Shown here one piece after another: positions 1 to 64,000 of a stretch of DNA of 64,000 nucleotides; position 1 is the first letter of the stretch; the number at the start of each line of letters is the position of its first letter. A program made the translations under genes and the position numbers. Location of the stretch: assembly GCF_029888045.1 (NCBI RefSeq), contig NZ_JARXRN010000028.1, positions 453,678 through 517,677 on the forward strand. Direction: 5' to 3'. The notes under the pieces were generated by a model. The model had not been told where the DNA came from, searched no databases, and was given only the letters and a program-made list of their open reading frames with translations. This DNA is from Luteimonas rhizosphaericola (GTDB lineage Bacteria > Pseudomonadota > Gammaproteobacteria > Xanthomonadales > Xanthomonadaceae).

Positions 1-44
1 CGGCCGGCCGGCCCTGCCGTCCCCGCACGCGTGGGCCGATCCCC

Positions 45-50
45 GATAAT
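45..50 (+). promoter_or_regulatory. -10 box upstream of birA
   Basis: A GATAAT hexamer ends exactly seven bases before an ATG at 57, the spacing expected if transcription starts on that ATG. The -35 region would lie in the first bases of the window and no consensus hexamer is seen there. The call rests on resemblance to the sigma-70 -10 consensus and on the same arrangement at several other genes in this window. Confidence 0.4.
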
Positions 51-56
51 CCGGCC

Positions 57-80
57 ATGCTTTCGACCTTCCGTCCATGA
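57..80 (+). other. possible 7-codon leader minigene overlapping birA start
   Basis: ATG at 57 opens a seven-codon frame (MLSTFRP) whose TGA at 78-80 overlaps the birA ATG at 77 in an ATGA arrangement. The minigene would begin at the +1 of the predicted GATAAT promoter, so a leaderless mRNA could load ribosomes on it and couple re-initiation to birA, which has no clear Shine-Dalgarno sequence of its own. This is inference from spacing; chance is possible for so short a frame. Confidence 0.3.
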
Positions 81-1072
81 CGTCCTCCGCCGACCGCGCG
101 CTGCTGCTGCGCCTGGCCGCCGGCCCGGCCTCGGGCGACGCCCTGGCACGCGACGCCGGGCAGACCCGGGCCGCGGTGTGGAAGCGGATCCAGGCGCTGC
201 GCGAGGCAGGGGTGGCGATCGAGGCCCGTCCGGGGCGTGGCTATGTGCTGTCGGGAGCGGTCGACCTGCTCGATGCGGAGCGCATCCGGGCCGAGCTGCC
301 GGCCGCCCTGAGCACCGGAATCGATTCGCTGGAGGTGGCCTGGTCGCTGGACTCGACCAGTTCCGAGCTGCTGCGCCGCAGCCAGCCGAAGGATGGTGTG
401 CAGGTCCTGCTGGCCGAGCGCCAGACCGGCGGGCGCGGGCGCCTCGGCCGCCCCTGGACCTCGCCGCTGGCGGCCAACCTGTATCTCTCGGTGGCGCGCC
501 GCTTCGAGGGCGGCCTGGCGCGGCTGGGCGGGCTGAGCCTGGTGGCCGGGGTCGCCGTGGTCAACGCGCTGCGCGCCCTGGGGGTCGACCGCGCGCGGCT
601 GAAATGGCCCAATGACGTGGTGGTGGACGACGGCGCGCGCCTGCGCAAGCTGGGCGGGATCCTGGTCGAGGGCGGCGGCGAGTACGGCGGGCCGGTGCGC
701 GCGGTGATCGGCATCGGCCTCAACGTGCGGATGCCCGACGCCGCCGGCGCCCGGATCGACCAGCCCTGGATCGACCTGCAGGCCTTGTGCGACCCGCCGC
801 CGCGCGACGCGATCGCCGCCGCGCTGCTCGGGGCGCTGCTGCCGGCGCTCTCCGCCTTCGACCGTGAAGGACTGGCGCCGGTGCTGCCGCGCTACGCGGC
901 CTGCGACGTGCTGTGCGGCCGCGAGGTCCGGGTGCAGGCGGCGGACGGGCACCAGGACGGCATCGCGCTCGGCCTGGCGGCGGACGGCGCGCTGCGCGTG
1001 CGCACGCCTTGCGGCGAACGCGTCTTCCACGCCGGCGAGGCGAGCCTGCGCACGGTCGGGAGCGGGACGTGA
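77..1072 (+). CDS. birA: Bifunctional biotin ligase / biotin operon repressor BirA
   Basis: This enzyme activates biotin as biotinyl-AMP and transfers it to the carrier subunit of acetyl-CoA carboxylase in the cytoplasm. The 331-residue product has an N-terminal winged-helix region (about residues 5-60, with TRAAVWKRIQAL as the recognition segment), which marks the repressor-capable form. The ligase domain carries GRGRLGRPW at 119-127, the ATP/biotin loop, and KWPND at 176-180. Length matches the family (about 320). The start at 77 is the first in-frame ATG before the helix-turn-helix. Its TGA overlaps the GTG start of coaX, so the two are translationally coupled, the usual birA-coaX pairing. 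Confidence 0.93.
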   Translation: MTSSADRALLLRLAAGPASGDALARDAGQTRAAVWKRIQALREAGVAIEARPGRGYVLSGAVDLLDAERIRAELPAALSTGIDSLEVAWSLDSTSSELLRRSQPKDGVQVLLAERQTGGRGRLGRPWTSPLAANLYLSVARRFEGGLARLGGLSLVAGVAVVNALRALGVDRARLKWPNDVVVDDGARLRKLGGILVEGGGEYGGPVRAVIGIGLNVRMPDAAGARIDQPWIDLQALCDPPPRDAIAAALLGALLPALSAFDREGLAPVLPRYAACDVLCGREVRVQAADGHQDGIALGLAADGALRVRTPCGERVFHAGEASLRTVGSGT

Positions 1073-1806
1073 GCGCGTGGGTGTTCGATCTGGGCAATTC
1101 GCGGCTCAAGTGCGCGCCGCTCGGCGAGGACGGGCGCCCGGGCGACGTACTGGCATTCGCCCACGATGGACGCGCGCTGGACGCCGGGTGGGAGCGCGCG
1201 CTGCCGATGCGGATCGAGGCCGCGCACGTGGCCAGCGTCGCCGCGCCCGCATTGCGGGTGGCGCTGCTCGAGGCGCTGTCGGCGCGCTGCGCGCGCATCG
1301 GGCTGGCGTCCACCCAGCGTGCCTGGGGCGGCGTGCGCATCGCCTACGCCGCGCCGGAGCGGCTCGGCGTGGACCGGTTCCTGGCGATGCTCGCCGCGCA
1401 TTCGCGGGGCGGCGCGTGGCTGGTCGTCGGCGTGGGCACCGCGCTGACGATCGACCTGGTCGACGCGGACGGTCGTCACCACGGCGGCCGGATCGCGCCC
1501 TCGCCGGCGCTGATGCGCGAGGCGCTGCACGCGCGCGCGACGCAGCTGCCCCCTGTCGGCGGGCATTACCGCGAATTCGCGACTGACACCGACGATGCCC
1601 TGGCGTCGGGCTGCACCGGGGCCGCGCTGGCGCTGGTGACGTGCAGTGGCGAGGCCGCGGCGCAGCTGTGCGGACGCCCGGTGCCGGTGCTGCTGCACGG
1701 CGGCGGCGCCGACGCCCTGCGGCCGCACCTGCCCGATGCGGTGCATGCGCCCGCGCTGGTGCTCGAAGGCCTGGGCTGCTGGGCCCAGGTCGGGCGCACG
1801 CCCTAG
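1069..1806 (+). CDS. coaX: Type III pantothenate kinase CoaX
   Basis: This cytoplasmic enzyme phosphorylates pantothenate in the first step of coenzyme A synthesis. The N-terminal DLGNSRLK (from residue 7) is the phosphate-binding motif of the ASKHA-fold type III kinases, and GVGTALTID near residue 125 is the second conserved nucleotide-binding segment. The product is 245 residues, typical of the family. I place the start at the GTG overlapping the birA stop (GTGA), because the motif begins six residues later; an upstream ATG in the same frame would add a 52-residue Arg-rich tail inside birA. The TAG stop is embedded in the -10 box predicted for the next gene. Confidence 0.92.
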   Translation: MSAWVFDLGNSRLKCAPLGEDGRPGDVLAFAHDGRALDAGWERALPMRIEAAHVASVAAPALRVALLEALSARCARIGLASTQRAWGGVRIAYAAPERLGVDRFLAMLAAHSRGGAWLVVGVGTALTIDLVDADGRHHGGRIAPSPALMREALHARATQLPPVGGHYREFATDTDDALASGCTGAALALVTCSGEAAAQLCGRPVPVLLHGGGADALRPHLPDAVHAPALVLEGLGCWAQVGRTP

Positions 1807-1809
1807 AAT
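1804..1809 (+). promoter_or_regulatory. -10 box (TAGAAT) overlapping the coaX stop codon
   Basis: TAGAAT here contains the TAG stop of coaX and ends seven bases before the ATG of the SPOR-domain gene at 1816. That spacing predicts a leaderless transcript starting at the A of the ATG. No good -35 hexamer is visible 17 bases upstream. Inferred from consensus and spacing only. Confidence 0.45.
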
Positions 1810-1815
1810 CGGTCG

Positions 1816-2598
1816 ATGTTCGCGCGCGCCCTCATCGTCCTGCTCCTGATCCTCAATCTCGGGGTCGCGCTGTGGTGGGCCACGCGCGAGGAGGCGGTGC
1901 CGGCGACGTCCGTCGCGCTGCCGGCGGGCGCCGAACCCCTGCAGCTGCTGGGCGAAGCGCCGCCACCGCCGGCCGGCGCAGCTGCGCGCCCGGCGGAGAC
2001 GGCGTCGGCGCGCGCGTCGGTGCCTGTTCCGGTGGCCAGTGGCGCCGATGGGGCCCCGCCACCTGCCACGGTGTCGTCCGATCCTCCTGCGGTCGCCGGG
2101 TCCCTGCCCGCGGCGAGCCAGTGCCACGCGTTCGGCCCCTTCGATGATGCCCAGGCCGCCGCGCGCGCCGCGGCGGCGCTGCGGCCCGCCGTGCTGCGCG
2201 TGGCCACGCGCGAGGTGCGCGAGGCGCGCGGCGCGTCGCGCGGCTGGGATGTCCGGCTGCCCGGGCTGTCCGATCGCGCGGCCGCGGAGGCGATGGCGGC
2301 GCGCCTGACGGCGGCGGGATTCCGGGACCATTACCTGATGCCGGCCGATGCGGCGGGCCGGGTCGACATCGCGCTCGGGCGCTTCGGCGGCGAGGACGCG
2401 GCCCGGCGCCACCGCGCCGCGCTGCAGGCGGCGGGGTTCGAGGCGGTCGAGGCCCCGATCGGCGATGGCGGGCCGGTCCGGCACTGGGTCGACGTGGCCG
2501 CGGGTCCGGAGGCCGACCTGCCCGTGCTGCAGCAGGCCGCTGCCGCCACGCAGCGCGAGCGCATCGAGTGCGACCGGTTCGCGGCAGCGGGGCGCTGA
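1816..2598 (+). CDS. Membrane-anchored SPOR-domain protein
   Basis: The 260-residue product starts with one hydrophobic segment (residues 4-21) followed by a low-complexity Ala/Pro-rich linker to about residue 100. The C-terminal half has two betaalpha-type repeats (CHAFGPFDDAQAAARAAAAL and later RVDIALGRFGGEDAARRH) with the alternating pattern of SPOR domains, which bind denuded septal peptidoglycan. It is probably inner-membrane anchored with the SPOR domain in the periplasm, acting at division sites. It follows coaX directly and may have its own promoter at 1804. The exact substrate and partners cannot be told from sequence. Confidence 0.75.
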   Translation: MFARALIVLLLILNLGVALWWATREEAVPATSVALPAGAEPLQLLGEAPPPPAGAAARPAETASARASVPVPVASGADGAPPPATVSSDPPAVAGSLPAASQCHAFGPFDDAQAAARAAAALRPAVLRVATREVREARGASRGWDVRLPGLSDRAAAEAMAARLTAAGFRDHYLMPADAAGRVDIALGRFGGEDAARRHRAALQAAGFEAVEAPIGDGGPVRHWVDVAAGPEADLPVLQQAAAATQRERIECDRFAAAGR

Positions 2599-2609
2599 AC
2601 CGCTTGGGC

Positions 2610-2615
2610 TAGAAT
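2610..2615 (+). promoter_or_regulatory. -10 box (TAGAAT) for tRNA-Thr
   Basis: TAGAAT lies 28 bases before the mature tRNA 5' end, a normal distance for a tRNA precursor leader. No clear -35 hexamer is seen. Confidence 0.45.
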
Positions 2616-2642
2616 GCCGCCGTCCGGCCGCGCCGGCCCGTT

Positions 2643-2718
2643 GCCGCTTTAGCTCAGCTGGTAGAGCAACCGCCTTGTAAGCGGTAGGTCGTCCGTTCGA
2701 ATCGGACAAGCGGCACCA
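2643..2718 (+). tRNA. tRNA-Thr (UGU)
   Basis: This 76-nt cloverleaf has a seven-base acceptor stem (GCCGCTT with AAGCGGC), the D-arm sequence AGCTCAGCTGGTAGAGC, an anticodon stem ACCGC/GCGGT around the loop CTTGTAA giving anticodon TGT, a T-loop GTTCGAATC, and an encoded CCA end. It stands alone between the SPOR gene and the arginase gene. Confidence 0.96.
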
Positions 2719-2865
2719 GCGCCGGACCTGCCCCTCGCACATGGAATCCGCGCCGGCGCATGGCGCGCCGCGGCCCGGGCCCGTGGCCGGATGTTGCGCC
2801 GCGCCACCGCGCCGCAGCGACGCATCGCTAGACTGCGGGCCCGATCCACCCAGGAGCGCTGCCCG

Positions 2866-3789
2866 ATGCCACGACGCTATCCCCCGGTCTCGATCTTCGG
2901 CGTGCCGACCGACGTCGGCGCAGGCACGCGCGGCGCTTCGATGGGGCCCGAAGCGCTGCGGGTCGCGGGCCTGGGCGAGGCGCTCTCCGCGCGCGGCGTC
3001 GACGTGGCCGACGCCGGCGACGTGGTCGGGCCCAAGAACCCGTGGCGCGGACCTGAGGCGGGCTATCGCCATCTCGACGAAGTGGTGGCCTGGAACCGAG
3101 GCGTGTTCGAGACGGCGTCGGCGATCCTGCGCGACGGCCGGATGCCCGTGATGCTCGGCGGCGACCACTGCCTGGCGATCGGCTCGATCGCCGCGGTCGC
3201 CCGGCACTGCCGCGAGGCCGGCAAGCCCCTGCGCGTGCTGTGGCTGGATGCGCACACCGATTTCAACACCAGCACGATCACGCCCTCGGGCAACGTCCAC
3301 GGCATGCCGGTGGCGTGCCTGTGCGGGATCGGGCCCGAAGCCCTGACCGGCATCGGCGGGCACGTGCCGGCGATCGTGCCGGCGCAGGTGCGCCAGCTCG
3401 GCATCCGTTCGGTCGACCAGGACGAGAAGCGCCTGGTCAAGGAGCACCGCCTCGACATCTACGACATGCGCTACATCGACGAGGTCGGGATGAAGCGGGC
3501 GATGGAGCAGGCACTGCAGGACCTCGCGCCCGGCACCCACCTGCACGTGAGCTTCGATGTCGATATCCTCGATCCGACGATCGCGCCGGGAACCGGGACC
3601 CCGATCCCCGGCGGCGTGAACTATCGCGAGGCGCAGCTGATCATGGAGATGATCGCCGACACCGGGCTGCTGGGCTCGCTGGACATCGTCGAGGTGAACC
3701 CGGCGCTGGACGCGCGCAACGCCACCGCCGAGCTGGCCGTCGACCTGGTGGAAAGCCTGTTCGGCAAGTCGACGCTGATGCGCGATTGA
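2866..3789 (+). CDS. rocF: Arginase
   Basis: Arginase hydrolyses L-arginine to ornithine and urea, using a binuclear manganese centre. All ligand motifs are present: GGDH (98-101), DAHTDFN (128-134) and DVDILDP (231-237). The 307-residue length is standard for arginases of the ureohydrolase family, and the sequence is closer to arginase than to agmatinase. A CAGGAG ribosome site lies about ten bases before the ATG at 2866; an earlier in-frame ATG at 2791 would add an Arg-rich extension without conservation features. The gene is monocistronic and follows tRNA-Thr. No urease or ornithine genes are nearby. Confidence 0.92.
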   Translation: MPRRYPPVSIFGVPTDVGAGTRGASMGPEALRVAGLGEALSARGVDVADAGDVVGPKNPWRGPEAGYRHLDEVVAWNRGVFETASAILRDGRMPVMLGGDHCLAIGSIAAVARHCREAGKPLRVLWLDAHTDFNTSTITPSGNVHGMPVACLCGIGPEALTGIGGHVPAIVPAQVRQLGIRSVDQDEKRLVKEHRLDIYDMRYIDEVGMKRAMEQALQDLAPGTHLHVSFDVDILDPTIAPGTGTPIPGGVNYREAQLIMEMIADTGLLGSLDIVEVNPALDARNATAELAVDLVESLFGKSTLMRD

Positions 3790-3959
3790 GGCCGGCGTTG
3801 ACGCTCCATGCACATGGATGAACGGCGCGCAGGCGTGGAATCCGGGCGCGATCGCGGCAACGGGGCATTCAACGCGGCGTTCACGCGGGCGGCGGTCTGA
3901 TGTCTCCCGACGGGCGCGGACTCCCGCGACCGCATCGACGAGACCCGAGGAGAAACCAG

Positions 3960-4115
3960 ATGAAGCGTTTGATGGCCATGATGCTGCTTGCCATGTTTTC
4001 GGTCGGCATGCTGTCGGCGTGCAACACGACCAAGGGCTTCGGCCAGGATGTCGAGAAGGTCGGCGACAAGATCGAGGGCGCGGCCGAAGACACCGGCGGC
4101 ACCGATCCGAACTGA
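3960..4115 (+). CDS. Entericidin-like small lipoprotein
   Basis: This 51-residue protein has a positively charged start, a hydrophobic signal segment and the lipobox LSAC (Cys19), so it should be a lipid-anchored envelope protein. The mature part NTTKGFGQDVEKVGDKIEGA is characteristic of the EcnA/EcnB entericidin family, whose E. coli members are linked to envelope stress and stationary-phase lysis. The ATG at 3960 is chosen because it starts directly before the signal peptide and has GGAG about nine bases upstream. A strong terminator follows at 4140. No paired EcnA-like gene is seen. Confidence 0.85.
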   Translation: MKRLMAMMLLAMFSVGMLSACNTTKGFGQDVEKVGDKIEGAAEDTGGTDPN

Positions 4116-4137
4116 TCGACGACGCCAGTCGTAGCGA

Positions 4138-4164
4138 AGAAGCCGGCGCAAGCCGGCTTTTTCG
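4138..4164 (+). terminator. Rho-independent terminator after the entericidin gene
   Basis: AAGCCGGC and GCCGGCTT form an eight-base stem (4140-4147 with 4152-4159) around a GCAA tetraloop, followed by a run of T. It lies 24 bases after the stop codon. Confidence 0.85.
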
Positions 4165-4381
4165 TTGCGGCCGGTGGCGATCCGCACGCAGGCCGACGCT
4201 GCCATCGATCGTGCGCCCGGCCTACAGCTGAACGTGCGCGCCCCGCCAGTCAGGCTTGTGATCGGCGACTTACGAAAACTTGATGCGACCGTGATGGTGC
4301 GGAGCCGATGATCGATTCATCGATGCGCAGACAGCCATTGCGCAGCGATGACATTCCCACATTTCTTCAAGGATTCGAGCC

Positions 4382-4582
4382 ATGAACAAAGACATCATTG
4401 CCGGCAAGTGGACCCAGCTCAAGGGTCAGGCCCAGGCCAAGTGGGGCGACCTGACCGACGACGTGTTCGATGTTGCCGAGGGCGACAGCAAGTACCTCGC
4501 CGGCAAGCTGCAGGAGCGCTACGGCTGGGAGCGCGAGCGCGCCGAGCAGGAAGTGCGCGATTTCGAGAAGACCCTCAACTGA
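4382..4582 (+). CDS. CsbD-family stress protein
   Basis: This 66-residue hydrophilic protein begins [18 protein letters not shown], the signature of the CsbD family (general-stress proteins in Bacillus and YjbJ-type proteins in enterobacteria). The whole domain is present, with the repeated K-W-(T/G) pattern and the closing [12 protein letters not shown] helix. It is probably cytosolic; the biochemical role of the family is unknown. The long upstream gap (4116-4381) holds only short repeats such as ATCGATTCATCGAT. A terminator follows at 4672, so it is a single-gene unit, consistent with stress regulation. Confidence 0.9.
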
Positions 4583-4671
4583 TCCGCACGCGCCTGCGAT
4601 ACGTGGGAGGCTGCCTACAGCTCTCCCACGCGCAGGCGGTACTGCGATGCACACCCAGGGGTGTGCGAGGC

Positions 4672-4700
4672 AAGAGGCCGGCATCGCCGGCCTCTTTTTT
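4672..4700 (+). terminator. Rho-independent terminator after csbD-like gene
   Basis: AAGAGGCCGGC pairs with GCCGGCCTCTT across an ATC loop and is followed by T residues. It sits about 90 bases past the CsbD-like stop and ends that transcript before the convergent gene at 4815. Confidence 0.88.
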
Positions 4701-4814
4701 GTTGTCCTACCGGACACCCGCTCTGCTGTCGCGCGGGGACATAGCGCTGGAATGCCCCTCCTCGCCAGGACTCGCGCATACGCATTTGCGGGCCGAGCCG
4801 GGTGGGCGCCGCGC

Positions 4815-5663
4815 TCAGCGCCACCGGCCCGGCGGATCGGGGACGAATGCGCCCGGGAACGGCTGGGGCCGCCGCGCTCCGGGATCGCGCCATCCATGCG
4901 GCAGGATGCCGCGTGCCGCCAGCGCATCGGGCGCGTCGTAGCGCAGCTGGCTGACCTGCACGGGATGCCGGCTGGCGCGCACGAACGAGGTCTGTCCCGC
5001 AGGTGACCATTCGCGTGCGCCGTGGCCCGTTCCGATCTGCTGGCGCGCTTGCCCATGACCTGTCGCGTGATCTGCCGCGCCGCGCTCGGCGGCGCTCGAC
5101 TCCGGACGGGCCGCGGACGCGTCAGCGTCGCGGTCCGCGTACAGGCCAGGCCGGTCGCTGTTGCGTACGACAGGCGGCGCCGGGGCGGACGGCGCCGCGA
5201 CGGGCGCCTCGTCGCTCCATCCGCGCTCGCGGAACACCGCCACCCCGATCGTTCCGACGTTGCCGGGGCGGCCGGTGCGCGCCGCATAGCTGTCATCGAC
5301 CGCGGTGAAGACGAACGCGGCCACATCCGCGTGCGACTTGCGCCAGCCGTTGATCTCCGCGCTCTGCCAGGGCGCGAGCACGTAGCCGGTCTGCGCCGGG
5401 TGCGCGGTCTGGCCGGTGACGGCGTTGACGCCGTCGATCGACAGCACCACCAGCATGCGTTCGCCGCTGGTGTTGGTCAGGCGCACGCCGTAGCGATGCC
5501 CCGGGGCGCCGGCGATCCACGATTCGCCGTCGAAGGGCAGGGCAGGCAGCCAGCGATCGCGGTCGCGATCGACGATGGCCACGCGCACCAGCGGGTCGGC
5601 GGCGGCGGGCAGGGCGGTCGCCCACAGGGCGAGGAGCAGCAGGGGGACGATGGAGCGTCGCAT
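4815..5663 (-). CDS. Secreted protein of unknown function
   Basis: I do not recognise this family. The 282-residue product starts with a clear signal peptide (MRRSIVPLLLLALWATALPAAA). The first half (residues 25-150) looks like a compact beta-rich domain, with conserved-looking stretches GHRYGVRLTNTSGERMLVVL and GYVLAPWQSAEINGWRKS. The second half is low-complexity and Ala/Pro/Arg-rich, with little predicted structure. The ATG at 5663 is chosen because it opens the signal peptide; upstream extension reads into the region antisense to the trpS leader. It is convergent with the csbD-like gene and divergent from trpS. Export to the periplasm is likely. Confidence 0.7.
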   Translation of the reverse strand: MRRSIVPLLLLALWATALPAAADPLVRVAIVDRDRDRWLPALPFDGESWIAGAPGHRYGVRLTNTSGERMLVVLSIDGVNAVTGQTAHPAQTGYVLAPWQSAEINGWRKSHADVAAFVFTAVDDSYAARTGRPGNVGTIGVAVFRERGWSDEAPVAAPSAPAPPVVRNSDRPGLYADRDADASAARPESSAAERGAADHATGHGQARQQIGTGHGAREWSPAGQTSFVRASRHPVQVSQLRYDAPDALAARGILPHGWRDPGARRPQPFPGAFVPDPPGRWR

Positions 5664-5791
5664 GGCGCAGGTCTCGTGAATGGGACCACGCGGCGAACGT
5701 CTGGCGGCCGGCAGCGGGGTTGCGGCGAGGGCGCGCGCGGCAGCGGTTAAACTTCCTGTCCACCTCCGCAGTCGCCTCCGGTGCCCACGCA

Positions 5792-7138
5792 ATGCCCGCA
5801 CGTCCCACCCGCGTCCTGACCGGCATCACCACGTCCGGGACCCCGCACCTGGGCAACTACGTCGGGGCGGTGCGGCCGGCGATCGCCGCCAGCCGCGATC
5901 CCGGCAGCGAGAGCTTCTATTTCCTGGCCGACCTGCACAGCCTGATCAAGGCGCAGGATCCCGCGCGCACCCAGCGCTCGACGCTGGAAATCGCCGCGAC
6001 CTGGCTGGCGGCGGGGCTGGAGCCGGACCGGGTGTGGTTCTACCGCCAGAGCGACATCCCCGAGATCACCGAGCTGACCTGGCTGCTGACCTGCGTCGCC
6101 GGCAAGGGCATCCTCAACCGCGCCCACGCGTACAAGGCCGCGGTCGACCGCAACCGCGCCGAGGGCGAGGACGACGACAGCGGCGTGACCGCCGGACTGT
6201 TCATGTACCCGGTGCTGATGGCTGCCGACATCCTGATCTTCGACGCCGACAAGGTGCCGGTGGGCCGCGACCAGGTGCAGCACATCGAGATGGCGCGCGA
6301 CTTCGGCCAGCGTTTCAACCACGTCTACGGGCGCGAGTGGTTCGCGCTGCCCGAGGCGGTCGTGGAGGCGCACGTGGCCACGCTGCCGGGCCTGGACGGG
6401 CGCAAGATGAGCAAGAGCTACGACAACACCATCCCGCTGTTCGTGCCGCCGGCCGAACTGCGGCGACTGGTGTTCTCGATCGTCACCGACTCGCGCGCGC
6501 CGGGCGAGCCCAAGCCGGTCGAGGGTTCGGCGCTGTACGAGCTGTATCGCGCCTTCGCGTCGGCCGACGAGAGCGCCGCCTTCGCCCAGGCCTTCGCCGA
6601 CGGCATCGCCTGGGGCGAGGCCAAGCAGCGCCTGGCCGACCTGCTGGAGCGCGAGATCGCGCCGCTGCGCGAGCGCTACCTGGACCTGGTGGCACGCCCG
6701 GGCGACATCGAGGACATCCTGCGCGACGGCGCCCGCCGCCTGCGCGAACGCCACGCCACGCCGCTGATGGCGCAGCTGCGCGAGGCGGTGGGGTTGCGCG
6801 ACCTGTCGCAGGTGCGGCTCGGGGCTTCGGCGTCCGCCGCCCCCGACGCATCGGGGGCGACGGCGAAACCGCCGCTGGCGACGTTCAAGCAGTACCGCGA
6901 GGCCGATGGGCGGTTCTACTTCAAGCTGGTGGAAGGCGAGCGCGTGCTGCTGCAGAGCCATGCCTTCGACGCGCCGCGCGAGGCGGGGCAGGCGATCGCG
7001 GCGCTGCGCCGCGGCGACGTGCCGCTGGCCGAGGCCCCGGCCGACCTCGTCGAGGGCGTCGCCGAGTCCGACGTGCGCGCGGCGCTGGACGCGATCGCGG
7101 CCGCCGACGCGGCAAAGGCCGCGAAGGCATCGACATGA
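5792..7138 (+). CDS. trpS: Tryptophanyl-tRNA synthetase with C-terminal extension
   Basis: This class I synthetase charges tRNA-Trp. The HIGH-type motif is PHLGN (residues 18-22) and the KMSKS loop is intact near residue 205. Standard TrpS is about 335-350 residues, whereas this protein has 448. The extra part holds a disordered Ala-rich linker (about 335-360), then a segment near residues 364-407 (FKQYREADGRFYFKLVEG) that resembles the YegP/DUF1508 fold, and an Ala-rich tail. The ATG at 5792 is just before the conserved TRVLTGITTSG. Its stop overlaps the ATG of a small membrane protein gene (ATGA), so the two are cotranslated. Confidence 0.93.
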   Translation: MPARPTRVLTGITTSGTPHLGNYVGAVRPAIAASRDPGSESFYFLADLHSLIKAQDPARTQRSTLEIAATWLAAGLEPDRVWFYRQSDIPEITELTWLLTCVAGKGILNRAHAYKAAVDRNRAEGEDDDSGVTAGLFMYPVLMAADILIFDADKVPVGRDQVQHIEMARDFGQRFNHVYGREWFALPEAVVEAHVATLPGLDGRKMSKSYDNTIPLFVPPAELRRLVFSIVTDSRAPGEPKPVEGSALYELYRAFASADESAAFAQAFADGIAWGEAKQRLADLLEREIAPLRERYLDLVARPGDIEDILRDGARRLRERHATPLMAQLREAVGLRDLSQVRLGASASAAPDASGATAKPPLATFKQYREADGRFYFKLVEGERVLLQSHAFDAPREAGQAIAALRRGDVPLAEAPADLVEGVAESDVRAALDAIAAADAAKAAKAST

Positions 7139-7446
7139 ATCCGCTGGTCGAGCTCAACCTCACCCTGATCCTGTTCCTGCCCTGGTTCGCGATCCTCGCC
7201 ACGCTGTACTGCTGGTTTCCGCGCCAGCCGCGCGGCGCGGCGCGCGTGGCCTACGACGTGGCGACGCTGGCGCTGTCGGTGGGCGCGTTCCTGTGGAGCG
7301 TGTACTGGTCGGTGGACAATGCCGATACGCAGTACGGCCGGCTGTGGCCGCAGATCCTCGCCACCGCGCTCGGCTACGGCGTGTTCCTGGGCGTGCTCGG
7401 GCTCGCCTTCCTCGTCCGTCGCCGCGTGCTGCGCCCGCGGGACTGA
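7135..7446 (+). CDS. Small integral membrane protein coupled to trpS
   Basis: I cannot name a family for this 103-residue protein. It has three hydrophobic stretches (about residues 8-28, 39-58 and 73-93) separated by short charged loops, and it ends in an Arg-rich tail (RRRVLRPRD). It probably sits in the inner membrane with the tail in the cytoplasm. The start codon overlaps the trpS TGA as ATGA, so it is translated with trpS. Nothing in the sequence indicates catalysis. Confidence 0.75.
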   Translation: MNPLVELNLTLILFLPWFAILATLYCWFPRQPRGAARVAYDVATLALSVGAFLWSVYWSVDNADTQYGRLWPQILATALGYGVFLGVLGLAFLVRRRVLRPRD

Positions 7447-7530
7447 GGCCGCCGGGGCGTCGCGCCGGACGGTCGACCGCGGCCCCGGCATCGGCGACAC
7501 TGCGGGCCGGGCATGCGACGGAGACGCACG

Positions 7531-8478
7531 ATGGCGCAGGACGACGGCATCACGCTCATCGACACCGGCTACCTGCGGCCGCGGCTGTGCGCGGCGTACC
7601 TCGTGCATGGCGAGGGCGGTCGCGCGGCGCTGGTCGACTGCGGCACCGCGCCCTGCGCGCCGCGGGTGCTGGAGGCCATCGATGCCGCGGGCGTCGCGCG
7701 CGACACGATCGACTGGGTGCTGGTCACCCACGTGCACCTGGACCACGCCGGCGGCGCCGGCCCGCTGATGCAGGCGCTGCCGGGCGCGCGGCTGGTGGTG
7801 CATCCGCGCGGCGCACCGCACATGATCGACCCCTCGCGCCTGATCGAAGGCGCGCGTCGCGTGTACGGCGAGGCGATGTTCGCGCGCGACCATGCCGGCA
7901 TGCTGCCGGTGGACGCAGCGCGGGTGGTGGCGGCCGCCGACGGCCACGTCGTGCCGCTGGCCGGGCGTCCGCTGCGCTGCACCGATACCCCGGGCCATGC
8001 GCTGCACCACTACAGCGTGTGGGACGCGGCCACGCGCAGCTGGATCGCCGGCGACGCGTTCGGCCTGAGCTATCGCGAACTGGACACGGCGCGCGGCGCG
8101 TTCGCCGTGCCCACCACCTCGCCGGTCCAGTTCGATCCGGAGCAGATGAAGGCGTCGATCCGCCGGATGGTGTCCGAAGGTCCGGCGGCGATCCGGGTGG
8201 CGCACTACGGCATCGTGACCGAATGCGCGCGCCTGGCCGACGACCTGGTCGCGCGCGTCGATGCGATGGTGGCGATCGCGCGCGGGGTGGAGGATGCCGA
8301 GGCGCGCCATGCCCGGATCGTCGACGGCCTGACCATGCTCTACGTCGAGGCTGCGGCCGAGCACGGCATCGACGAACCCGCGCAGGCGGTGGCCGCGGTG
8401 CTGGGCGGCGACATCGAGATCAACGCGCAGGGCCTGGGCGTGTGGCTGGACCGGATCGCGAAGACGCGCGGCGACTGA
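7531..8478 (+). CDS. MBL-fold metallo-hydrolase
   Basis: The 315-residue protein has the metallo-beta-lactamase-fold zinc motif THVHLDHAGG (HxHxDH at residues 67-72), later ligands in DTPGHALHH and WIAGDAFG, and a final His in VAHYG. It is therefore a hydrolase of the glyoxalase-II-like superfamily; the substrate cannot be told. A C-terminal helical region of about 70 residues follows the fold. I chose the ATG at 7531, which has GGAG seven bases upstream, over an ATG at 7513 lacking one. The gene is single and convergent with the VOC genes. Confidence 0.85.
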   Translation: MAQDDGITLIDTGYLRPRLCAAYLVHGEGGRAALVDCGTAPCAPRVLEAIDAAGVARDTIDWVLVTHVHLDHAGGAGPLMQALPGARLVVHPRGAPHMIDPSRLIEGARRVYGEAMFARDHAGMLPVDAARVVAAADGHVVPLAGRPLRCTDTPGHALHHYSVWDAATRSWIAGDAFGLSYRELDTARGAFAVPTTSPVQFDPEQMKASIRRMVSEGPAAIRVAHYGIVTECARLADDLVARVDAMVAIARGVEDAEARHARIVDGLTMLYVEAAAEHGIDEPAQAVAAVLGGDIEINAQGLGVWLDRIAKTRGD

Positions 8479-8640
8479 TGGTCGGACCGCGAGCGCACCG
8501 CGTGCCCGCGTCTGGCGGCATCCGCCACGCCACGCGGTCATGTCGTGTGGCGGGTTGCCTACGGACCGCTGCTCCGGATCCCGCCGATGCCGTCTGCCAC
8601 GCCACCGCCATCGCCGGACGCGCCGGAATGAAGACGGGCT

Positions 8641-9024
8641 TCAGTCCCAGCGGTTGAGGTGCGGTCCGAACGGCTTGCGCTGCTGGCGCACCACGCAGAA
8701 GCGGTGGCCGCTGGGCGCTTCCATCACCACCCAGGTGTGCACCTGCTCGAGCCTGCGCGCGCCCAGGGCGACGAGGCGCTCGACCTCGGCCTCGACGTCG
8801 TCGGTCTCGATGTCCAGGTGGATGCGCGAGGGATGGGACACCTTCTGCAGCAGCAGGATCGGCTCGTCGGCGGCGGTGTCGAGCTTGGCGTACTTGCCGT
8901 CGCCGTCCTCGTCCAGCGTCTCGACGCGCTTGCCCAGCGCGCGGCTCCAGAATTCGACGTGCGGGGCGAGGTCCCCGGTTTCGCAGTCGAGCACGAAGCT
9001 GCACAGGCGGCTGTGGTGGGGCAT
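8641..9024 (-). CDS. VOC-family (glyoxalase-like) protein A
   Basis: The 127-residue product has the betaalphabetabetabeta pattern of the vicinal-oxygen-chelate fold: an N-terminal CSFVLDCETGDL strand-helix, SRIHLDIETDDVEAEVERL in the middle and the terminal HTWVVMEAPSGHRFCVV strand, typical of single-domain glyoxalase/bleomycin-resistance relatives. It most resembles the VOC proteins often annotated as glyoxalase-like. Whether it is an enzyme or a binding protein is open. The ATG at 9024 follows the upstream VOC gene by 16 bases, so the two form one unit on the minus strand. Confidence 0.82.
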   Translation of the reverse strand: MPHHSRLCSFVLDCETGDLAPHVEFWSRALGKRVETLDEDGDGKYAKLDTAADEPILLLQKVSHPSRIHLDIETDDVEAEVERLVALGARRLEQVHTWVVMEAPSGHRFCVVRQQRKPFGPHLNRWD

Positions 9025-9040
9025 GGCGTCCTCCGGTCGG

Positions 9041-9424
9041 TCAGCAGGGCGGGGCGGCCGGCGCGCCGAACTGCAGCAGCGTGCCGTCAGGATCGTGGAT
9101 GCCGAATTCGCGCATGCCGTAGGCGAACGTCTCCGGCGGATAGGACACGCGCGCGTGGCCCTCGAGCGTCGCCCACAGCGCGTCGACGGCCGCCGCATCG
9201 GCAAGCCGCACGTACAGCGAAACCGTCGCTGCGCCGGCCGCCGGCTGCGTGTGCGTGGTCGCCAGCATCAGTTCGACGCCGTCGCGCGCCACGCTCGCCC
9301 AGCCGTCGGCGTCGCTGCGGCGGAGCAGCGAGAAGCCGAGCGGCCCGCAGTAGAACGCCAGCGCGCGGTCCAGGTCGGGCGTGCGCAGCATCGGGACCAC
9401 GGCGCGGAACGTCGGGCCGGGCAT
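9041..9424 (-). CDS. VOC-family (glyoxalase/bleomycin-resistance-like) protein B
   Basis: This 127-residue protein opens FRAVVPMLRTPDLDRALAFY, the standard first strand and helix of VOC proteins, and closes with FGIHDPDGTLLQFG, in which the final Gln takes the metal-ligand position normally held by Glu. That layout is typical of bleomycin-resistance-like binding proteins. Start at 9424 is the ATG immediately before the domain. The gene lies 4 bases after the E2 stop codon (9429) on the same strand and may be read through from the dehydrogenase operon. It is a paralogue-type neighbour of protein A. Confidence 0.8.
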   Translation of the reverse strand: MPGPTFRAVVPMLRTPDLDRALAFYCGPLGFSLLRRSDADGWASVARDGVELMLATTHTQPAAGAATVSLYVRLADAAAVDALWATLEGHARVSYPPETFAYGMREFGIHDPDGTLLQFGAPAAPPC

Positions 9425-9428
9425 GCGC

Positions 9429-10874
9429 CTACTCCGGCAGCGCCAGGTCGTCCAGCAGCGCCTTGAGGAAACGCGCGGCCTCGCCACCGGTGCAGGCGCG
9501 GTGGTCGAACGTGAGCGAGATCGGGATGACCCGGCGCGATTCGAAGCCGCCCACCACCGGCACCATCTGGTGGCGGCCGCGGCCGGCGGCGACGATCGCC
9601 ACGCTCGGCGGCACCACCACCGGGGTGGCGTAGCGGCCGGCGAACATGCCGAAGTTCGACAGCGAGATGGTGTGGCCGGTCAGTTCGGACGCGGGAATGC
9701 TGCGATCCTCGACCTGGGCGCGGAGCCGCTCGACGCCTTCGCGGATGCCGCGGGCGTCGAGTAGGTCGGCATTGCGCAGCGCGGGCACGAACAGGCCGTC
9801 GGCGGTGTCGACCGCGAGCCCGAGGTCGACGTGCGGGTGCAGGGTACGGGTGAGCGTGTCGCCGTCGAACCAGGCGTTGAGCGCGGGCACCGTGCGCGCG
9901 GCGACGCAGATCGCGCGCACCAGGCGCGCGGTCATGTCGTTGCCGGGTCGCCAGGACTGGATGTCGCCATCGTCCACCAGGGTGGTCGGCACCACCTTCG
10001 CGTGCGCGTCGGCCATCACCCGGGCCATGTTGCGGCGGACGCCGCGCAGGGGCTCGGGCTGGCCGCTCGCGGCGACGGTCGGCGGACGGGTGCGCATCGG
10101 CTTCCCCGTGGCCGACAGCGCGGTGCGCTCATCGGGACTGCGGCGCGAACCGCCGTCCGCGCGCGATTCGCCGCCCTCGCGTGCCGCGCCCGCGGCGCGC
10201 GTCTGCCCGGCCGCAGCGCCCGTGGACGCCGAGGCCGTCCCGTCCGCGGCCGCCTGCTTCACGTCGGCCATGGTCACCACGCCGTCGGCGCCGCTACCGC
10301 GCACGCGCGAGATGTCGACCTTCAGCTTGCGCGCCAGCGCGCGCACCGCGGGCATCGCGCGCACGCCGCCGGACGCCACGGCCGCCTCGGCGTGCACCTG
10401 GTCGGAGGCCTGCATCGCGCCGACGACGGTACCGCTGTCGGCGCGCTCGCCGTCGCCCGGCTCGGACTTCTGTTCCGGCGGCGACCCGCCGGTCTGTTCG
10501 ATCGCCCCGCCCTCGGTGGAGGCCACCACGCGGTCGTCCGGCGCCGGATCCTGGCTGCCCACGCCCTTGCGCGGCGGCGCGCCGTGGTGGTGGCCGGTGT
10601 CCTGGCCTTCCGCGCGCTGCGGCTGCGAGGCGTCGAGTTCGAACTCGGCCAGCATCGCACCGGTGGTGATCACGTCGCCGGCGGCGCCGGCCAGCTTCAG
10701 CACCTTGCCCGACACCGGCGACGGGACGTCGACCACCGCCTTGGCGGTCTCCATCGACACGAGGTTGTCGTCGAGGCGGATGGTGTCGCCCTCGCGCACG
10801 TACCACTCGACGATGGTGGCGTCGGGCAGGCCCTCGCCGAGGTCGGGAAGCAGGAAGGTCTTGGTGTTCGCCAT
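9429..10874 (-). CDS. 2-oxoacid dehydrogenase E2 (lipoamide acyltransferase)
   Basis: E2 moves the acyl group from the E1-bound thiamine adduct to CoA and forms the core of the complex. The 481-residue protein has one lipoyl domain (1-80; lipoyl-Lys45 in METAKA), a long charged linker, an E3/E1-binding domain (about 171-208, MPAVRALARKLKVDISRV) and a catalytic acyltransferase domain. The usual HxxxDG motif reads HRACTGG (His about 458), so the Asp is Thr. Together with the E1 genes it is either branched-chain 2-oxoacid or pyruvate dehydrogenase; a branched-chain role would suit iso-fatty-acid-rich Xanthomonadaceae. It lies 100 bases after E1-beta. No E3 gene is present. Confidence 0.88.
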   Translation of the reverse strand: MANTKTFLLPDLGEGLPDATIVEWYVREGDTIRLDDNLVSMETAKAVVDVPSPVSGKVLKLAGAAGDVITTGAMLAEFELDASQPQRAEGQDTGHHHGAPPRKGVGSQDPAPDDRVVASTEGGAIEQTGGSPPEQKSEPGDGERADSGTVVGAMQASDQVHAEAAVASGGVRAMPAVRALARKLKVDISRVRGSGADGVVTMADVKQAAADGTASASTGAAAGQTRAAGAAREGGESRADGGSRRSPDERTALSATGKPMRTRPPTVAASGQPEPLRGVRRNMARVMADAHAKVVPTTLVDDGDIQSWRPGNDMTARLVRAICVAARTVPALNAWFDGDTLTRTLHPHVDLGLAVDTADGLFVPALRNADLLDARGIREGVERLRAQVEDRSIPASELTGHTISLSNFGMFAGRYATPVVVPPSVAIVAAGRGRHQMVPVVGGFESRRVIPISLTFDHRACTGGEAARFLKALLDDLALPE

Positions 10875-10974
10875 GTGGTGATTCCGTCGGGCGGGCGATG
10901 CCGCCATGTCCATGTGGAGTGACGCGCCGTCCGCCGTCGTGTCGCGTCCGGTGTGCTCGGCCCCCGCGGAGGCG

Positions 10975-12006
10975 CTACGAATTCGCCACGGTGCGCTTCG
11001 CCGCCGCGACCACCTTGTCGACGCTGGGCATGTACTTCATCTCCAGCCGGAACAGCGGCATGTGGGTGTCGTAACCGGTGACGCGTTCGACCGGCGCCAC
11101 CAGGTCGTACATCGAGTGCTCGGCCAGGCGCGCGGCGATCTCGGCGCCGAAGCCGGCGGTGCGCGGCGCCTCGTGCACGATCACGCAGCGGCCGGTCTTG
11201 GCCACCGATTCGGCGATGGTGGCGAAATCCAGCGGCTTGAGCGTGGCCACGTCGATGACCTCGGCGCTGATGCCCTCTTCGGCGAGGCGCTCGGCCGCCT
11301 CCAAGGTCTCCTTCACCTGCGCGCCCCAGGTGACCAGGGTGACGTCGCTGCCGTCGCGCAGCACGTAGCACACGTCCAGCGGCAGCGCCTCGCCGTCGTC
11401 TGGCACCAGCTCCTTGTACTGCCGGTAGATGCGCTTGGGCTCGAAGTAGATCACCGGGTCCGGTTCGCGGATCGCCGCCAGCAGCAGGCCGTAGGCGCGC
11501 GCGGGCGAGGAGGGCAGCACCACGCGCAGGCCCGGCACGTTGGTGAACATCGCCTCGTTGGCTTCGCTGTGGTGCTCGGGGGCGCGGATGCCGCCGCCCC
11601 AGGGCACGCGCAGCACCATCGGGCAGGTCAGCCGCCCGCGCGTGCGGTACCGGAAGCGCGCGGCATGGCAGATGATGTGGTCGAGCATCGGGTAGATGAA
11701 GCCGTCGAACTGGGCCTCGGCCACCGGCTTCATGCCCATCGCGGCCATGCCGACGGTGAGCCCGGCGATGGTGGTTTCGTCGAGCGGCGTATCGAGCACG
11801 CGCATCGGCCCGAACTGCTGCTGCAGCCCGGCGGTGGCGCGGAACACGCCACCGTTGACGCCCACGTCCTCGCCCAGCACCACCACCGAGTCGTCATGGC
11901 GCATTTCCCAGGCCAGCGCCTGGGTGACGGCCTCGATCAGGGTGATGGCCTTGCCGGCCGGCGCGTCGGCGGGGTCGATCTTCGAGCGGTCCACGGCGGT
12001 CTTCAT
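10975..12006 (-). CDS. 2-oxoacid dehydrogenase E1 beta subunit
   Basis: This is the beta half of the heterotetrameric thiamine-diphosphate E1 enzyme, 343 residues, close to the family norm of 325-345. It has the TPP-activating Glu region LGEDVGVNGGVFRAT, the LDTPLDETTIAGLTVGMA segment, and RVPWGGGIRAPEHHSEANEA, all typical of BkdAB/PdhB. The C-terminal transketolase domain includes VTLVTWGAQVKETLEAAE. Its ATG overlaps the E1-alpha stop (ATGA), so the subunits are made in equal amounts. Substrate (branched-chain oxoacid versus pyruvate) is not settled by sequence. Confidence 0.9.
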   Translation of the reverse strand: MKTAVDRSKIDPADAPAGKAITLIEAVTQALAWEMRHDDSVVVLGEDVGVNGGVFRATAGLQQQFGPMRVLDTPLDETTIAGLTVGMAAMGMKPVAEAQFDGFIYPMLDHIICHAARFRYRTRGRLTCPMVLRVPWGGGIRAPEHHSEANEAMFTNVPGLRVVLPSSPARAYGLLLAAIREPDPVIYFEPKRIYRQYKELVPDDGEALPLDVCYVLRDGSDVTLVTWGAQVKETLEAAERLAEEGISAEVIDVATLKPLDFATIAESVAKTGRCVIVHEAPRTAGFGAEIAARLAEHSMYDLVAPVERVTGYDTHMPLFRLEMKYMPSVDKVVAAAKRTVANS

Positions 12007-13076
12007 GCGCGACCCTCCAGCGCCAGCAGCTGCGCGCGCTGTTCGAGGATGTCCGGCGGCAGGTCGGCGTAGAGATAGTCGAACATCACCTCGGGCGGCT
12101 GGGTCTTCGTGTCGAGGTAGGCGTCGATCTCGATGTCGACCAGGCGCGCGCATTCGGCCAGCCAGTCCTTCTCCCGGGCCTCGTCCCACAGCCCCTGCCC
12201 GCCGAGCCAGGTGCGCAGGCGCGTCACCGGGTCGCGCGTCCAGGCCTCCTTCACCTCGGCCTCGTCGCGGTAGCGGCGCGCGTCGTCGGCGGTGGTGTGG
12301 TCGTGCAGGCGGTAGGTCATGAACTCGATCACGCTGCCGCCTTCGCCGGCGCGCGCGCGCTCCATGGCGCGGCGCATGCCTTCGAGCACGGCGAACAGGT
12401 CGTTGCCGTCCACCTGCAGGCAGTGCAGGCCGCCGGCCAGGCCCTTCTGCGCCAGCGTCTGCGCGCCGGTCTGCGCGCTGCGCGGCACCGAGATCGCCCA
12501 GCCGTTGTTGATGATGCACTGGACGAAGGGCAGGGTGTACGCACCGGCCGCGTTGATCGCCGCGTAGGTGTCGGTCTTGGAACTGCCGCCGTCGCCGCAG
12601 CAGGTGACGGCCACGCGCGGTTCGCCGCGCAGCTTGAACGCCAGCGCGGCGCCGGCCGCGTGCAGGCACTGGGTGGCGATCGGCACCGCCCACGGGAAAT
12701 CGTGGCGCGCGTTCTGGAAATCGTTGCCGCGCTCGTCGCCGCCCCAGTACATCAGGATCTCGCGCAGGCGCACGCCGCGCAGGATCTGCGCGCCGTACTC
12801 GCGATAGCTGGGCGCCAGCACGTCCTCGGGGCGCATCGTCGCGCCGATGCCGATCTGGGTGGCCTCGTGGCCGAGGCACGGTGCGTAGGTGCCGAGCTTG
12901 CCGGTGCGCTGCAGGGCGACCGCCTTGCCGTCGAAGGCGCGCAGGAACAGCATCTGCTTGAACAGCGCCAGCACCTCGTCCGGCGGTGGCGCCGTGGCCG
13001 GCAGGTCCGCGACCATGCGGCCGTCGGCATCCAGGTACTGCAGGTATTCGATCTCGAAGCTCGCGGCAACGCGCAT
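12003..13076 (-). CDS. 2-oxoacid dehydrogenase E1 alpha subunit
   Basis: This alpha subunit binds thiamine diphosphate and decarboxylates the 2-oxoacid. The 357-residue protein carries the TPP motif running from GDGG (161-164) to IINN (188-191), and the loop YRLHDHTTADDARRYR (255-270) that matches the phosphorylation loop of BCKDH and Gram-positive PDH alpha subunits. An N-terminal extension of about 35 residues precedes the conserved LALFKQMLFLRAFD. The ATG at 13076 is the first credible start. It leads the minus-strand operon E1alpha-E1beta-E2, with a 15-base palindrome just upstream that may be an operator. Confidence 0.9.
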   Translation of the reverse strand: MRVAASFEIEYLQYLDADGRMVADLPATAPPPDEVLALFKQMLFLRAFDGKAVALQRTGKLGTYAPCLGHEATQIGIGATMRPEDVLAPSYREYGAQILRGVRLREILMYWGGDERGNDFQNARHDFPWAVPIATQCLHAAGAALAFKLRGEPRVAVTCCGDGGSSKTDTYAAINAAGAYTLPFVQCIINNGWAISVPRSAQTGAQTLAQKGLAGGLHCLQVDGNDLFAVLEGMRRAMERARAGEGGSVIEFMTYRLHDHTTADDARRYRDEAEVKEAWTRDPVTRLRTWLGGQGLWDEAREKDWLAECARLVDIEIDAYLDTKTQPPEVMFDYLYADLPPDILEQRAQLLALEGRA

Positions 13077-13093
13077 GCACGGCCATCCGGTCG

Positions 13094-13125
13094 TCGTCGG
13101 ACCGACGATGATAAGGTTTCTCCGG
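13094..13125 (-). promoter_or_regulatory. Candidate promoter/operator of the E1alpha-E1beta-E2 operon
   Basis: A perfect odd palindrome, TCGTCGG-A-CCGACGA (13094-13108), lies 18 bases before the E1-alpha ATG. Just upstream on the minus strand is TATCAT, a five-of-six match to the -10 consensus; the -35 is not evident. A regulator bound at the palindrome would sit at about +1 to +20 and could block transcription. Which regulator is unknown. Confidence 0.35.
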
Positions 13126-13276
13126 TAAGGATCTGTTGCGCAGCGCGTCATGCGCGCGGCCGCCGTGCGTGGCTGCGTGGGTGCGCGTGTCGGCGCCTGC
13201 GGCCGTGCGCCGCGTCCGGTGCGCGGCACGCCTCCCGCCGCCTGCTGCCGGCCCCGGCCCCGCGCCGGATGACGGA

Positions 13277-13302
13277 GAACCCGGGCCGGACGGCCCGGGT
13301 TC
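13277..13302 (-). terminator. Strong GC hairpin after the secreted nuclease gene
   Basis: GAACCCGGGCC and GGCCCGGGTTC form an 11-base perfect stem around GGAC, 31 bases past the nuclease stop on the minus strand. No T-run follows, so it may be a pause/processing hairpin or a Rho-assisted end instead of a classic terminator. Confidence 0.45.
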
Positions 13303-13333
13303 CGTGCGCGCGCGCCGGCTGCGTGCTGCCGGC

Positions 13334-16300
13334 CTAGGGCGTGACGTTCGCGCGCAGCGAGACGCGCGCGAAGGCACGCACGCCCGAGACCCGCACGAAC
13401 CAGGTCCCCGGGGCCGGCGTCGCGATCGCCACCGTCTCGTTGTTGCCCGGGCGCTGCGAGCGGCCGTCGAAGTCGTCGGGCGTCGGCAGGCGCTCGTGGG
13501 CCAGGTGCACGCTCACGTCGCCGCTGCCGCCGTAACTGAGCACGCGCAGGCCGCTGGCACCCACGGGCACCTCGATGCGGTAGAGCAGTTCGTCGCCGGC
13601 CGCGCCCGAGAGCCCGCCGACCGTGACGCCGTCCTGCAGCCACGGAATGCCGGCGAACGGATCCTCCACCAGGACCGCCGCACCCGCCTCGTTGTTGCCG
13701 GTGTCCGGATCCTCGGTCTGCGCGGTGGCGGCGGCGGCCAGTGCGATCTCGCGGCCTTCCGCATCCGCCGGCGCGGTCGCGGTCAGCGCGAACACCGCCT
13801 CGTCGCCGGCCGCCAGCGCCTGCGCGTTGCAGGCCATCGTGGTGGTGCCGTCCTCGACCAGCGGCGCCTCGCAGCTCCAGCCCGCCGGCACGGCCACGGC
13901 CACGTCGCCCAGTGCGGCGTCGAACACGAAGCCGGCGCCCGGGAAGTCGGCCCCGTCCGGCCCGCCATTGGCGACCACCGCCGCGAACTCCATCGCCGCG
14001 CCGGGCGCGACCGTCGGCGCCAGCGCCTCGAGCGTCACCGACACGTCGGCGAAGCGCACCGCCGCCATCCGCACCAGCAGCAGCGCGGGGTCGTGGTCGG
14101 ACAGCCGCGCCGGGCTGTCGGCCTCGTTGCGCGCGACCTCGGGCAGGTCGGCGTTGATGCGCGCATGGCTCAGCTCGAGCCCCGCGACCAGCGGCGAGTC
14201 GAACAGCGCATCGTTGACCAGCACGTGGTCGAGCGACTGCGCCTGGTAGTCGAACACGAACGAATAGCGCTCGTCCGCATCGGCCAGCAGGGTCAGGTTG
14301 TGCAGGTTCGGCTCCACGCGATCGACGCCGTCGCCGTCCACGGCGGTCTGCGCATCCGGCGCGGGCAGGCCGGTGACCGTGCCCATCGCGTCCACCAGCC
14401 CGTCGTTGAACTCGAACGCGTTGAAATCGCCCATCACCACCAGGTTGCGGGCCGGGTCGCCGGTCTGCAGGTCCTGCACCAGGTCGGCGAGGAAGTCCGC
14501 CTGCGCCTGGCGCTTGGCGCGCACGCGCTGGCCCTGGGTCAGCCAGCCGCTGCTGCCGGACTCGTCGCTGTCGACGTCGTTGAGCGAACGCTGGTGGACG
14601 ACGATCGCGGTGACCGGCCAGCTGCGGCCGTCATTGAAGTGGACCACGCCCTCGAGCGACAGCGGCGGGCGGTCGTTGAGCAGGCTGGTGCTGCCGTCCG
14701 GGTTGTCCAGGACCTCGGCGGCACCATGCTGGCGCACGTCGAGCACCTCGACCCGCGGCGTGCCGGCCGCCACCTCCGCGCTCCTCACCAGGAAGCCGAC
14801 GTCGATGCCGCCGACGTCGTTGCCCTCCAGCAGGTGCGCGGTGTAGCCCGGATCCGCGCCGCCGGCCGCGACCGCATCGGCATTGATGCGTTCGGCCAGG
14901 CGCTGCAGCACGGCCAGGTTCTCGACCTCGACCACGCCGACCACGTCGGGCGCGTGCAGGTAGCCGCGGATCGCCAGCGAGGCCTTGCCGAGGCGGCGTT
15001 CGAAGGCTTCGGTGGACAGCACCGGTTCGCCGATCGCCGGGTCGTTGACGTCGTCGAAGAAGCGCTCCAGGTTCCAGGTCGCGAGCGTGGCGTCGTCCGC
15101 GGTCGGCGCGCGCGCCGGCGCCGGCAGCCCGGTGGCGCTGCAGTCGACGTTGAGCGCCCCGTCCGGATACACGGTGTAGCGGCGGAAGGTGTAGTCCAGC
15201 GGGCCGACCAGGCTCGCATCGACGATCAGGCAGCCGGCGGCGACGTTGGCGGCCGGTGCGCCGATCGTGGTGCTGTTGACCGCGATCAGCTCCGGGTTGA
15301 AGTCCCAGCGCGGGATGTCGGTGGCGCCGGTGCCGAGCGGATCGGGGTTGGGCACCGGGATGCCGGGCTCGCGGAACGGGCGCGCCTGGCCGGTGACCAC
15401 CACCGCGAAGCGGCCGTTGCTGGTGGCGGTGGCCTGGGCTTCGTTGACGTTGCCGCCAGTGGGCGCGACCACCGTGGCGCTGGGCACCACGACGCGCATC
15501 GCCTCCAGCGGTTCGAGCTGGTCGAGGCCGTCGGCCGGATTCGGCAGATCGAGTGTCAGCGCCACCGGCGCCGGCAGCGCATGGCCGCCCGACAGCGCGG
15601 TCACGCTCGCGTTCACCAGTTCGGTCAGCGGCAGCTGGTGCGGATCGGCCGCGGGAACGTATTCGTCCACCGTGCCCTGCACCAGCACCCGGTTGCCGAC
15701 CGCGGCCGCGTCGGGCGGCGTGGTCGAGGTGAACACGAACACGCCTTCGGACGTCGCGGGATTGCCGTCGTCCTCGCCATCGGGCGTCTGCAGGAAGAAA
15801 CCGTTGTTCTTGCGCGCGGTGACGATGCCGGTGGTGGCCACCGCCATGCCGTTGTACGGCGATAGCTGCCCGGCGCCCTGGATCGCGGAGATCGCGACGG
15901 TTTCGACGTCGTCGTTGAGGATCGTGCCGGTCGCCTGCGCGTCGGCGAGTTCCGCGCCGACCGCGCCGGACAGGTCGACGAAGAAGATCTCGTCAGCCTC
16001 GGTCGCGGTATCGCCGACCACATCCACGCCAATCGTGACCGAGGTCGAGCCTTCGGCGATCGTCGCGGTGCCGCCGGCGGCGATGTAGTCGCCGTCGGCG
16101 ACCGTGGCGGTGCCGTCGGCGGTGGCCCAGGCGACGCTCACGCCACCCGCGCCGGCGGGTTGGTTGAGCTGCACGGTGAAGAAGAACGGCGTGGTGCCGC
16201 TGTCGCCTTCGGCCGCGGCGGTGTCGGCGATACTGGCGTAGACGATGCCGCCGCCGGCGCAGGGCGCGGGGATCGAGGCACGATTGCGCGGCGCGGGCGC

Positions 16301-16906
16301 GGCGCTGGAGAAGTCGGCGGCGTTGTCGTCGCTGTCGGTGCAGCCGCCGTCGGCGCGGAACGCGGCGCTGGCATTGTTGAGCGCCGGCGCGGCGCCGCCG
16401 CCTTCGAAGAAGTTGGCGCCGCCGAAGCCGACCAGGTCGACGATCAGCGCCAGCTGCGCCGGCGTGCACGGGGTGCTGCCGCCGTTGCATCCGAGCGAGG
16501 TGGTGGATTCGACCAGCGCCACCTTGCCCGCGCTGCCGGACATGTTGATGGTGCCGGTGGCGTCGGCCGCCGGCAGCGGCGCGCCGTTGCTGCCGCCCGC
16601 CAGCGCCACGAGGAAATACTGGCCGGGTTCGAGCGTGGCCGCGGGCAGCACCAGGATCTGGCTGCTGCCGGCGCCGAAGTTGCCGGTGCCGGTGGCGCTC
16701 GCGTACTGCACCGACAGGCCGTCGAGCGACGCCGCCTCGGTCCCGCGGTTGAACAGCTCGACGTAATCCTGCGTGTACGGCGCGCCGCTGTTGCCGCCGC
16801 CGCCGTAGACCTGGCTGACCACGACCTGCGCCTGCGCGGTCGCGGCGCAGAGGCCGGAGATAAGGACCAGGGCCGGCAACAGCCGGCGGACGAGGCGAAT
16901 GCCCAC
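13334..16906 (-). CDS. Secreted ExeM/NucH-type multidomain nuclease
   Basis: The 1190-residue product has a signal peptide (1-26, ending ATAQA), a lamin-tail domain (about 27-170, [14 protein letters not shown] and DYVELFNRG), a Calx-beta domain (about 215-330), an OB-like segment, an endonuclease/exonuclease/phosphatase domain (about 605-945, with [18 protein letters not shown] and LSDHDPALL), a DUF11-like domain, and a C-terminal pre-peptidase (PPC) domain. This architecture matches extracellular DNases of the ExeM/NucH family, which degrade extracellular DNA and affect biofilms. GTG at 16906 is chosen for its CAGGAG six bases upstream and because it opens the signal peptide. The PPC domain suggests export by type II secretion. 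Confidence 0.88.
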
Positions 16907-17028
16907 TGCACGCTCCTGTGTGTCAGTCCGCTCGGACTGGGTGGCCGGCCCCCCTGCCAGGGGCCGATTGTGCACCGGTCCGGTGTCGGTTGCATGACGC
17001 CGCGGCGCGATGCGTTTACCCTCGTGCG

Positions 17029-17889
17029 ATGGGCATCGAAGACAATGAACGGCCGCTCGAGGAAGGCATCCACACCGACCTCGACGGCAGGATCACCTAC
17101 GGCGGCTACCTGCGGCTGGACCTTCTGCTGGGGGCGCAGCAACCGCTGTCGTCGCCGCCGCACCACGACGAGATGCTGTTCATCGTCCAGCACCAGGTCT
17201 CGGAGCTGTGGCTGAAACTGGCAATCCACGAGCTGTCGGCGGCGATCGGTTTCCTGCGCCGCGACCAGGTGTGGCAATGCCAGAAGGTGATCGCGCGCTG
17301 CAAGCAGGTGCTGCGCCAGCTGACCGAGCAATGGTCGGTGCTGGAGACGCTCACGCCGTCGGAGTACATGGAGTTCCGCGACGTGCTGGGCCCGTCGTCG
17401 GGCTTCCAGTCGCTGCAGTACCGCACGCTCGAGTTCCTGATGGGCAACAAGAACGCGGGCATGCTCAAGGTATTCGCGCACGATCCGGCCGGCCAGGCCG
17501 GCCTGCGCGACGTGCTCGAGGCGCCGGGGCTGTACGACGAGTTCCTGATGTATCTCGCGCGTTGGGGCCACGCCATCCCCGAACACCACCTGCGGCGCGA
17601 CTGGACCCGTCCGCACGTGCGCGACGAGGCGCTGCTGCCGGTGTTCGAGGCGATCTACGAGAACACGGCCCGCTACTGGCGCGAGTACGCGCTGGCCGAG
17701 GACCTGGTGGACCTGGAGACGCAGTTCCAGCTGTGGCGCTTCCGCCACATGCGCACGGTGATGCGGATCATCGGCTTCAAGCGCGGCACGGGCGGTTCGT
17801 CCGGCGTGGGTTTCCTCAAGCAGGCGCTGGAGCTGACCTTCTTCCCGGAACTGTTCGACGTGCGCACCCAGATCGGCCCGGGACGCTGA
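17029..17889 (+). CDS. kynA: Tryptophan 2,3-dioxygenase
   Basis: This cytoplasmic haem enzyme opens the indole ring of L-tryptophan to N-formylkynurenine, the first step of the kynurenine pathway. At 286 residues it fits the bacterial family. The N-terminal [15 protein letters not shown], the central [17 protein letters not shown], the axial His in [11 protein letters not shown] (about 240) and the substrate loop [12 protein letters not shown] (about 256-267) are all present. ATG at 17029 precedes the conserved region directly. Kynureninase and formamidase genes are not in the window. Five bases separate its stop from the GTG of the Nudix gene. Confidence 0.95.
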
Positions 17890-17894
17890 CGCGC

Positions 17895-18344
17895 GTGGCG
17901 CACGACTGCGTCGGCGCGCTGCTGGTCCGGGACGCCCGCGTGCTGCTCGGCCTGCGCGCCCCGGACGCGGCGTGGCTGGCCGATGCCTGGGACATCTTCG
18001 GCGGCCACGTCGAAGCGGGCGAGACGCCGGAGGACGCGCTGCGGCGCGAGCTGCGCGAGGAACTGGGCATCGAGGCCGGCGTGCTCGAGCCGATGGGCGA
18101 GATGGCCGGCGAATCGCCCGAACCGTGGCGGCTGCGCGTGTATCGCGTGCGTGCGTGGACCGGCACGCCGCAGGCGCATCGCGCGGGCGGCCACGTGGCG
18201 ATGCACTGGTGCACGCACGACCAGGCGCGCGAGCGGCTGCTCCCCGCGCATCCGGGCTTCGACCGCCTGCTCGCGGCCGCATTCGCGCCGGGCGCTGCTA
18301 GCATCGGGGCCGGTCCAGACCTTGATCCGGGGAGTGCCAGATGA
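17895..18344 (+). CDS. Nudix hydrolase
   Basis: The 149-residue protein holds a complete Nudix box, GGHVEAGETPEDALRRELRE followed by ELGI (Gx5Ex7REUxEExGU), so it should hydrolyse a nucleoside diphosphate linked to another moiety, with Mg. The fold starts early (VGALLVRDARVLLGLRAPD), typical of MutT-like housekeeping enzymes; the substrate is unknown. GTG at 17895 is the start giving a standard N-terminus. It is sandwiched between kynA (5 bases upstream) and abgT (ATGA overlap downstream), so the three look like one operon. Confidence 0.85.
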   Translation: MAHDCVGALLVRDARVLLGLRAPDAAWLADAWDIFGGHVEAGETPEDALRRELREELGIEAGVLEPMGEMAGESPEPWRLRVYRVRAWTGTPQAHRAGGHVAMHWCTHDQARERLLPAHPGFDRLLAAAFAPGAASIGAGPDLDPGSAR

Positions 18345-19942
18345 ATCCAGCCCACGACGCCGCGGCGCCGAAATCCACCGTCGTCACCCGCATGCTCGAT
18401 GCGATCGAACGCGTCGGCAACCGGTTGCCCGATCCGGCGGTGCTGTTCCTGCTGCTGATGCTGGCGGTGTGGGCGGTGTCGGCGCTGCTGTCGGGGGTGC
18501 AGTTCAGCGAGATCGACCCACGCACGGTCAACGCCGAGAATCCGGGCGGCACGCCGATCCAGGTGGTGAACCTGCTCTCGGGAACCAGCCTGACCGGCTT
18601 CATGGCGCAGATGGTGCAGACCTTCGTCACCTTCCCGCCGCTGGGCGTGGTGCTGGTGGCGATGCTGGGACTGGGCGTGGCCGAGCACACCGGCTTCATC
18701 AGCGCCGGCCTGCGCTCGCTGCTCGCGTTCACGCCGCGCAGCCTGCTCACGCCGATGCTGATCGCGGTCGGCATCCTCAGCCACGTCGCGGTGGACGCCG
18801 GCTACGTGCTGGTGATCCCGCTGGGCGCGGTGATCTTCTATGCCGCCGGGCGCCATCCGCTGGCGGGCATCGCGGCGGCGTTCGCGGGCGTGTCGGGCGG
18901 CTTCAGCGCGACCATGTTCGTGCCCTCCAGCCTGGATCCGCTGCTCGCCGGGCTGACACAGGCCTCCGCGCACCTGCTCGACCCGGCGGTGCAGGTCAAT
19001 CCGCTCAACAACTACTACTTCACCACCGCCTCGGCAGTGCTGGTGATCGGGCTGGGCTGGTTCCTGACCGACCGCGTGATCGAGCCGCGCCTGCGTGGCA
19101 CTGCGGTCGATGGCGATCCGTCGGCGATGCCGGTGCTCGATCCGCTGACGCCGGGCGAACGCCGCGGACTGACGGCCGCGGTGCTGGCGATGCTGGCCAC
19201 GCTGGCGCTGTTCGCGGTGACGCTGTGGCTGCCGGGCACGCCTTGGGCCGCGCCCGCCGACCAGGTGCCGCCGGCCACGCACCCGCTGCTCGCGCCCGCC
19301 GCGCCGCTGATGCGTTCGATCGTGCCGCTGATCCTGATCTTCTTCCTGGTGCCGGGCGTGGTGTACGGCTATGTCGCCGGCACCGTGAAGAGCCACCGCG
19401 ACATCGTCCAGGGCATGAGCAAGGCGATGGCGGGGATGGGCTACTACATCGTGATGGCGTTCTTCTGCGCGCAGTTCATCTTCGCTTTCGGCCAGAGCAA
19501 CCTCGGCGCGCTGCTGGCGATCAAGGGCGCGAACGTGCTGCAGGCGATGGGGCTGCACACCAGCGTGACCCTGGTCGGCATCGTGCTGCTGTCGGGCTTC
19601 GTCAACCTGCTGATCGGCTCGGCCTCGGCCAAGTGGGCGCTGATCGGCGCGATCATGGTGCCGATGATGATGCAGCTCGGGATCTCGCCCGACCTCACCC
19701 AGGCCGCCTACCGCGTTGGCGATTCCAGCACCAACATCATCACCCCGCTGCTGCCGTACTTCCCGCTGATCGTGGTGTTCTGCCAGAAGTACGTGAAGGG
19801 CAGCGGGATCGGGACCCTGATGGCGCTGATGCTGCCGTTCTCGGTCAGCCTGCTGGTGCTGTGGAGCGCGTTCCTGCTCGGGTTCTGGGCCTTCGGGCTG
19901 CCGCTGGGCGTGGGCGCCAGCCACGCGTATCCGGCCGGCTGA
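18341..19942 (+). CDS. abgT: AbgT-family transporter
   Basis: This 533-residue integral membrane protein matches the AbgT family, whose E. coli member imports p-aminobenzoyl-glutamate and whose other members export sulfonamides. Conserved family stretches are visible: RLPDPAVLFLLLML, EHTGFISAGLRSLL, HVAVDAGYVLVIPLGA, AGVSGGFSATMFVPSSLDPL, and IGSASAKWALIGAIMVPMMM with GDSSTNIITPLLPYFPLI. The ATG overlaps the Nudix stop (ATGA). With no abgA/abgB hydrolase nearby, the substrate is open; folate salvage and drug export are both possible. Confidence 0.88.
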   Translation: MNPAHDAAAPKSTVVTRMLDAIERVGNRLPDPAVLFLLLMLAVWAVSALLSGVQFSEIDPRTVNAENPGGTPIQVVNLLSGTSLTGFMAQMVQTFVTFPPLGVVLVAMLGLGVAEHTGFISAGLRSLLAFTPRSLLTPMLIAVGILSHVAVDAGYVLVIPLGAVIFYAAGRHPLAGIAAAFAGVSGGFSATMFVPSSLDPLLAGLTQASAHLLDPAVQVNPLNNYYFTTASAVLVIGLGWFLTDRVIEPRLRGTAVDGDPSAMPVLDPLTPGERRGLTAAVLAMLATLALFAVTLWLPGTPWAAPADQVPPATHPLLAPAAPLMRSIVPLILIFFLVPGVVYGYVAGTVKSHRDIVQGMSKAMAGMGYYIVMAFFCAQFIFAFGQSNLGALLAIKGANVLQAMGLHTSVTLVGIVLLSGFVNLLIGSASAKWALIGAIMVPMMMQLGISPDLTQAAYRVGDSSTNIITPLLPYFPLIVVFCQKYVKGSGIGTLMALMLPFSVSLLVLWSAFLLGFWAFGLPLGVGASHAYPAG

Positions 19943-20112
19943 GGGGCGGGGCGGGCTCTCGTTCGACGCGTGGTCGCGCCGGGCGAGTTCCCAAGACCGC
20001 CACCACCGGCTAAGTTACCGCTGCAACGACCGCAGGCCGTGGCCGCCGATTCCGGCGGACGCGGACTGCGCGAGTCCACCGTCCACCGTCGTCCTCGGGG
20101 AGTCCCCACCGC

Positions 20113-21642
20113 ATGAGTTCCAATCGCGTCGAGCCCGCAGGCCCGGGCATGGAGCGGCCCGTGTCCAGCGCGCCAATCCCCGAATTTCCCCAGGTCATGG
20201 GCCATCCGCGTCCCCTGTGGATGCTGTTCATGACCGAATTCTGGGAGCGTTTCGCCTTCTACGGCATGCGCTGGGCGCTGGTCCTGTACATCGTGGCCCA
20301 GTTCCATGCCGGCGATTCCGCCGGCGAGGCGCCGGCGAGCGAGCTGTATGGCGCCTACCTGGCGCTGGTGTACGCGGCGGCGATCTTCGGCGGCTACGTC
20401 GCCGACAAGCTCATCGGCTACCAGCGCGCGATCCTGCTTGGCGCCGTGTTCATGGCCGCGGGCCTGTTCCTGATCACGGTGCCCAGCGATGCGTGGCTCA
20501 AGCTCGGCCTGGCCACGGTCATCGTCGGCAACGGGCTGTTCAAGCCGATCATCTCGACGATGGTCGGCAAGCTCTACGCCACCGGCGACGAACGGCGCGA
20601 TTCGGGCTTCACGATCTTCTACATGGGCATCAACATGGGCGCCTTCATCGCGCCCATCCTGACCGGCCTGCTGGCCGACAAGGTGTTCGGCAGCGAGGGC
20701 ATGCCCGCCTACACGGTCGTGTTCATCGCCTCCGGCATCGGCATGCTGCTCAGCCTGGTGTGGTTCTGGTTCGGGCGCAGCCAGCTGAAGGGCGTGGGCG
20801 CCGCACCGCCCGGGGGCGAGGGGATCGGCCGGGTCCTGATGGTCGCCGTCGGCACGCTGCTGGCGATCCCGCTGTTCTATTTCCTGCTCACCATCGAGGC
20901 CGGCCTGCTCAACTGGATCCTGCTGGCGCTGTTCGTGGTACCGGCGATCATGCTGCTGGTGGAAGGCATCCGCGAGGGATCCCGCCAGCGCGACATGGTG
21001 ATCGCGATGCTGATCATCTTCGGGTTCAACGTGCTGTTCTGGATGTTCTTCGAACAGGCCGGCAGCTCGTTCAACTTCCTGGCGCAGAACATCGTCGACC
21101 GTGACCTCGGTGGCTGGACGTTTCCCGTCGGGTGGTTCCAGTCCGTGAACTCGATCGCGATCATCACCCTGGCGCCGGTCATCGCCTGGCTCTGGGTGAA
21201 GATGCGCAGCGCAAATCCTTCGATACCGCGCAAGTTCGGCCTCGGGCTGATCTTCAACGGCCTGGCCTTCCTGCTGCTGATGTTCGCGCTGTCGAGCCTG
21301 GTCGACCCGGAGACGCTGAAGATCCCGTTCTGGACGCTGTTCATGGTCTATGTCATCCAGTCCATCGGCGAGCTGTGCCTGTCGCCGATCGGCCTGTCGA
21401 TGACGACCAAGCTGGCGCCGGCCAAGCTCACCGGCCTGGCCATGGGCGGGTGGTTCCTGTCGATCGCGATCGGCAACAACCTTTCGGGCATCTTCGCCTC
21501 CAGCGTCAGCGGGGAGGGCGGCATGACCGTCGCGTCCGCGCATGCCGGCTACACGTTCGGATTCTGGGCGCTGCTCGGAGCCGGCGTGCTGCTGTTCCTG
21601 ATCGCGCCCCTGATCCAGCGGCTGATGCACGGGGTGAAGTGA
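20113..21642 (+). CDS. POT-family proton-coupled peptide transporter
   Basis: The 509-residue protein carries the proton-binding ExxER motif (TEFWERFAFYGMR), the MFS motif A in GGYVADKLIGYQRA and FYMGINMGAF in the fifth helix region, all of the POT/PTR family that brings in di- and tripeptides with H+. Twelve or more hydrophobic helices are visible. The ATG at 20113 is preceded by GGGGAGTCCCC (20097-20107), an 11-base palindrome that includes the ribosome site and may form a small hairpin. The gene lies 115 bases before a second MFS gene of different family, suggesting a paired peptide-uptake unit. Confidence 0.88.
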   Translation: MSSNRVEPAGPGMERPVSSAPIPEFPQVMGHPRPLWMLFMTEFWERFAFYGMRWALVLYIVAQFHAGDSAGEAPASELYGAYLALVYAAAIFGGYVADKLIGYQRAILLGAVFMAAGLFLITVPSDAWLKLGLATVIVGNGLFKPIISTMVGKLYATGDERRDSGFTIFYMGINMGAFIAPILTGLLADKVFGSEGMPAYTVVFIASGIGMLLSLVWFWFGRSQLKGVGAAPPGGEGIGRVLMVAVGTLLAIPLFYFLLTIEAGLLNWILLALFVVPAIMLLVEGIREGSRQRDMVIAMLIIFGFNVLFWMFFEQAGSSFNFLAQNIVDRDLGGWTFPVGWFQSVNSIAIITLAPVIAWLWVKMRSANPSIPRKFGLGLIFNGLAFLLLMFALSSLVDPETLKIPFWTLFMVYVIQSIGELCLSPIGLSMTTKLAPAKLTGLAMGGWFLSIAIGNNLSGIFASSVSGEGGMTVASAHAGYTFGFWALLGAGVLLFLIAPLIQRLMHGVK

Positions 21643-21757
21643 TGCCACGGGGGGCGCGTCGCGGGCCACCGCGTCGCACCGGCCGCGGGCAGGGTTCACC
21701 GCGGCCCGCCGGTCCTCACCGGTCCGGCGGCGCCGCAATCCGACCGAGCGCAGGCCA

Positions 21758-23101
21758 ATGACCGATCCCACGACCGCGGCATTGCCGCGCCCCTCGCCCG
21801 CGCAGCGCTGGCTGGCGCTGCTGTTCGTCAGCGTGGCGATGTTCGGCAACTACTACGTCTACGACGCGTTCGGCCCGGTGGTCGACCTGCTGCGCGAGCA
21901 GGAAGGCTTCACCTACGACCAGATCAGCATGATCTTCAGCGCCTACAGCGTGGCCGCGGTCGTGGTCCTGCTGCTGGGCGGCTACGTGATCGATCGCTGG
22001 GGGACCAAGCGTTCGATCGCCCTGTTCGCGCTGATCTGCCTGGCGGCCGCCGCGCTGATGGCATCCACGGCGCGCTTCGAGACCATGCTCGCCGGCCGCT
22101 TCCTGCTCGGCATGGGCGCCGAGCCGCTGATCGTCGCGGCCACCGCTGCACTTGCCAAGTGGTTCAAGGGCAAGGAACTCTCCTTCGCATTCGGCATCAA
22201 CCTGTCGATCGCCCGGCTGGGGTCGGCGTCGGCCGACTGGTCGACGTCGTTCGCGAGCCCGCTGTACGACAACTGGCAGGACCCGCTGTGGCTGGCCACC
22301 GGCGTCGCCGCGGTCGGGGTCACCGCGGCGATGCTGTACTGGATGAGCGAATCGCGCCTGGAAGGCCGGGTTGATCTCGGCCAGGCCGATGCCACCGACC
22401 GGCTGAGCCTGAAGGGCATGTACGCGTTCAGCGCGTCGTACTGGTACATCGTCGGGCTGTGCGTGGTGTTCTATGCCACGGTATTCCCGTTCCGCGCGTT
22501 CGCGATCGACTATTTCCAGCAGGCGCACGGCCTCGACCGGGGCACCGCGGGCATGCTCAGCAGCCTGCTGCCGGTGGCGGCGATCGTGGTCACCCCGCTG
22601 TTCGGCCTGTGGGTGGACCGCGTGGGGCGCCGCTCGCTGTTCATGGCGGCCGGATCGCTGGTGATGCTGCCGTTGTTCCTGCTGGTGACGTATGCGCCGC
22701 CGGGGCCTGCGGTCGGCGTCTGGATCCCGTTCGCCGGAAGCGCGCAGGTGCCACTCACCCTGCTGCTGGTGATGCTCCTGCTGGGGAGCGTGTTCTCGCT
22801 GATACCGGCGGTGATGTGGCCGTCGGTGGCCTACCTCGTGCGGGAGAACCGGCTGGGGGCCGCCTATTCGATGATGACTCTCTGCCAGCAGGTCGGCGTG
22901 GCCCTGGTGCCGCTGGCCGTGGGCCGGTTCAACACCGCCTTCGCGGCCGGGCCGGCGAACCCGGCCGGCTACGCGCCGGGCATGTGGTTCTATACCGGGC
23001 TGGCAGGGCTGGGGCTGCTGTTCTCGTGGCTGCTGTGGCGCGCCGAGTCCGGGCCGCACGCGCACGGGCTGGAGTACGCCTCCGGGCGCGTGCCGGGCTG
23101 A
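21758..23101 (+). CDS. MFS transporter
   Basis: This 447-residue carrier has 12 predicted helices and the motif-A-like GGYVIDRWGTKRSIAL after helix 2, repeated as GLWVDRVGRRSLF in the second half. The opening FGNYYVYDAFGPVVDLL and MIFSAYSVAAVVVLLLGG resemble a small MFS group related to the MFSD1 dipeptide carriers, but I hold that only loosely. It follows the POT peptide carrier in the same direction. The substrate cannot be set from sequence. A short Arg/Gly-rich gap separates the two, and no terminator is seen. Confidence 0.82.
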   Translation: MTDPTTAALPRPSPAQRWLALLFVSVAMFGNYYVYDAFGPVVDLLREQEGFTYDQISMIFSAYSVAAVVVLLLGGYVIDRWGTKRSIALFALICLAAAALMASTARFETMLAGRFLLGMGAEPLIVAATAALAKWFKGKELSFAFGINLSIARLGSASADWSTSFASPLYDNWQDPLWLATGVAAVGVTAAMLYWMSESRLEGRVDLGQADATDRLSLKGMYAFSASYWYIVGLCVVFYATVFPFRAFAIDYFQQAHGLDRGTAGMLSSLLPVAAIVVTPLFGLWVDRVGRRSLFMAAGSLVMLPLFLLVTYAPPGPAVGVWIPFAGSAQVPLTLLLVMLLLGSVFSLIPAVMWPSVAYLVRENRLGAAYSMMTLCQQVGVALVPLAVGRFNTAFAAGPANPAGYAPGMWFYTGLAGLGLLFSWLLWRAESGPHAHGLEYASGRVPG

Positions 23102-23154
23102 GGTGGGAATGTCGGGACCGGAGCGCGATCAACGCGCGATCCGGACGGTCGTGC

Positions 23155-23634
23155 TCAGATGTGGCGCAGCATCTCGTCCATGCCTTCGCCGGCGAGCTTG
23201 TCGATCAGGCCCGAGAGCAGCGTGCGTTCCTCTTCCGACAGCGGGCCGAGCAGGCGGCGTTCGCAGGCCAGGGTCATCGGCGCGACCTCGTCGTACACCG
23301 AGTAGCCGGCCTCGGTGAGGGCCAGCACCGAGCGGCGGCGGTCGTCGCCGTGGATGTCGCGCTTGAGCAGCTCGCGCTCCAGCAGCCGGGCCACGGCGCG
23401 GCTCACGGCCACCTTGTCCATCGCGGTGCGCTCGGTGACCTCGCGCGCCGACAGGCCCGGGTAGCGGCCCAGCACCGCCATCACACGCCATTCGGTGATC
23501 GCCAGCCCGAAGCGGCGGTGGTACTCGCTGGAAATGGCGTTGCTGATGCGGTTCGACAGGACGCTCAGTCGGTAGGGCAGGAAGCGTTCCAGGTCGAGGT
23601 TCGCATGCTCCTGTGAGACAGCTGGGTCGGACAT
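23155..23634 (-). CDS. MarR-family transcriptional regulator divergent from hpd
   Basis: The 159-residue protein has the MarR winged-helix layout: dimerisation helices at both ends, and a recognition region LSAREVTERTAMDKVAVSRAVARL followed by the wing GDDRRRSVLALTEAG. MarR proteins bind short palindromes and are usually released by phenolic ligands. It is transcribed away from hpd, with only 92 bases between the two starts, and a palindrome in that gap. It therefore probably represses hpd in response to tyrosine breakdown products and may control itself. The ATG at 23634 is chosen; upstream frames enter the promoter. Confidence 0.9.
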   Translation of the reverse strand: MSDPAVSQEHANLDLERFLPYRLSVLSNRISNAISSEYHRRFGLAITEWRVMAVLGRYPGLSAREVTERTAMDKVAVSRAVARLLERELLKRDIHGDDRRRSVLALTEAGYSVYDEVAPMTLACERRLLGPLSEEERTLLSGLIDKLAGEGMDEMLRHI

Positions 23635-23647
23635 GATGCGCTGCACC

Positions 23648-23676
23648 TTGCTGTTGGTTTCGCGTGAAACTATAGA
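23648..23676 (+). promoter_or_regulatory. hpd promoter with embedded MarR-type palindrome
   Basis: TTGCTG (23648-23653) and TATAGA (23671-23676) are 17 bases apart and make a plausible sigma-70 promoter for hpd. The spacer holds GTTTC-GCGT-GAAAC (23657-23670), an inverted repeat whose arms are perfect. A dimer bound there would cover both promoter elements. The divergent MarR gene is the obvious candidate to bind it; this link is inference. Confidence 0.6.
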
Positions 23677-23726
23677 ATAGGCGGTCCCGGCGCCCGGCCG
23701 TTCCGCTTCCCCGCGAGGAGTATCAC

Positions 23727-24836
23727 ATGACAGCGCAATCACAGCCCGCCGCGCATGCGGGCATGCAGGTCGCCACTTTCGAGAACCCGATGGGGATCGA
23801 CGGCTTCGAGTTCGTCGAATACGCCGCGCCCCCCGGTCAGGTCGGCCACCTGCACGACTACTTCAAGCGGCTGGGCTTCGCCCAGGTCGCGCGCCACAGG
23901 ACGCGGCCGATCAGCACCTACCGCCAAGGGGACTGCACCTTCCTGATCAACGAGGATCCGGATTCGTTCGCCGCGCGGTTCGCCGCCGAGCACGGGCCGA
24001 GCGCCTGCGGCTTCGCGATCCGCTTTTCCAAGCTGGCCGAGTGGGTGCGGGTGCAGGCACTGAAGAACGGCGCCGAGGCCTTCGACGCCAGCGACGAACT
24101 GAGCAAGGCCGTGGCCGCGCCCGTGATCAAGGGCATCGGCGGCTGCATGCTGTACCTGGTGGACCGCTACGACGACAAGGGCACCATCCACGACCCCGAC
24201 TACGAGGTGCTGCCCGGCGCCGACCTCAAGCCGCGCGGCTTCGGCCTGACCTTCATCGACCACCTCACCCACAACCTCTACCAGGGGAACATGGCGAAGT
24301 GGTCGGACTACTACGAGCGGCTGTTCAACTTCCGCGAGATCCGCTACTTCGACATCAAGGGTGCCAAGACCGGCCTGCTGTCCAAGGCCATGACCGCGCC
24401 CGATGGCATGGTGCGCATCCCGCTCAACGAGTCGAGCGATCCGAAGTCGCAGATCAACGAGTACCTCGACACCTACCACGGCGAGGGCATCCAGCACATC
24501 GCCTGCTTCACCGACGACATCTACGCCACGGTCGAGGCGATGCGCGCGGAAGGCGTCGAGTTCCTCGACACGCCGGACACCTACTTCGAGGTCATCGACC
24601 AGCGCATTCCGGACCACGGCGAGGATGTCGAGCGGCTGTCGCGCAACAAGATCCTGATCGACGCCGACCCGGAGACCAAGCAGCGCAAGCTGCTGCAGAT
24701 CTTCACCCGGAACGCGCTGGGCCCGATCTTCTTCGAGATCATCCAGCGCAAGGGCAACGAGGGCTTCGGCGAGGGCAACTTCCAGGCCCTGTTCGAGAGC
24801 ATCGAGCGCGACCAGATGCAGCGCGGCGTGCTGTAG
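23727..24836 (+). CDS. hpd: 4-Hydroxyphenylpyruvate dioxygenase
   Basis: HPPD converts 4-hydroxyphenylpyruvate to homogentisate in tyrosine breakdown, using non-haem iron. The 369-residue protein has two VOC-type domains, with the iron triad at His179 (FIDHLTH), His257 (GIQHIAC) and Glu337 (FFEIIQRKG). The C-terminal gate helix [13 protein letters not shown] is present. The ATG at 23727 has GAGGAG eight bases upstream. hmgA follows after 104 bases, so substrate flows directly to the next enzyme. Regulation is probably by the divergent MarR protein. Homogentisate may also feed pyomelanin formation. Confidence 0.96.
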
Positions 24837-24940
24837 TCCGTTCCGGCCCGGTCGCGCGAGGCTGCCGGGCCGTCCGTTCCCAACCCGCCGCGCCTGCGGC
24901 AACATCACGCAAGCGCAGGCCCGTCCACCGGATCGCACTC

Positions 24941-26236
24941 ATGGAATCTCCCGGCTACCAATCCGGTTTCGGCAACGAATTCGCCACCGAGGCGATCCCG
25001 GGCACCCTGCCGGTCGGGCGCAACTCGCCGCAACGGGTCGCGCACGGGCTGTATGCCGAACAGCTGAGCGGCACCGCGTTCACCGCGCCGCGCGGCGAGA
25101 ACCGGCGCAGCTGGCTGTACCGCATCCGACCGGCGGCGATGCACGGTCGGTTCGAACCGTTCGCCCAGCCGCGCTTCCACGACCGCTTCGGCGAGGCGCC
25201 GGTCTCGCCCGACCAGATGCGCTGGAACCCGCTGCCGCTGCCGGAGGCGCCGACCGACTTCGTCGAGGGCCTGTACACCGTCGCCGGCATTGGCGCGAGC
25301 GATGCGCACGCCGGCGTGGGCATCCACCTGTACGCGGCCAACACCGCGATGCGCGGGCGCTACTTCTACAGCGCCGACGGCGAGCTGCTGATCGTGCCGC
25401 AGCAGGGGCGGCTGCGGGTGGCCACCGAGCTCGGCGTGCTGGATGTCGCGCCGCAGGAGATCGTGGTGGTCCCGCGTGGCGTGCGCTTCCGGGTCGAACT
25501 GCCCGACGGCGCGTCGCGCGGCTACGTGTGCGAGAACTTCGGCGCGCTGCTGCGGTTGCCGGACCTCGGCCCGATCGGCTCGAACGGCCTGGCCAACCCG
25601 CGCGATTTCCTCACCCCGGTCGCCGCGTACGAGCAACTGGACGGCGGCTTCGAGCTGATCGCCAAGTTCGGCGGCCACCTGTGGCATGCGCCGATCGACC
25701 ACTCGCCGCTCGACGTGGTGGCCTGGCACGGCAACTACGCGCCGTACAAGTACGACCTGCGCCGCTTCAACACCATCGGCTCGATCAGCTTCGACCATCC
25801 CGACCCGAGCATCTTCCTGGTGCTCACTTCGCCCAGCGACACGCCCGGCGTGGGCAACATGGACTTCGCGATCTTCCCGCCGCGCTGGCTGGTGCAACAG
25901 GACACGTTCCGCCCGCCGTGGTTCCACCGCAACGTCGCCAGCGAGTTCATGGGCCTGGTGCACGGCGCCTACGATGCCAAGGCAGAGGGCTTCGCGCCGG
26001 GCGGCTGCTCGCTGCACAACTGCATGAGCGGGCACGGGCCGGATGCGGCCACGTTCGAGAAGGCGTCCGCCGCCGACCTGTCGAAGCCGGACGTCATCGC
26101 CGACACCATGGCCTTCATGTTCGAGACCCGTGGCGTGCTCAAGCCGACCCGGCAGGCCGCCGACGCGCCGCACCGCCAGCGCGACTACCAGGCCTGCTGG
26201 GCCGGCCTGCGCAGCCACTTCTCGCCGCCGGGCTGA
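24941..26236 (+). CDS. hmgA: Homogentisate 1,2-dioxygenase
   Basis: HmgA opens the ring of homogentisate to maleylacetoacetate. At 431 residues it has the expected length, with N-terminal [13 protein letters not shown], the central [10 protein letters not shown] strand, and the iron-ligand segment [12 protein letters not shown] in which His and Glu are six apart as in characterised enzymes; a further His is in [15 protein letters not shown] at 24941 opens directly onto the family N-terminus. It lies downstream of hpd in the same direction. The next enzymes, maleylacetoacetate isomerase and fumarylacetoacetate hydrolase, are about 28 kb away at 53.8-55.7 kb. Confidence 0.96.
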
Positions 26237-26363
26237 CGCGGCTCGCCGCACGCCGGCGGCGTTGCGCAGCGCTGCGGAACGCGATCAGCGCGCGTGCCGC
26301 CTCCGCACCACGCTCACGCGGCCGCTGGCAGGCTGCGCCCGGACCCCACGACCGGAGCGCCGC

Positions 26364-27029
26364 ATGCGACTGCACCCGTGCCTTCTTGCCGCCACCCTGA
26401 TGACCCTGTGCGCCTGCAGCGCACAGCGCGACGACGCGGCCGCCACGCCGTCCCCCGCCGGGCAGCCCGACGCACCCGCACCGGTGGCGGCTGCGCCCGA
26501 CCAGCCCGAACGCGATGTGCCGCCCGCCACGGCCGGCCAGGCCACCGGGTCGCTGCGTGTCGACGGGCCCGCGGAAGGCACGATCACCTTCGCCGGGTTC
26601 GGTCCGGCCGACTTCGGTGCGACCGCCGAAGCGGTGCGCCAGGCCTGGGGCGGCGACCTGGGCGATGCCCAGCCCTCCGAACCGGGGGGCTGCTACTACC
26701 TGATCCCGCAGCCGCTGGGCGCAGAAGGCTTCCGCACCGCCTTCATGATCGAGCGCGACCGCTTCGTGCGCATCGACGTGCGCGACGCGTCGGTCACCGC
26801 GCCCGGCGGGGCGAAAGTCGGCATGGATGGGGACGAGGTGCGCGCGCTGTACGCCGACCGGATCACCGAGCAGCCGCACAAGTACGATCCGGACGGGCGC
26901 GTGCTGCGCGTGACCGATGCCGGCGGCGGAGAGGCCGCGCTGGTGTTCGAACTCGACGGCCGGGGACGGGTCGACCAGTGGCGGATCGGGATGCCGCCGC
27001 AGGTGGACTACGTCGAGGGCTGTTCCTGA
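26364..27029 (+). CDS. Lipoprotein of unknown function
   Basis: The 221-residue product has a signal peptide with the lipobox LCAC (Cys18) and should be lipid-anchored. A Pro/Ala-rich linker (20-60) leads to a domain (about 62-221) with GTITFAGFGPADFGATAEAVRQAWGG and MDGDEVRALYADRITEQPHKYDP. This layout suggests a small beta-sandwich or lectin-like envelope protein, but I do not recognise a named family. Start at 26364 opens the signal peptide, with CGGAGC about ten bases before. It is in the same direction as hmgA (127 bases upstream) and the exchanger gene, without an obvious link in function. Confidence 0.75.
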   Translation: MRLHPCLLAATLMTLCACSAQRDDAAATPSPAGQPDAPAPVAAAPDQPERDVPPATAGQATGSLRVDGPAEGTITFAGFGPADFGATAEAVRQAWGGDLGDAQPSEPGGCYYLIPQPLGAEGFRTAFMIERDRFVRIDVRDASVTAPGGAKVGMDGDEVRALYADRITEQPHKYDPDGRVLRVTDAGGGEAALVFELDGRGRVDQWRIGMPPQVDYVEGCS

Positions 27030-27049
27030 CGCCCGTCGCGCATCCGGCT

Positions 27050-27055
27050 TAGAAT
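27050..27055 (+). promoter_or_regulatory. -10 box (TAGAAT) before the Ca/Na exchanger gene
   Basis: TAGAAT ends 13 bases before the ATG at 27068 and 31 before the ATG at 27086, so the transcript would have a very short leader. No -35 consensus is visible. Confidence 0.4.
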
Positions 27056-27085
27056 CGCGCCACTTCGATGGACGGGGGCGTCGCG

Positions 27086-28030
27086 ATGCTGGGTGCGCTG
27101 TTCTACTTCGTCGCCGGCATCGTGCTGCTGGCGCTCGGTGGCGACTCGCTGGTGAAGGCGGCCTCCGGGCTGGCGCGGCGCTTCGGGCTGTCGCCGTTCA
27201 CCACCGGCCTGGTGCTGGTGGCCTTCGCGACCTCGATCCCGGAACTGGCGGTCAACCTGCGCGCGCTGTGGATCGGCGATGCGGCGCTGGCGCTCGGCAA
27301 CGCCGTCGGCAGCAACATCGCGAACTTCGGCCTCACCCTCGGGGCGGCCGCGCTGTGCGCGCCGCTGCTGATCCGCTGGAAGGCGCTGCCGTCGCTGCTG
27401 GTGTGCCTGGTGGTGGCTACGTTGGCGACGATCCTGCTGGGCCAGGACGGGCGCCTGACCCGGCTGGACGGCGTGGTGCTGGTGGGCGCGTTCGTCGCCG
27501 TGCTCGGCTTCGCCTGGGCATTCGGCCGGCGCCAGCCGGAACTGCGCAGCCAGTTCGCCGGATTCGCCGAGACACGCACCGACCCGGTGCTCAACCTGGT
27601 GCGGCTGGCGATCGGGATCGCGCTGCTGTCCTTCGGCGCCAAGTGGGCGGTGCAGGGCGGGCTCGGGCTCGGCCAGGCGCTGGGGATGGAATCGCTGCTC
27701 ACCGGCCTGCTGGTGGTGGCGATCGGCACCGCGCTGCCGGAGATGTCCGCGGCGATGGCCGCGGCCCGGCGCGGGCAGGGCGACATCGTCGCCGGACACG
27801 TGATCGGCTCGAGCCTGGTGAACCTGCTGCTGGTGGTCGGCGGCATGGCGCTGGTGCGCGACGTGCCCGTGCCGGCCTCGTTCCTGCGCTTCGAACTTCC
27901 GGCGGCGCTGGTGCTGGCGGCGCTGATGCTGCCGATGCTGCGCGGCGAGATGCGCATCAGCCGCGCCGAGGGCGCGGTACTGCTGCTGGCGTTCCTGGCC
28001 TGGGTCGCGGCGGAACTGCTGATGCTGTGA
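27086..28030 (+). CDS. Calcium/sodium antiporter (CaCA family, YrbG-like)
   Basis: This 314-residue, ten-helix membrane protein has the paired alpha-repeats of cation/Ca exchangers: ATSIPELAVNL with GNAVGSNIANFGLTLG in the first half, and GTALPEMSAAM with GHVIGSSLVNLLLVVG in the second. The acidic residues and GSN/GSS motifs are the ion-binding sites. It probably exports Ca2+ in exchange for Na+ or H+. I favour ATG 27086, preceded by a GGGGG ribosome-like run; ATG 27068 is possible and would add MDGGVA. The Mrp antiporter operon converges from the other side. Confidence 0.9.
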   Translation: MLGALFYFVAGIVLLALGGDSLVKAASGLARRFGLSPFTTGLVLVAFATSIPELAVNLRALWIGDAALALGNAVGSNIANFGLTLGAAALCAPLLIRWKALPSLLVCLVVATLATILLGQDGRLTRLDGVVLVGAFVAVLGFAWAFGRRQPELRSQFAGFAETRTDPVLNLVRLAIGIALLSFGAKWAVQGGLGLGQALGMESLLTGLLVVAIGTALPEMSAAMAAARRGQGDIVAGHVIGSSLVNLLLVVGGMALVRDVPVPASFLRFELPAALVLAALMLPMLRGEMRISRAEGAVLLLAFLAWVAAELLML

Positions 28031-28069
28031 GCGGCGTCGCCGCGATCCGGCGGCGCGGACGATGCGCTG

Positions 28070-28486
28070 CTACCGGCGGGGCCCGCGGGCGTGCCCCTCG
28101 TGCTCGCGGGCGTGCTTCTCCGCGCGTTCGTCGACGTCGTCGCGGATATGGCCCTCCGGCTCGATCGGCAGGGACGGATCCTCGGGCCGCTTGTCCATCA
28201 GCGACAGCGCGGCGCGCGACATCATGTGCGCGGCCACCGGCGCGGTCAGGAACAGGAACACGGTGACCAGCAGTTCGCGCGGGTGCAGCCCCGACCCGTG
28301 CACCGCGTGATAGGAGATCGAGGCCGCCAGGATGCAGCCCACGCCCAGCGTGCTGGCCTTGGTGGGGCCGTGGATGCGATGGAAGAAGCGGGTCAGCTTG
28401 ACCAGGGCGAAGCTGCCCAGGAACACGAAGAAGCAGCCCACCACCAGCAGGACCACGGTCAGCAGGTCGACCAGCCAGGTGATCAT
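28070..28486 (-). CDS. mnhG: Mrp/Pha cation/proton antiporter subunit G
   Basis: This is the last gene of the minus-strand Mrp-type antiporter operon. The 138-residue product has three hydrophobic helices in the first 90 residues, with the family segments FVFLGSFALVKLTRFFHRIHGPTKASTLGVGCIL and TAPVAAHMMSRAAL. The C-terminal 40 residues are highly charged (EPEGHIRDDVDERAEKHARE), a cytoplasmic tail. Its start overlaps the F-subunit stop. MrpG is needed for assembly of the complex. No terminator is seen downstream. Confidence 0.9.
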   Translation of the reverse strand: MITWLVDLLTVVLLVVGCFFVFLGSFALVKLTRFFHRIHGPTKASTLGVGCILAASISYHAVHGSGLHPRELLVTVFLFLTAPVAAHMMSRAALSLMDKRPEDPSLPIEPEGHIRDDVDERAEKHAREHEGHARGPRR

Positions 28487-28764
28487 TCGACGATGTCCCG
28501 GCGCACCACGTACTTGCTCAGCACCACGGTGCCGAAGAAGCCGAGCATGGCGATGATCAGCGCGACCTCGAAGTAGATCTCCGTGTCGAGGTACATGCCG
28601 AACAGCACCAGCAGCGCGATCGTGCTCACGTACAGCGTGTCCAGCGCGAGGATGCGGTCCGGCGCGGTCGGCCCGCGGACCAGGCGCCACAGCGACAGCA
28701 GCATGGCGACGCCGACCACCATCAGCCCGCCGGCGATGAACAGGTCGACCTCGATCCCGATCAT
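28483..28764 (-). CDS. mnhF: Mrp/Pha cation/proton antiporter subunit F
   Basis: The 93-residue protein has three transmembrane helices and the family stretch RGPTAPDRILALDTLYVSTIALLVL followed by FEVALIIAMLGFFGTVVLSKY. It is a small structural subunit of the multisubunit Na+(K+)/H+ antiporter in the inner membrane. It overlaps the G subunit at its end and the E subunit at its start with four-base ATGA junctions, consistent with coordinated translation. Confidence 0.92.
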   Translation of the reverse strand: MIGIEVDLFIAGGLMVVGVAMLLSLWRLVRGPTAPDRILALDTLYVSTIALLVLFGMYLDTEIYFEVALIIAMLGFFGTVVLSKYVVRRDIVE

Positions 28765-29249
28765 GGGAACACCTTCAGCATCGGCGCCTCGTAGCGACGC
28801 TTGATCTCGTCGATCATCGCCTGCGGGTCGTCGACGTCGAGGCAATGCACCAGCAGGTGGCGCCGGTCCTCGGAAAGTTCGGAGCTCAGCGTGCCGGGGG
28901 TGAGGGTGATGATGCTGGCCAGGGCCGAGATGCCGTGGATGTTGGTCAGGTCCAGCGGCACCCACACGAAACGCGAACGCAGCCGCGCCTCCGGGCCCAG
29001 CACCTGGCGCGCGACCGTGACGTTGGCGATCACGATGTCGACCATCAGCCGGCCCGCAAGCGGTACCAGGATCCAGACGTTGCCCAGGCGCGCGAACTCG
29101 CGTTCCAGCCGCGCGGCGATGTGCGGCATCAGCCACGCCAGCAGCGCGGCCATGAGCAGGGTGCCCGGGCGGTAGTCCTCGGCCATCAGCACCCAGAAGG
29201 CGAAGACGGTGAGGCTTTGCGGGATCGAGGGGAACAGGCGTCGTCTCAT
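28761..29249 (-). CDS. mnhE: Mrp/Pha cation/proton antiporter subunit E
   Basis: The 162-residue product has two N-terminal helices and the soluble domain typical of MrpE, with VANVTVARQVLGPEA-like sequence IVIANVTVARQVLGPEARLRS trimmed here to its core, then SALASIITLTPGTLSSELSE and the closing HCLDVDDPQAMIDEIKRRYE. The ATG at 29249 begins at the membrane segment. MrpE is needed for full antiport rate. It lies 13 bases after the D subunit stop. Confidence 0.9.
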   Translation of the reverse strand: MRRRLFPSIPQSLTVFAFWVLMAEDYRPGTLLMAALLAWLMPHIAARLEREFARLGNVWILVPLAGRLMVDIVIANVTVARQVLGPEARLRSRFVWVPLDLTNIHGISALASIITLTPGTLSSELSEDRRHLLVHCLDVDDPQAMIDEIKRRYEAPMLKVFP

Positions 29250-29262
29250 GGCGGGACTCGTA

Positions 29263-30813
29263 TCAGGGTTGCCGCACGGCGGGCGTCGCCGCGCGGACTT
29301 CGCGCACATAGTCTTCGGGCGCCAGCAACTGGCGCGCGGTCATCTGGGTGTATTCCAGGATCGGCGCGGCGAACACCGTCATGGCCACGCCGTAGCCCAG
29401 CAGGACGAACGTGCCGAACAGCTCGCGCTTGCGCACCCGCGGCTTGCGTGGCGCAGGAGCGCCCGGCACCGGTACCGCGACCTGTTCGGCCTCGCTCGTG
29501 CGCCAGAACAGGCGCGTGCCGGTGCGGCTCAGGCCGATGAGCGCCAGCAGGCTGCCCGCCAGCACGGCGGCATACACCGCGCCGGTGTCCGCCGGCGGCA
29601 CCGCGGCCAGCAGCAGGGCCTTGCCGATGAAGCCCGACAGCGGCGGCAGGCCGACGAGCGAGATGGCCGCGACCATGTACACCAGCCCCGTCAGGCGCGG
29701 CATCGGCGGCGCCTGCGGCAGCAGGCGGTCGCCGACTTCGCCGCGTTCGCGCTGCACCGCGTGCGCGATCATGAACATCGCCGCGCTGGCGAAGCAGCTG
29801 TGCGGCAGGTAATAGAGGCCGGCGGCGATGGTGCCGGGCTCGGCGAGCGCGAATGCCACGAACAGCGTGCCGGCCGACAGCAGCACGAGGTACGAGGCCG
29901 AGATCCGCAGCCGCAGCGCGCCGACCACCCCCAGGCCGCCCAGCAGCAGGGTCACCAGGCCGAACGCGAGCAGCATGCCGCGCCCGAATCCCGCCAGCGC
30001 ACCCGCCTCGTCGCCCAGCATCAGCGTGGTGACGCGCAGCAGCGCGTACAGTCCGACCTTGGTCATGATGGTGAACAGCGCCGCGACCGCGGCCGGCGCG
30101 CGCGCATACGTCTCCGGCAGCCACAGGTACATCGGCAGCAGGGCGGCCTTGGCGCAGAACACCACCAGCAGCAGCCCCATCGCCGCCCGCACCAGCGCCG
30201 CGTCCTCCGCCGCGACCTCGCGGATGCGCACCGCCAGTTCGGCCATGTTGAGCGTGCCGAGGAGGCCGTAGATCAGGGCCAGCGCCACCAGGAACAGGGT
30301 GGAGGCGACGATGTTGAAGACCACGTAGTGCATGCCCGCCTTCATCCGTTCGCCGCGCCCGCCCGAGAGCAGCAGTCCGTAGGAGGCGATCAGCAGCACT
30401 TCGAAAAAGACGAACAGGTTGAACACGTCGCCGGTCAGGAACGCGCCGTTGAGGCCGGCCAGCTGGATCTGGAACAGGGCGTGGAAATGCAGCGCGCGCT
30501 TGTCCCAGCCCGCGCAGGCGTAGACCAGGCAGGGGATGGCGAGCAGACAGGTGGTGAGCACCATCAGCGCGCTGAGCCGGTCGAGCATCAGCACGATGCC
30601 GATGCGCGAGGGCCAGTCGCCGAGCAGGTAGACCTCGATCCCGCCGCCGGCGGCGCGCGCGAACAGGGCCAGCGACGCCGCCAGCAGCACGGCGAGCCCG
30701 ATCGACGCGCCGATGCGCAGCACCCGCGTGCTGTGCCGGCGTTCGAGCAGCAGCAGGATGGCGCCGCACAGCAGCGGCACCAGGATCGGCGCGAGGACCA
30801 GGTGCTGCATCAT
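29263..30813 (-). CDS. mnhD: Mrp/Pha cation/proton antiporter subunit D
   Basis: This 516-residue protein is homologous to the proton-pumping NuoM/NuoN subunits. Fourteen helices are visible, with the conserved Glu helix region FVFFEVLLIASYGLLLSGG and the Lys-helix region FCAKAALLPMYLWLPETYARAP (given here in parts), which form the proton path. The C-terminal 50 residues are hydrophilic and contain a PRKPRVRKR run. It may start at either of two adjacent ATGs (30813 or 30810) that overlap the C-subunit stop. Confidence 0.92.
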   Translation of the reverse strand: MMQHLVLAPILVPLLCGAILLLLERRHSTRVLRIGASIGLAVLLAASLALFARAAGGGIEVYLLGDWPSRIGIVLMLDRLSALMVLTTCLLAIPCLVYACAGWDKRALHFHALFQIQLAGLNGAFLTGDVFNLFVFFEVLLIASYGLLLSGGRGERMKAGMHYVVFNIVASTLFLVALALIYGLLGTLNMAELAVRIREVAAEDAALVRAAMGLLLVVFCAKAALLPMYLWLPETYARAPAAVAALFTIMTKVGLYALLRVTTLMLGDEAGALAGFGRGMLLAFGLVTLLLGGLGVVGALRLRISASYLVLLSAGTLFVAFALAEPGTIAAGLYYLPHSCFASAAMFMIAHAVQRERGEVGDRLLPQAPPMPRLTGLVYMVAAISLVGLPPLSGFIGKALLLAAVPPADTGAVYAAVLAGSLLALIGLSRTGTRLFWRTSEAEQVAVPVPGAPAPRKPRVRKRELFGTFVLLGYGVAMTVFAAPILEYTQMTARQLLAPEDYVREVRAATPAVRQP

Positions 30814-31181
30814 GCCGGCGGCGGCGCGCTGTTGTCGGCCTGGCCGGGCTCGCGGCCGTCGACGTGGTCGCTGTGGAGGTCGGCATGGTTGCGCATCGCC
30901 ACCACCACCACCACCGCGGTCATCGCGAACGCGATCACGATCGCGGTCAGCACCAGCGCCTGCGGCAGCGGGTCCGCGTAGTAGGCCGCGGTCGTCTCGA
31001 CCCCGTAGCGCAGCACCGGCGGCTTGCCGACCGCCAGCCGCCCGGAGGAGAAGATCAGCAGGTTGGTCGCGTAGGACAGCAGGGTCAGGCCGAGGATCAC
31101 GTCGAAGGTGCGCGCGCGCAGCAGCAGGTACACGCCCGCCGCCACCAGCACGCCGATCCCGCTGGCGATCGCGAATTCCAT
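30810..31181 (-). CDS. mnhC: Mrp/Pha cation/proton antiporter subunit C
   Basis: The 123-residue product is a NuoK homologue with three helices: IASGIGVLVAAGVYLLLR, DVILGLTLLSYATNLLIF and QALVLTAIVIAFAMTAVVVVV. The segment TYDVILGL-type start and DPLPQALVLTAIVI are typical of MrpC. It has a hydrophilic His/Asp-rich tail after residue 98 that is longer than usual. Start and stop both overlap neighbours, so A/B, C and D are translationally linked. Confidence 0.92.
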   Translation of the reverse strand: MEFAIASGIGVLVAAGVYLLLRARTFDVILGLTLLSYATNLLIFSSGRLAVGKPPVLRYGVETTAAYYADPLPQALVLTAIVIAFAMTAVVVVVAMRNHADLHSDHVDGREPGQADNSAPPPA

Positions 31182-33961
31182 CAGTGTCCTCCTTCCTCGA
31201 GCAGTTGCCGGCGCCGCACCGTGCCCATGGTCGACAGCATCAGCAGCGCGCCGGCGAACACCACCACGTACACCCCGGTGTCGAACACGAGCGCGCTGGC
31301 CAGCGGCAGGTGTCCGATCAGCGGCAGGTCGAGGTCGACGTGGCCGCTGGTCAGGAACGGCAGGCCGAACACGAGCGAACCCAGGCCGCCGACGGTGGCG
31401 ACGATCAGTCCGATCGCGATGCCGCGCAGGTAGTCGAACCCGAACGTCGCCTCCACCGCGCGCGCGCCCTGTACCACGTACTTGATCAGCACCGGCACCG
31501 CGATCGCCAGCCCGGCGATGAAACCGCCGCCGGGTGCGTTGTGGCCGCGCAGGAACAGGTAGATCGAGACCGTCAGCGCCAGGGGAAACAGCAGCTGGGT
31601 GAGGTCGGCGGGGATCGGCAGCTGCACCGGCGGGCCGGGCAGGACCTCGTCCGGACGCAGCCGTGCCCAGCGCAGCAGCGCGTGCACCACCAGCGCGGCG
31701 ACCGCGAACACGGTGATCTCGCCGTAGGTGTCGAAGCCGCGGAAGTCGACCAGGATCACGTTGACCACGTTCGCTCCGTAGGCCTCGGGCAGCGAGCGGG
31801 CGAGCATCTCGCCCGAGATCGTCTGCTGCGGCGAGAGCATCATCGCGTAGGCCAGTCCGCCCACGCCGAGTCCCGCCACGATCGACAGCAGCCCGTCGCG
31901 CCAGCGGCGCAGCGGGGTGCGCGCCTGCTTCGACTGCTTGGGCAGGTAGTTCAGCGCCATCATCATCAGCGCGATGGTCACCATCTCGACCATCAGCTGG
32001 GTCAGCGCCAGGTCCGGCGCCGACAGCAGCGCGAACGTCAGGCTCACCAGCAGCCCGACCGCGCCGATCACGATCAGCGCCGTCAGCCGGCGTCCGTGCA
32101 CCGCAACCGTGCCGAGGGTAGACGCCACCAGCACCGCCCACAGGATCCAGCCCAGCCAGGGCATCGACTGCGAACGCTCCAGGTCCGGCAGCAGGCGGTC
32201 GGGCGCGCCGAGGAACGGCATCGCGCCCACCACCAGCGTCACCACGATCATCCAGAACAGGCTGCGGCGGATTCCGCCGTCGGCCACGCGCTGGGTGAAC
32301 CGGCCCGCGGCCATGAACAGCGCCTCGATGTTGACCTGGAACAGGTGCCGGCCCCAGGTACGCAGGATCGCGTCGTGGAGCGTGAACAGCCGCCGCAGCA
32401 GGAAGTAGAACGCCAGCCCGCCCAGCACGCCGCCGATGCTCATCGCCAGCGGCAGGTTCCAGCCGTGCCACACCGCGAGCGAGAACTCCGGCGCCGCGTC
32501 GCCCAGGGTCCCGGCGACCGCGGTCTTGAGCAGCGGCTCCACCGTCAACGCGGGCAGGATGCCGACCGCCAGGCACAGCACCACCAGCACCGCGACCGGG
32601 ATCCGCATCCAGATCGGGGGTTCGTGCGGTTCCACCGGCAGTGCGCGCGGTCCGCGGCCGAGGAAGGCGTCGTGCACGAAGCGCAGGCTGTAGGCCACGC
32701 CGAACACGCCGTACAGCAGCGCGGCGATGCTGATCGCGATGCGGAAGGCGCGGTCGTCGCCGGCCTCCAGCGCTTCGGCGAAGAACATCTCCTTGGACAG
32801 GAAGCCGTTGAGCAGCGGGATCCCGGCCATCGCCAGCGAGGCCACGATCGCCAGCGCGGTGGTCCACGGCATGTAGCGACGCAGGTTGCCGAGCCGGCGC
32901 AGGTCGCGCGTGCCGCATTCGTGGTCGATGATGCCCGCAGCCATGAACAGCGAGGCCTTGAACGTGGCGTGGTTGAGGATGTGGAACACGCCGGCGACCA
33001 CCGCCATCGGCGTCGACAGCCCGAACAGCAGGGTGATCAGGCCCAGGTGCGAGATCGTCGAATACGCCAGCAGGCCCTTGAGGTCGTGCTGGAAGATCGC
33101 GTACCAGGCGCCGACCAGCAGGGTGATCGCGCCGACCGTGGTGACTACGTAGAAGAACAGGTCGCTGCCCGCCAGCGCCGGATGCAGGCGCGCGAGCAGG
33201 AACACGCCGGCCTTCACCATCGTCGCCGAGTGCAGGTAGGCCGAGACCGGGGTGGGCGCGGCCATCGCCTGCGGCAGCCAGAAGTGCAGCGGGAACTGCG
33301 CGCTCTTGGTGAACACGCCGGCCAGCACCAGTGCCAGGATCGCCGGGTACTCGGCGCTGGCGCGGATCGCGTCGCCCGCGGCCAGCACCACGTCCAGCTC
33401 GTAGCTGCCGACCACGCGCCCGATCAGCAGCACGCCGCCCAGCAGCGCCAGGCCGCCCAGGCCGGTGATGGTCAGCGCCATGCGCGCGCCCTGGCGCGCG
33501 TCCTGGCGGTGGGTCCAGAAGCCGATCAGCAGGAACGAGCTGATGCTGGTCAGTTCCCAGAACACCACCAGCAGCAGCAGGTTGCCGGCCAGCACCACGC
33601 CCAGCATCGCGCCCATGAACAGCAGCAGGTACGAGAAGAAGCGCGACGAGCAGTCGTCCTCGCTCAGGTAGTAGCGCGCGTACATCACGATCAGCACGCC
33701 GATGCCCAGCACCAGCCCGGCGAACATCCACGCCAGCCCGTCCAGCCGCAGCGACAGCGCCAGCCCGGCCTCGGGAATCCACGGCAGGCTCGCGGCCGGC
33801 ACCGCGCCGCCCATCACTGCCGGCGTGAACCACACCAGCACCCCCAGGCCCAGCAGCGGCGCGGCCGCAGCCAGCCAGGCGATGGTCCGTCGCGATGCGC
33901 CGCGGGCCAGCGCGATGGCCAGCGCCGCCACGAAGGGCAGGGCCAGGAGCAGGATCAGCAT
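31181..33961 (-). CDS. mnhA: Fused Mrp/Pha antiporter subunit A+B
   Basis: The 926-residue protein is the large NuoL-like subunit of the antiporter, with the B subunit fused at its C-terminus (about residues 770-926, where NAPGGGFIAGLAIAVPVLIKY and FDTGVYVVVFAGALLMLSTMG are MnhB signatures). The N-terminal NuoL-like core holds FWELTSISSFLLIGFW and SAQFPLHFWLPQAMAAPTPV, including the key Glu and Lys. Such A+B fusions typify Pha/group-2 systems. The operon order AB-C-D-E-F-G is complete, so the complex should be active in Na+/H+ or K+/H+ exchange and pH tolerance. It is the operon's first gene. Confidence 0.93.
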   Translation of the reverse strand: MLILLLALPFVAALAIALARGASRRTIAWLAAAAPLLGLGVLVWFTPAVMGGAVPAASLPWIPEAGLALSLRLDGLAWMFAGLVLGIGVLIVMYARYYLSEDDCSSRFFSYLLLFMGAMLGVVLAGNLLLLVVFWELTSISSFLLIGFWTHRQDARQGARMALTITGLGGLALLGGVLLIGRVVGSYELDVVLAAGDAIRASAEYPAILALVLAGVFTKSAQFPLHFWLPQAMAAPTPVSAYLHSATMVKAGVFLLARLHPALAGSDLFFYVVTTVGAITLLVGAWYAIFQHDLKGLLAYSTISHLGLITLLFGLSTPMAVVAGVFHILNHATFKASLFMAAGIIDHECGTRDLRRLGNLRRYMPWTTALAIVASLAMAGIPLLNGFLSKEMFFAEALEAGDDRAFRIAISIAALLYGVFGVAYSLRFVHDAFLGRGPRALPVEPHEPPIWMRIPVAVLVVLCLAVGILPALTVEPLLKTAVAGTLGDAAPEFSLAVWHGWNLPLAMSIGGVLGGLAFYFLLRRLFTLHDAILRTWGRHLFQVNIEALFMAAGRFTQRVADGGIRRSLFWMIVVTLVVGAMPFLGAPDRLLPDLERSQSMPWLGWILWAVLVASTLGTVAVHGRRLTALIVIGAVGLLVSLTFALLSAPDLALTQLMVEMVTIALMMMALNYLPKQSKQARTPLRRWRDGLLSIVAGLGVGGLAYAMMLSPQQTISGEMLARSLPEAYGANVVNVILVDFRGFDTYGEITVFAVAALVVHALLRWARLRPDEVLPGPPVQLPIPADLTQLLFPLALTVSIYLFLRGHNAPGGGFIAGLAIAVPVLIKYVVQGARAVEATFGFDYLRGIAIGLIVATVGGLGSLVFGLPFLTSGHVDLDLPLIGHLPLASALVFDTGVYVVVFAGALLMLSTMGTVRRRQLLEEGGH

Positions 33962-34065
33962 CGGGAATCCGGTGTGGGCGGGCCGGCGCGGCGCGCGAAC
34001 GCCGTGCCGGCCCCCGAGTTTAGCCGACGCACCCGCATGCCGGTGCCCACGTTATGCTTTGGTCG

Positions 34066-34986
34066 ATGACCGATCTGCCGGCCGCACCGTCCCGCGCCAT
34101 GCCCGCGCGCTCCGATGGCGGCCGCCGCGCGCTGGTGTTCGGCGGCAGCGGCCAGATCGGCCGGCCGCTGCTGGCGCGGCTGCTGCATGCGGGCTGGAAG
34201 GTGCACGCGCTCTCGCGCGAGGCGCAGGAAGAGGGGCCGCCGGGCGTTCACTGGCTGCGCGGCGACCTCGCCACCGCGCGCGACCTGCCGCCGGACGTCG
34301 ACGCGATCTTCAGCTGCGGCCCGCTGGATGCGTTCGCGCTGCGCTTCGCGCGCGGCGACCTGGCCGGCGCGCAGGTGGTGGCGTTCGGCTCCACCAGCGT
34401 CGCGGTGAAGCACGATTCGACCGACGCCGGCGAACGCGACATCGCCCGCCGCCTGCGCGAGGCCGAGGCGCGGCTGTTCGACGCCGCGTCCGCGCGCGGC
34501 ATCGCGGCCACCGTGCTGCGGCCCACGCTGGTGTACGGCGCGGGCCGCGACGCCACGCTGACGCGGATCGCGCGGCTGGCGCAGCGGCTGCACGGGTTCG
34601 CGCTGCCGGCCGATGCCACCGGCCTGCGCCAGCCGGTGCATGTGGACGATCTTGCGGCGGTGGCGATGGCCTGCCTCGATGCGCCCGTCGCGGCCGGGCA
34701 GGCCTATGCCGTCCCCGGCGGCGAAACGCTCGCCTACCGGGAGATGGTGGCGCGGGTGCTGGCGTCGCTGCCGTCGCGGCCACGGCTGTGGACGCTGCCG
34801 CCGGCGCTGTTCCGGACGCTGCTGGCGCCGGCGCGCCTGGCGGGCGTCGCCGCGGGATTCAACGATGCCGCGCTCGCGCGCATGCGCGAGGACCTGGTGT
34901 TCGATGCCGCCCCGGCCGCGCGCGATCTCGGCTACGCGCCGCGCGCGTTCGCGCCCGACGCGGCGATGTTCACACCTCCGGCGTGA
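34066..34986 (+). CDS. SDR / NAD-dependent epimerase-like protein
   Basis: This 306-residue protein has an N-terminal Rossmann motif (ALVFGGSGQIGRPLLARLL, GxxGxxG) and the extended-SDR features FGSTSVAVK, LRPTLVYGAGRD and QPVHVDDLAAVAMACL. The usual YxxxK catalytic pair is not obvious, so it may be an atypical SDR such as a ubiquinone-complex-associated NDUFA9-like protein. Start at 34066 gives a compact N-terminus; TATGCT ends eight bases upstream and may be its -10 box. Its 3' end overlaps the convergent EamA gene by 17 bases. Confidence 0.78.
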   Translation: MTDLPAAPSRAMPARSDGGRRALVFGGSGQIGRPLLARLLHAGWKVHALSREAQEEGPPGVHWLRGDLATARDLPPDVDAIFSCGPLDAFALRFARGDLAGAQVVAFGSTSVAVKHDSTDAGERDIARRLREAEARLFDAASARGIAATVLRPTLVYGAGRDATLTRIARLAQRLHGFALPADATGLRQPVHVDDLAAVAMACLDAPVAAGQAYAVPGGETLAYREMVARVLASLPSRPRLWTLPPALFRTLLAPARLAGVAAGFNDAALARMREDLVFDAAPAARDLGYAPRAFAPDAAMFTPPA

Positions 34987-35881
34987 CCTCGGCCACCGGC
35001 GGGCGCTTCTTCTGCAGCGTGCGGATCGCGATCACCAGTACTCCGCCCAGCACCATCGCGCCGCCGATCCACAGCGCAGGCCCCGGCCGGTCGCCCCAGA
35101 AGAAGATTCCCAGCAGCACCGCGAACACCGGCGTCATCAGCAGGTATGGCGTGACCTGCGCCACCGGATGGCGCTGCACCAGGCGGAAGAACAGCCCGTG
35201 CCCGAGCAGCGAGGCGAACACCGCCGCGTACAGCGCGCCGCCCCAGCCGATCCAGCTCGCCTCGCGCAGCGCCGCCAGCCCGCCGGGTTCGGCCACCAGG
35301 CTGATCAGAAGCAGCGGCAGCACGCTCAGCGCCGCGGTCCAGCCCTGCTGGTCGATCATGCCGACGCCGGTCATGCGTCGCATCAGCACGGTGCCGATGG
35401 CCACCATGGCGGACGACCCGAGCATCACGAACAGCGCCAGCGGGCGATCGAGCACCATCGGATCGAAGCCCAGCACCAGCACGCCGGCGAAGCTCAGCGC
35501 GATGCCCAGGCCCGTGCGCCAGGCGAAGCGCTCGCCCAGCCACCACCACGCCAGCAGCACCGCCATCGGCACGTAGGTCTGGGTCACGATCGCGGGCGAG
35601 GACAGGTTGCCGGCCAGCTTGAGCGCCAGGAAGCTGGTGCCGAAGTGCAGCACGCCGGTGAACATCGCGATCCCCGCCAGCCGCCACCACTGCGAACGCG
35701 GCGGCACGCGCATGAACGCCGCCAGCAGCGCCAGCACGATCGCCATGCGCAGCGCGCTGAACAGGAACGGCGGGATCTCCTGCAGCGCGTGCGCGGAGGT
35801 GAGGAAGTTGAACGCCCAGCACAGGCAGATCAGCAGCGCCAGCGCGAGGTCGCGCCCGCGCAGGCCCACGGTGGCGGTCAA
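34970..35881 (-). CDS. EamA/DMT-family transporter
   Basis: The 303-residue protein has ten hydrophobic helices arranged as two five-helix EamA repeats (first LALLICLCWAFNFLTSAHAL, second AVFASLLGHGLFFRLVQRHP), typical of drug/metabolite exporters such as amino-acid effluxers. The C-terminal RTLQKKRPP tail is cytoplasmic. The substrate cannot be told. It starts four bases after the DUF962 stop, and its last 17 bases overlap the SDR gene on the other strand, so transcription from the two sides collides. Confidence 0.87.
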   Translation of the reverse strand: MTATVGLRGRDLALALLICLCWAFNFLTSAHALQEIPPFLFSALRMAIVLALLAAFMRVPPRSQWWRLAGIAMFTGVLHFGTSFLALKLAGNLSSPAIVTQTYVPMAVLLAWWWLGERFAWRTGLGIALSFAGVLVLGFDPMVLDRPLALFVMLGSSAMVAIGTVLMRRMTGVGMIDQQGWTAALSVLPLLLISLVAEPGGLAALREASWIGWGGALYAAVFASLLGHGLFFRLVQRHPVAQVTPYLLMTPVFAVLLGIFFWGDRPGPALWIGGAMVLGGVLVIAIRTLQKKRPPVAEVTPEV

Positions 35882-35885
35882 CGCC

Positions 35886-36386
35886 TCACCAGCGCAGGCC
35901 GAGCGTCCGGTACAGCTTCGACAGCACCCAGGCCGGGCCGATGAGCAGGTAGCGCAGGTCGGTGAAGAAGCTCGGCTTCCTGCCTTCGAACAACTTGCTG
36001 TGGCCGACGAACTGCGCGATCCAGGCCACCACGAACACGCCGACCGCCAGCCACAGCAGCCCGCGCGTGCCCAGCGTGCGCTCGATCCAGAAGGTCAGCC
36101 ACAGCATCGCCACGAACACCGCCAGCATGCCGAACCCGATCACGCGCGAGGCGCGGAAATAGAACATCCACGCCGCGAAGCACGCCAGCCCGGCCCACAG
36201 CCCGCTGCGGAACCCGCTGTCGGCCGGCACCGGGATGCACCACAGCAGCGCGATCACGCTCCACAGGATCAGCGGCACCGCAAACACGTGGATCCACTGG
36301 TTGGCGTCGTTGCGGTGGTCGGCCGAGTAGCTGGCGAACCAGCGATCGATGGGGCGTTCGGACGGCGGGTCCTGGATCGCGTTCAT
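35886..36386 (-). CDS. Mpo1-like / DUF962 membrane protein
   Basis: The 166-residue protein opens with RPIDRWFASYSADHRNDANQW and has four helices plus the conserved QFVGHSKLFEGRKPSFFTD segment of the DUF962 family. Yeast Mpo1, a member, is an iron-dependent dioxygenase acting on 2-hydroxy fatty acids; the His residues in DHRNDANQWIH and QFVGH fit that metal site. Whether this protein has that activity is not shown. It sits between purC (88 bases upstream) and the EamA gene (four bases downstream). Confidence 0.88.
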   Translation of the reverse strand: MNAIQDPPSERPIDRWFASYSADHRNDANQWIHVFAVPLILWSVIALLWCIPVPADSGFRSGLWAGLACFAAWMFYFRASRVIGFGMLAVFVAMLWLTFWIERTLGTRGLLWLAVGVFVVAWIAQFVGHSKLFEGRKPSFFTDLRYLLIGPAWVLSKLYRTLGLRW

Positions 36387-36474
36387 GGCTTGCTCCAGAC
36401 GGGGCCGGTGGCGCGCTCAGGATAGCGCAGCCGGGTACGGCGGGCCGCCGCGCCGCGCGCAGCGCGGGGGGCGC

Positions 36475-37410
36475 TCAGTCGACCGAGATCCCGGCCAGCC
36501 GCTGCAGCGCCTCGGCATAGCGCGCGCGGGTACGGTCGATCACTTCCGGCGGCAGGTGCGGGCCGGGCGGGGTCTTGTCCCAGTCCAGCGTCTCCAGGTA
36601 GTCGCGCACGATCTGCTTGTCGTAGCTCGGCGGGCTGGTGCCCACCTCGTATTCGTCCGCGGGCCAGTAGCGCGACGAGTCGGGCGTGAGCATCTCGTCC
36701 ATCACGTACAGGCGGCCGTCGCCATCGGTGCCGAACTCGAACTTGGTGTCGGCCAGCAGGATGCCGCGCTCGGCCGCGAAGGCGGCGGCGTGCTTGTACA
36801 GGCGCAGGGTGGCGTCGCGCACCTGTTCGGCGAGGTCGGCGCCGGCCAGCTTCACCGCGGTGTCGAAATCGATGTTCTCGTCGTGGTCGCCGACGGCGGC
36901 CTTGGTCGAGGGGGTGAAGATCGGCTCGTCCAGCTGCTCGGCCTGGCGCAGGCCGTCGGGCAGGGCGATGCCGCTGACCCGGCCGGTGCGCTGGTAGTCC
37001 TTCCAGCCGCTGCCGATGATGTAGCCGCGCGCGATGGCCTCGATCGGCACCGGCCGCAGCTTCTTCGCCACCACCGCGCGGCGCGCGTACAGGGCCGGAT
37101 CGACGCCCGCGGGCAGCACGCTGGCGACGTCGACGCCGGTGAGGTGGTTGGGCATCAGCGCCGCGGTCCGGTCGAACCAGAAGTTGCTGATCTGGCACAG
37201 CATCTCGCCCTTGCCCGGGATCGGGTCGGGCAGCACCACGTCGAAGGCGCTGAGCCGGTCCGTGGCCACCATCAGCAGCCGGTCGTTGCCGAGGTCGTAC
37301 ACGTCGCGGACCTTGCCGCGATGGCGCAGGGTCAGGCCGGGCAGGTCGGAGGACAGCAGCGTGGTCGCCAAGGAGGTGGCCTTCGGGCGGGCCGGCAAGT
37401 GTAGTGCCAT
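36475..37410 (-). CDS. purC: Phosphoribosylaminoimidazole-succinocarboxamide synthase
   Basis: PurC joins aspartate to CAIR in purine synthesis, using ATP. The 311-residue product is the longer, yeast-like form. It contains [12 protein letters not shown] near residue 30, [18 protein letters not shown] in the middle and [12 protein letters not shown] later, all family signatures. The ATG at 37410 is followed by a short tail of about 20 residues before the domain. It is divergent from the J-domain gene; the gap holds a perfect 14-base GC palindrome (37430-37443). Confidence 0.93.
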
Positions 37411-37447
37411 TTGCCGCGGCGATGAACGGCCCGGCCGGCCGGGCGGC

Positions 37448-37453
37448 TACACT
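37448..37453 (+). promoter_or_regulatory. -10 box (TACACT) of the J-domain gene
   Basis: TACACT ends exactly seven bases before the ATG at 37460, predicting a leaderless transcript. The perfect palindrome CCCGGCCGGCCGGG ends at 37443, between the -35 and -10 positions. Confidence 0.4.
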
Positions 37454-37459
37454 GTGCGG

Positions 37460-37798
37460 ATGAACCGCTGGTACGGGAAATTGCTGGGTTTCATCGCCGG
37501 CTGGCTGCTGCTGCGGCATCCGGCCGGCGGGCTGATCGGCCTGATCATCGGGCATGCCTTCGATGCCGGCTGGATCGCGCCCGGGCGCGCCGCGCCCTAT
37601 CGCGTGCTCGGCCTGACCGGCGACGCCAGCGACGCCGAGGTCGACCAGGCCTATCGGCGGCTGATGGCCCAGTACCACCCCGACAAGGTCGCGGGCGCGG
37701 CGCCCGAGCTGCGGGCGCAGGCCGAGAAGAAGGCGCGCGCGATCAACGCCGCCTACGACCGCATCCGCCGCCGCCGCGACGGCCGCCGCGGGTCCTGA
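37460..37798 (+). CDS. Membrane-anchored J-domain protein
   Basis: This 112-residue protein has an N-terminal hydrophobic, Gly-rich segment (about 8-35) and a C-terminal J domain (about 45-105) with the HPDK loop in AQYHPDKVAG. J domains stimulate DnaK. The layout is that of a short DjlA- or TerB-less co-chaperone that recruits DnaK to the inner membrane. The basic tail RRRRDGRRGS is notable. Start at 37460 is preceded by a -10-like TACACT at seven bases and no ribosome site. Confidence 0.85.
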   Translation: MNRWYGKLLGFIAGWLLLRHPAGGLIGLIIGHAFDAGWIAPGRAAPYRVLGLTGDASDAEVDQAYRRLMAQYHPDKVAGAAPELRAQAEKKARAINAAYDRIRRRRDGRRGS

Positions 37799-37861
37799 CC
37801 GGCCGCCTCGCGCGCCACCGGCAGCGACGTTTCCACTCCCACACCACCGGATCCATCGCCG

Positions 37862-38536
37862 ATGCAAGCGCCCGTCATCGCCCCGTCCATCCTCTCCGCC
37901 GACTTCGCCCGGCTCGGCGAAGAGGTCGACCGCGTGCTGGCCGCCGGGGCGGACTGGGTGCATTTCGACGTGATGGACAACCATTACGTGCCCAACCTCA
38001 CGATCGGCCCGCTGGTGTGCGAGGCGCTGCGGCGGCACGGCGTCACCGCGCCGATCGACGTGCACCTGATGGTCGAACCGGTCGATCGCCTGGTGCCCGA
38101 TTTCGCGAAGGCCGGCGCCACCCTGATCAGCTTCCATCCCGAGGCCTCGCGCCACGTGCACCGCACGATCCAGCTGATCCGCGGCGAAGGCTGCCAGGCG
38201 GGCCTGGTGCTGAACCCGGCCACGCCGCTGGACGTGCTCGACCACGTGCTCGAGGACCTCGACCTGGTGCTGCTGATGTCGGTCAACCCCGGCTTCGGCG
38301 GGCAGGCCTTCATTCCCTCGGCGCTGGACAAGCTGCGCGGCGTGCGCGAACGCATCGACGCCACCGGCAGGCCGATCCGGCTCGAGATCGACGGCGGGGT
38401 CAAGCCCGACAACGTCGGCGCGATCGCCGCCGCCGGCGCGGACACGTTCGTGGCCGGGAGTGCGATCTTCGGCCAGCCCGACTATGCGCAGGTGATCTCC
38501 GCGATGCGGGCGGCGATCGACGCGGCCACGCGCTGA
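37862..38536 (+). CDS. rpe: Ribulose-phosphate 3-epimerase
   Basis: Rpe interconverts ribulose-5-phosphate and xylulose-5-phosphate in the pentose phosphate pathway. The 224-residue TIM-barrel protein starts [15 protein letters not shown] and contains the metal motif [26 protein letters not shown] and DGGVKPDNV. All catalytic segments are intact and length is standard. It lies 63 bases after the J-domain gene in the same direction. A long region without a gene follows (38537-39101). Confidence 0.95.
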
Positions 38537-38615
38537 GCACCGCATCGCGCCTGCATCGGTCGCGCCGCCGCGGAGCGGGACGATGCGAAGGGCAGCGGGT
38601 GTCCGCGGGTGCGGC

Positions 38616-38653
38616 GGCGAGGATGCGTGTGGCGAGGATGCGTGCGGCGAGGA
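38616..38653 (+). repeat. 15-bp tandem repeat, 2.5 copies
   Basis: GGCGAGGATGCGTGT is followed by GGCGAGGATGCGTGC and a partial GGCGAGGA. The copies differ at one base, suggesting a recent slippage event in non-coding DNA. Confidence 0.8.
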
Positions 38654-38832
38654 GCCGGGACCCGCCGTGCAGGCGCGCCGCTTTCCGGACCGACGGAATG
38701 CAAACGGAAGCGCGTCGCGCCGGTGGGGTGCAGGGGGCCGCTGCCGGCCACGCATCGCGGCGCGCAGGACGCTCGGGAGCCGTGTTCGCAGGGGAATGCG
38801 GATCAGGGCATGGACCGGCTCCGCCGCATCCT

Positions 38833-38869
38833 GGCGACGGATCCGCCTTGTCGCGGCGGATCCGTCGCC
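38833..38869 (+). repeat. Large inverted repeat (15-bp stem)
   Basis: GGCGACGGATCCGCC and GGCGGATCCGTCGCC are perfectly complementary around a seven-base loop TTGTCGC. No T-run follows on either strand. It may be a transcript-end hairpin for rpe, a small-RNA structure or a palindromic repeat. Confidence 0.8.
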
Positions 38870-39101
38870 GGAAGACATGAGGGCAATCCCGCCCCCGCCC
38901 GTCGTCCCTGCTATGGCGTTCCATGCTGGGGACGCTCGATGACGCCGCGATGACGGTCGTGCGACGGTTCCATGGCCGCCCGGCGGCGCCCCCGCACCGG
39001 CGCTCCAGCGCGAGCGGAGTCGCGCCGGGCATCCATCACGGCCGCGTGAGGCCGGCGGCGCGCAGGCGTGCTACACATGCGCCCCGCACCGGCCTATCCC
39101 C

Positions 39102-40046
39102 ATGCCCACTCCCCACTGGCGCCTGATCCTCAACGGCAAGTCCGCAGGCGACGATGACCTGCGCGAGGCGGTGGGGCGGCTGCGCGCCCGCGGCATCGCG
39201 GTGGAGGTGCGCGTGACCTGGGAAGACGGCGACGCCGCGCGCTACGTGGGCGAGGCGATCGCCGACGGCGCCGGCACGATCGTCGCCGCCGGCGGCGACG
39301 GCACCCTGAGCGAGGTCGCCACTGCGCTGGCCTCGCGCGACGAGGCGGCCGGCGCGCTGCCGGCGCTGGGGCTGGTGCCGCTGGGCACCGCCAACGACTT
39401 CGCGTCTGCGGCGGAGCTGCCCGAGGCGCCGGACGAGGCGCTCGACCTGATCGCCTCCACCCCTGCGCACGCGATCGACCTGCTGCGCCTGCAGGCGAAG
39501 GATCGCGTGCACTGGGCCGCCAACCTCGCCAGCGGCGGCTTCGGCACCCAGGTCACGGTGGAAACGCCCGAAGGCATGAAGAAGCTGCTCGGCGGCCTGG
39601 CCTACCTGCTCACCGGCCTGGCCAGGCTGGGGCGGATCGAACCGGTCGAGGCCACGCTCCGCGGTCCCGATTTCCAGTGGCGCGGCGGTTTCATCGCGCT
39701 CGGCATCGGCAACGGTCGCCAGGCCGGCGGGGGCCAGGCGCTGTGCCCCGATGCGCGCATCGACGACGGCCTGCTGGACGTCACCGTGATCCCGGAACTC
39801 TCGGGCGACGTCGCCGCCACGCTCGGCACCGTGCTCAGCGAGGGCAAGCTCGCCGCGCTCGAGCGCATCGCCACCCGCGCGCGCCTGCCCTGGCTGGAGA
39901 TCGACGCTGCGCGTCCGCTGGCGCTCAACCTCGACGGCGAGCCGGTCGAGGCGACACGCTTCCGCATCGACTGCGTGCCGCGCCGGGTGCGCATGCACCT
40001 GCCGCGCGACTGTCCGTTGCTCGTGCAACCATCGCTGGCCGCCTGA
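39102..40046 (+). CDS. yegS: Diacylglycerol/lipid kinase (YegS-like)
   Basis: The 314-residue protein has the nucleotide-binding GGDGTLSEV motif near residue 66, PLGTANDFA near 97 and LASGGFGT near 148, characteristic of the DAGK/YegS/BmrU family that phosphorylates lipids such as phosphatidylglycerol or diacylglycerol. The C-terminal beta-sandwich with the closing [13 protein letters not shown] is complete. ATG at 39102 starts right before the first strand ([13 protein letters not shown]). It is upstream of trpE in the same direction but a promoter lies between. Confidence 0.9.
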
Positions 40047-40102
40047 CGGTCGACCGGCCTCGGCGCACCGGAGGGGTCTCCGGCGTGCCAGGCGCGCGCC
40101 TG

Positions 40103-40108
40103 TAAAAT
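40103..40108 (+). promoter_or_regulatory. -10 box (TAAAAT) of the trpE transcript
   Basis: TAAAAT lies 28 bases before the ATG of the candidate trp leader peptide and 134 before trpE, which predicts a leader of about 127 bases. No good -35 hexamer is visible. Confidence 0.5.
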
Positions 40109-40135
40109 CCGCCGCGAAGCCGTTACATTACGGCC

Positions 40136-40279
40136 ATGGGCGCGTCCGCAATCCCGCATTTCCGTGCCGCCGGCGACAGCTGGCGATGGTGGCCCGCCGC
40201 CGCCGTCGCCATCGTCCGTCCGCTGTCCGAGGAAATGCCGCGTGTCCCCGCAAGACGAGTCTCCGCAAGCCGCGTTTGA
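40136..40279 (+). CDS. trpL: Candidate trp leader peptide
   Basis: This 47-codon frame starts about 20 bases after the predicted transcription start and contains the run W-R-W-W at residues 16-19, three Trp codons in four. Trp clusters of this kind are the hallmark of trp attenuators. The Trp codons fall in the 5' arm of a possible hairpin (GGCGATGG, 40182-40189, with CCATCGTC, 40209-40216), reinforced by GACAGC/GCTGTC (40175-40180 with 40222-40227) that ends next to the trpE ribosome site GAGGAA. The frame runs past the trpE start (40242) in another phase. No T-rich terminator is visible, so control might be translational. The peptide itself has no other role I can see. Confidence 0.5.
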
Positions 40280-41732
40280 GCGCCAGGCCGCCGAAGGCCA
40301 CACCCGCATCCCGGTCGTGCGCGAGGTCCTGTCGGACCTCGACACGCCGCTGTCGGTCTACCTCAAGCTCGCCGACGGCCCGCACACCTACCTGTTCGAA
40401 TCGGTCGAGGGCGGCGAGCGCTTCGGGCGCTATTCGATCATCGGCCTGCCGGCCACGCGCGTGTACGCCTTCCACGGCCACACGCTGACGGTCAGCGAGC
40501 ACGGGGAGCTCATCCAGCGGCGCGAGGTGGACGATCCCTTCGCCGAGGTCGAGCGCCTGCGGGTCGAGCATTCGGTGCCGCGCGTGCAGGGACTGCCCGG
40601 CTTCACCGGCGGCCTCGTGGGCTGGTTCGGCTTCGAGTGCATCGAGTACATCGAACCGCGGCTGCGCGCCAACGCCAACCCCGACGAACTCGGCACGCCC
40701 GACATCCTGCTGATGCTCAGCGAGGACGTGGCCGTGTTCGACAACCTCAAGGGCCGGCTGTACCTGGTGGTGCACGCCGACCCGCGCGCGCCGCAGGCGT
40801 TCGCGCGCGCGAACCGGCGGCTCGACGCACTCGCGCACCGGCTGCGCCACGGTGGCGCCGGCTATCCCGAGACATTGCGCCCCGAAGCACTGGACGAGGC
40901 CCACTTCGAATCGGGCTTCACCCGCGAGGGCTTCCTCGCCGCGGTCGCGCGCGCCAAGGACTACATCGCCGCCGGGGATGCGTTCCAGGTGGTGTTGTCG
41001 CAGCGCATGAGCGTGCCGTTCAATGCCCGCCCGGTGGACGTGTACCGCGCGCTGCGGGCGATGAACCCGTCGCCGTACATGTATTTCCTCGACGTCGGCG
41101 GCACCCAGGTGGTGGGGTCGTCGCCGGAGATCCTGGTGCGGCTGCAGGGCGGCGAGGTCACCGTGCGTCCGATCGCCGGCACCCGCCCACGCGGCGACAC
41201 GCACGAACGGGACCTGGCGCTGGAAGCGGAACTGCTGGCCGATCCGAAGGAGCGCGCCGAGCACCTGATGCTGATCGACCTCGGGCGCAACGACGTCGGC
41301 CATGTCTCCGAACCCGGCAGTGTCGCGGTCGGCGACAGCTTCGTGATCGAGCGCTACAGCCACGTCATGCACATCGTCAGCGAGGTGACCGGGCGGTTGA
41401 AGCCAGGACTGTCGTACGCCGACGTGCTGCGCGCCACGTTCCCGGCCGGCACCGTCAGCGGCGCGCCGAAGATCCGCGCGCTGGAGATCATCCGCGAGCT
41501 CGAACCGGTCAAGCGCAACGTCTACGCCGGCGCGATCGGCTACATCGGCTGGCACGGAGACGCCGACACCGCGATCGCCATCCGCACCGCGGTGATCCAG
41601 GACGGGCGCCTGCATGTGCAGGCCGGCGCCGGCATCGTCCACGACTCCGATCCGCAGACCGAGTGGGACGAAACCATGAACAAGGGCCGCGCGCTGTTCC
41701 GCGCCGTGGCGCAGGCGGCGAAGGGGTTGTGA
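40242..41732 (+). CDS. trpE: Anthranilate synthase component I
   Basis: TrpE converts chorismate to anthranilate with ammonia from TrpG. The 496-residue protein has the Trp feedback-site segment [40 protein letters not shown], the catalytic [18 protein letters not shown] and [18 protein letters not shown], and the [13 protein letters not shown] region. Start is the GTG at 40242, with GAGGAA seven bases upstream; an upstream ATG in frame at 40164 would add a Pro-rich tail overlapping the leader. The next gene begins three bases after its stop. Confidence 0.95.
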
Positions 41733-41735
41733 AGC

Positions 41736-42509
41736 GTGTCGCCGGTTGACACACCATGGGCGCACGAGCGTATTCCGCTCCACGCTGGATCCGTGTTCTC
41801 CTCGTTGGAGGTGTTCGGCCGGGGAGAGCGCGGTGAGGGCTTGCGCGTGCTGCTGCTGCCGGCGGGCGAGCAGAGTGCCCCTTGCCTCGGCGATCCGGTC
41901 GAATGCGCGCTCCGCGTACTGTCCGGTCGGCTGCAACCGTGGCGGTTCGGCTATCTCCGTGGCGAGGTCGCACCCGGCTGGTATGCGGACCTGCCGGCGG
42001 ATGCGTCCTCCCCAGAGCGTTCCGTGCTCGATGCGGCGTCCTGCTGGAGCGCGCAGGACCGGGCACCGCTGTTCCTCATGGGCTTCAGCAAGTCAGGGTT
42101 CGCGGCGCTCTCGATCCTGAGCCGGCATTGGCGCACCGGACTGTTCGCGGGCGCCGCTGCATGGGACGCGCCGCTCATGCTCTCCTCGCTGTCGAGGAAG
42201 AGCATGGTGCGCAGTTTTCGCACCGAGGCGGCTTTCGCCCGGCATCGGCTGGTCGATCGCGTCGGCGAGCTCGCGACGGCGGTGCGCACGGCAGGCGTGC
42301 GACTCGCGCTGGACGGCTTCGTCACGTGGGGCGTGCAGATGCGGGCCTTCGATCGGCTGTTGCGTGCCGAAGGCGTGCCGCGCTCCTATGCCGAACGACG
42401 CGCCGTCGCGCATGCGTGGGACCATGAGTGGATGGATCGCTGCGCGTCCGCCTTGGCGGCGCCCGTGGGCCCCGGGCACGCGAGCGGACAGTCGGAGCAG
42501 GTTCGATGA
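41736..42509 (+). CDS. Alpha/beta hydrolase-like protein within the trp operon
   Basis: I do not recognise an exact family. The 257-residue protein has GFSKSG (116-121), a variant of the GxSxG nucleophile elbow with Ser118 placed as nucleophile, followed by AALSILSRHWRTGLFAGAAAWDAPLM, and a possible catalytic His in HAWDHEW (226-232). This resembles putative esterase (PF00756-like) hydrolases and suggests deacylation of a sugar or glycan. No signal peptide is seen. GTG at 41736 comes three bases after trpE, with AAGGGG as ribosome site inside trpE. Its stop overlaps the next ATG (ATGA). Confidence 0.65.
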   Translation: MSPVDTPWAHERIPLHAGSVFSSLEVFGRGERGEGLRVLLLPAGEQSAPCLGDPVECALRVLSGRLQPWRFGYLRGEVAPGWYADLPADASSPERSVLDAASCWSAQDRAPLFLMGFSKSGFAALSILSRHWRTGLFAGAAAWDAPLMLSSLSRKSMVRSFRTEAAFARHRLVDRVGELATAVRTAGVRLALDGFVTWGVQMRAFDRLLRAEGVPRSYAERRAVAHAWDHEWMDRCASALAAPVGPGHASGQSEQVR

Positions 42510-43573
42510 AGGTCTTGGTCCTCGCCAGTTCCCTGCGGACGGCCGGAAACTTCCAGCCGGTGATCGAGCGACTCCGCGCAAGGGGCGACACGGTCGAGCT
42601 GGCGTGGGTACCGTTGGGGGGCGCGCGGGGCGAAGACCCGTCGGTGCTCGGGTTCGGGCAGGTGTACCGGGCGCATATGCATGCGCGGACGGACAGCGGG
42701 CCGTTCTGGGACGGCATCGCTACCGTCATGGAAGGCAGCTGCGACCTTGTGCTTATGGACGACATGATCCACTGGCCGGCCCAGGAGCTGGCCGCCCGCG
42801 TGCGCCGGCTGACGGACGCTCCGCCGCTGGTGGCTTTCCAGCACGGGCTGCACCAGGCATGGAACCTGATGAACCGGGAGTTCCTGGCCGACTTCTTCTT
42901 GTGTTTCGGCCGCCGGCACGTGATGAACTTCGAGCAGGCGCACTGGTCGCGCGTGCTGCCGGTCGGGCTGCCCAAGCTCGACGTGCTCCAGCCGGTGGCG
43001 CCAGGCGGCTGCGAGATCCTGTTCGTGGCGCAGTCCGCGCCGGATGCGTCGATCATCGGCCCGCTGCTGGCCGACCTCGAGCAGGCGACCGGCTTGCGGG
43101 TGAGGATCCGCGCGCATCCCGGGCACGTCGGCCGCTACGCTTCGCTGCAATCCAGGTTCGAGTGCGCCGACCCATCGGAGCCGATCGAGGAACAGATCCG
43201 GCGCGCGGCCTGGATGCTGACGACGCACAGCAGCGCCGTGCTCGAGGCCATGCGGCTGGGCATCGATGCCGTGGTCCTGCCGTCGTTCGGACTGACCGAT
43301 TTCACCTTTTATCCTGGGATTGCGGTGGATTTCCGCGCCGACAAGGTCCTGCACGCGCTGGGCGTGCTCCGACGGGACGGGGCTGCACGCCAAAGATTCA
43401 TGGACGAGCACTGTTGTGGAATGCGGCGCGACGCGACCGCGCGTGCCTTGGTGGCGATCGACGCGATCGTGGCGGGCGCTCGCGACGGCAACGGGGAAGC
43501 GCGACGTGCGCTGGTCGCGTCGATGGGCCGCGACCATCCTTTAAACGGGCTGTCGGAGGCGATACCTGCATGA
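42506..43573 (+). CDS. CDP-glycerol-transferase-like GT-B protein within the trp operon
   Basis: The 355-residue protein opens MKVLVLASSLRTAGNFQPVI, a Rossmann start, and has FQHGLHQAWN (111-120), LPVGLPKLDVL (151-161), RAHPGH (202-207) and THSSAVLEAMRLG (240-252). These follow the pattern of GT-B enzymes in the CDP-glycerol glycerophosphotransferase/KdtA-like group (QHG, G-K-D, HP, SS-EA). It is thus probably a transferase acting on a surface glycan or teichoic-like polymer; donor and acceptor are unknown. Both ends overlap neighbours by ATGA, so it is cotranslated with them. Confidence 0.6.
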   Translation: MKVLVLASSLRTAGNFQPVIERLRARGDTVELAWVPLGGARGEDPSVLGFGQVYRAHMHARTDSGPFWDGIATVMEGSCDLVLMDDMIHWPAQELAARVRRLTDAPPLVAFQHGLHQAWNLMNREFLADFFLCFGRRHVMNFEQAHWSRVLPVGLPKLDVLQPVAPGGCEILFVAQSAPDASIIGPLLADLEQATGLRVRIRAHPGHVGRYASLQSRFECADPSEPIEEQIRRAAWMLTTHSSAVLEAMRLGIDAVVLPSFGLTDFTFYPGIAVDFRADKVLHALGVLRRDGAARQRFMDEHCCGMRRDATARALVAIDAIVAGARDGNGEARRALVASMGRDHPLNGLSEAIPA

Positions 43574-44409
43574 AGGTGCTCTTCGTCAACGACACCTCGG
43601 ATTTTCACTGCGGCTCCTGGGCGGCGTGCCAGGTCATGACTAGCGCGATCAGAGCGCGTGGGCACGAGATCGTCGTGGAACGAACGCGCGCTGAGCTGGA
43701 CCTGGAGGGACTCGAGGCCTGCGACGCGGTGGTGGTGAACGGCGAGGGGACGCTGCACGGCGACAGCCCACGGTCGCTACGCATCCTCGACCTGCTGCGC
43801 CTGGCGCAGGAGCGCGGTATGGGCACCGCGCTTTGCAACGCGTCATGGTTCGCGATGGGCAACGCGCATGACGACGTTCTCGCGCGGCTCGACCGGCTGG
43901 AAGTGCGTGAATCGCTAAGTCGGGAGGTGCTGCAGGACCGGCATGGGGTCGAGCCGGTACTCACGCTGGATGCGAGCTACTTCCATCCCGCGCGCGTGGT
44001 GGCCGGACGCGAGGCCCCTGCCCGGATCCGCATGACGGATCTCTACTGGCCCGCTGCGCGCGGCTTCGCGCGACCGACCGGCGGGCCGCTGGCTAGATTT
44101 CCTTTCATCGCCATGGATCAGCTCGACTGGCAGACGATGCTCGACCAGACCGGCGCCAGCGAGGTGCTTCTGACGGGACGCCACCACGGGGTGTACGCCG
44201 CCTGTCGCGCGAGGACGCCGTTCGTGGCGCTGTCGGGCAACACACCCAAGATCGAAGGACTTGTGGCGTGGTCTGGCCTGGAACTGCCCGTGACCGGGGA
44301 TGTCGGCGCACTGGGCGGATTGCTCGCCGGCGTCCGCCGCTACCGCGCCGCGTTCGACGTCCTGTTCGACTGGATGGAGTCGCAACCACCGTGGTCGAGT
44401 CCTTTCTGA
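43570..44409 (+). CDS. Polysaccharide pyruvyl-transferase-like protein within the trp operon
   Basis: This 279-residue product matches the polysaccharide pyruvyl transferase superfamily (CsaB/WcaK type): NGEGTLHG (57-64), EVRES (111-115), TGRHHGVYAAC (202-212) and GNTPK (222-226) follow the order of that family. Members add pyruvate ketal to sugars or act as related glycan modifiers. It is shorter than many members (300-400). The ATG overlaps the previous stop (ATGA), and trpG follows after 15 bases. Together with the two genes before it, it forms a three-gene cassette of surface-glycan type inside the trp operon. Confidence 0.68.
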   Translation: MKVLFVNDTSDFHCGSWAACQVMTSAIRARGHEIVVERTRAELDLEGLEACDAVVVNGEGTLHGDSPRSLRILDLLRLAQERGMGTALCNASWFAMGNAHDDVLARLDRLEVRESLSREVLQDRHGVEPVLTLDASYFHPARVVAGREAPARIRMTDLYWPAARGFARPTGGPLARFPFIAMDQLDWQTMLDQTGASEVLLTGRHHGVYAACRARTPFVALSGNTPKIEGLVAWSGLELPVTGDVGALGGLLAGVRRYRAAFDVLFDWMESQPPWSSPF

Positions 44410-44424
44410 TACAGGAAAATTTGC

Positions 44425-45006
44425 ATGCTGTTGATGATCGACAACTACGACAGCTTCACCTGGAACCTCGTGCAGTACCTGCAGGCGCTGGGGGCCGAGG
44501 TGCGCGTGGTGCGCAACGACGAGCTGTCGGTCGCGGAGATCGAGCGGCTGGCGCCGGAGCGCATCGTGATCTCGCCCGGGCCGTGCACGCCGAACGAGGC
44601 CGGCGTGTCGGTCGAGGTGGTGCAGGCGCTGGGGGCGCGGATCCCGATCCTGGGCGTGTGCCTGGGCCACCAGGGCATCGGCCAGGCCTACGGCGGCCGG
44701 GTGGTGCGCGCGGGCCGGATCATGCACGGCAAGACCTCGCCCATCCGCCACCGCGGGCAGGGCGTGTTCGCAGGCCTGCCCGACGCCTACGAGGCCACGC
44801 GCTACCACTCGCTGGTGGTCGAGCGCGACTCGCTGCCGGAGGCGCTCGAGGTCACCGCGTGGACCGAACACGAGGGCGGCGCGTTCGAGGAGATCATGGG
44901 CCTGCGCCACCGCGAGCATCCGGTGCAGGGCGTGCAGTTCCATCCCGAATCGATCCTCACCGAGCACGGCCACGCGCTGCTGAAGAACTTTCTCGAGGGG
45001 CGATGA
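44425..45006 (+). CDS. trpG: Anthranilate synthase component II (glutamine amidotransferase)
   Basis: TrpG hydrolyses glutamine and feeds ammonia to TrpE. The 193-residue protein has the amidotransferase catalytic triad: Cys79 in GVCLGHQG, and the His/Glu in [24 protein letters not shown] at the start and [11 protein letters not shown] are typical of TrpG/PabA. The ribosome site AGGAAA lies eight bases upstream. It may also serve PabB in folate synthesis, as in many bacteria with a single copy. trpE is separated from it by the three-gene cassette. Confidence 0.95.
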
Positions 45007-45199
45007 GCGGTCCGGACGCGCGGGCGCGTTGCCCCGGCGTCCAGTGCCGCCGCATCGCCCGCCATGTTCCGACGGCCGGGTCGGCCGGCTCCCGCATGAT
45101 CCCGGTCGTCCGCTTCGCACGTTGCCATCGTGTCGTTCCAGGAACCACGAACCACGCGCCACCGATCCCCTTGTCCCACTCCCGATACCCGGCTCCAGC

Positions 45200-46240
45200 A
45201 TGACCATCACCCCGCACGAAGCCCTGCAGCGCACTATCGAGCACCGCGAGATCTTCCACGACGAGATGATCTCGCTGATGCGCCAGATCATGCGTGGCGA
45301 GGTGTCGCCGGTGATGACCGCCGCGATCCTCACCGGGCTGCGGGTGAAGAAGGAAACGGTGGACGAGATCGCGGCCGCGGCGCGGGTGATGCGCGAGCTC
45401 TCGCGCACCGTGGACGTGCCCGATCGCCGCCACCTGGTCGACATCGTCGGTACCGGCGGCGACGGCTCGCACACGTTCAACATTTCCACCGCCAGCATGT
45501 TCGTCGCCGCGGCCGCGGGCGCGCGCGTGGCCAAGCACGGCAACCGCAGCGTGTCGTCCAAGTCCGGCAGCGCCGACGCGCTCGAGGCGCTGGGCGCGTC
45601 GATCGAACTGCAGCCCGACCAGGTGGCCCGCAGCATCGACGAGACCGGCGTTGGCTTCATGTTCGCGCCGATCCACCATCCGGCGATGAAGGCGGTGGCG
45701 CCGGTGCGGCGCGAGATGGGCGTGCGCACCATATTCAACATCCTCGGGCCGCTGACCAATCCCGCCGCCGCGCCCTCGGTGCTGATGGGCGTGTTCCATC
45801 CCGACCTGGTCGGCATCCAGGTGCGCGTGCTGCAGGAACTGGGCACCGAACGCGCGATGGTGGTGTGGGGCCGCGACGGCATGGACGAGATTTCGCTCGG
45901 CGCCGCGACCCTGGTGGGCGAGCTGCGCGACGGCGTGGTACGCGAGTACGAAGTGCACCCCGAGGACTTCGGCATCGCCATGGCCGCCAGCCGCAACCTG
46001 CGGGTCGAGGATCCGGCCGGGTCGAAGGCGATGCTGCTGGGTGCCCTGCGTGGCGAGGCCGGGCTGCCGCTGGAGATCGTCGCGCTCAACGCAGGCGCGG
46101 CGCTGTACGTTGCGGGCGTGGCGGAATCGATCGCCGACGGCATCGCCCGGGCGCGCGAGGCGGTGGCGTCGGGCGCGGCCATGGCCCGGCTGGAGGCGTT
46201 CGTCGTGTGCACCCGGCGGCTCGCCGCGGATGCGGGCTGA
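45200..46240 (+). CDS. trpD: Anthranilate phosphoribosyltransferase
   Basis: TrpD transfers phosphoribosyl from PRPP to anthranilate. The 346-residue protein contains the glycine-rich PRPP loop [36 protein letters not shown] and the anthranilate-site [20 protein letters not shown]. Length is normal. The ATG at 45200 precedes the conserved helix region by about 10 residues. A 193-base gap with no gene separates it from trpG; I see no terminator there. Confidence 0.95.
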
Positions 46241-46301
46241 CCGGGTCGGGCGCGTTTGCGACAATCCATCGGCGCCGGCACCCGCCGGCCGAGGACCTTC
46301 C

Positions 46302-46664
46302 ATGCATCCGAGCGCCTTCGCCCGGCTTCCCAGACCGCCGTACTACGCCGTGATCTTCAGTGCCCAGCGCACGGACGTCGACGACGGCTACGGCGAGACG
46401 GCCGCGCGGATGGTCGAGCTGGCCGCGCAGCAGCCCGGCTTCCTGGGCGTCGAGTCGACCCGCGGCGAGGACGGCTTCGGCATCACCGTCGCGTACTGGG
46501 AGAGCGAGGAGGCGATCCTCGCCTGGCGCCAGCACGCCGAGCACGCCGCTGCACGCGAGCGCGGTCGCGCCGAGTGGTACCGCCACTTCGAACTGCGCAT
46601 CGCGAAGGTGGAGCGCGCCTACGGCTGGGACCGGGACCAGTCCCGGGGCGGCGGAGCCGTGTGA
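46302..46664 (+). CDS. Antibiotic biosynthesis monooxygenase (ABM) family protein
   Basis: The 120-residue protein has the ferredoxin-like ABM fold pattern: [39 protein letters not shown] (given in parts) then [30 protein letters not shown]. Relatives are small, often cofactor-free monooxygenases or haem-degrading enzymes of unknown substrate. It has an in-frame extension upstream through trpD, but the ATG at 46302 with a GAGGAC site is the natural start. It sits between trpD and trpC in the same direction; a role in Trp metabolism is only guilt by association. Confidence 0.82.
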
Positions 46665-46842
46665 CCTGCGGCATCGTGTGCACGGCAGGCCGGCCCGCGC
46701 CGGCGACGTCTTGCCGCGGCGGAGCCCGCCGCGAGCGGGCCCGCGCCGGCTCGCGCGCGCGCGCGCGTCCTGCGATCATGCGCGCAGCGAGCGCGCGCCG
46801 GCTCCCGGCCGCGACGCAAGGACCGGAACAGGAGTTGCTGTC

Positions 46843-47670
46843 GTGAACCATCTGCTGCGCCCATCGCTGCCGCGTCGGGACGACATCCTGCAGCGCATCC
46901 TGGCGCGCAAGGCGGAGGAGGTGGCCGCGCGGGTCGCATCGGTGCCGCTGCCCGAGATGCGCGCGCGGGCGCTCGAGATGCCGCCGGTGCGCGGGTTCGC
47001 CGCGGCCATCGAGGCGAGGATCGCCGCCGGCGCGCCCGCGGTGATCGCCGAGGTCAAGAAGGCCAGTCCGTCGAAGGGCGTGATCCGTCCGGTGTTCCAT
47101 CCGGCCGAGATCGCGCGCAGCTACGCGGCCGGCGGCGCGGCCTGCCTGTCGGTGCTGACCGATGTCGACTTCTTCCAGGGCCACGACGATTTCCTGCAGC
47201 AGGCGCGGGCGGCCTGCGCGCTGCCCGTGCTGCGCAAGGACTTCACGATCGATCCCTACCAGGTGCACGAGGCGCGCGCGCTGGGCGCGGACTGCATCCT
47301 GCTGATCGTCGCCGCGCTGTCGGACGGCCAGCTGGCCGAGCTCGCCGGGACCGCGATGCAGCTCGGCCTGGACGTGCTGGTGGAAGTGCACGACATCGAC
47401 GAGCTCGAGCGCGCCATCCAGGTTCCCGCGCCGCTGCTGGGGATCAACAACCGCAGCCTGCGCACGTTCGAGGTCTCGCTCGACACCACGCTGTCGCTGC
47501 GCGAGGCGGTGCCGCGCGACCGCCGGCTGGTCACCGAGAGCGGCGTGCACGGACCGGACGACGTGGCGCGCCTGCGCGCGGCCGGCATCGAGGCCTTCCT
47601 GGTGGGCGAGGCCTTCATGCGCGAGCCCGACCCCGGCGCCGCACTGCAGCGGCTGTTCTTCCCGGCATGA
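46843..47670 (+). CDS. trpC: Indole-3-glycerol phosphate synthase
   Basis: TrpC closes the indole ring from CdRP. The 275-residue TIM-barrel protein has the catalytic Lys/Glu segments [46 protein letters not shown] and [10 protein letters not shown], and it is not fused to TrpF. The GTG at 46843 has AGGAG eight bases upstream. It overlaps the HAD gene downstream (ATGA). The gap before it (46665-46842) is rich in GC alternation, with a CGCGGCGG/CCGCCGCG hairpin at 46715-46733, but has no T-run. Confidence 0.95.
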
Positions 47671-48380
47671 GCGCGGCGCAGGCATCAGACGCCGCCGTGC
47701 CGGCGGTCGTGTTCGACTTCGACCACACCCTGTACGACGGCGATTCGGGCAGCCACCTGTTCGCCTGGCTGATCCGGCGGAGCGCCTGGCGCACGGCGCT
47801 GGCGCTGCTGGCCACGCCGGTGCTGGGGCCGATGGTCGCCTTCCTGCCGACCCGGCGCCGCGGCATCTCCGGCTACGTGTGGATCGGCACGGTCGGCATG
47901 CGCGGGCCGCGCACGCTGGACGCGGCCATCGACCGCTACGTGGCCGGCCACGATGCGCAGATCCGCGAACGCCTGCTGCCGATGGCCCTGGAGGTGCTGC
48001 ACCGCCATCGCGAGGCCGGCGACCGGGTGGTGATCGCCACCGGCGCGCCGCCGGAGCTGGCGCGCGCGATCCTGGCCTTCGTCGCGCACGAGGCGGTGCC
48101 GGTGATCGGGACCCAGGTGGGCCCGCGACTGGGCGCGATCGTGGCCGTACGCCATTGCCACGCCGAGGAGAAGATGCGCATGCTGCGCGAGCGCGGCTAC
48201 GGCGAGATCGCGATCGCCTACACCGACTCCAGCGCCGACCTGCCGCTTCTCAAGGCCGCGCGCGCGCCGGTGGTCGTCAACCCCAAGCACGGCAACGTGG
48301 CCCTGTTCGAGCGCACCCTGCCGGCGGGCACCCCGATCCTCAACTGGGGCTGTGCCGGCCGCGGCGGCACGCCCGCCTAG
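47667..48380 (+). CDS. HAD-IB family phosphatase
   Basis: The 237-residue protein has the HAD motifs [26 protein letters not shown] Lys in [11 protein letters not shown] and [13 protein letters not shown], in the SerB-like HAD-IB group (cap between motifs I and II, with a hydrophobic stretch about 36-60). Substrate is probably a phosphomonoester: phosphoserine-like or a membrane-related lipid phosphate, given the hydrophobic cap. It overlaps trpC by four bases and so is part of the trp transcript, a linkage seen in other Xanthomonadaceae. Confidence 0.85.
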
Positions 48381-48546
48381 CGTTCGCGCGGACGGCGCCG
48401 GGGCCCGTCCCGCGATCCACGCGCCGGCGATGCGCGGACGGTCGAAGCGGGACACGGCGCGGCTGCCGGGCAGGCGTCGTCCGACCGAGAAACCGTCCTG
48501 AGGCAGTGTGAGGCTCACCCGGCGCGTGGGTGCGCCGGACGCGCGG

Positions 48547-49020
48547 CTATGCGTCGCCCAGGCGCTTGATGAAGCGCACCGTGCCGTCGCTGAACCCGCA
48601 GGCCTTGTAGAACGCGTGGGCATCGGTGCGCTGCGAGCCGCTGGACAACTCCAGCCGGGCGGCGCCGCCCGCCCGCGCGCGGCGTTCGGCCTCCTTCAGC
48701 AGCTGCCGGCCGAGGCCGGTGCCGCGGGCGCCGGAGGTGACCACCAGCGCGGTGATGCGGCAGGTCACCGTGTCCAGCGGCAGGTAGTACATGAAATCCA
48801 GCGCCACCAGCCCCGACACCACGCCGCCCACGCGCGCGACCACCAGCGCCTGGCGATCGTTCTCGCCGATGGCGCGGATCCGGCGCGCGGCGTCGTTGCG
48901 GTCGCAGGGATAGCCGAGTTCGCACAGCAGGGCGGCGACGTCGTCGGCGTCGACCAGGCTGGCGCTGCGCAGGTCGGCGTCGGGCAGGCTGCCGGGATGG
49001 CCGAAATGGCCGCCGCTCAT
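48547..49020 (-). CDS. GNAT-family N-acetyltransferase
   Basis: The 157-residue protein has the GNAT fold with the acetyl-CoA loop ARGTGLGRQLL (R/Q-x-x-G-x-G/A) and closing ELSSGSQRTDAHAFYKACGF. It acetylates an amine substrate that cannot be named from sequence. The ATG at 49020 overlaps the stop codon of clp, so the two are cotranslated on the minus strand; it is one of several Clp-adjacent enzymes in related genomes. Confidence 0.87.
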   Translation of the reverse strand: MSGGHFGHPGSLPDADLRSASLVDADDVAALLCELGYPCDRNDAARRIRAIGENDRQALVVARVGGVVSGLVALDFMYYLPLDTVTCRITALVVTSGARGTGLGRQLLKEAERRARAGGAARLELSSGSQRTDAHAFYKACGFSDGTVRFIKRLGDA

Positions 49021-49706
49021 CGCGTGCCGTAGAGCACGATGGTCTTGCCGCGGGCGTGCAGCTTGCCGTCGGCCTGCAGCTTCTTCAGCACCCGCCCGGC
49101 CATCTCGCGCGAACAGCCCACCAGCCGCGCCAGTTCCTGCCGCGAGACCCGCAGCTGGGTGCCCTGCGGGTGGCTCATCGCCTCCGGCTCGCGGGTCAGG
49201 TCGTGCAGGGTGCGGGTGATGCGGTCGGTGACGTCGAGGAAGGCCAGCCGCCCGGCCTTGCGGCTGGTGTCCAGCAGCCGGCGCGAGAGCTGGGCGCCGA
49301 TGGCGTACATGATCGAGGTGGCATCGTTGGCCAGGGTGCCGTCGAACAGCTGGTACAGCCGCTCGTAGCTGATCTCGGCCAGCTCGCACTGGGTGCGGGT
49401 GCGCAGGATGACTTCGCGGGTCTCGGACTCGATGAACAGGCCCATCTCGCCCACGAACTCGCCGTTGCCGAAGTAGCCCAGCACCAGTTCGCGGCCGTCG
49501 TCCTCCTCGGTGATGATGCTGACCGAGCCGCTGATGACGAAATACAGCGTCCCGGCAGGATCGCCCGGGCGGAAGACCTCGGTGCGCGGCGGATAGCGTC
49601 GCCGGTGGCAATGGGCCAGGAAGCGTTCGATGGTCGCGGGCGCGGGCGCCATCGGGTGGGCAGGGCGACGATAGCTGCTGATCAGGGCCACAGGGCTGGG
49701 ATTCAT
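49017..49706 (-). CDS. clp: Clp, Crp-like global regulator
   Basis: This 229-residue protein matches Clp of Xanthomonas, a Crp homologue that binds cyclic-di-GMP and controls extracellular enzymes, pili and virulence. An N-terminal cyclic-nucleotide-binding barrel (ERFLAHCHRRRYPPRTEVFRPGDPAGTLYFVISGSVSII, cited in part) is followed by the HTH RVSRQELARLVGCSREMAGRVLKKLQADG. The length equals Clp. The ATG at 49706 is preferred; the further upstream frame lacks similarity. It is divergent from speD with 128 bases between, and followed by the GNAT gene. It may well regulate the polysaccharide genes in this window. Confidence 0.93.
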   Translation of the reverse strand: MNPSPVALISSYRRPAHPMAPAPATIERFLAHCHRRRYPPRTEVFRPGDPAGTLYFVISGSVSIITEEDDGRELVLGYFGNGEFVGEMGLFIESETREVILRTRTQCELAEISYERLYQLFDGTLANDATSIMYAIGAQLSRRLLDTSRKAGRLAFLDVTDRITRTLHDLTREPEAMSHPQGTQLRVSRQELARLVGCSREMAGRVLKKLQADGKLHARGKTIVLYGTR

Positions 49707-49834
49707 GCAGGGGGGAACGGGGGAAGCGCCGAGATTAGGACGTTGGCGCCTGCGGAGCAAACGCCTTGCCCCAACGGTCACGGGCTTTGCCGCATAATTC
49801 CGCCCTTCGCCCGCCCGACCGGGGACCGTCCGAC

Positions 49835-50629
49835 GTGGTCAAGCCGCTGCCTCGCCTGAAGCTCCAGGGCTTCAACAACCTCACCAAATCGCTCTCGTTC
49901 AACATCTACGACGTCTGCTACGCGGCGTCGGAGGAAGAGCGCCGCCGCTACATCGAGTACATCGACGAGCAGTACGACGCCGACCGGCTGACCCAGATCC
50001 TGTCCGACGTGGCCGAGATCATCGGCGCCAACATCCTCAATATCGCCCGCCAGGACTACGATCCCCAGGGGGCGTCGGTGACCATCCTCATTTCCGAGGA
50101 ACCGGTGATCGACAAGAAGGATGCGGGCAAGGGGCTGATCTCCGATGCGGTGGTCGCGCACCTGGACAAGTCGCACATCACGGTTCACACCTACCCGGAG
50201 ACCCACCCGGACAACGGCATCGCGACCTTCCGCGCCGACATCGACGTGTCGACCTGCGGCGTGATCTCGCCGCTGAAGGCGCTGAACTACCTGATCGAGA
50301 GCCTGGAGTCCGACATCGTGGTGATGGACTACCGGGTGCGCGGCTTCACCCGCGACATCAAGGGCAAGAAGCACTTCATCGACCACAAGATCAACTCGAT
50401 CCAGGACTACCTGGCCAAGAACATCAAGTCCCGCTACGAGATGCTCGACGTCAACGTCTACCAGGAAAACATCTTCCACACCAAGATGCACCTGAAGGAC
50501 TTCGACCTCGACCAGTACCTGTTCGAGGAAAAGGCGCGCAACCTCTCGTTCAAGGAACGGATGAAGATCGAGGCGCGGCTCAAGCGCGAGATCGAAGAGC
50601 TCTACCACGGCCGCAACCTGCTCGACTGA
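49835..50629 (+). CDS. speD: S-adenosylmethionine decarboxylase proenzyme
   Basis: SpeD makes decarboxylated SAM for spermidine synthesis. The 264-residue proenzyme equals the E. coli form in length. Self-cleavage at Ser113 in [14 protein letters not shown] yields the pyruvoyl cofactor. [36 protein letters not shown] and [20 protein letters not shown] are diagnostic. GTG at 49835 gives exactly that length; upstream ATGs overlap the clp promoter region. CATAAT near 49795 could be its -10. A terminator follows at 50676. Confidence 0.95.
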
Positions 50630-50675
50630 CGGCCGTCGCAGTGCGGCGCTCCGCGCGGGCGCCGCCTACAGGCAG

Positions 50676-50699
50676 GGCCCCGCGGGATGCGGGGCCTTT
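50676..50699 (+). terminator. Rho-independent terminator after speD
   Basis: GGCCCCGC (50676-50683) pairs with GCGGGGCC (50689-50696) across GGGAT and is followed by TTTC. It ends the speD transcript before the convergent coq7 gene. Confidence 0.7.
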
Positions 50700-50843
50700 C
50701 GCGTCATGGGTGCGGAGGGAGGTGGCGGGATCGCGCTGCCGGCCAATGGGGGCGCCGCCAGGTTGCCGGGATCCTGCGCTGCGCATCGGGCGATGGACCC
50801 CCGGCGCCGGTGCCGACTCGGCGGACGTCGCGGCCCGCACTGC

Positions 50844-51554
50844 TCACAGCCGGTAGGCGACCGTTTTCATCAGCTTCGAGGCGGCGGCCATCAGGGTCGG
50901 GATCGGCTGCGGCAGGATGCGCGCGCCGGCAAGCTCGGCGTTGTCCGCGTGGCGGGCCTCGTCCGCCTTCATCTGGCGCAGGATCTCGCGGCTGCGCTGG
51001 TCGGCGCCGGGCAGGGTCTGCAGGTGTTCGTCCAGGTGCGCCTCCACCTGGCGTTCGGTCTCGACCACGAAACCGAGGTTCCAGCCGTCGCCGCGCAGGC
51101 CGGCCAGCACGCCCAGCGCGTAGCTGCCGCCGTACCACAGGGGATTGAAGACGCTGGGGCGGCTGTCGAGCTCGCGCAGGCGGTCGGCGCACCAGGCCAG
51201 ATGGTCGGTTTCCTCCTGCGCCGCCTCCAGCAGGTGGTCGCGGGTGGATGCCTCGCGCGCCACGGCGGCCTGGCCGAAATACAGGCCCTGGGCGCAGACC
51301 TCGCCGACATGGTTGATCCGCATCAGCCCGGCCGCGTGCCGACGCTCGGCCGGGTCGAGGTCGGGGAGGGGCGTGTCGCCGGCGGGGTTGGGGCGATGGG
51401 CGGCCGGCTGGCCAAGCACGGTGTCGAGCGCGCGCTGGGTCTCGACCAGGAGCCGGTCGAACCGGCCCAGCTTGCGGCGCGGGCCAGGGGCCGTGCCGGG
51501 CGCGGGGACGGACACGAGGGCGCGGGAGGGGTCGCTGGCGGGGGCGTTGGGCAT
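50844..51554 (-). CDS. coq7: Ubiquinone di-iron hydroxylase Coq7
   Basis: Coq7 hydroxylates 5-demethoxyubiquinol in ubiquinone synthesis. The 236-residue ferritin-like protein has di-iron ligands in [30 protein letters not shown] (EETDH) and [12 protein letters not shown], plus the C-terminal amphipathic helix [12 protein letters not shown] that binds the membrane. The N-terminal 45 residues are Pro/Ala-rich and not conserved. It takes the place of UbiF, as in Pseudomonas and Xanthomonas. It lies between speD and rplM on the minus strand, with the rplM promoter behind it. Confidence 0.93.
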
Positions 51555-51627
51555 GCGGGGACGGGCGCGAGGGGACGCTGCATGGTGGCGCGGCGGCGTC
51601 CCCGATGCCAGCGCCGGGACCGGTGGC

Positions 51628-51656
51628 TTGCGCGTCCCCGGGATGCCGGCTAGAAT
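51628..51656 (+). promoter_or_regulatory. rplM-rpsI promoter
   Basis: TTGCGC (51628-51633) and TAGAAT (51651-51656) are separated by 17 bases, the best -35/-10 pair in the window. It lies about 100 bases before rplM, leaving room for a long 5' leader that could hold an autoregulatory site, as is known for L13 operons. Confidence 0.65.
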
Positions 51657-51756
51657 TCCGCTTCTTTTTCCCGCATTCCACAACGCGCGGCGACGTTCCG
51701 CGGCCGTTCCGGCCCCGCAACCAGCCCGACCAGGCACCCGCCCGGAGTCCTTTTTG

Positions 51757-52185
51757 ATGAAGACCTTTACCGCCAAGTCCGAGACCGTCCAGCGCGACTG
51801 GTATCTCGTCGACGCCACCGGCAAGACGCTGGGCCGCCTGAGTTCGGAACTTGCGCGCCGCCTGCGCGGCAAGCACAAGCCCGTCTACACCCCGCACGTG
51901 GACACCGGCGATTACCTGATCGTGATCAACGCCGAGAAGATCACCGTGACCGGCAAGAAGCTGAGCGACAAGCTCTACCACCGCTTCACCGGCCATATCG
52001 GCAACCTCAAGACCGAGACCCTGGCCCAGGCGCTCGAGCGCCACCCGGAGCGCGTGATCGAGATCGCGGTCAAGGGCATGCTGCCGAAGAACACGCTCGG
52101 CCGCGCCATGTACCGCAAGCTCAAGGTGTACAAGGGTGCCGAGCACCCGCACGCCGCCCAGCAGCCCCAGCCCCTGGATATCTAA
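51757..52185 (+). CDS. rplM: 50S ribosomal protein L13
   Basis: L13 binds 23S rRNA early in large-subunit assembly. The 142-residue protein begins [33 protein letters not shown] and includes [19 protein letters not shown] and [23 protein letters not shown], all diagnostic (shown here as segments). Length is exactly that of bacterial L13. The rpsI start follows three bases after the stop, the universal rplM-rpsI pair. Confidence 0.98.
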
Positions 52186-52188
52186 TCG

Positions 52189-52581
52189 ATGGCTACCACC
52201 CAGAACTACGGCACCGGCCGTCGCAAGTCCTCCACCGCCCGCGTGTTCCTGCGCAAGGGCAGCGGCAACATCACCGTCAACGGCCGTCCGCTGGACGAGT
52301 TCTTCGGCCGTGAGACCGCGCGCATGATCGTGCGCCAGCCGCTGGAGCTGACCAAGAACACCGAGAGCTTCGACATCGTGGTCACCGCCTCCGGCGGCGG
52401 CACCACCGGCCAGGCCGGTGCGATCCGCCTGGGCATCGCCCGCGCGCTGGTCGAATACGACGAGACGCTGAAGACCGACCTGCGCAAGGCCGGGTTCGTG
52501 ACCCGCGACGCGCGCGAGGTCGAGCGCAAGAAGGTCGGCCTGCACAAGGCCCGCCGCGCGACCCAGTTCTCCAAGCGTTAA
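52189..52581 (+). CDS. rpsI: 30S ribosomal protein S9
   Basis: S9 sits at the head of the small subunit, its C-terminal tail reaching the P site. The 130-residue protein has [37 protein letters not shown] and the basic tail [17 protein letters not shown] ending in the invariant SKR. Normal length. Last gene of the L13-S9 operon, followed by the hairpin at 52592. Confidence 0.98.
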
Positions 52582-52591
52582 TTCGGTTTCG

Positions 52592-52614
52592 ACGCCACCG
52601 CGCCGCGGTGGCGT
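52592..52614 (+). terminator. Terminator hairpin after rpsI
   Basis: ACGCCACCGC and GCGGTGGCGT pair perfectly across GCC, 10 bases after the rpsI stop. The following bases are TACAAT, which is also the probable -10 box of tRNA-Gln, so the end of one transcript and the promoter of the next share DNA. Confidence 0.6.
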
Positions 52615-52620
52615 TACAAT
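52615..52620 (+). promoter_or_regulatory. -10 box (TACAAT) for tRNA-Gln
   Basis: TACAAT starts one base after the rpsI terminator hairpin and lies 10 bases before the tRNA 5' end. The 17-base spacer and -35 would fall within the hairpin and just upstream. Confidence 0.45.
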
Positions 52621-52629
52621 CGGTCCCAT

Positions 52630-52704
52630 AGCCCCGTCGCCAAGCGGTAAGGCACCTGACTCTGACTCAGGCATTCGGTGGTTCGAATCCATCCGGGGCT
52701 GCCA
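52630..52704 (+). tRNA. tRNA-Gln (CUG)
   Basis: A 75-nt cloverleaf with acceptor stem AGCCCCG/CGGGGCT, D-loop CGCCAAGCGGTAAGGC, anticodon stem CCTGA/TCAGG around loop CTCTGAC (anticodon CTG), T-arm GGTTCGAATCC, discriminator G and encoded CCA. A strong terminator follows at 52714. Confidence 0.96.
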
Positions 52705-52713
52705 ATCGAGATG

Positions 52714-52746
52714 CGACAAGACCCGCTGCGGCGGGTCTTGTCGTTT
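52714..52746 (+). terminator. Rho-independent terminator after tRNA-Gln
   Basis: CGACAAGACCCGC pairs with GCGGGTCTTGTCG (13 bases) across TGCG and is followed by TTT. It lies 10 bases past the tRNA 3' end. Confidence 0.88.
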
Positions 52747-52794
52747 CTGCGCGCCCGACGCGCATCGGCCGTTCTGCCGCGGCGCGGATCCGGC

Positions 52795-52800
52795 GATAAT
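52795..52800 (+). promoter_or_regulatory. -10 box (GATAAT) of the 2OG-Fe dioxygenase gene
   Basis: GATAAT ends exactly seven bases before the ATG at 52807, the same leaderless arrangement as at 45, 1804 and 37448. It lies downstream of the tRNA-Gln terminator, so the next gene would need its own promoter. Confidence 0.45.
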
Positions 52801-52806
52801 CCGCCG

Positions 52807-53550
52807 ATGACGGTTCCCTTCCTGCCCCCCCTGTCCGATGCCGGCCACGCGCTGGATGACGTCCGCGCGCGCGGCTATGCGGTCCTGCCCGCGGAGGCGT
52901 TGGCCGGGATCGCGCGAATGCCGATCGCCGCATTCCAGGCGCTGGAAGCGGGCTGGAACGACCTGCCGTCCGACGCCTACCTGCGCGACGGCGGCCGCTA
53001 CCGCAGCCGGCGCCATTCCTGCTTCGTGGTCGAGGGCGACGCGCTGCGCCAGGTGCCGCATCGCGCGCACTGGCAATCGCTGGACTACAACGCGCTGCAC
53101 GGCGGCATGCTGCGCATGTTCGAACCGGTCGCGCCGGAGACCGTCGCGGCGCCGGCCTGGCCGGCGCTGATCCGCGCCCTGGCCGGGTGGTGTTCGGCAC
53201 TGAAGGGCGCGCAGCCCTGGTATGTCGAGGCCCACCAGTTCCGCATCGACACCGCCGACGGCATCGGCCGGCCCACGCCCGAGGGCGCGCACCGGGACGG
53301 CGTGGATTTCGTCGCCGTGATCCTCGTGGCGCGCCACGCGATCAAGGGCGGCGAGACCCGCGTGTTCCAGGCCGACGGCCCGGACGGCCAACGCTTCACC
53401 CTGCTGCAGCCGTGGTCACTGCTGTTCCTGGACGATGCGCGGATGATCCACGAGTCGACGCCGATCCAGCCCGAGTCCGACGCGGCGCCCGGTCATCGCG
53501 ACACCCTGGTCCTGACATTCCGCTCCGGCGCCTTCCAGGGCGAAGACTGA
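52807..53550 (+). CDS. 2OG-Fe(II) dioxygenase family protein (BsmA-like)
   Basis: The 247-residue product matches the 2OG-Fe dioxygenase family that includes L-isoleucine 4-hydroxylase and BsmA. The iron motif HRDG in GAHRDGVDFVAVIL and the distal His in RMIHESTPI fit the facial triad, with an Arg in GHRDTLVLTFR for 2-oxoglutarate. Members hydroxylate free amino acids or unknown small molecules. The ATG at 52807 directly follows a GATAAT box; in-frame ATG at 52678 would begin inside the tRNA. It is a single gene. Confidence 0.85.
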   Translation: MTVPFLPPLSDAGHALDDVRARGYAVLPAEALAGIARMPIAAFQALEAGWNDLPSDAYLRDGGRYRSRRHSCFVVEGDALRQVPHRAHWQSLDYNALHGGMLRMFEPVAPETVAAPAWPALIRALAGWCSALKGAQPWYVEAHQFRIDTADGIGRPTPEGAHRDGVDFVAVILVARHAIKGGETRVFQADGPDGQRFTLLQPWSLLFLDDARMIHESTPIQPESDAAPGHRDTLVLTFRSGAFQGED

Positions 53551-53734
53551 CGCGTCCGCCGGAGTCACCCGCGTCTGATTGGCGCGCGTGCCCCACTTTC
53601 CCGCCGGCCGCCGCGACGATCGCACGATCGCCCTCGCCGATCGTGGCGCGACGCCAGAGACGTGGCGCTGCCGCCGCCGCAGCCCCCGGCGCGTGGTGCG
53701 CACGCACGCGCCCGGGACGAATGGTCGCAACGGT

Positions 53735-53740
53735 TACAAT
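53735..53740 (+). promoter_or_regulatory. -10 box (TACAAT) before the FAH-family gene
   Basis: TACAAT lies 40 bases before the ATG at 53781, giving a normal short leader. No -35 consensus is evident. Confidence 0.4.
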
Positions 53741-53780
53741 CCCGGCCTGCGGCGCGCGACGCCAGTCCGATGGAGCCCCG

Positions 53781-54770
53781 ATGAAGCTTGGATCCCTCAA
53801 GGAGGGCGGCCGCGACGGCACCCTCGTGGTGGTGTCGCGCGACCTGTCGCGCGCGGTCCGCGCGACCGGCATCGCGCCGACGCTGCAGCGCGCGCTGGAG
53901 GACTGGAGCAACGTCGCGCCGCGGCTCAACGCCCTGGCCCAGTCGCTGGAATCGGGTGACGCCGACGGCGTGTTCGACCTGGACCAGAACGCGATGGCCG
54001 CGCCGCTGCCGCGCGCCTACGAGTTCGTCGATGGCAGCGCGTACCTGCCGCACGTGGAGCGCGTGCGCCGCGCCCGCGGCGCCGAGGTGCCCGAGAGCTT
54101 CTACACCGATCCGCTGATGTACCAGGCCACCAGCGCGGGCTTCTACGGTCCGCGCGACCCGGTGCGCGTGGTCAGCGAGGACCACGGCATCGACCTGGAG
54201 GCCGAGATCGTGGTGGTCACCGACGACGTGCCGATGGCGGTGACGCCCGAGCAGGCGGCCGGCCACATCCAGCTGGTCGGTCTGGTCAACGATGTCTCGC
54301 TGCGCAACCTGATCCCCGGCGAGCTGGCCAAGGGCTTCGGCTTCCTTCAGTCCAAGCCGCGTTCGGCGCTGAGCCCGGTGTTCGTCACGCCCGACGAACT
54401 CGGCGACGCCTGGCAGGGCAACAAGCTGCATCTGCCGCTGGTCACGCATATCAACGGCGAGTGGTTCGGTGCGCCCGAAGCCGGCGTCGACATGCAGTTC
54501 GACTTCGCCCAGCTGGTGGCGCACGCGGCCAGGACGCGGCCGCTGTCGGCCGGCACCCTCGTCGGCAGCGGTACGATCGCCAACCAGGACACCTCGAAGG
54601 GCGCCTCGTGCTTCGCCGAGCGGCGCACGGTCGAGGCGCTGGAGACCGGCAAGCCGGTGACGCCGTTCATGGCGTTCGGCGACCAGGTACGGATCGAGAT
54701 GCTCGACCGCGACGGACGCAGCATCTTCGGGGCGATCGAGCAGCGGATCGAGCGCCAGGCCGCGCCCTGA
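53781..54770 (+). CDS. Fumarylacetoacetate hydrolase family protein
   Basis: The 329-residue protein has the FAH fold: YEFVDGSAYLPHVERVR, DPLMYQATSAGFYGPRDPV, DLEAEIVVVTDDV (metal Glu), LVGLVNDVSLRN, and TLVGSGTIANQDTSKGASCFAE. It resembles the bacterial fumarylacetoacetase form used in tyrosine breakdown. With maleylacetoacetate isomerase just downstream it likely completes the homogentisate pathway (products fumarate and acetoacetate). ATG at 53781 is preceded by GGAGC about eight bases upstream. The gap of 272 bases to maiA has no gene. Confidence 0.88.
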   Translation: MKLGSLKEGGRDGTLVVVSRDLSRAVRATGIAPTLQRALEDWSNVAPRLNALAQSLESGDADGVFDLDQNAMAAPLPRAYEFVDGSAYLPHVERVRRARGAEVPESFYTDPLMYQATSAGFYGPRDPVRVVSEDHGIDLEAEIVVVTDDVPMAVTPEQAAGHIQLVGLVNDVSLRNLIPGELAKGFGFLQSKPRSALSPVFVTPDELGDAWQGNKLHLPLVTHINGEWFGAPEAGVDMQFDFAQLVAHAARTRPLSAGTLVGSGTIANQDTSKGASCFAERRTVEALETGKPVTPFMAFGDQVRIEMLDRDGRSIFGAIEQRIERQAAP

Positions 54771-55042
54771 CGGGCGGGGGGCTGGCGCGACGAATGGCGG
54801 GCGCCGCGCGCGCGCGGCCGTCACGATAGCTGGCGATGGCACGGCCGCGCCTGCATCCGGATCGCGTTACCTGTTGGACGAGGCGTCCCGGCGAACCGGT
54901 CGCGCACTCAGGGGAACGGCGCGCCGCGTCGCTGCCGGGGGAGGCACCGCCGCGCCGATCGGTGCGGACACGATCACCGGCAGACGGGACGCCGCGGCCG
55001 GTCGAATGGCTCTAGACGACAACTGGCCCAGGGGGTGCCGGC

Positions 55043-55708
55043 GTGAACGAAGAACTGCGGCTGTATTCGTACTGGCGCTCCAGCGCGGCCTGCCGCGTGC
55101 GCATCGGCCTCAACCTCAAGGGGCTGGCCTACGAGACCGTGCCGGTGCACCTGCTGCGCGACGGCGGCGAGCAGTTCGCGCCCGGCTATGTCGCGACCAA
55201 CCCGCAGAAGCTGGTGCCGGTGCTGCAGCACGGCCAGCGCACGTTCCGCCAGTCGCTGGCGATCCTGGAATACATCGACGAGGTCTGGCCGACGCCGCCG
55301 CTGCTGCCTGCGACCTCGCGCGAACGCCAGCGCGTGCGCGCGCTGGCGCAACTGGTCGCGGCCGATATCCACCCGCTCAACAACCTGCGGGTGCTGCGCT
55401 TCCTGGAGCAGGACTGGAACGTCCCGCAGCCCGAGCGCGACCTGTGGATCCGCCACTGGATCACCGAGGGCTTCGACGCCTTCGAGGCGCTGCTGCGCGA
55501 CCATCCGGCGACCGACACCTTCTGTGACGGCCACCTGCCGACGATCGCCGACTGCTGCCTGGTGCCGCAGGTCTACAACGCGCGCCGGTTCGGTCTGGAC
55601 ATGGCGCGCTGGCCGACGATCGCCGCGATCGAGCAGGCCTGCCTGGAGTTGCCGGCGTTCCGCGACGCCGCCCCCGACCGCCAGCCGGATGCGCCGCAGC
55701 AGTCGTGA
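55043..55708 (+). CDS. maiA: Maleylacetoacetate isomerase
   Basis: This zeta-class glutathione transferase converts maleylacetoacetate to fumarylacetoacetate with glutathione. The 221-residue protein has YSYWRSSAACRVRIGLNLKG with the SSxxxR catalytic motif of zeta GSTs, NPQKLVPVL and SLAILEYIDEVWP in the thioredoxin-like domain, and the all-helical C-terminal domain. GTG at 55043 has GGGGG eight bases upstream. It is convergent with pilU (39 bases), so this and the FAH-family gene form a separate block from hpd-hmgA. Confidence 0.94.
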   Translation: MNEELRLYSYWRSSAACRVRIGLNLKGLAYETVPVHLLRDGGEQFAPGYVATNPQKLVPVLQHGQRTFRQSLAILEYIDEVWPTPPLLPATSRERQRVRALAQLVAADIHPLNNLRVLRFLEQDWNVPQPERDLWIRHWITEGFDAFEALLRDHPATDTFCDGHLPTIADCCLVPQVYNARRFGLDMARWPTIAAIEQACLELPAFRDAAPDRQPDAPQQS

Positions 55709-55747
55709 CCCGTCGCGCGGCCTGCGCGTGCGGGCAGAGGGTGGCGA

Positions 55748-56860
55748 TCAGTTGTGGGAAGTGCCGAACACGTCCGCGTAGGGGTCGTGTTCGCCGGTCG
55801 CGCCTTCGGACAGGCGGAACTTGAGGTCCAGGCCCTCGCGCGAATCGGCCGCGCGCAGCGCGGTCTCGCGTTCGATCCGGCCTTCCTTGTACAGCCGGTA
55901 CAGGCACTGGTCGAAACTCTCGATCCCTTCCTCGAGCGATTCCTCCATCGCCTGCTTGATCTCGTGCACCTGTCCGCGGCGCAGCAGGTCGCGGATCATC
56001 GGCGTGTTGATCAGCACCTCGGTCGCCGGCAGGCGGCGGCCGTCGACGCCGACCACCAGCCGCTGCGAGACCACCGCGCGCAGGTTGAGCGCCAGGTTCA
56101 TCAGCACGTTCTTGTGCGCGGCCTCGGGGAAGAAGTTGAGGATGCGCTCGATCGTCTGGTCGGCATTGTTGGAGTGCAGCGTCGCCAGGCACAGGTGGCC
56201 GGTCTCGGCGAAGGCGATCGCGGCCTCCATCGTGGTCGCGTCGAGGATCTCGCCGATCAGGATCACGTCCGGCGCCTCGCGCATCGCGTTCTTCAGCGCG
56301 TTGTGGAAGGCGTGGGTGTCCAGGCCGACCTCGCGCTGGTTGACGATCGACTTCTTGTGCCGGTGCAGGTATTCGATCGGATCCTCGATGGTGAGGATGT
56401 GGCCCGAGGTGGTCGTGTTGCGGTGATCGATCATCGCCGCCAGCGAGGTCGACTTGCCCGAGCCGGTGGAGCCGACCAGCAGTACCAGGCCGCGCGGCGC
56501 CATGATGATCTCCTTCAGCACCTCGGGCAGCTGCAGCTCCTCGATGCTGGGGATGGTGCTGCGGATCGCGCGGATCACCATGCCCACTTCACCGCGCTGC
56601 TTGAACACGTTGACGCGGAAGCGGCCGGAGTCCTGCAGCGAGATCGCCATGTTGAGCTCGAGGTCGCGCTCGAACTGCGGCACCTGGCCCTCGTCCATCA
56701 GCGAGTACGCGATCTTCTTCACCATGCCGGGGGGCAGGCCAGTGTTGCCGAGCGGATAGAGCTTGCCCTCGACCTTGATGTAGACCGGCGCGCCGGTGGT
56801 CAGGAACATGTCCGACGCGTTCTTTTCCGTCATCAGCTTCAGGAAATAGCCGATGTCCAT
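55748..56860 (-). CDS. pilU: Type IV pilus ATPase PilU
   Basis: PilU helps PilT retract type IV pili for twitching and DNA uptake. The 370-residue ATPase has the PilT-like N-domain (SDMFLTTGAPVYIKVEGKL), Walker A GSTGSGKSTS near residue 130, the Asp box ILTIEDPIEYLH, Walker B region DVILIGEILDATT, and the His box GHLCLATLHSNN. The sequence is closer to PilU than PilT: LEEGIESFDQCLYRLYKEGRI is the PilU-type end. No pilT is adjacent in the window, which is unusual since the two are often neighbours. It is divergent from the DUF4398 gene. Confidence 0.93.
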   Translation of the reverse strand: MDIGYFLKLMTEKNASDMFLTTGAPVYIKVEGKLYPLGNTGLPPGMVKKIAYSLMDEGQVPQFERDLELNMAISLQDSGRFRVNVFKQRGEVGMVIRAIRSTIPSIEELQLPEVLKEIIMAPRGLVLLVGSTGSGKSTSLAAMIDHRNTTTSGHILTIEDPIEYLHRHKKSIVNQREVGLDTHAFHNALKNAMREAPDVILIGEILDATTMEAAIAFAETGHLCLATLHSNNADQTIERILNFFPEAAHKNVLMNLALNLRAVVSQRLVVGVDGRRLPATEVLINTPMIRDLLRRGQVHEIKQAMEESLEEGIESFDQCLYRLYKEGRIERETALRAADSREGLDLKFRLSEGATGEHDPYADVFGTSHN

Positions 56861-56950
56861 GTACGAATCCCCAATGGCCCCCCCGGACCGTTGCGCATCC
56901 GGCGAAGGCTGCCGACAATGGCCCGCACCCGGAATCGGCACGGCCCCCCA

Positions 56951-57337
56951 ATGGCGACAAGCTTCGCATACTTCAGGACCCCGGCGCAGGCGCTGATTGT
57001 CGGATGCGTGCTCGCGCTCACGGCTTGCGCATCCACGCCACCGCCGACCGGCGAACTCAACGCCGCGCAGCAGGCCGTGGCGCGTGCATCCGATGCCGAC
57101 GCCGAGCAGTACGCGCCCGAGGACCTGCAGCGCGCGCGCAGCCTGCTGACCCAGGCGCAGGCGGCGATGGCCGAGCGCCGCGAGGCCGAGGCCCGCGACC
57201 TGGCCGTGCGCTCGGCGGCGCTCGCAGGCCTTGCGCAGGCGCGCAGCCGCGCGGCCGCCACCGATTCCGAACTCGGCCAGCGTCGTGCGGAGATCGCCGA
57301 TTTGCGCCAGCGCCTGCGGATGGAGGATGCGCCGTGA
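56951..57337 (+). CDS. DUF4398 lipoprotein
   Basis: The 128-residue product has a signal peptide and lipobox LTAC (Cys26), then a helical domain (QQAVARASDADAEQYAPEDLQRARSLLTQAQAAM, in part) typical of DUF4398, which forms long alpha-helical hairpins. It should be anchored in an outer or inner membrane leaflet. Its stop overlaps the GTG of the coiled-coil partner gene (GTGA). In many relatives this domain pairs with an OmpA-like protein. Start is the ATG at 56951. Confidence 0.85.
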   Translation: MATSFAYFRTPAQALIVGCVLALTACASTPPPTGELNAAQQAVARASDADAEQYAPEDLQRARSLLTQAQAAMAERREAEARDLAVRSAALAGLAQARSRAAATDSELGQRRAEIADLRQRLRMEDAP

Positions 57338-57954
57338 CTGTCTCCAGCATTGCCGCACGTGCCGGCCTGCTCGCAACCCTCGCCGTGTCCCTGATGCTGT
57401 CGTTGCCGCAGGCGCGCGCCGCGGACGACCCCGACGTGGGCCGGCTGCAGCAGCGCCTGGTGGCGCTCGATGCGGACATGGCCTTCGCGGGCATGGCCCC
57501 GCTGGAGCGGCTGCAGGCCCGGCAGGCGGTGGATGCGCTGGCCGGCGTGCGTGCGCGCCAGCGGCCGTCCGCGCTGCAGGTGGCGCAATGGCGGGTCGAG
57601 ACCGCCGAGATCGCCGCACGCACTGACGCCGCCCGGCGCGAGATCGACCGCCTGGACCGCGAGCGCGCGGACCTGTTGCTCGAGGCCAGCCGCCGCGAGG
57701 CGGCCCGGGCCCGGCAGGAGGCCGAGCGGCTCCGCATCCAGACCCAGATCCAGGCCGAGGAGACCGCCCGGCTGCGCGAAACTGCAGAGGCCGAGTCGAT
57801 GGCCCGCCAGGAGGCCGAAACGGTGCTCCAGGGCGTGTCCTCGCGCGAAGCCGCGCGCCTGCGCGCCGCGCGCGAGCGAGCCGCCGAGCTCAAGCGCCAG
57901 GAGGAGGAGCTGCTGCGCAGCCTGGAATCCGACGCGGCCACCCAGCCGTACTGA
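57334..57954 (+). CDS. Secreted coiled-coil protein paired with DUF4398 lipoprotein
   Basis: The 206-residue protein has a signal peptide (to about 29, ending QARA) and is then almost entirely long charged helix (RREIDRLDRERADLLLEASR, EAARARQEAERLRIQTQIQA), a strong coiled coil. Homologous pairs often carry an OmpA peptidoglycan-binding domain at the C-terminus; here the protein ends at QPY right after the coil, and no OmpA remnant follows. The GTG at 57334 overlaps the previous stop. It is probably a periplasmic structural or tether protein. Confidence 0.75.
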   Translation: MTVSSIAARAGLLATLAVSLMLSLPQARAADDPDVGRLQQRLVALDADMAFAGMAPLERLQARQAVDALAGVRARQRPSALQVAQWRVETAEIAARTDAARREIDRLDRERADLLLEASRREAARARQEAERLRIQTQIQAEETARLRETAEAESMARQEAETVLQGVSSREAARLRAARERAAELKRQEEELLRSLESDAATQPY

Positions 57955-58345
57955 AGGCCGGCGCGTTTTACCTTCCGTTTCAATGACTTGCGGTAGCGAG
58001 CGTGCCGGACCTCCGGGGCTGCCGTGCGGACGATCGTGACACCGGCCGCCTGTTTTCAGATCTGTGACTCCGCACCGAACGGGGGCATGCGCGGGGGCCT
58101 TGTCGGTCCCGGATGGGAGGAGTAGGGTCGAAGCTACCGGACGGTTGCGATGTCCAACGCCGTCCGGAACCGAGCCAGACCGACCAGATGACCGAGCCGA
58201 TCCACCACCAGCCCCCCGCCGCCGGCCGCCAGGCCCGCCGCGCCGGGCGTGCAGGTGGGCGCGCGGCTGGCCCCCGGTCTGCCCCAGAGACGACGCCCCG
58301 AGCCGCCCGCGGCCGGGGCGTTCGCATGTTCGCAGGAGGATTTCC
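57955..58345 (+). other. Gap before the YdcH-like gene with a terminal hairpin
   Basis: No credible gene is seen in 391 bases. The end of the region holds ACGCCCCG (58293-58300) pairing with CGGGGCGT (58314-58321), with a smaller stem GCCG/CGGC inside, 24 bases before the YdcH-like ATG and followed only by TTCGC. It could be an attenuator-like hairpin or the end of a small RNA. Confidence 0.4.
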
Positions 58346-58564
58346 ATGTTCGAAGGCCAACCGCAGGCGGAACTCGACAAGCTGCTCCAGGGCCACCCCG
58401 AGTTCAAGCAGCTCTACCAGCGCCACAAGGAACTCGACAAAAAGGTGCTCGACGCCGAACTCGGCGTCCTTCCCATGGACGACACCACCCTGGCCCAGAT
58501 GAAGCGCGAGAAGCTCGCCGCCAAGGACCGCCTGACCCGGCTTTACGACACGCTTCCCCACTGA
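58346..58564 (+). CDS. YdcH family small protein (DUF465)
   Basis: The 72-residue protein fits the YdcH/DUF465 family in full: HPEFKQLYQRHKELDKKVLDAE, MDDTTLAQMKREKLAAKDRL. These are helical hairpin proteins of unknown function, widespread in proteobacteria. AGGAGG lies seven bases before the ATG, one of the strongest ribosome sites in the window, which suggests high expression. It stands alone; the cysteine gene follows after 142 bases with its own GATAAT box near 58669. Confidence 0.9.
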   Translation: MFEGQPQAELDKLLQGHPEFKQLYQRHKELDKKVLDAELGVLPMDDTTLAQMKREKLAAKDRLTRLYDTLPH

Positions 58565-58706
58565 TCCGCTTTCCCGAAGTCACGGGCGGCGGCGGCCATC
58601 CTCGTCGGTCGCCGTCGCCCGTGTGCTGTCTGTCCGCGCCGCGCCAGCGGCGGACCTGTCGCCCGATGCGATAATCGCCGTTCCTCCGGCTGCATCACGA
58701 GCGCGC

Positions 58707-60083
58707 ATGACCATCCACGCCTCCGTCCTCGAGCTGATCGCCGAGACCCCGATCGTGCGCGCGCAGCGCCTGGATGCCGGCCCCTGCGAGCTGTATTTCA
58801 AGCTCGAGAGCCAGAATCCCGGCGGCTCGATCAAGGACCGGATCGGCCTGAAGATGATCGAGGCCGCCGAGGCGCGCGGCGACCTGAAGCCCGGCGCGAC
58901 CCTGGTCGAGGGCACTGCCGGCAATACCGGCATCGGCCTGGCCCTGGTCGCCCAGCAGAAGGGCTACCGCCTGGTGCTGGTGGTGCCGGACAAGATGAGC
59001 CGGGAGAAGATCTTCAACCTCAAGGCCATGGGGGCGGAGGTGGTGCTGACCCGCTCGGACGTGGCCAAGGGCCACCCCGAGTACTACCAGGACCTGGCCG
59101 AGCGCATCGCGCGCGAAACGCCGGGCGCGTACTTCGTCAACCAGTTCGGCAACCCCGACAACCCGGCCGCGCACGAGCACGGCACCGGGCCGGAGATCCT
59201 GCGCCAAATGGCGGAGGTCGGCGGCCTGGACGCGGTGGTGTTCGGCTGCGGCAGCTCCGGGACCATGACCGGCCTGTCGCGCTGTTTCGCCGAGCACGCC
59301 CCGGACGTGGAACTGGTGCTGGCCGACCCGGTGGGCTCGATCCTGGCCGAATACATCAACGACGGCGTGCTCAGCGATAAGTCCGCCAGCTGGATGGTGG
59401 AAGGCATCGGCGAGGACTTCCTGCCGTCGATCTCGGACTTCAGCCGGGTGAAGAAGGCCTACGCCATTCCCGACAAGGAGAGCTTCCTGGCGGCGCGCGA
59501 GCTGCTGCGTACCGAAGGCATCTTCGGCGGCTCCTCGACCGGCACCCTGCTGGCCGCGGCGCTGCGCTACTGCCGCGAGCAGACCGCGCCGAAGAAGGTG
59601 CTGGTGTTCGTCTGCGACACCGGCAACAAATACCTGAGCAAGCTGTACAACGACTACTGGATGCTGGACAACGGCTTCATCGAGCGCGAGCAGCACGGCG
59701 ACCTGCGCGACCTGATCCTGCGGCCATACTCCCAGCGCGATACCGTGGTGCTGGCCCCGGGCGACCTGCTGGTGACCGCCTACCAGCGCATGAAGCTCTA
59801 CGAGATCTCGCAGCTGCCGGTGATGGACGGCGACCGGATCGTCGGCATCCTCGACGAGAGCGACGTGCTGCTGCACGTCTACGGCGACGAGGCGAAATTC
59901 CGCGACCCGGTGTCCACCGCGATGGTCCGCAAGCTCGACATCCTGGACGTGAAATCGCCGGTCGAGTCGCTGCTGCCGGTGTTCGACCGCGGGCACGTGG
60001 CGATCGTGGTGGACGGGCCCCGGTTCCTGGGCCTGATCACGCGGATCGACCTGCTGAACTGGCTGCGACGCCGCGTTCACTGA
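58707..60083 (+). CDS. Cystathionine beta-synthase-type enzyme
   Basis: This PLP enzyme condenses serine and homocysteine to cystathionine (or forms cysteine in sulfide-fed reactions). The 458-residue protein has the fold-II PLP site with the Lys in NPGGSIKDRIG, GTAGNTGIGLALVAQ, and GCGSSGTMTGLSRCF, followed by two C-terminal CBS domains (about 340-458; DGDRIVGILDESDVLLHVYG and DGPRFLGLITRIDLLNWL). Together with the adjacent gamma enzyme it forms a transsulfuration pair. ATG at 58707 precedes SVLELIAETPIV. Lys-Ser and regulatory CBS domains are all intact. Confidence 0.92.
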   Translation: MTIHASVLELIAETPIVRAQRLDAGPCELYFKLESQNPGGSIKDRIGLKMIEAAEARGDLKPGATLVEGTAGNTGIGLALVAQQKGYRLVLVVPDKMSREKIFNLKAMGAEVVLTRSDVAKGHPEYYQDLAERIARETPGAYFVNQFGNPDNPAAHEHGTGPEILRQMAEVGGLDAVVFGCGSSGTMTGLSRCFAEHAPDVELVLADPVGSILAEYINDGVLSDKSASWMVEGIGEDFLPSISDFSRVKKAYAIPDKESFLAARELLRTEGIFGGSSTGTLLAAALRYCREQTAPKKVLVFVCDTGNKYLSKLYNDYWMLDNGFIEREQHGDLRDLILRPYSQRDTVVLAPGDLLVTAYQRMKLYEISQLPVMDGDRIVGILDESDVLLHVYGDEAKFRDPVSTAMVRKLDILDVKSPVESLLPVFDRGHVAIVVDGPRFLGLITRIDLLNWLRRRVH

Positions 60084-60109
60084 ACGGCCGGCGCGGACGG
60101 GGGCGATGG

Positions 60110-60115
60110 TAGAAT
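60110..60115 (+). promoter_or_regulatory. -10 box (TAGAAT) before metB
   Basis: TAGAAT lies 31 bases before the metB ATG at 60147. Transcription from here could continue into the Wzm/Wzt genes, since metB and Wzm overlap. Confidence 0.4.
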
Positions 60116-60146
60116 CCCGGCCCCGGATTCCAGTGGATTCAGCGAT

Positions 60147-61328
60147 ATGACGGACCCCCGCGAGGCGGTCGACACGGCGGCGTGGGGGCTCGGAACCAAG
60201 GCGATCCACGCCGGCCAGGCGCACGACCCCTCGACCGGGGCGGTGATGCCGCCGATCTACGCCACCAGCACCTACGCCCAGTCCAGCCCGGGCGTGCACC
60301 AGGGGTTCGAGTACTCGCGCACCCACAACCCGACCCGCTTCGCGTGGGAGCGCGGCGTCGCGGGCCTCGAAGGCGGCAACCGCGGCTTCGCGTTCGCTTC
60401 GGGCATGGCGGCCACCGCCACGCTACTGGAACTGCTGGACAGTGGCGACCACGTCGTGGCGATGGACGACCTGTACGGCGGCAGCTTCCGCCTGTTCGAG
60501 CGGGTCCGCCGCCGCAGCGCGGGGCTGGACTTCAGCTACGTCGACATGACCGACCTGGCCGCGTTCGAGGCCGCGCTCACGCCGAAGACGAAGCTGGTGT
60601 GGATCGAGACCCCGACCAACCCGCTGCTCAAGATCGTCGACATCGCCGCGGTGGCCGACATCGCCCATCGCCATGGCGCGAAGGTGGTGGTCGACAACAC
60701 GTTCGCCTCGCCCATGCTGCAGCGGCCGCTCGAGCACGGCGCCGACATCGTGATGCATTCTGCGACCAAGTACCTCAACGGGCACTCGGACATGGTGGGC
60801 GGGATCGCCGTGGTCGGCGACGACGAGGCGCTCGCGGAGCAGGTGGCGTTCCTGCAGAACTCCTGCGGCGCCGTGCAGGGCCCGTTCGACAGCTTCCTCG
60901 CCCTGCGCGGGCTCAAGACCCTGCACCTGCGCATGAAGGCCCACTGCGAGAACGCGCAGGCGTTGGCCGAATTCCTGCAGGCGCACGACGCGGTAGAGGG
61001 CGTGATCTACCCGGGCCTGCCTTCGCATCGGCAGCACGAACTCGCGAAGCGGCAGATGGACGGCTTCGGCGGCATCGTCTCGGTGCGCCTCAAGGGCGGT
61101 TTCGAGGCCGCGAAGCGCTTCTGCGAACGCACCCGGCTGTTCACCCTGGCCGAATCGCTCGGCGGCGTGGAGAGCCTGGTCAACCACCCGGCGGTGATGA
61201 CGCATGCGTCGATCCCCCCAGAGAACCGCGCGCGCCTCGGCATCGATGACGGGCTGGTGCGGTTGAGTGTGGGGGTGGAGGGTCTGGATGACCTTCGAGC
61301 CGATCTCGGACAGGCACTTGCCGCATGA
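60147..61328 (+). CDS. metB: Cystathionine gamma-synthase/lyase
   Basis: The 393-residue PLP enzyme of the Cys/Met family has GLGTKAIHAGQAHDPSTGAV, the substrate-phosphate-binding YSRTHNPTRFAWE, and the PLP-Lys motif SATKYLNGHSDMVGG, plus the closing SLGGVESLVNHPAVMTHASI. Either gamma-synthase or gamma-lyase activity is possible; the neighbour with CBS domains favours reverse transsulfuration. Its stop overlaps the Wzm start (ATGA), so it is joined to the O-antigen transporter operon. In Xanthomonas this gene borders the LPS cluster. Confidence 0.93.
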   Translation: MTDPREAVDTAAWGLGTKAIHAGQAHDPSTGAVMPPIYATSTYAQSSPGVHQGFEYSRTHNPTRFAWERGVAGLEGGNRGFAFASGMAATATLLELLDSGDHVVAMDDLYGGSFRLFERVRRRSAGLDFSYVDMTDLAAFEAALTPKTKLVWIETPTNPLLKIVDIAAVADIAHRHGAKVVVDNTFASPMLQRPLEHGADIVMHSATKYLNGHSDMVGGIAVVGDDEALAEQVAFLQNSCGAVQGPFDSFLALRGLKTLHLRMKAHCENAQALAEFLQAHDAVEGVIYPGLPSHRQHELAKRQMDGFGGIVSVRLKGGFEAAKRFCERTRLFTLAESLGGVESLVNHPAVMTHASIPPENRARLGIDDGLVRLSVGVEGLDDLRADLGQALAA

Positions 61329-62116
61329 GCCGTTCGCTATTCGAGGATTACCGTAACAGCTTGCGACATCCGGAGTTCTGGGCGTATTCCAGCTGGCTCG
61401 ACATCGCGACACGGCACCGGCGGACACGGCTCGGCTTCCTGTGGTTCCTTGTGCCGACGATCGCCTTCCTGCTGGTGCTGGGCAACGTCTATTCCCAGCT
61501 GATGGGCTACCCGCGCGAGGAATACCTGCCGTACCTGGGCGTGGGATTCGTGGTATGGCGGTTCATGCTCCAGATCGTGAACGAGGCTGTGGCCGCGATG
61601 ACCTCGCACAAGGCGTTCATCATGGACGGCCGTACACGGCTGACCGATTTCGTGCTCCGCTCCTTCGCGAAGGCCGCGTACATGCTGCTGTTCGGCATGA
61701 TCGTCGTGATGGGCATCCTGATGTGGTCTCCATCGATGCATGTGTACAACGTGCTGACGCTGGTGGCGACCTTGCCGATCCTGCTGCTCAACCTGTCCTG
61801 GATCGCCGTCTGCCTGGCCTTGCTGGGCGCCAGGTTCCGCGACATGCACGAGATCATGGGCACGATCCTCATCGTCGCTTTCCTGATCACACCTGTCCTC
61901 TGGACCGTTGAGCGTTTCCCTCCCGACACGCTGCGCGGCACCCTCGTGCGCCTCAACCCCGCCTTCCACATGATCGACGTGGTCCGCGCCCCGGTTCTGG
62001 GGCAGATGCCCGAAGCGACGTCGTTCGTGTTCGTGGGTGTCCTCGCGCTGGTGGGGTGGCCGGTCGCAGCGCTGCTGTACCGCCGCTATGCCCGTTTCGT
62101 TCCGATCTGGGTCTGA
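61325..62116 (+). CDS. wzm: Polysaccharide ABC-transporter permease (Wzm-like)
   Basis: The 263-residue membrane protein has six hydrophobic helices and the ABC-2 pattern: an N-terminal amphipathic helix, YLGVGFVVWRFMLQIVNEAV, LVATLPILLLNLSWIAVCLALLGARFRDM and ITPVLWTVERFP, followed by LNPAFHMIDVVRAPVLG. This family exports O-antigen or other undecaprenyl-linked glycans. It overlaps metB by four bases, and the ATPase gene starts two bases after its stop. The drop in GC here marks the start of the polysaccharide locus. Confidence 0.92.
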   Translation: MSRSLFEDYRNSLRHPEFWAYSSWLDIATRHRRTRLGFLWFLVPTIAFLLVLGNVYSQLMGYPREEYLPYLGVGFVVWRFMLQIVNEAVAAMTSHKAFIMDGRTRLTDFVLRSFAKAAYMLLFGMIVVMGILMWSPSMHVYNVLTLVATLPILLLNLSWIAVCLALLGARFRDMHEIMGTILIVAFLITPVLWTVERFPPDTLRGTLVRLNPAFHMIDVVRAPVLGQMPEATSFVFVGVLALVGWPVAALLYRRYARFVPIWV

Positions 62117-62118
62117 CG

Positions 62119-62898
62119 ATGAGCAGCCACATCATCGCGAGCGACCTGGGGCTCGACATTCCCCATTTCCTGCAGGACGTGCCGATCCAGCAGTCGCTGT
62201 ACACGACGCTGGTGCGGGCGCCGTTCACCCGTCCCCGGCGCGAATACAGGACGCTCCTGTCCGGTCTCAGTTTCGAGATCCGGCAGGGGGAGCGCGTCGC
62301 GATCCTCGGGCGCAACGGCGCGGGGAAGACGACGCTGCTCCGGGTCCTGACGGGCGCTTTCGAACCGACGCACGGCTCGCTCGACATCCAGGGCTCCCGG
62401 CAGGCATTGCTCAACCTGGGCCTGGGCTTCAACTCCGAGGCGACGGTGCAGGAGAACATCTACCTGCGTGCCATCGCGATGGGAATGCGCGGCGCCGAGA
62501 TCCGCGACGTGGTCGTGCCGGTACTCGAATTCTCCGAACTGGCGGACGTCGCCAACCACCGGCTGGCGACGCTGTCGTCCGGCCAGCGCATGCGGCTTGG
62601 ATTCGCGATCTCGACCGCGGTCCAGCACGACATCATGCTGCTGGACGAATGGATCGGCGCCGGCGACGCGGGATTCGTGGAGAAGGCGAAGCAACGCATG
62701 ACCAGCCGGGTGGACGGGAGCAAGATCGTGGTGCTCGCCAGCCACAATTTCCCCCTGCTGCGCAAGGTGTGCACCCGCGGCATCGTCATCGATCACGGCC
62801 GCATGGTGTATGCCGGCGAGATCGAGGACTCGATCAAGGAATACAAGAAGATCTACCAGGTCGACCCTGTGTATATCGCCAACAAGACGGGCCAATGA
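62119..62898 (+). CDS. wzt: Polysaccharide ABC-transporter ATPase (Wzt-like)
   Basis: The 259-residue protein has Walker A LGRNGAGKTTLLRVL, the Q-loop/INGRGSY-type signature LSSGQRMRLGFAI and Walker B IMLLDEWIGAGDAGF with the DEW variant typical of glycan exporters. It lacks the C-terminal carbohydrate-binding domain of O-antigen Wzt proteins, so it resembles KpsT/TagH-type ATPases. ATG at 62119 is two bases after the wzm stop; upstream frames lie inside wzm. Together with Wzm it forms the exporter. Confidence 0.92.
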   Translation: MSSHIIASDLGLDIPHFLQDVPIQQSLYTTLVRAPFTRPRREYRTLLSGLSFEIRQGERVAILGRNGAGKTTLLRVLTGAFEPTHGSLDIQGSRQALLNLGLGFNSEATVQENIYLRAIAMGMRGAEIRDVVVPVLEFSELADVANHRLATLSSGQRMRLGFAISTAVQHDIMLLDEWIGAGDAGFVEKAKQRMTSRVDGSKIVVLASHNFPLLRKVCTRGIVIDHGRMVYAGEIEDSIKEYKKIYQVDPVYIANKTGQ

Positions 62899-62920
62899 CA
62901 GTCAAGGAGTTCCCCAGTTC

Positions 62921-64000
62921 ATGACTCTAGGCAAGAAGCGGATCCTCTGCGTCGCCGGAACCCGGCCGGAGGCCATCAAGATGGCGCCGGTCATCCTCGC
63001 GTTGCGGGAGGCGCCATGGGCGGAGGTACGCGTGCTGGCCACCGCGCAGCACCGGCAGATGCTCGACCAGGTGATGCAGGTGTTCGGGATCAGCCCCGAC
63101 ATTGACCTGGACATCATGCGTCCCAATCAGTCGTTGCCGGAGCTGACGGCCCGGCTGCTGGCCGAACTCGACACCGTGCTGGCGAGCGAGCAGCCCGACG
63201 TGGTGCTGGTGCAGGGCGACACGACCACAGTCATGGCGACCGCGATGGCGGCATTCTATCGCCGCATCGACGTCGGCCACGTCGAGGCGGGCCTGCGGAC
63301 GGGGGACCTCCAGAATCCGTTCCCCGAGGAGATGAACCGCGTGGTGGCCGGACGCCTCTCGCGCTGGCACTTCGCGCCAACGGAGGGCTCGCGGCAGAAC
63401 CTGCTGCGGGAAGGGTTCGATCCGACGGCGATCCACGTCACCGGGAACACGGTGATCGATGCGCTGAAGAACGTCGTGGCGCGGGATCTTCCGCGACCGG
63501 AGGGCATCGATCCCGGGAAGCGGCTGGTGCTGGTGACCGCGCATCGCCGCGAAAACTTCGGTGAGCCGTTCCGGGAAGTGTGTCGCGCGGTGCGGGAGAT
63601 CGCCGACCGGCACGAGGACATCAACATCCTGTATCCGGTGCATCCGAATCCGAACGTCCACGACGTGGCGCATGCGACCTTGGGCGACCATCCGCGCATC
63701 CGTCTCTGCAGCCCGCTGGACTACCTTCCGTTCGTTTCCGCGATGAAGCACGCCGACCTCGTGCTCACCGACTCCGGCGGAGTGCAGGAGGAGGCGCCGG
63801 CGCTGGCCAAGCCCGTGCTGGTGATGCGCCGGGAGACCGAGCGTCCCGAGGCGGTGGCGGAAGGCGTCGTGAAGCTGGTCGGGACGGATTTCGACTCGAT
63901 CGTCGGCGAAGCGGACCGGCTGCTTCGCGATCCCGATGCGTACCGGGCGATGGCCAAGGGCGTCTCGCCGTACGGCGACGGCCTCGCGGCATCGCGGATC
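62921..64000 (+). CDS. wecB: UDP-N-acetylglucosamine 2-epimerase (partial at window end)
   Basis: This gene runs off the right edge, so only 360 residues are seen. It makes UDP-ManNAc from UDP-GlcNAc for surface glycans. Family motifs are GTRPEAIKMAPVILAL, GDTTTVMA, HVEAGLRTGDLQNPFPEE, TAHRRENFGEPF, VHPNPNVHD and DSGGVQEEAP. The ATG at 62921 has AAGGAG about 16 bases upstream inside the Wzt stop region; spacing is long but no better start exists. It follows Wzt by 22 bases, in the same operon. Truncation is from the window end, not a mutation. Confidence 0.92.
   Translation, partial: MTLGKKRILCVAGTRPEAIKMAPVILALREAPWAEVRVLATAQHRQMLDQVMQVFGISPDIDLDIMRPNQSLPELTARLLAELDTVLASEQPDVVLVQGDTTTVMATAMAAFYRRIDVGHVEAGLRTGDLQNPFPEEMNRVVAGRLSRWHFAPTEGSRQNLLREGFDPTAIHVTGNTVIDALKNVVARDLPRPEGIDPGKRLVLVTAHRRENFGEPFREVCRAVREIADRHEDINILYPVHPNPNVHDVAHATLGDHPRIRLCSPLDYLPFVSAMKHADLVLTDSGGVQEEAPALAKPVLVMRRETERPEAVAEGVVKLVGTDFDSIVGEADRLLRDPDAYRAMAKGVSPYGDGLAASRI

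Follow-up and report, generated by a model that had tools for sequence, protein, structure and literature searches.

A three-gene, putatively glycan-acting cassette at a trpE–trpG insertion hotspot in Luteimonas rhizosphaericola

Introduction

Why should the tryptophan operon of Luteimonas rhizosphaericola be opened between trpE and trpG by three genes that have no evident place in tryptophan synthesis? The question arose from an initial annotation of a 64,000-nucleotide stretch of the genome (hereafter the window), in which 2,692 bases separate trpE from trpG and are filled by three genes, P1, P2 and P3, all on the same strand as the operon. The answer that we favour, and consider fairly probable, is that this junction is an insertion hotspot holding a foreign cassette, which acts on a glycan, was recombined in together with trpG and is probably co-transcribed with trpE. 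The locus would then be one instance of a textbook biosynthetic operon that stays open at a single junction throughout a bacterial family.

Gene content of the interval

40242–41732, + strand: trpE (listed open reading frame 40164–41732; relatives identified by tblastn)
41736–42509, + strand: P1, esterase-like alpha/beta hydrolase; GTG start, elbow GFSKSG, later HAWD
42506–43573, + strand: P2, probable GT-B glycosyltransferase, DUF6716-like; ATG start, match to PF20471 below cut-off
43570–44409, + strand: P3, polysaccharide pyruvyl-transferase family protein; ATG start, passes PF04230
44413–44416, + strand: AGGA, probable ribosome-binding site of trpG between P3 and the trpG start, read from the sequence
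44425–45006, + strand: trpG, mostly other-lineage alleles (agrees with L040/L042, and not with the sisters L043 and L046, at 25 of 29 informative sites)

The coordinates agreed with the compact arrangement first described: P1 begins 3 bases past the trpE stop (41732), the P1/P2 and P2/P3 joins are both ATGA overlaps, and trpG begins (44425) 15 bases past P3. The conserved ribosome-binding site ahead of GTG 40242 makes it a likelier trpE start than 40164. The lower GC content noted for the cassette was borne out, at 68.4% for the insert against 71.0% in the surrounding 9-kb stretch, and GC at third codon positions was 0.81–0.86 in P1–P3, 0.92 in trpE and 0.96 in trpG. The claim that none of the three is a tryptophan-synthesis gene was likewise upheld. 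A scan of 39900–46400 showed no sigma-70-like promoter, and the sole terminator-like site in that interval falls within trpD; as shuffles gave 0.5 and 2.1 by chance, the scan carries little weight.

The trpE–trpG junction as a hotspot

We searched 52 genomes of the genus, 51 of which had a full trpG, and fetched 50 stretches besides the window, two of them without trpE. Across the resulting 49 loci (window included), the trpE–trpG gap was 1 base in 5, 37–112 bases in 10 and more than 500 bases in 34, with a maximum of 11,600. Neighbouring trp junctions vary less, though they too have occasional inserts: the gap between the upstream gene and trpE was at most 369 bases (46 measured; rough values extrapolated to query ends), that between trpG and trpD at most 945 (51 measured; rough, as the trpD query carries about 17 extra upstream residues) and that between trpD and trpC at most 629 (35 measured, with 16 missing from the sequence retrieved; rough). 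Among 149 genomes of the family, trpG was found in 140, trpE in 141 and both in 136, with the two genes on different contigs in 25. The 111 genomes with both on one contig, six of them belonging to the genus, had gaps under 20 bases in 21 cases, over 500 bases in 85 and over 10 kb in 14, the largest being 113,481 bases.

The two nearest relatives of the window, L043 and L046, have an empty site with a 1-base gap, and the next relative, L045, carries a SIMPL gene between trpE and trpG. By Pfam, the cargo includes a SIMPL/DUF541 protein, a methyltransferase, a reverse-strand MFS transporter, an FAD oxidoreductase, a beta-helix protein, a histidine kinase, a GGDEF protein and a beta-eliminating lyase; 4 of 20 cargo representatives had no Pfam family at all. 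One locus (L067) combines a HipA-like gene with a complete Wadjet set, JetA–D, and another (L113) holds HsdR. A third (L143) holds an acyltransferase-3/SGNH gene, and open reading frames of L132 and L137 fall in the same sequence cluster. Proteins of the acyltransferase-3/SGNH kind are known for decorating glycans, so the L143 gene is another possible glycan-decorating gene at this junction elsewhere in the family. The cargo of nine short genus inserts is encoded on the opposite strand (L039, L042, L047, L050, L057, L060, L069, L077 and L086). The trpE–trpG junction is thus a general insertion hotspot in genus and family with diverse cargo, spanning defence systems, acyltransferases and glycan genes, and would repeatedly take up and drop unrelated genes. 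It is this family-wide hotspot, and not a special partnership of glycan and tryptophan, that accounts for the presence of the cassette inside the trp operon.

The same junction has a history in another bacterial family. Two papers describe trpE–trpG of Pseudomonas as a hotspot for pyocins (PMC13075995, PMC10598620), a third describes a tailocin cluster integrated at trpE/trpG with bacteriocin cargo genes (PMC5277000), and a fourth examined the site and reports no tailocin genes in its isolates (PMC8319346). As at that locus, the cargo here lies exactly between trpE and trpG, and the site is empty or otherwise filled in close relatives. Unlike the Pseudomonas cargo, however, the cassette consists of three genes, is not phage-tail derived, has no relatives in a phage collection, and is co-directional with the operon and overlapped with it. 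The Pseudomonas pyocin hotspot may therefore be one case of a wider trpE–trpG hotspot. Among the literature matches listed, judged by their titles and with subscription journals sparsely covered, none treats this junction in Xanthomonadaceae.

Distribution of the cassette

The three genes are rare. Of 198 family genomes, P2 occurred in 2, its own and one with a weak partial match (E = 8.8e-4), and P3 in 5: its own, G021 (38% identity), G196 in pieces (E = 6.3e-10) and two weak ones. In the class sample of 369 genomes, P1 and P2 each turned up once, in their own genome, where P1, P2 and P3 have a single match apiece. No other genome held the full set among the 198 family genomes searched for P2 and P3 and the 369 class genomes searched for P1 and P2. 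We also called 282 open reading frames in 94 trpE–trpG stretches (76 whole gaps, of which 34 came from the genus, window included, and 42 from the family, and 18 four-kb end pieces of nine large gaps). P1 and P3 had no look-alike in this set (lowest E = 1.6 and 0.17, respectively), and P2 matched itself alone, with the next row at E = 1.4. Collections of genome contigs (searched for P2 and P3), viral contigs (P3) and phages (P1, P2 and P3) contained no relative. In a plasmid collection P2 and P3 had no match, and the sole plasmid matches of P1 were to Streptomyces.

The idea of a dedicated glycan unit belonging to the trp operon found no support in this survey, with the set confined to one searched genome and the junction a general hotspot. 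Nor is the block shared at trpE–trpG by all relatives, a check that had been proposed at the outset: L043 and L046 have a 1-base gap, and other genomes lack the set. We considered and rejected an origin in the window's own glycan cluster at 61.3 kb, as the open reading frames of 57991–64000 and of the 20 kb beyond gave no match.

Route of arrival

The flanking genes suggest how the cassette came in. In a tree of TrpE plus TrpG the closest relatives of the window are L043 and L046 (support 99/95), followed by L045 (100/97). By segments, L043 or L046 is nearest to the window throughout trpE, and L045 or L043 is nearest throughout trpD except at 501–750, where L048 ties with L045 and L043 ranks 7th of 49. 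The window trpG gave another picture. Its nearest relatives were L039, L047, L040, L042 and L041 at positions 1–150 and L040, L042, L041, L044 and L039 at 151–300, with L043 and L046 ranking 10th–13th in both segments; L043 ranked first at 301–450, and L058, L040 and L039 were nearest at 451–579.

We then counted informative sites, at which the sisters agree (L043 = L046) and differ from L040 = L042, as sisters:others. Window alleles gave 34:10 in trpE and 23:7 in trpD, against 2:18 in trpG 1–300 and 2:7 in trpG 301–579. Fisher's test against trpE plus trpD gave 5.9e-8 for trpG 1–300 and 4.1e-9 for the whole of trpG, and other pairs gave whole-trpG values of 1.2e-8 (L040/L039), 1.3e-6 (L040/L041) and 7.5e-13 (L039/L042). 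Linkage between sites, and the choice of pairs with the ranks already known, make all of these values too small. With two of these pairs the later half of trpG was about evenly divided, at 6:6 for L040/L041 and 7:8 for L039/L042. With L045 as a control focus, trpG (16:3 and 7:1) and trpD (26:3) went to the sisters, and trpE just 23:19.

The window trpG thus switches alleles while trpE and trpD follow the sisters, from which we infer that the cassette and trpG probably arrived in one homologous-recombination tract, clearest in the first half of trpG; a foreign three-gene cassette would have entered and the same tract would have replaced trpG. L039, L040 and L042 do not carry the cassette, and the window trpG is at best 93–95% identical to them by segment. 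The opposite polarity, in which trpG was replaced in the sisters instead, is possible. The linked allele suggests a testable mechanism, recombination through a flanking core gene.

Two other histories fit these data less well. The locus frequently gains and loses genes across the genus, as might be expected had the cassette been ancestral to the clade and lost in relatives, but the clean 1-base junctions of L043 and L046, the SIMPL gene of L045, the trpG allele switch and the lack of a strong match at the site for P2/P3 in 198 family genomes, or for P1/P2 in 369 class genomes, make such a history improbable. Still far less credible is recombinase-driven, site-specific integration at the 5' end of trpG. 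It finds a precedent in L067 (genome G207), where a copy of the trpG 5' end (ATGCTGTTGATGATCGACAAC) lies directly after trpE and the trpG start lies on the other side, with the Wadjet system between. However, the gap in the window has no duplication of the trpG 5' end, Pfam identified no integrase among P1–P3, and our duplicate scan, which took in 3,000 bases at the start and 800 at the end of each genus gap longer than 100 bases, as well as at most 4,200 bases per family stretch, found a clear duplicate in L067 only, plus a 16-of-18 match on the trpG side of L097. Because L067 alone has a clear duplicate in the parts of the long gaps scanned, we rejected a general att site at trpG. Homologous recombination through trpG remains the route that we prefer.

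Predicted functions of P1, P2 and P3

The initial annotation had assigned glycan-type motifs to the cassette, and this held in part. P3 passes the gathering score of the polysaccharide pyruvyl-transferase family (PF04230) with 31.4 bits against a cut-off of 25.3, as does its best relative in the family, encoded in genome G021 (37–38% identity; 28.1 against 25.3). P3 scored 17.6 on the CsaB model, where the cut-off is 213.1, and is therefore not a CsaB equivalog. The label of P2 as CDP-glycerol-transferase-like was not recovered: the one match obtained was to PF20471 (DUF6716, putative glycosyltransferase), with 42 residues aligned at E = 1.2e-5 and 24.9 bits, under the cut-off of 27.

P1 itself has no Pfam match, and its description as hydrolase-like stands through its relatives. 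Residues ~107–233 are 34–36% identical to three Streptomyces plasmid proteins, one of which (L157, 24.0) passes the Pfam Esterase model PF00756 (cut-off 22), with L155 (19.9) and L156 (20.5) below; the four-row alignment shows no variation at S118 (in GFSKSG), D144 or H226. Other searches added little. Single-sequence structure predictions for P1 and P2 were of low confidence (mean pLDDT 39.2 and 39.1), a PDB sequence search matched P3 to designed Tet4 variants (2e-6, 4e-6) with nothing usable and gave E above 0.2 in every row for P1 and P2, and PADLOC had no match to P1–P3.

Relatives of P3 and P1 occur among genes for sugars or glycans. In two annotated Streptomyces plasmids the P1 relative sits after sugar-phosphate nucleotidyltransferase, SIS and SDR genes; the record of the third plasmid carries no gene table at that place. 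The P3 relative of G021 adjoins a UDP-GlcNAc 2-epimerase-like gene in a region whose genes, named by reading, suggest a surface-glycan cluster. Given the family of P3 and the gene context of the P3 and P1 relatives, it is plausible that the cassette serves to add or modify a glycan, either surface-borne or secreted, which we take as its most likely activity. For the G021 context and the 61.3-kb region, genes were called by GC frame alone, and some merged open reading frames are not real. The names read there were 2-epimerase, sugar dehydrogenase, acyltransferase and Wzt-like ATPase, by reading and not by family search.

Expression and the Trp leader

40136–40279, + strand: probable trp leader peptide open reading frame, WRWW (Trp codons TGG CGA TGG TGG); overlaps the trpE start
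40156–40163, + strand: left stem arm, GCATTTCC; pairs with the trpE ribosome-binding site
40231–40238, + strand: right stem arm, GGAAATGC, holding the trpE Shine–Dalgarno sequence; pairs with the left arm

Of 49 loci, 33 have a W-x-W/WRWW leader reading frame ahead of trpE (that of L085 looks spurious) and the other 16 have none; single-base shuffling of the sequence preceding trpE in the window produced such a leader by chance in 12 of 200 runs. References for 27 of the 33 leader loci were used in a stem alignment from which four short WRW-stop types were omitted, leaving 23 aligned. All eight pairs of the stem formed by the two arms are present in 18 of these 23 leaders, and stem cells were paired in 94.7% of cases against 41–65% when slid. 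Covariation was slight, with two-sided changes at 3 pairs, a figure reached by 34 of 500 shuffles.

Ribosome-mediated trp leaders of the trpL type are short reading frames with clustered Trp codons before trpE. The window has such codons in a short reading frame before trpE but differs from that type in two respects: a simple consensus scan of the window found no intrinsic terminator between leader and trpE, and the conserved stem lies over the ribosome-binding site of trpE. The sole Rfam row was unrelated and far below its cut-off. The genome encodes a TrpR, and the CTAG half-site, the one half-site sought, does not occur before trpE in the window.

The layout would permit co-transcription, and the cassette is probably transcribed with trpE; P1–P3, their starts coupled, would be read with trpE downstream of the Trp-codon leader. 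Coregulation, which had been predicted from the spacing, is favoured by this tight layout together with the conserved leader and its stem over the trpE ribosome-binding site. Tryptophan may influence the transcript, perhaps at the level of translation, and the leader allows one to ask whether passenger genes fall under tryptophan control. A functional coupling of the cassette to tryptophan, in which selection favours its place behind the leader because glycan modification then tracks tryptophan supply, is a further step and in our judgement an unlikely one. The conserved WRWW leader and stem, the 3-base and ATGA junctions, the lack of a terminator found between the genes and the TrpR encoded in the genome would all suit it, but the leader is also present in relatives without an insert (L043, L046) or with other cargo, the set occurs in one genome, and cargo at the junction is diverse and on the opposite strand in the nine short genus inserts. 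A bolder version, which we offer as speculation, is that a mobile glycan cassette sits under a Trp leader that hides the trpE ribosome-binding site, such that tryptophan tunes the surface glycan, and that the junction serves throughout this family as a general site at which cargo is exchanged along with trpG alleles by homologous recombination.

In relatives with an empty site, trpG is served by an AAGGGG at the tail of trpE, as read from the sequence, and P1 may use this site. L043 and L046, with their 1-base gap, have no spacer like the AGGA-bearing one between P3 and trpG, and in the window this ribosome-binding site of its own would keep up trpG expression.

The glycan cluster at 61.3 kb

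61325-62898: putative Wzm/Wzt-like genes, assigned by reading of the sequence

Because these genes match the stretch of the sister genome G211 at just 51% and 61%, whereas the metB-like gene that precedes them matches at 95% (match percentages alone, irrespective of gene positions in G211), this glycan cluster itself looks to have been exchanged.

The leader before trpE

40136-40279, + strand: conserved Trp-codon leader ORF (WRWW) and a stem that covers the ribosome-binding site of trpE

Trp-codon leaders are present at 33 of the 49 genus loci, and in four relatives the leader peptide has 15-16 residues and a WRW-stop ending. No family in Rfam matches this leader.

Other cargo between trpE and trpG

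At one genus locus (L067, genome G207), the trpE-trpG gap spans 11.6 kb and holds Wadjet JetABCD and a HipA-like gene. The 5' end of trpG is duplicated there, and the insert resembles an element placed site-specifically in trpG. Five related genomes (L078, L079, L080, L083 and L084) share a block between the two genes, mostly on the opposite strand, which includes a gene of ~838 residues read from its sequence as a putative oxidase subunit; in their relative L074 the gap is 1 base. Three family loci (L143, L132 and L137; genomes G029, G043 and G098) carry an Acyltransferase-3/SGNH-type gene, assigned by Pfam for L143 and by membership of the same sequence cluster for L132 and L137; in L132 it lies on the opposite strand.

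P1-like genes on Streptomyces plasmids

Relatives of the cassette's esterase-like hydrolase (P1) occur on Streptomyces plasmids:

L155, 995-6444: cassette with P1-like hydrolase
L156, 953-6447: cassette with P1-like hydrolase

Both cassettes comprise SDR, SIS, RraA-like, DUF2332, nucleotidyltransferase and P1-like hydrolase genes, preceded by an XRE gene.
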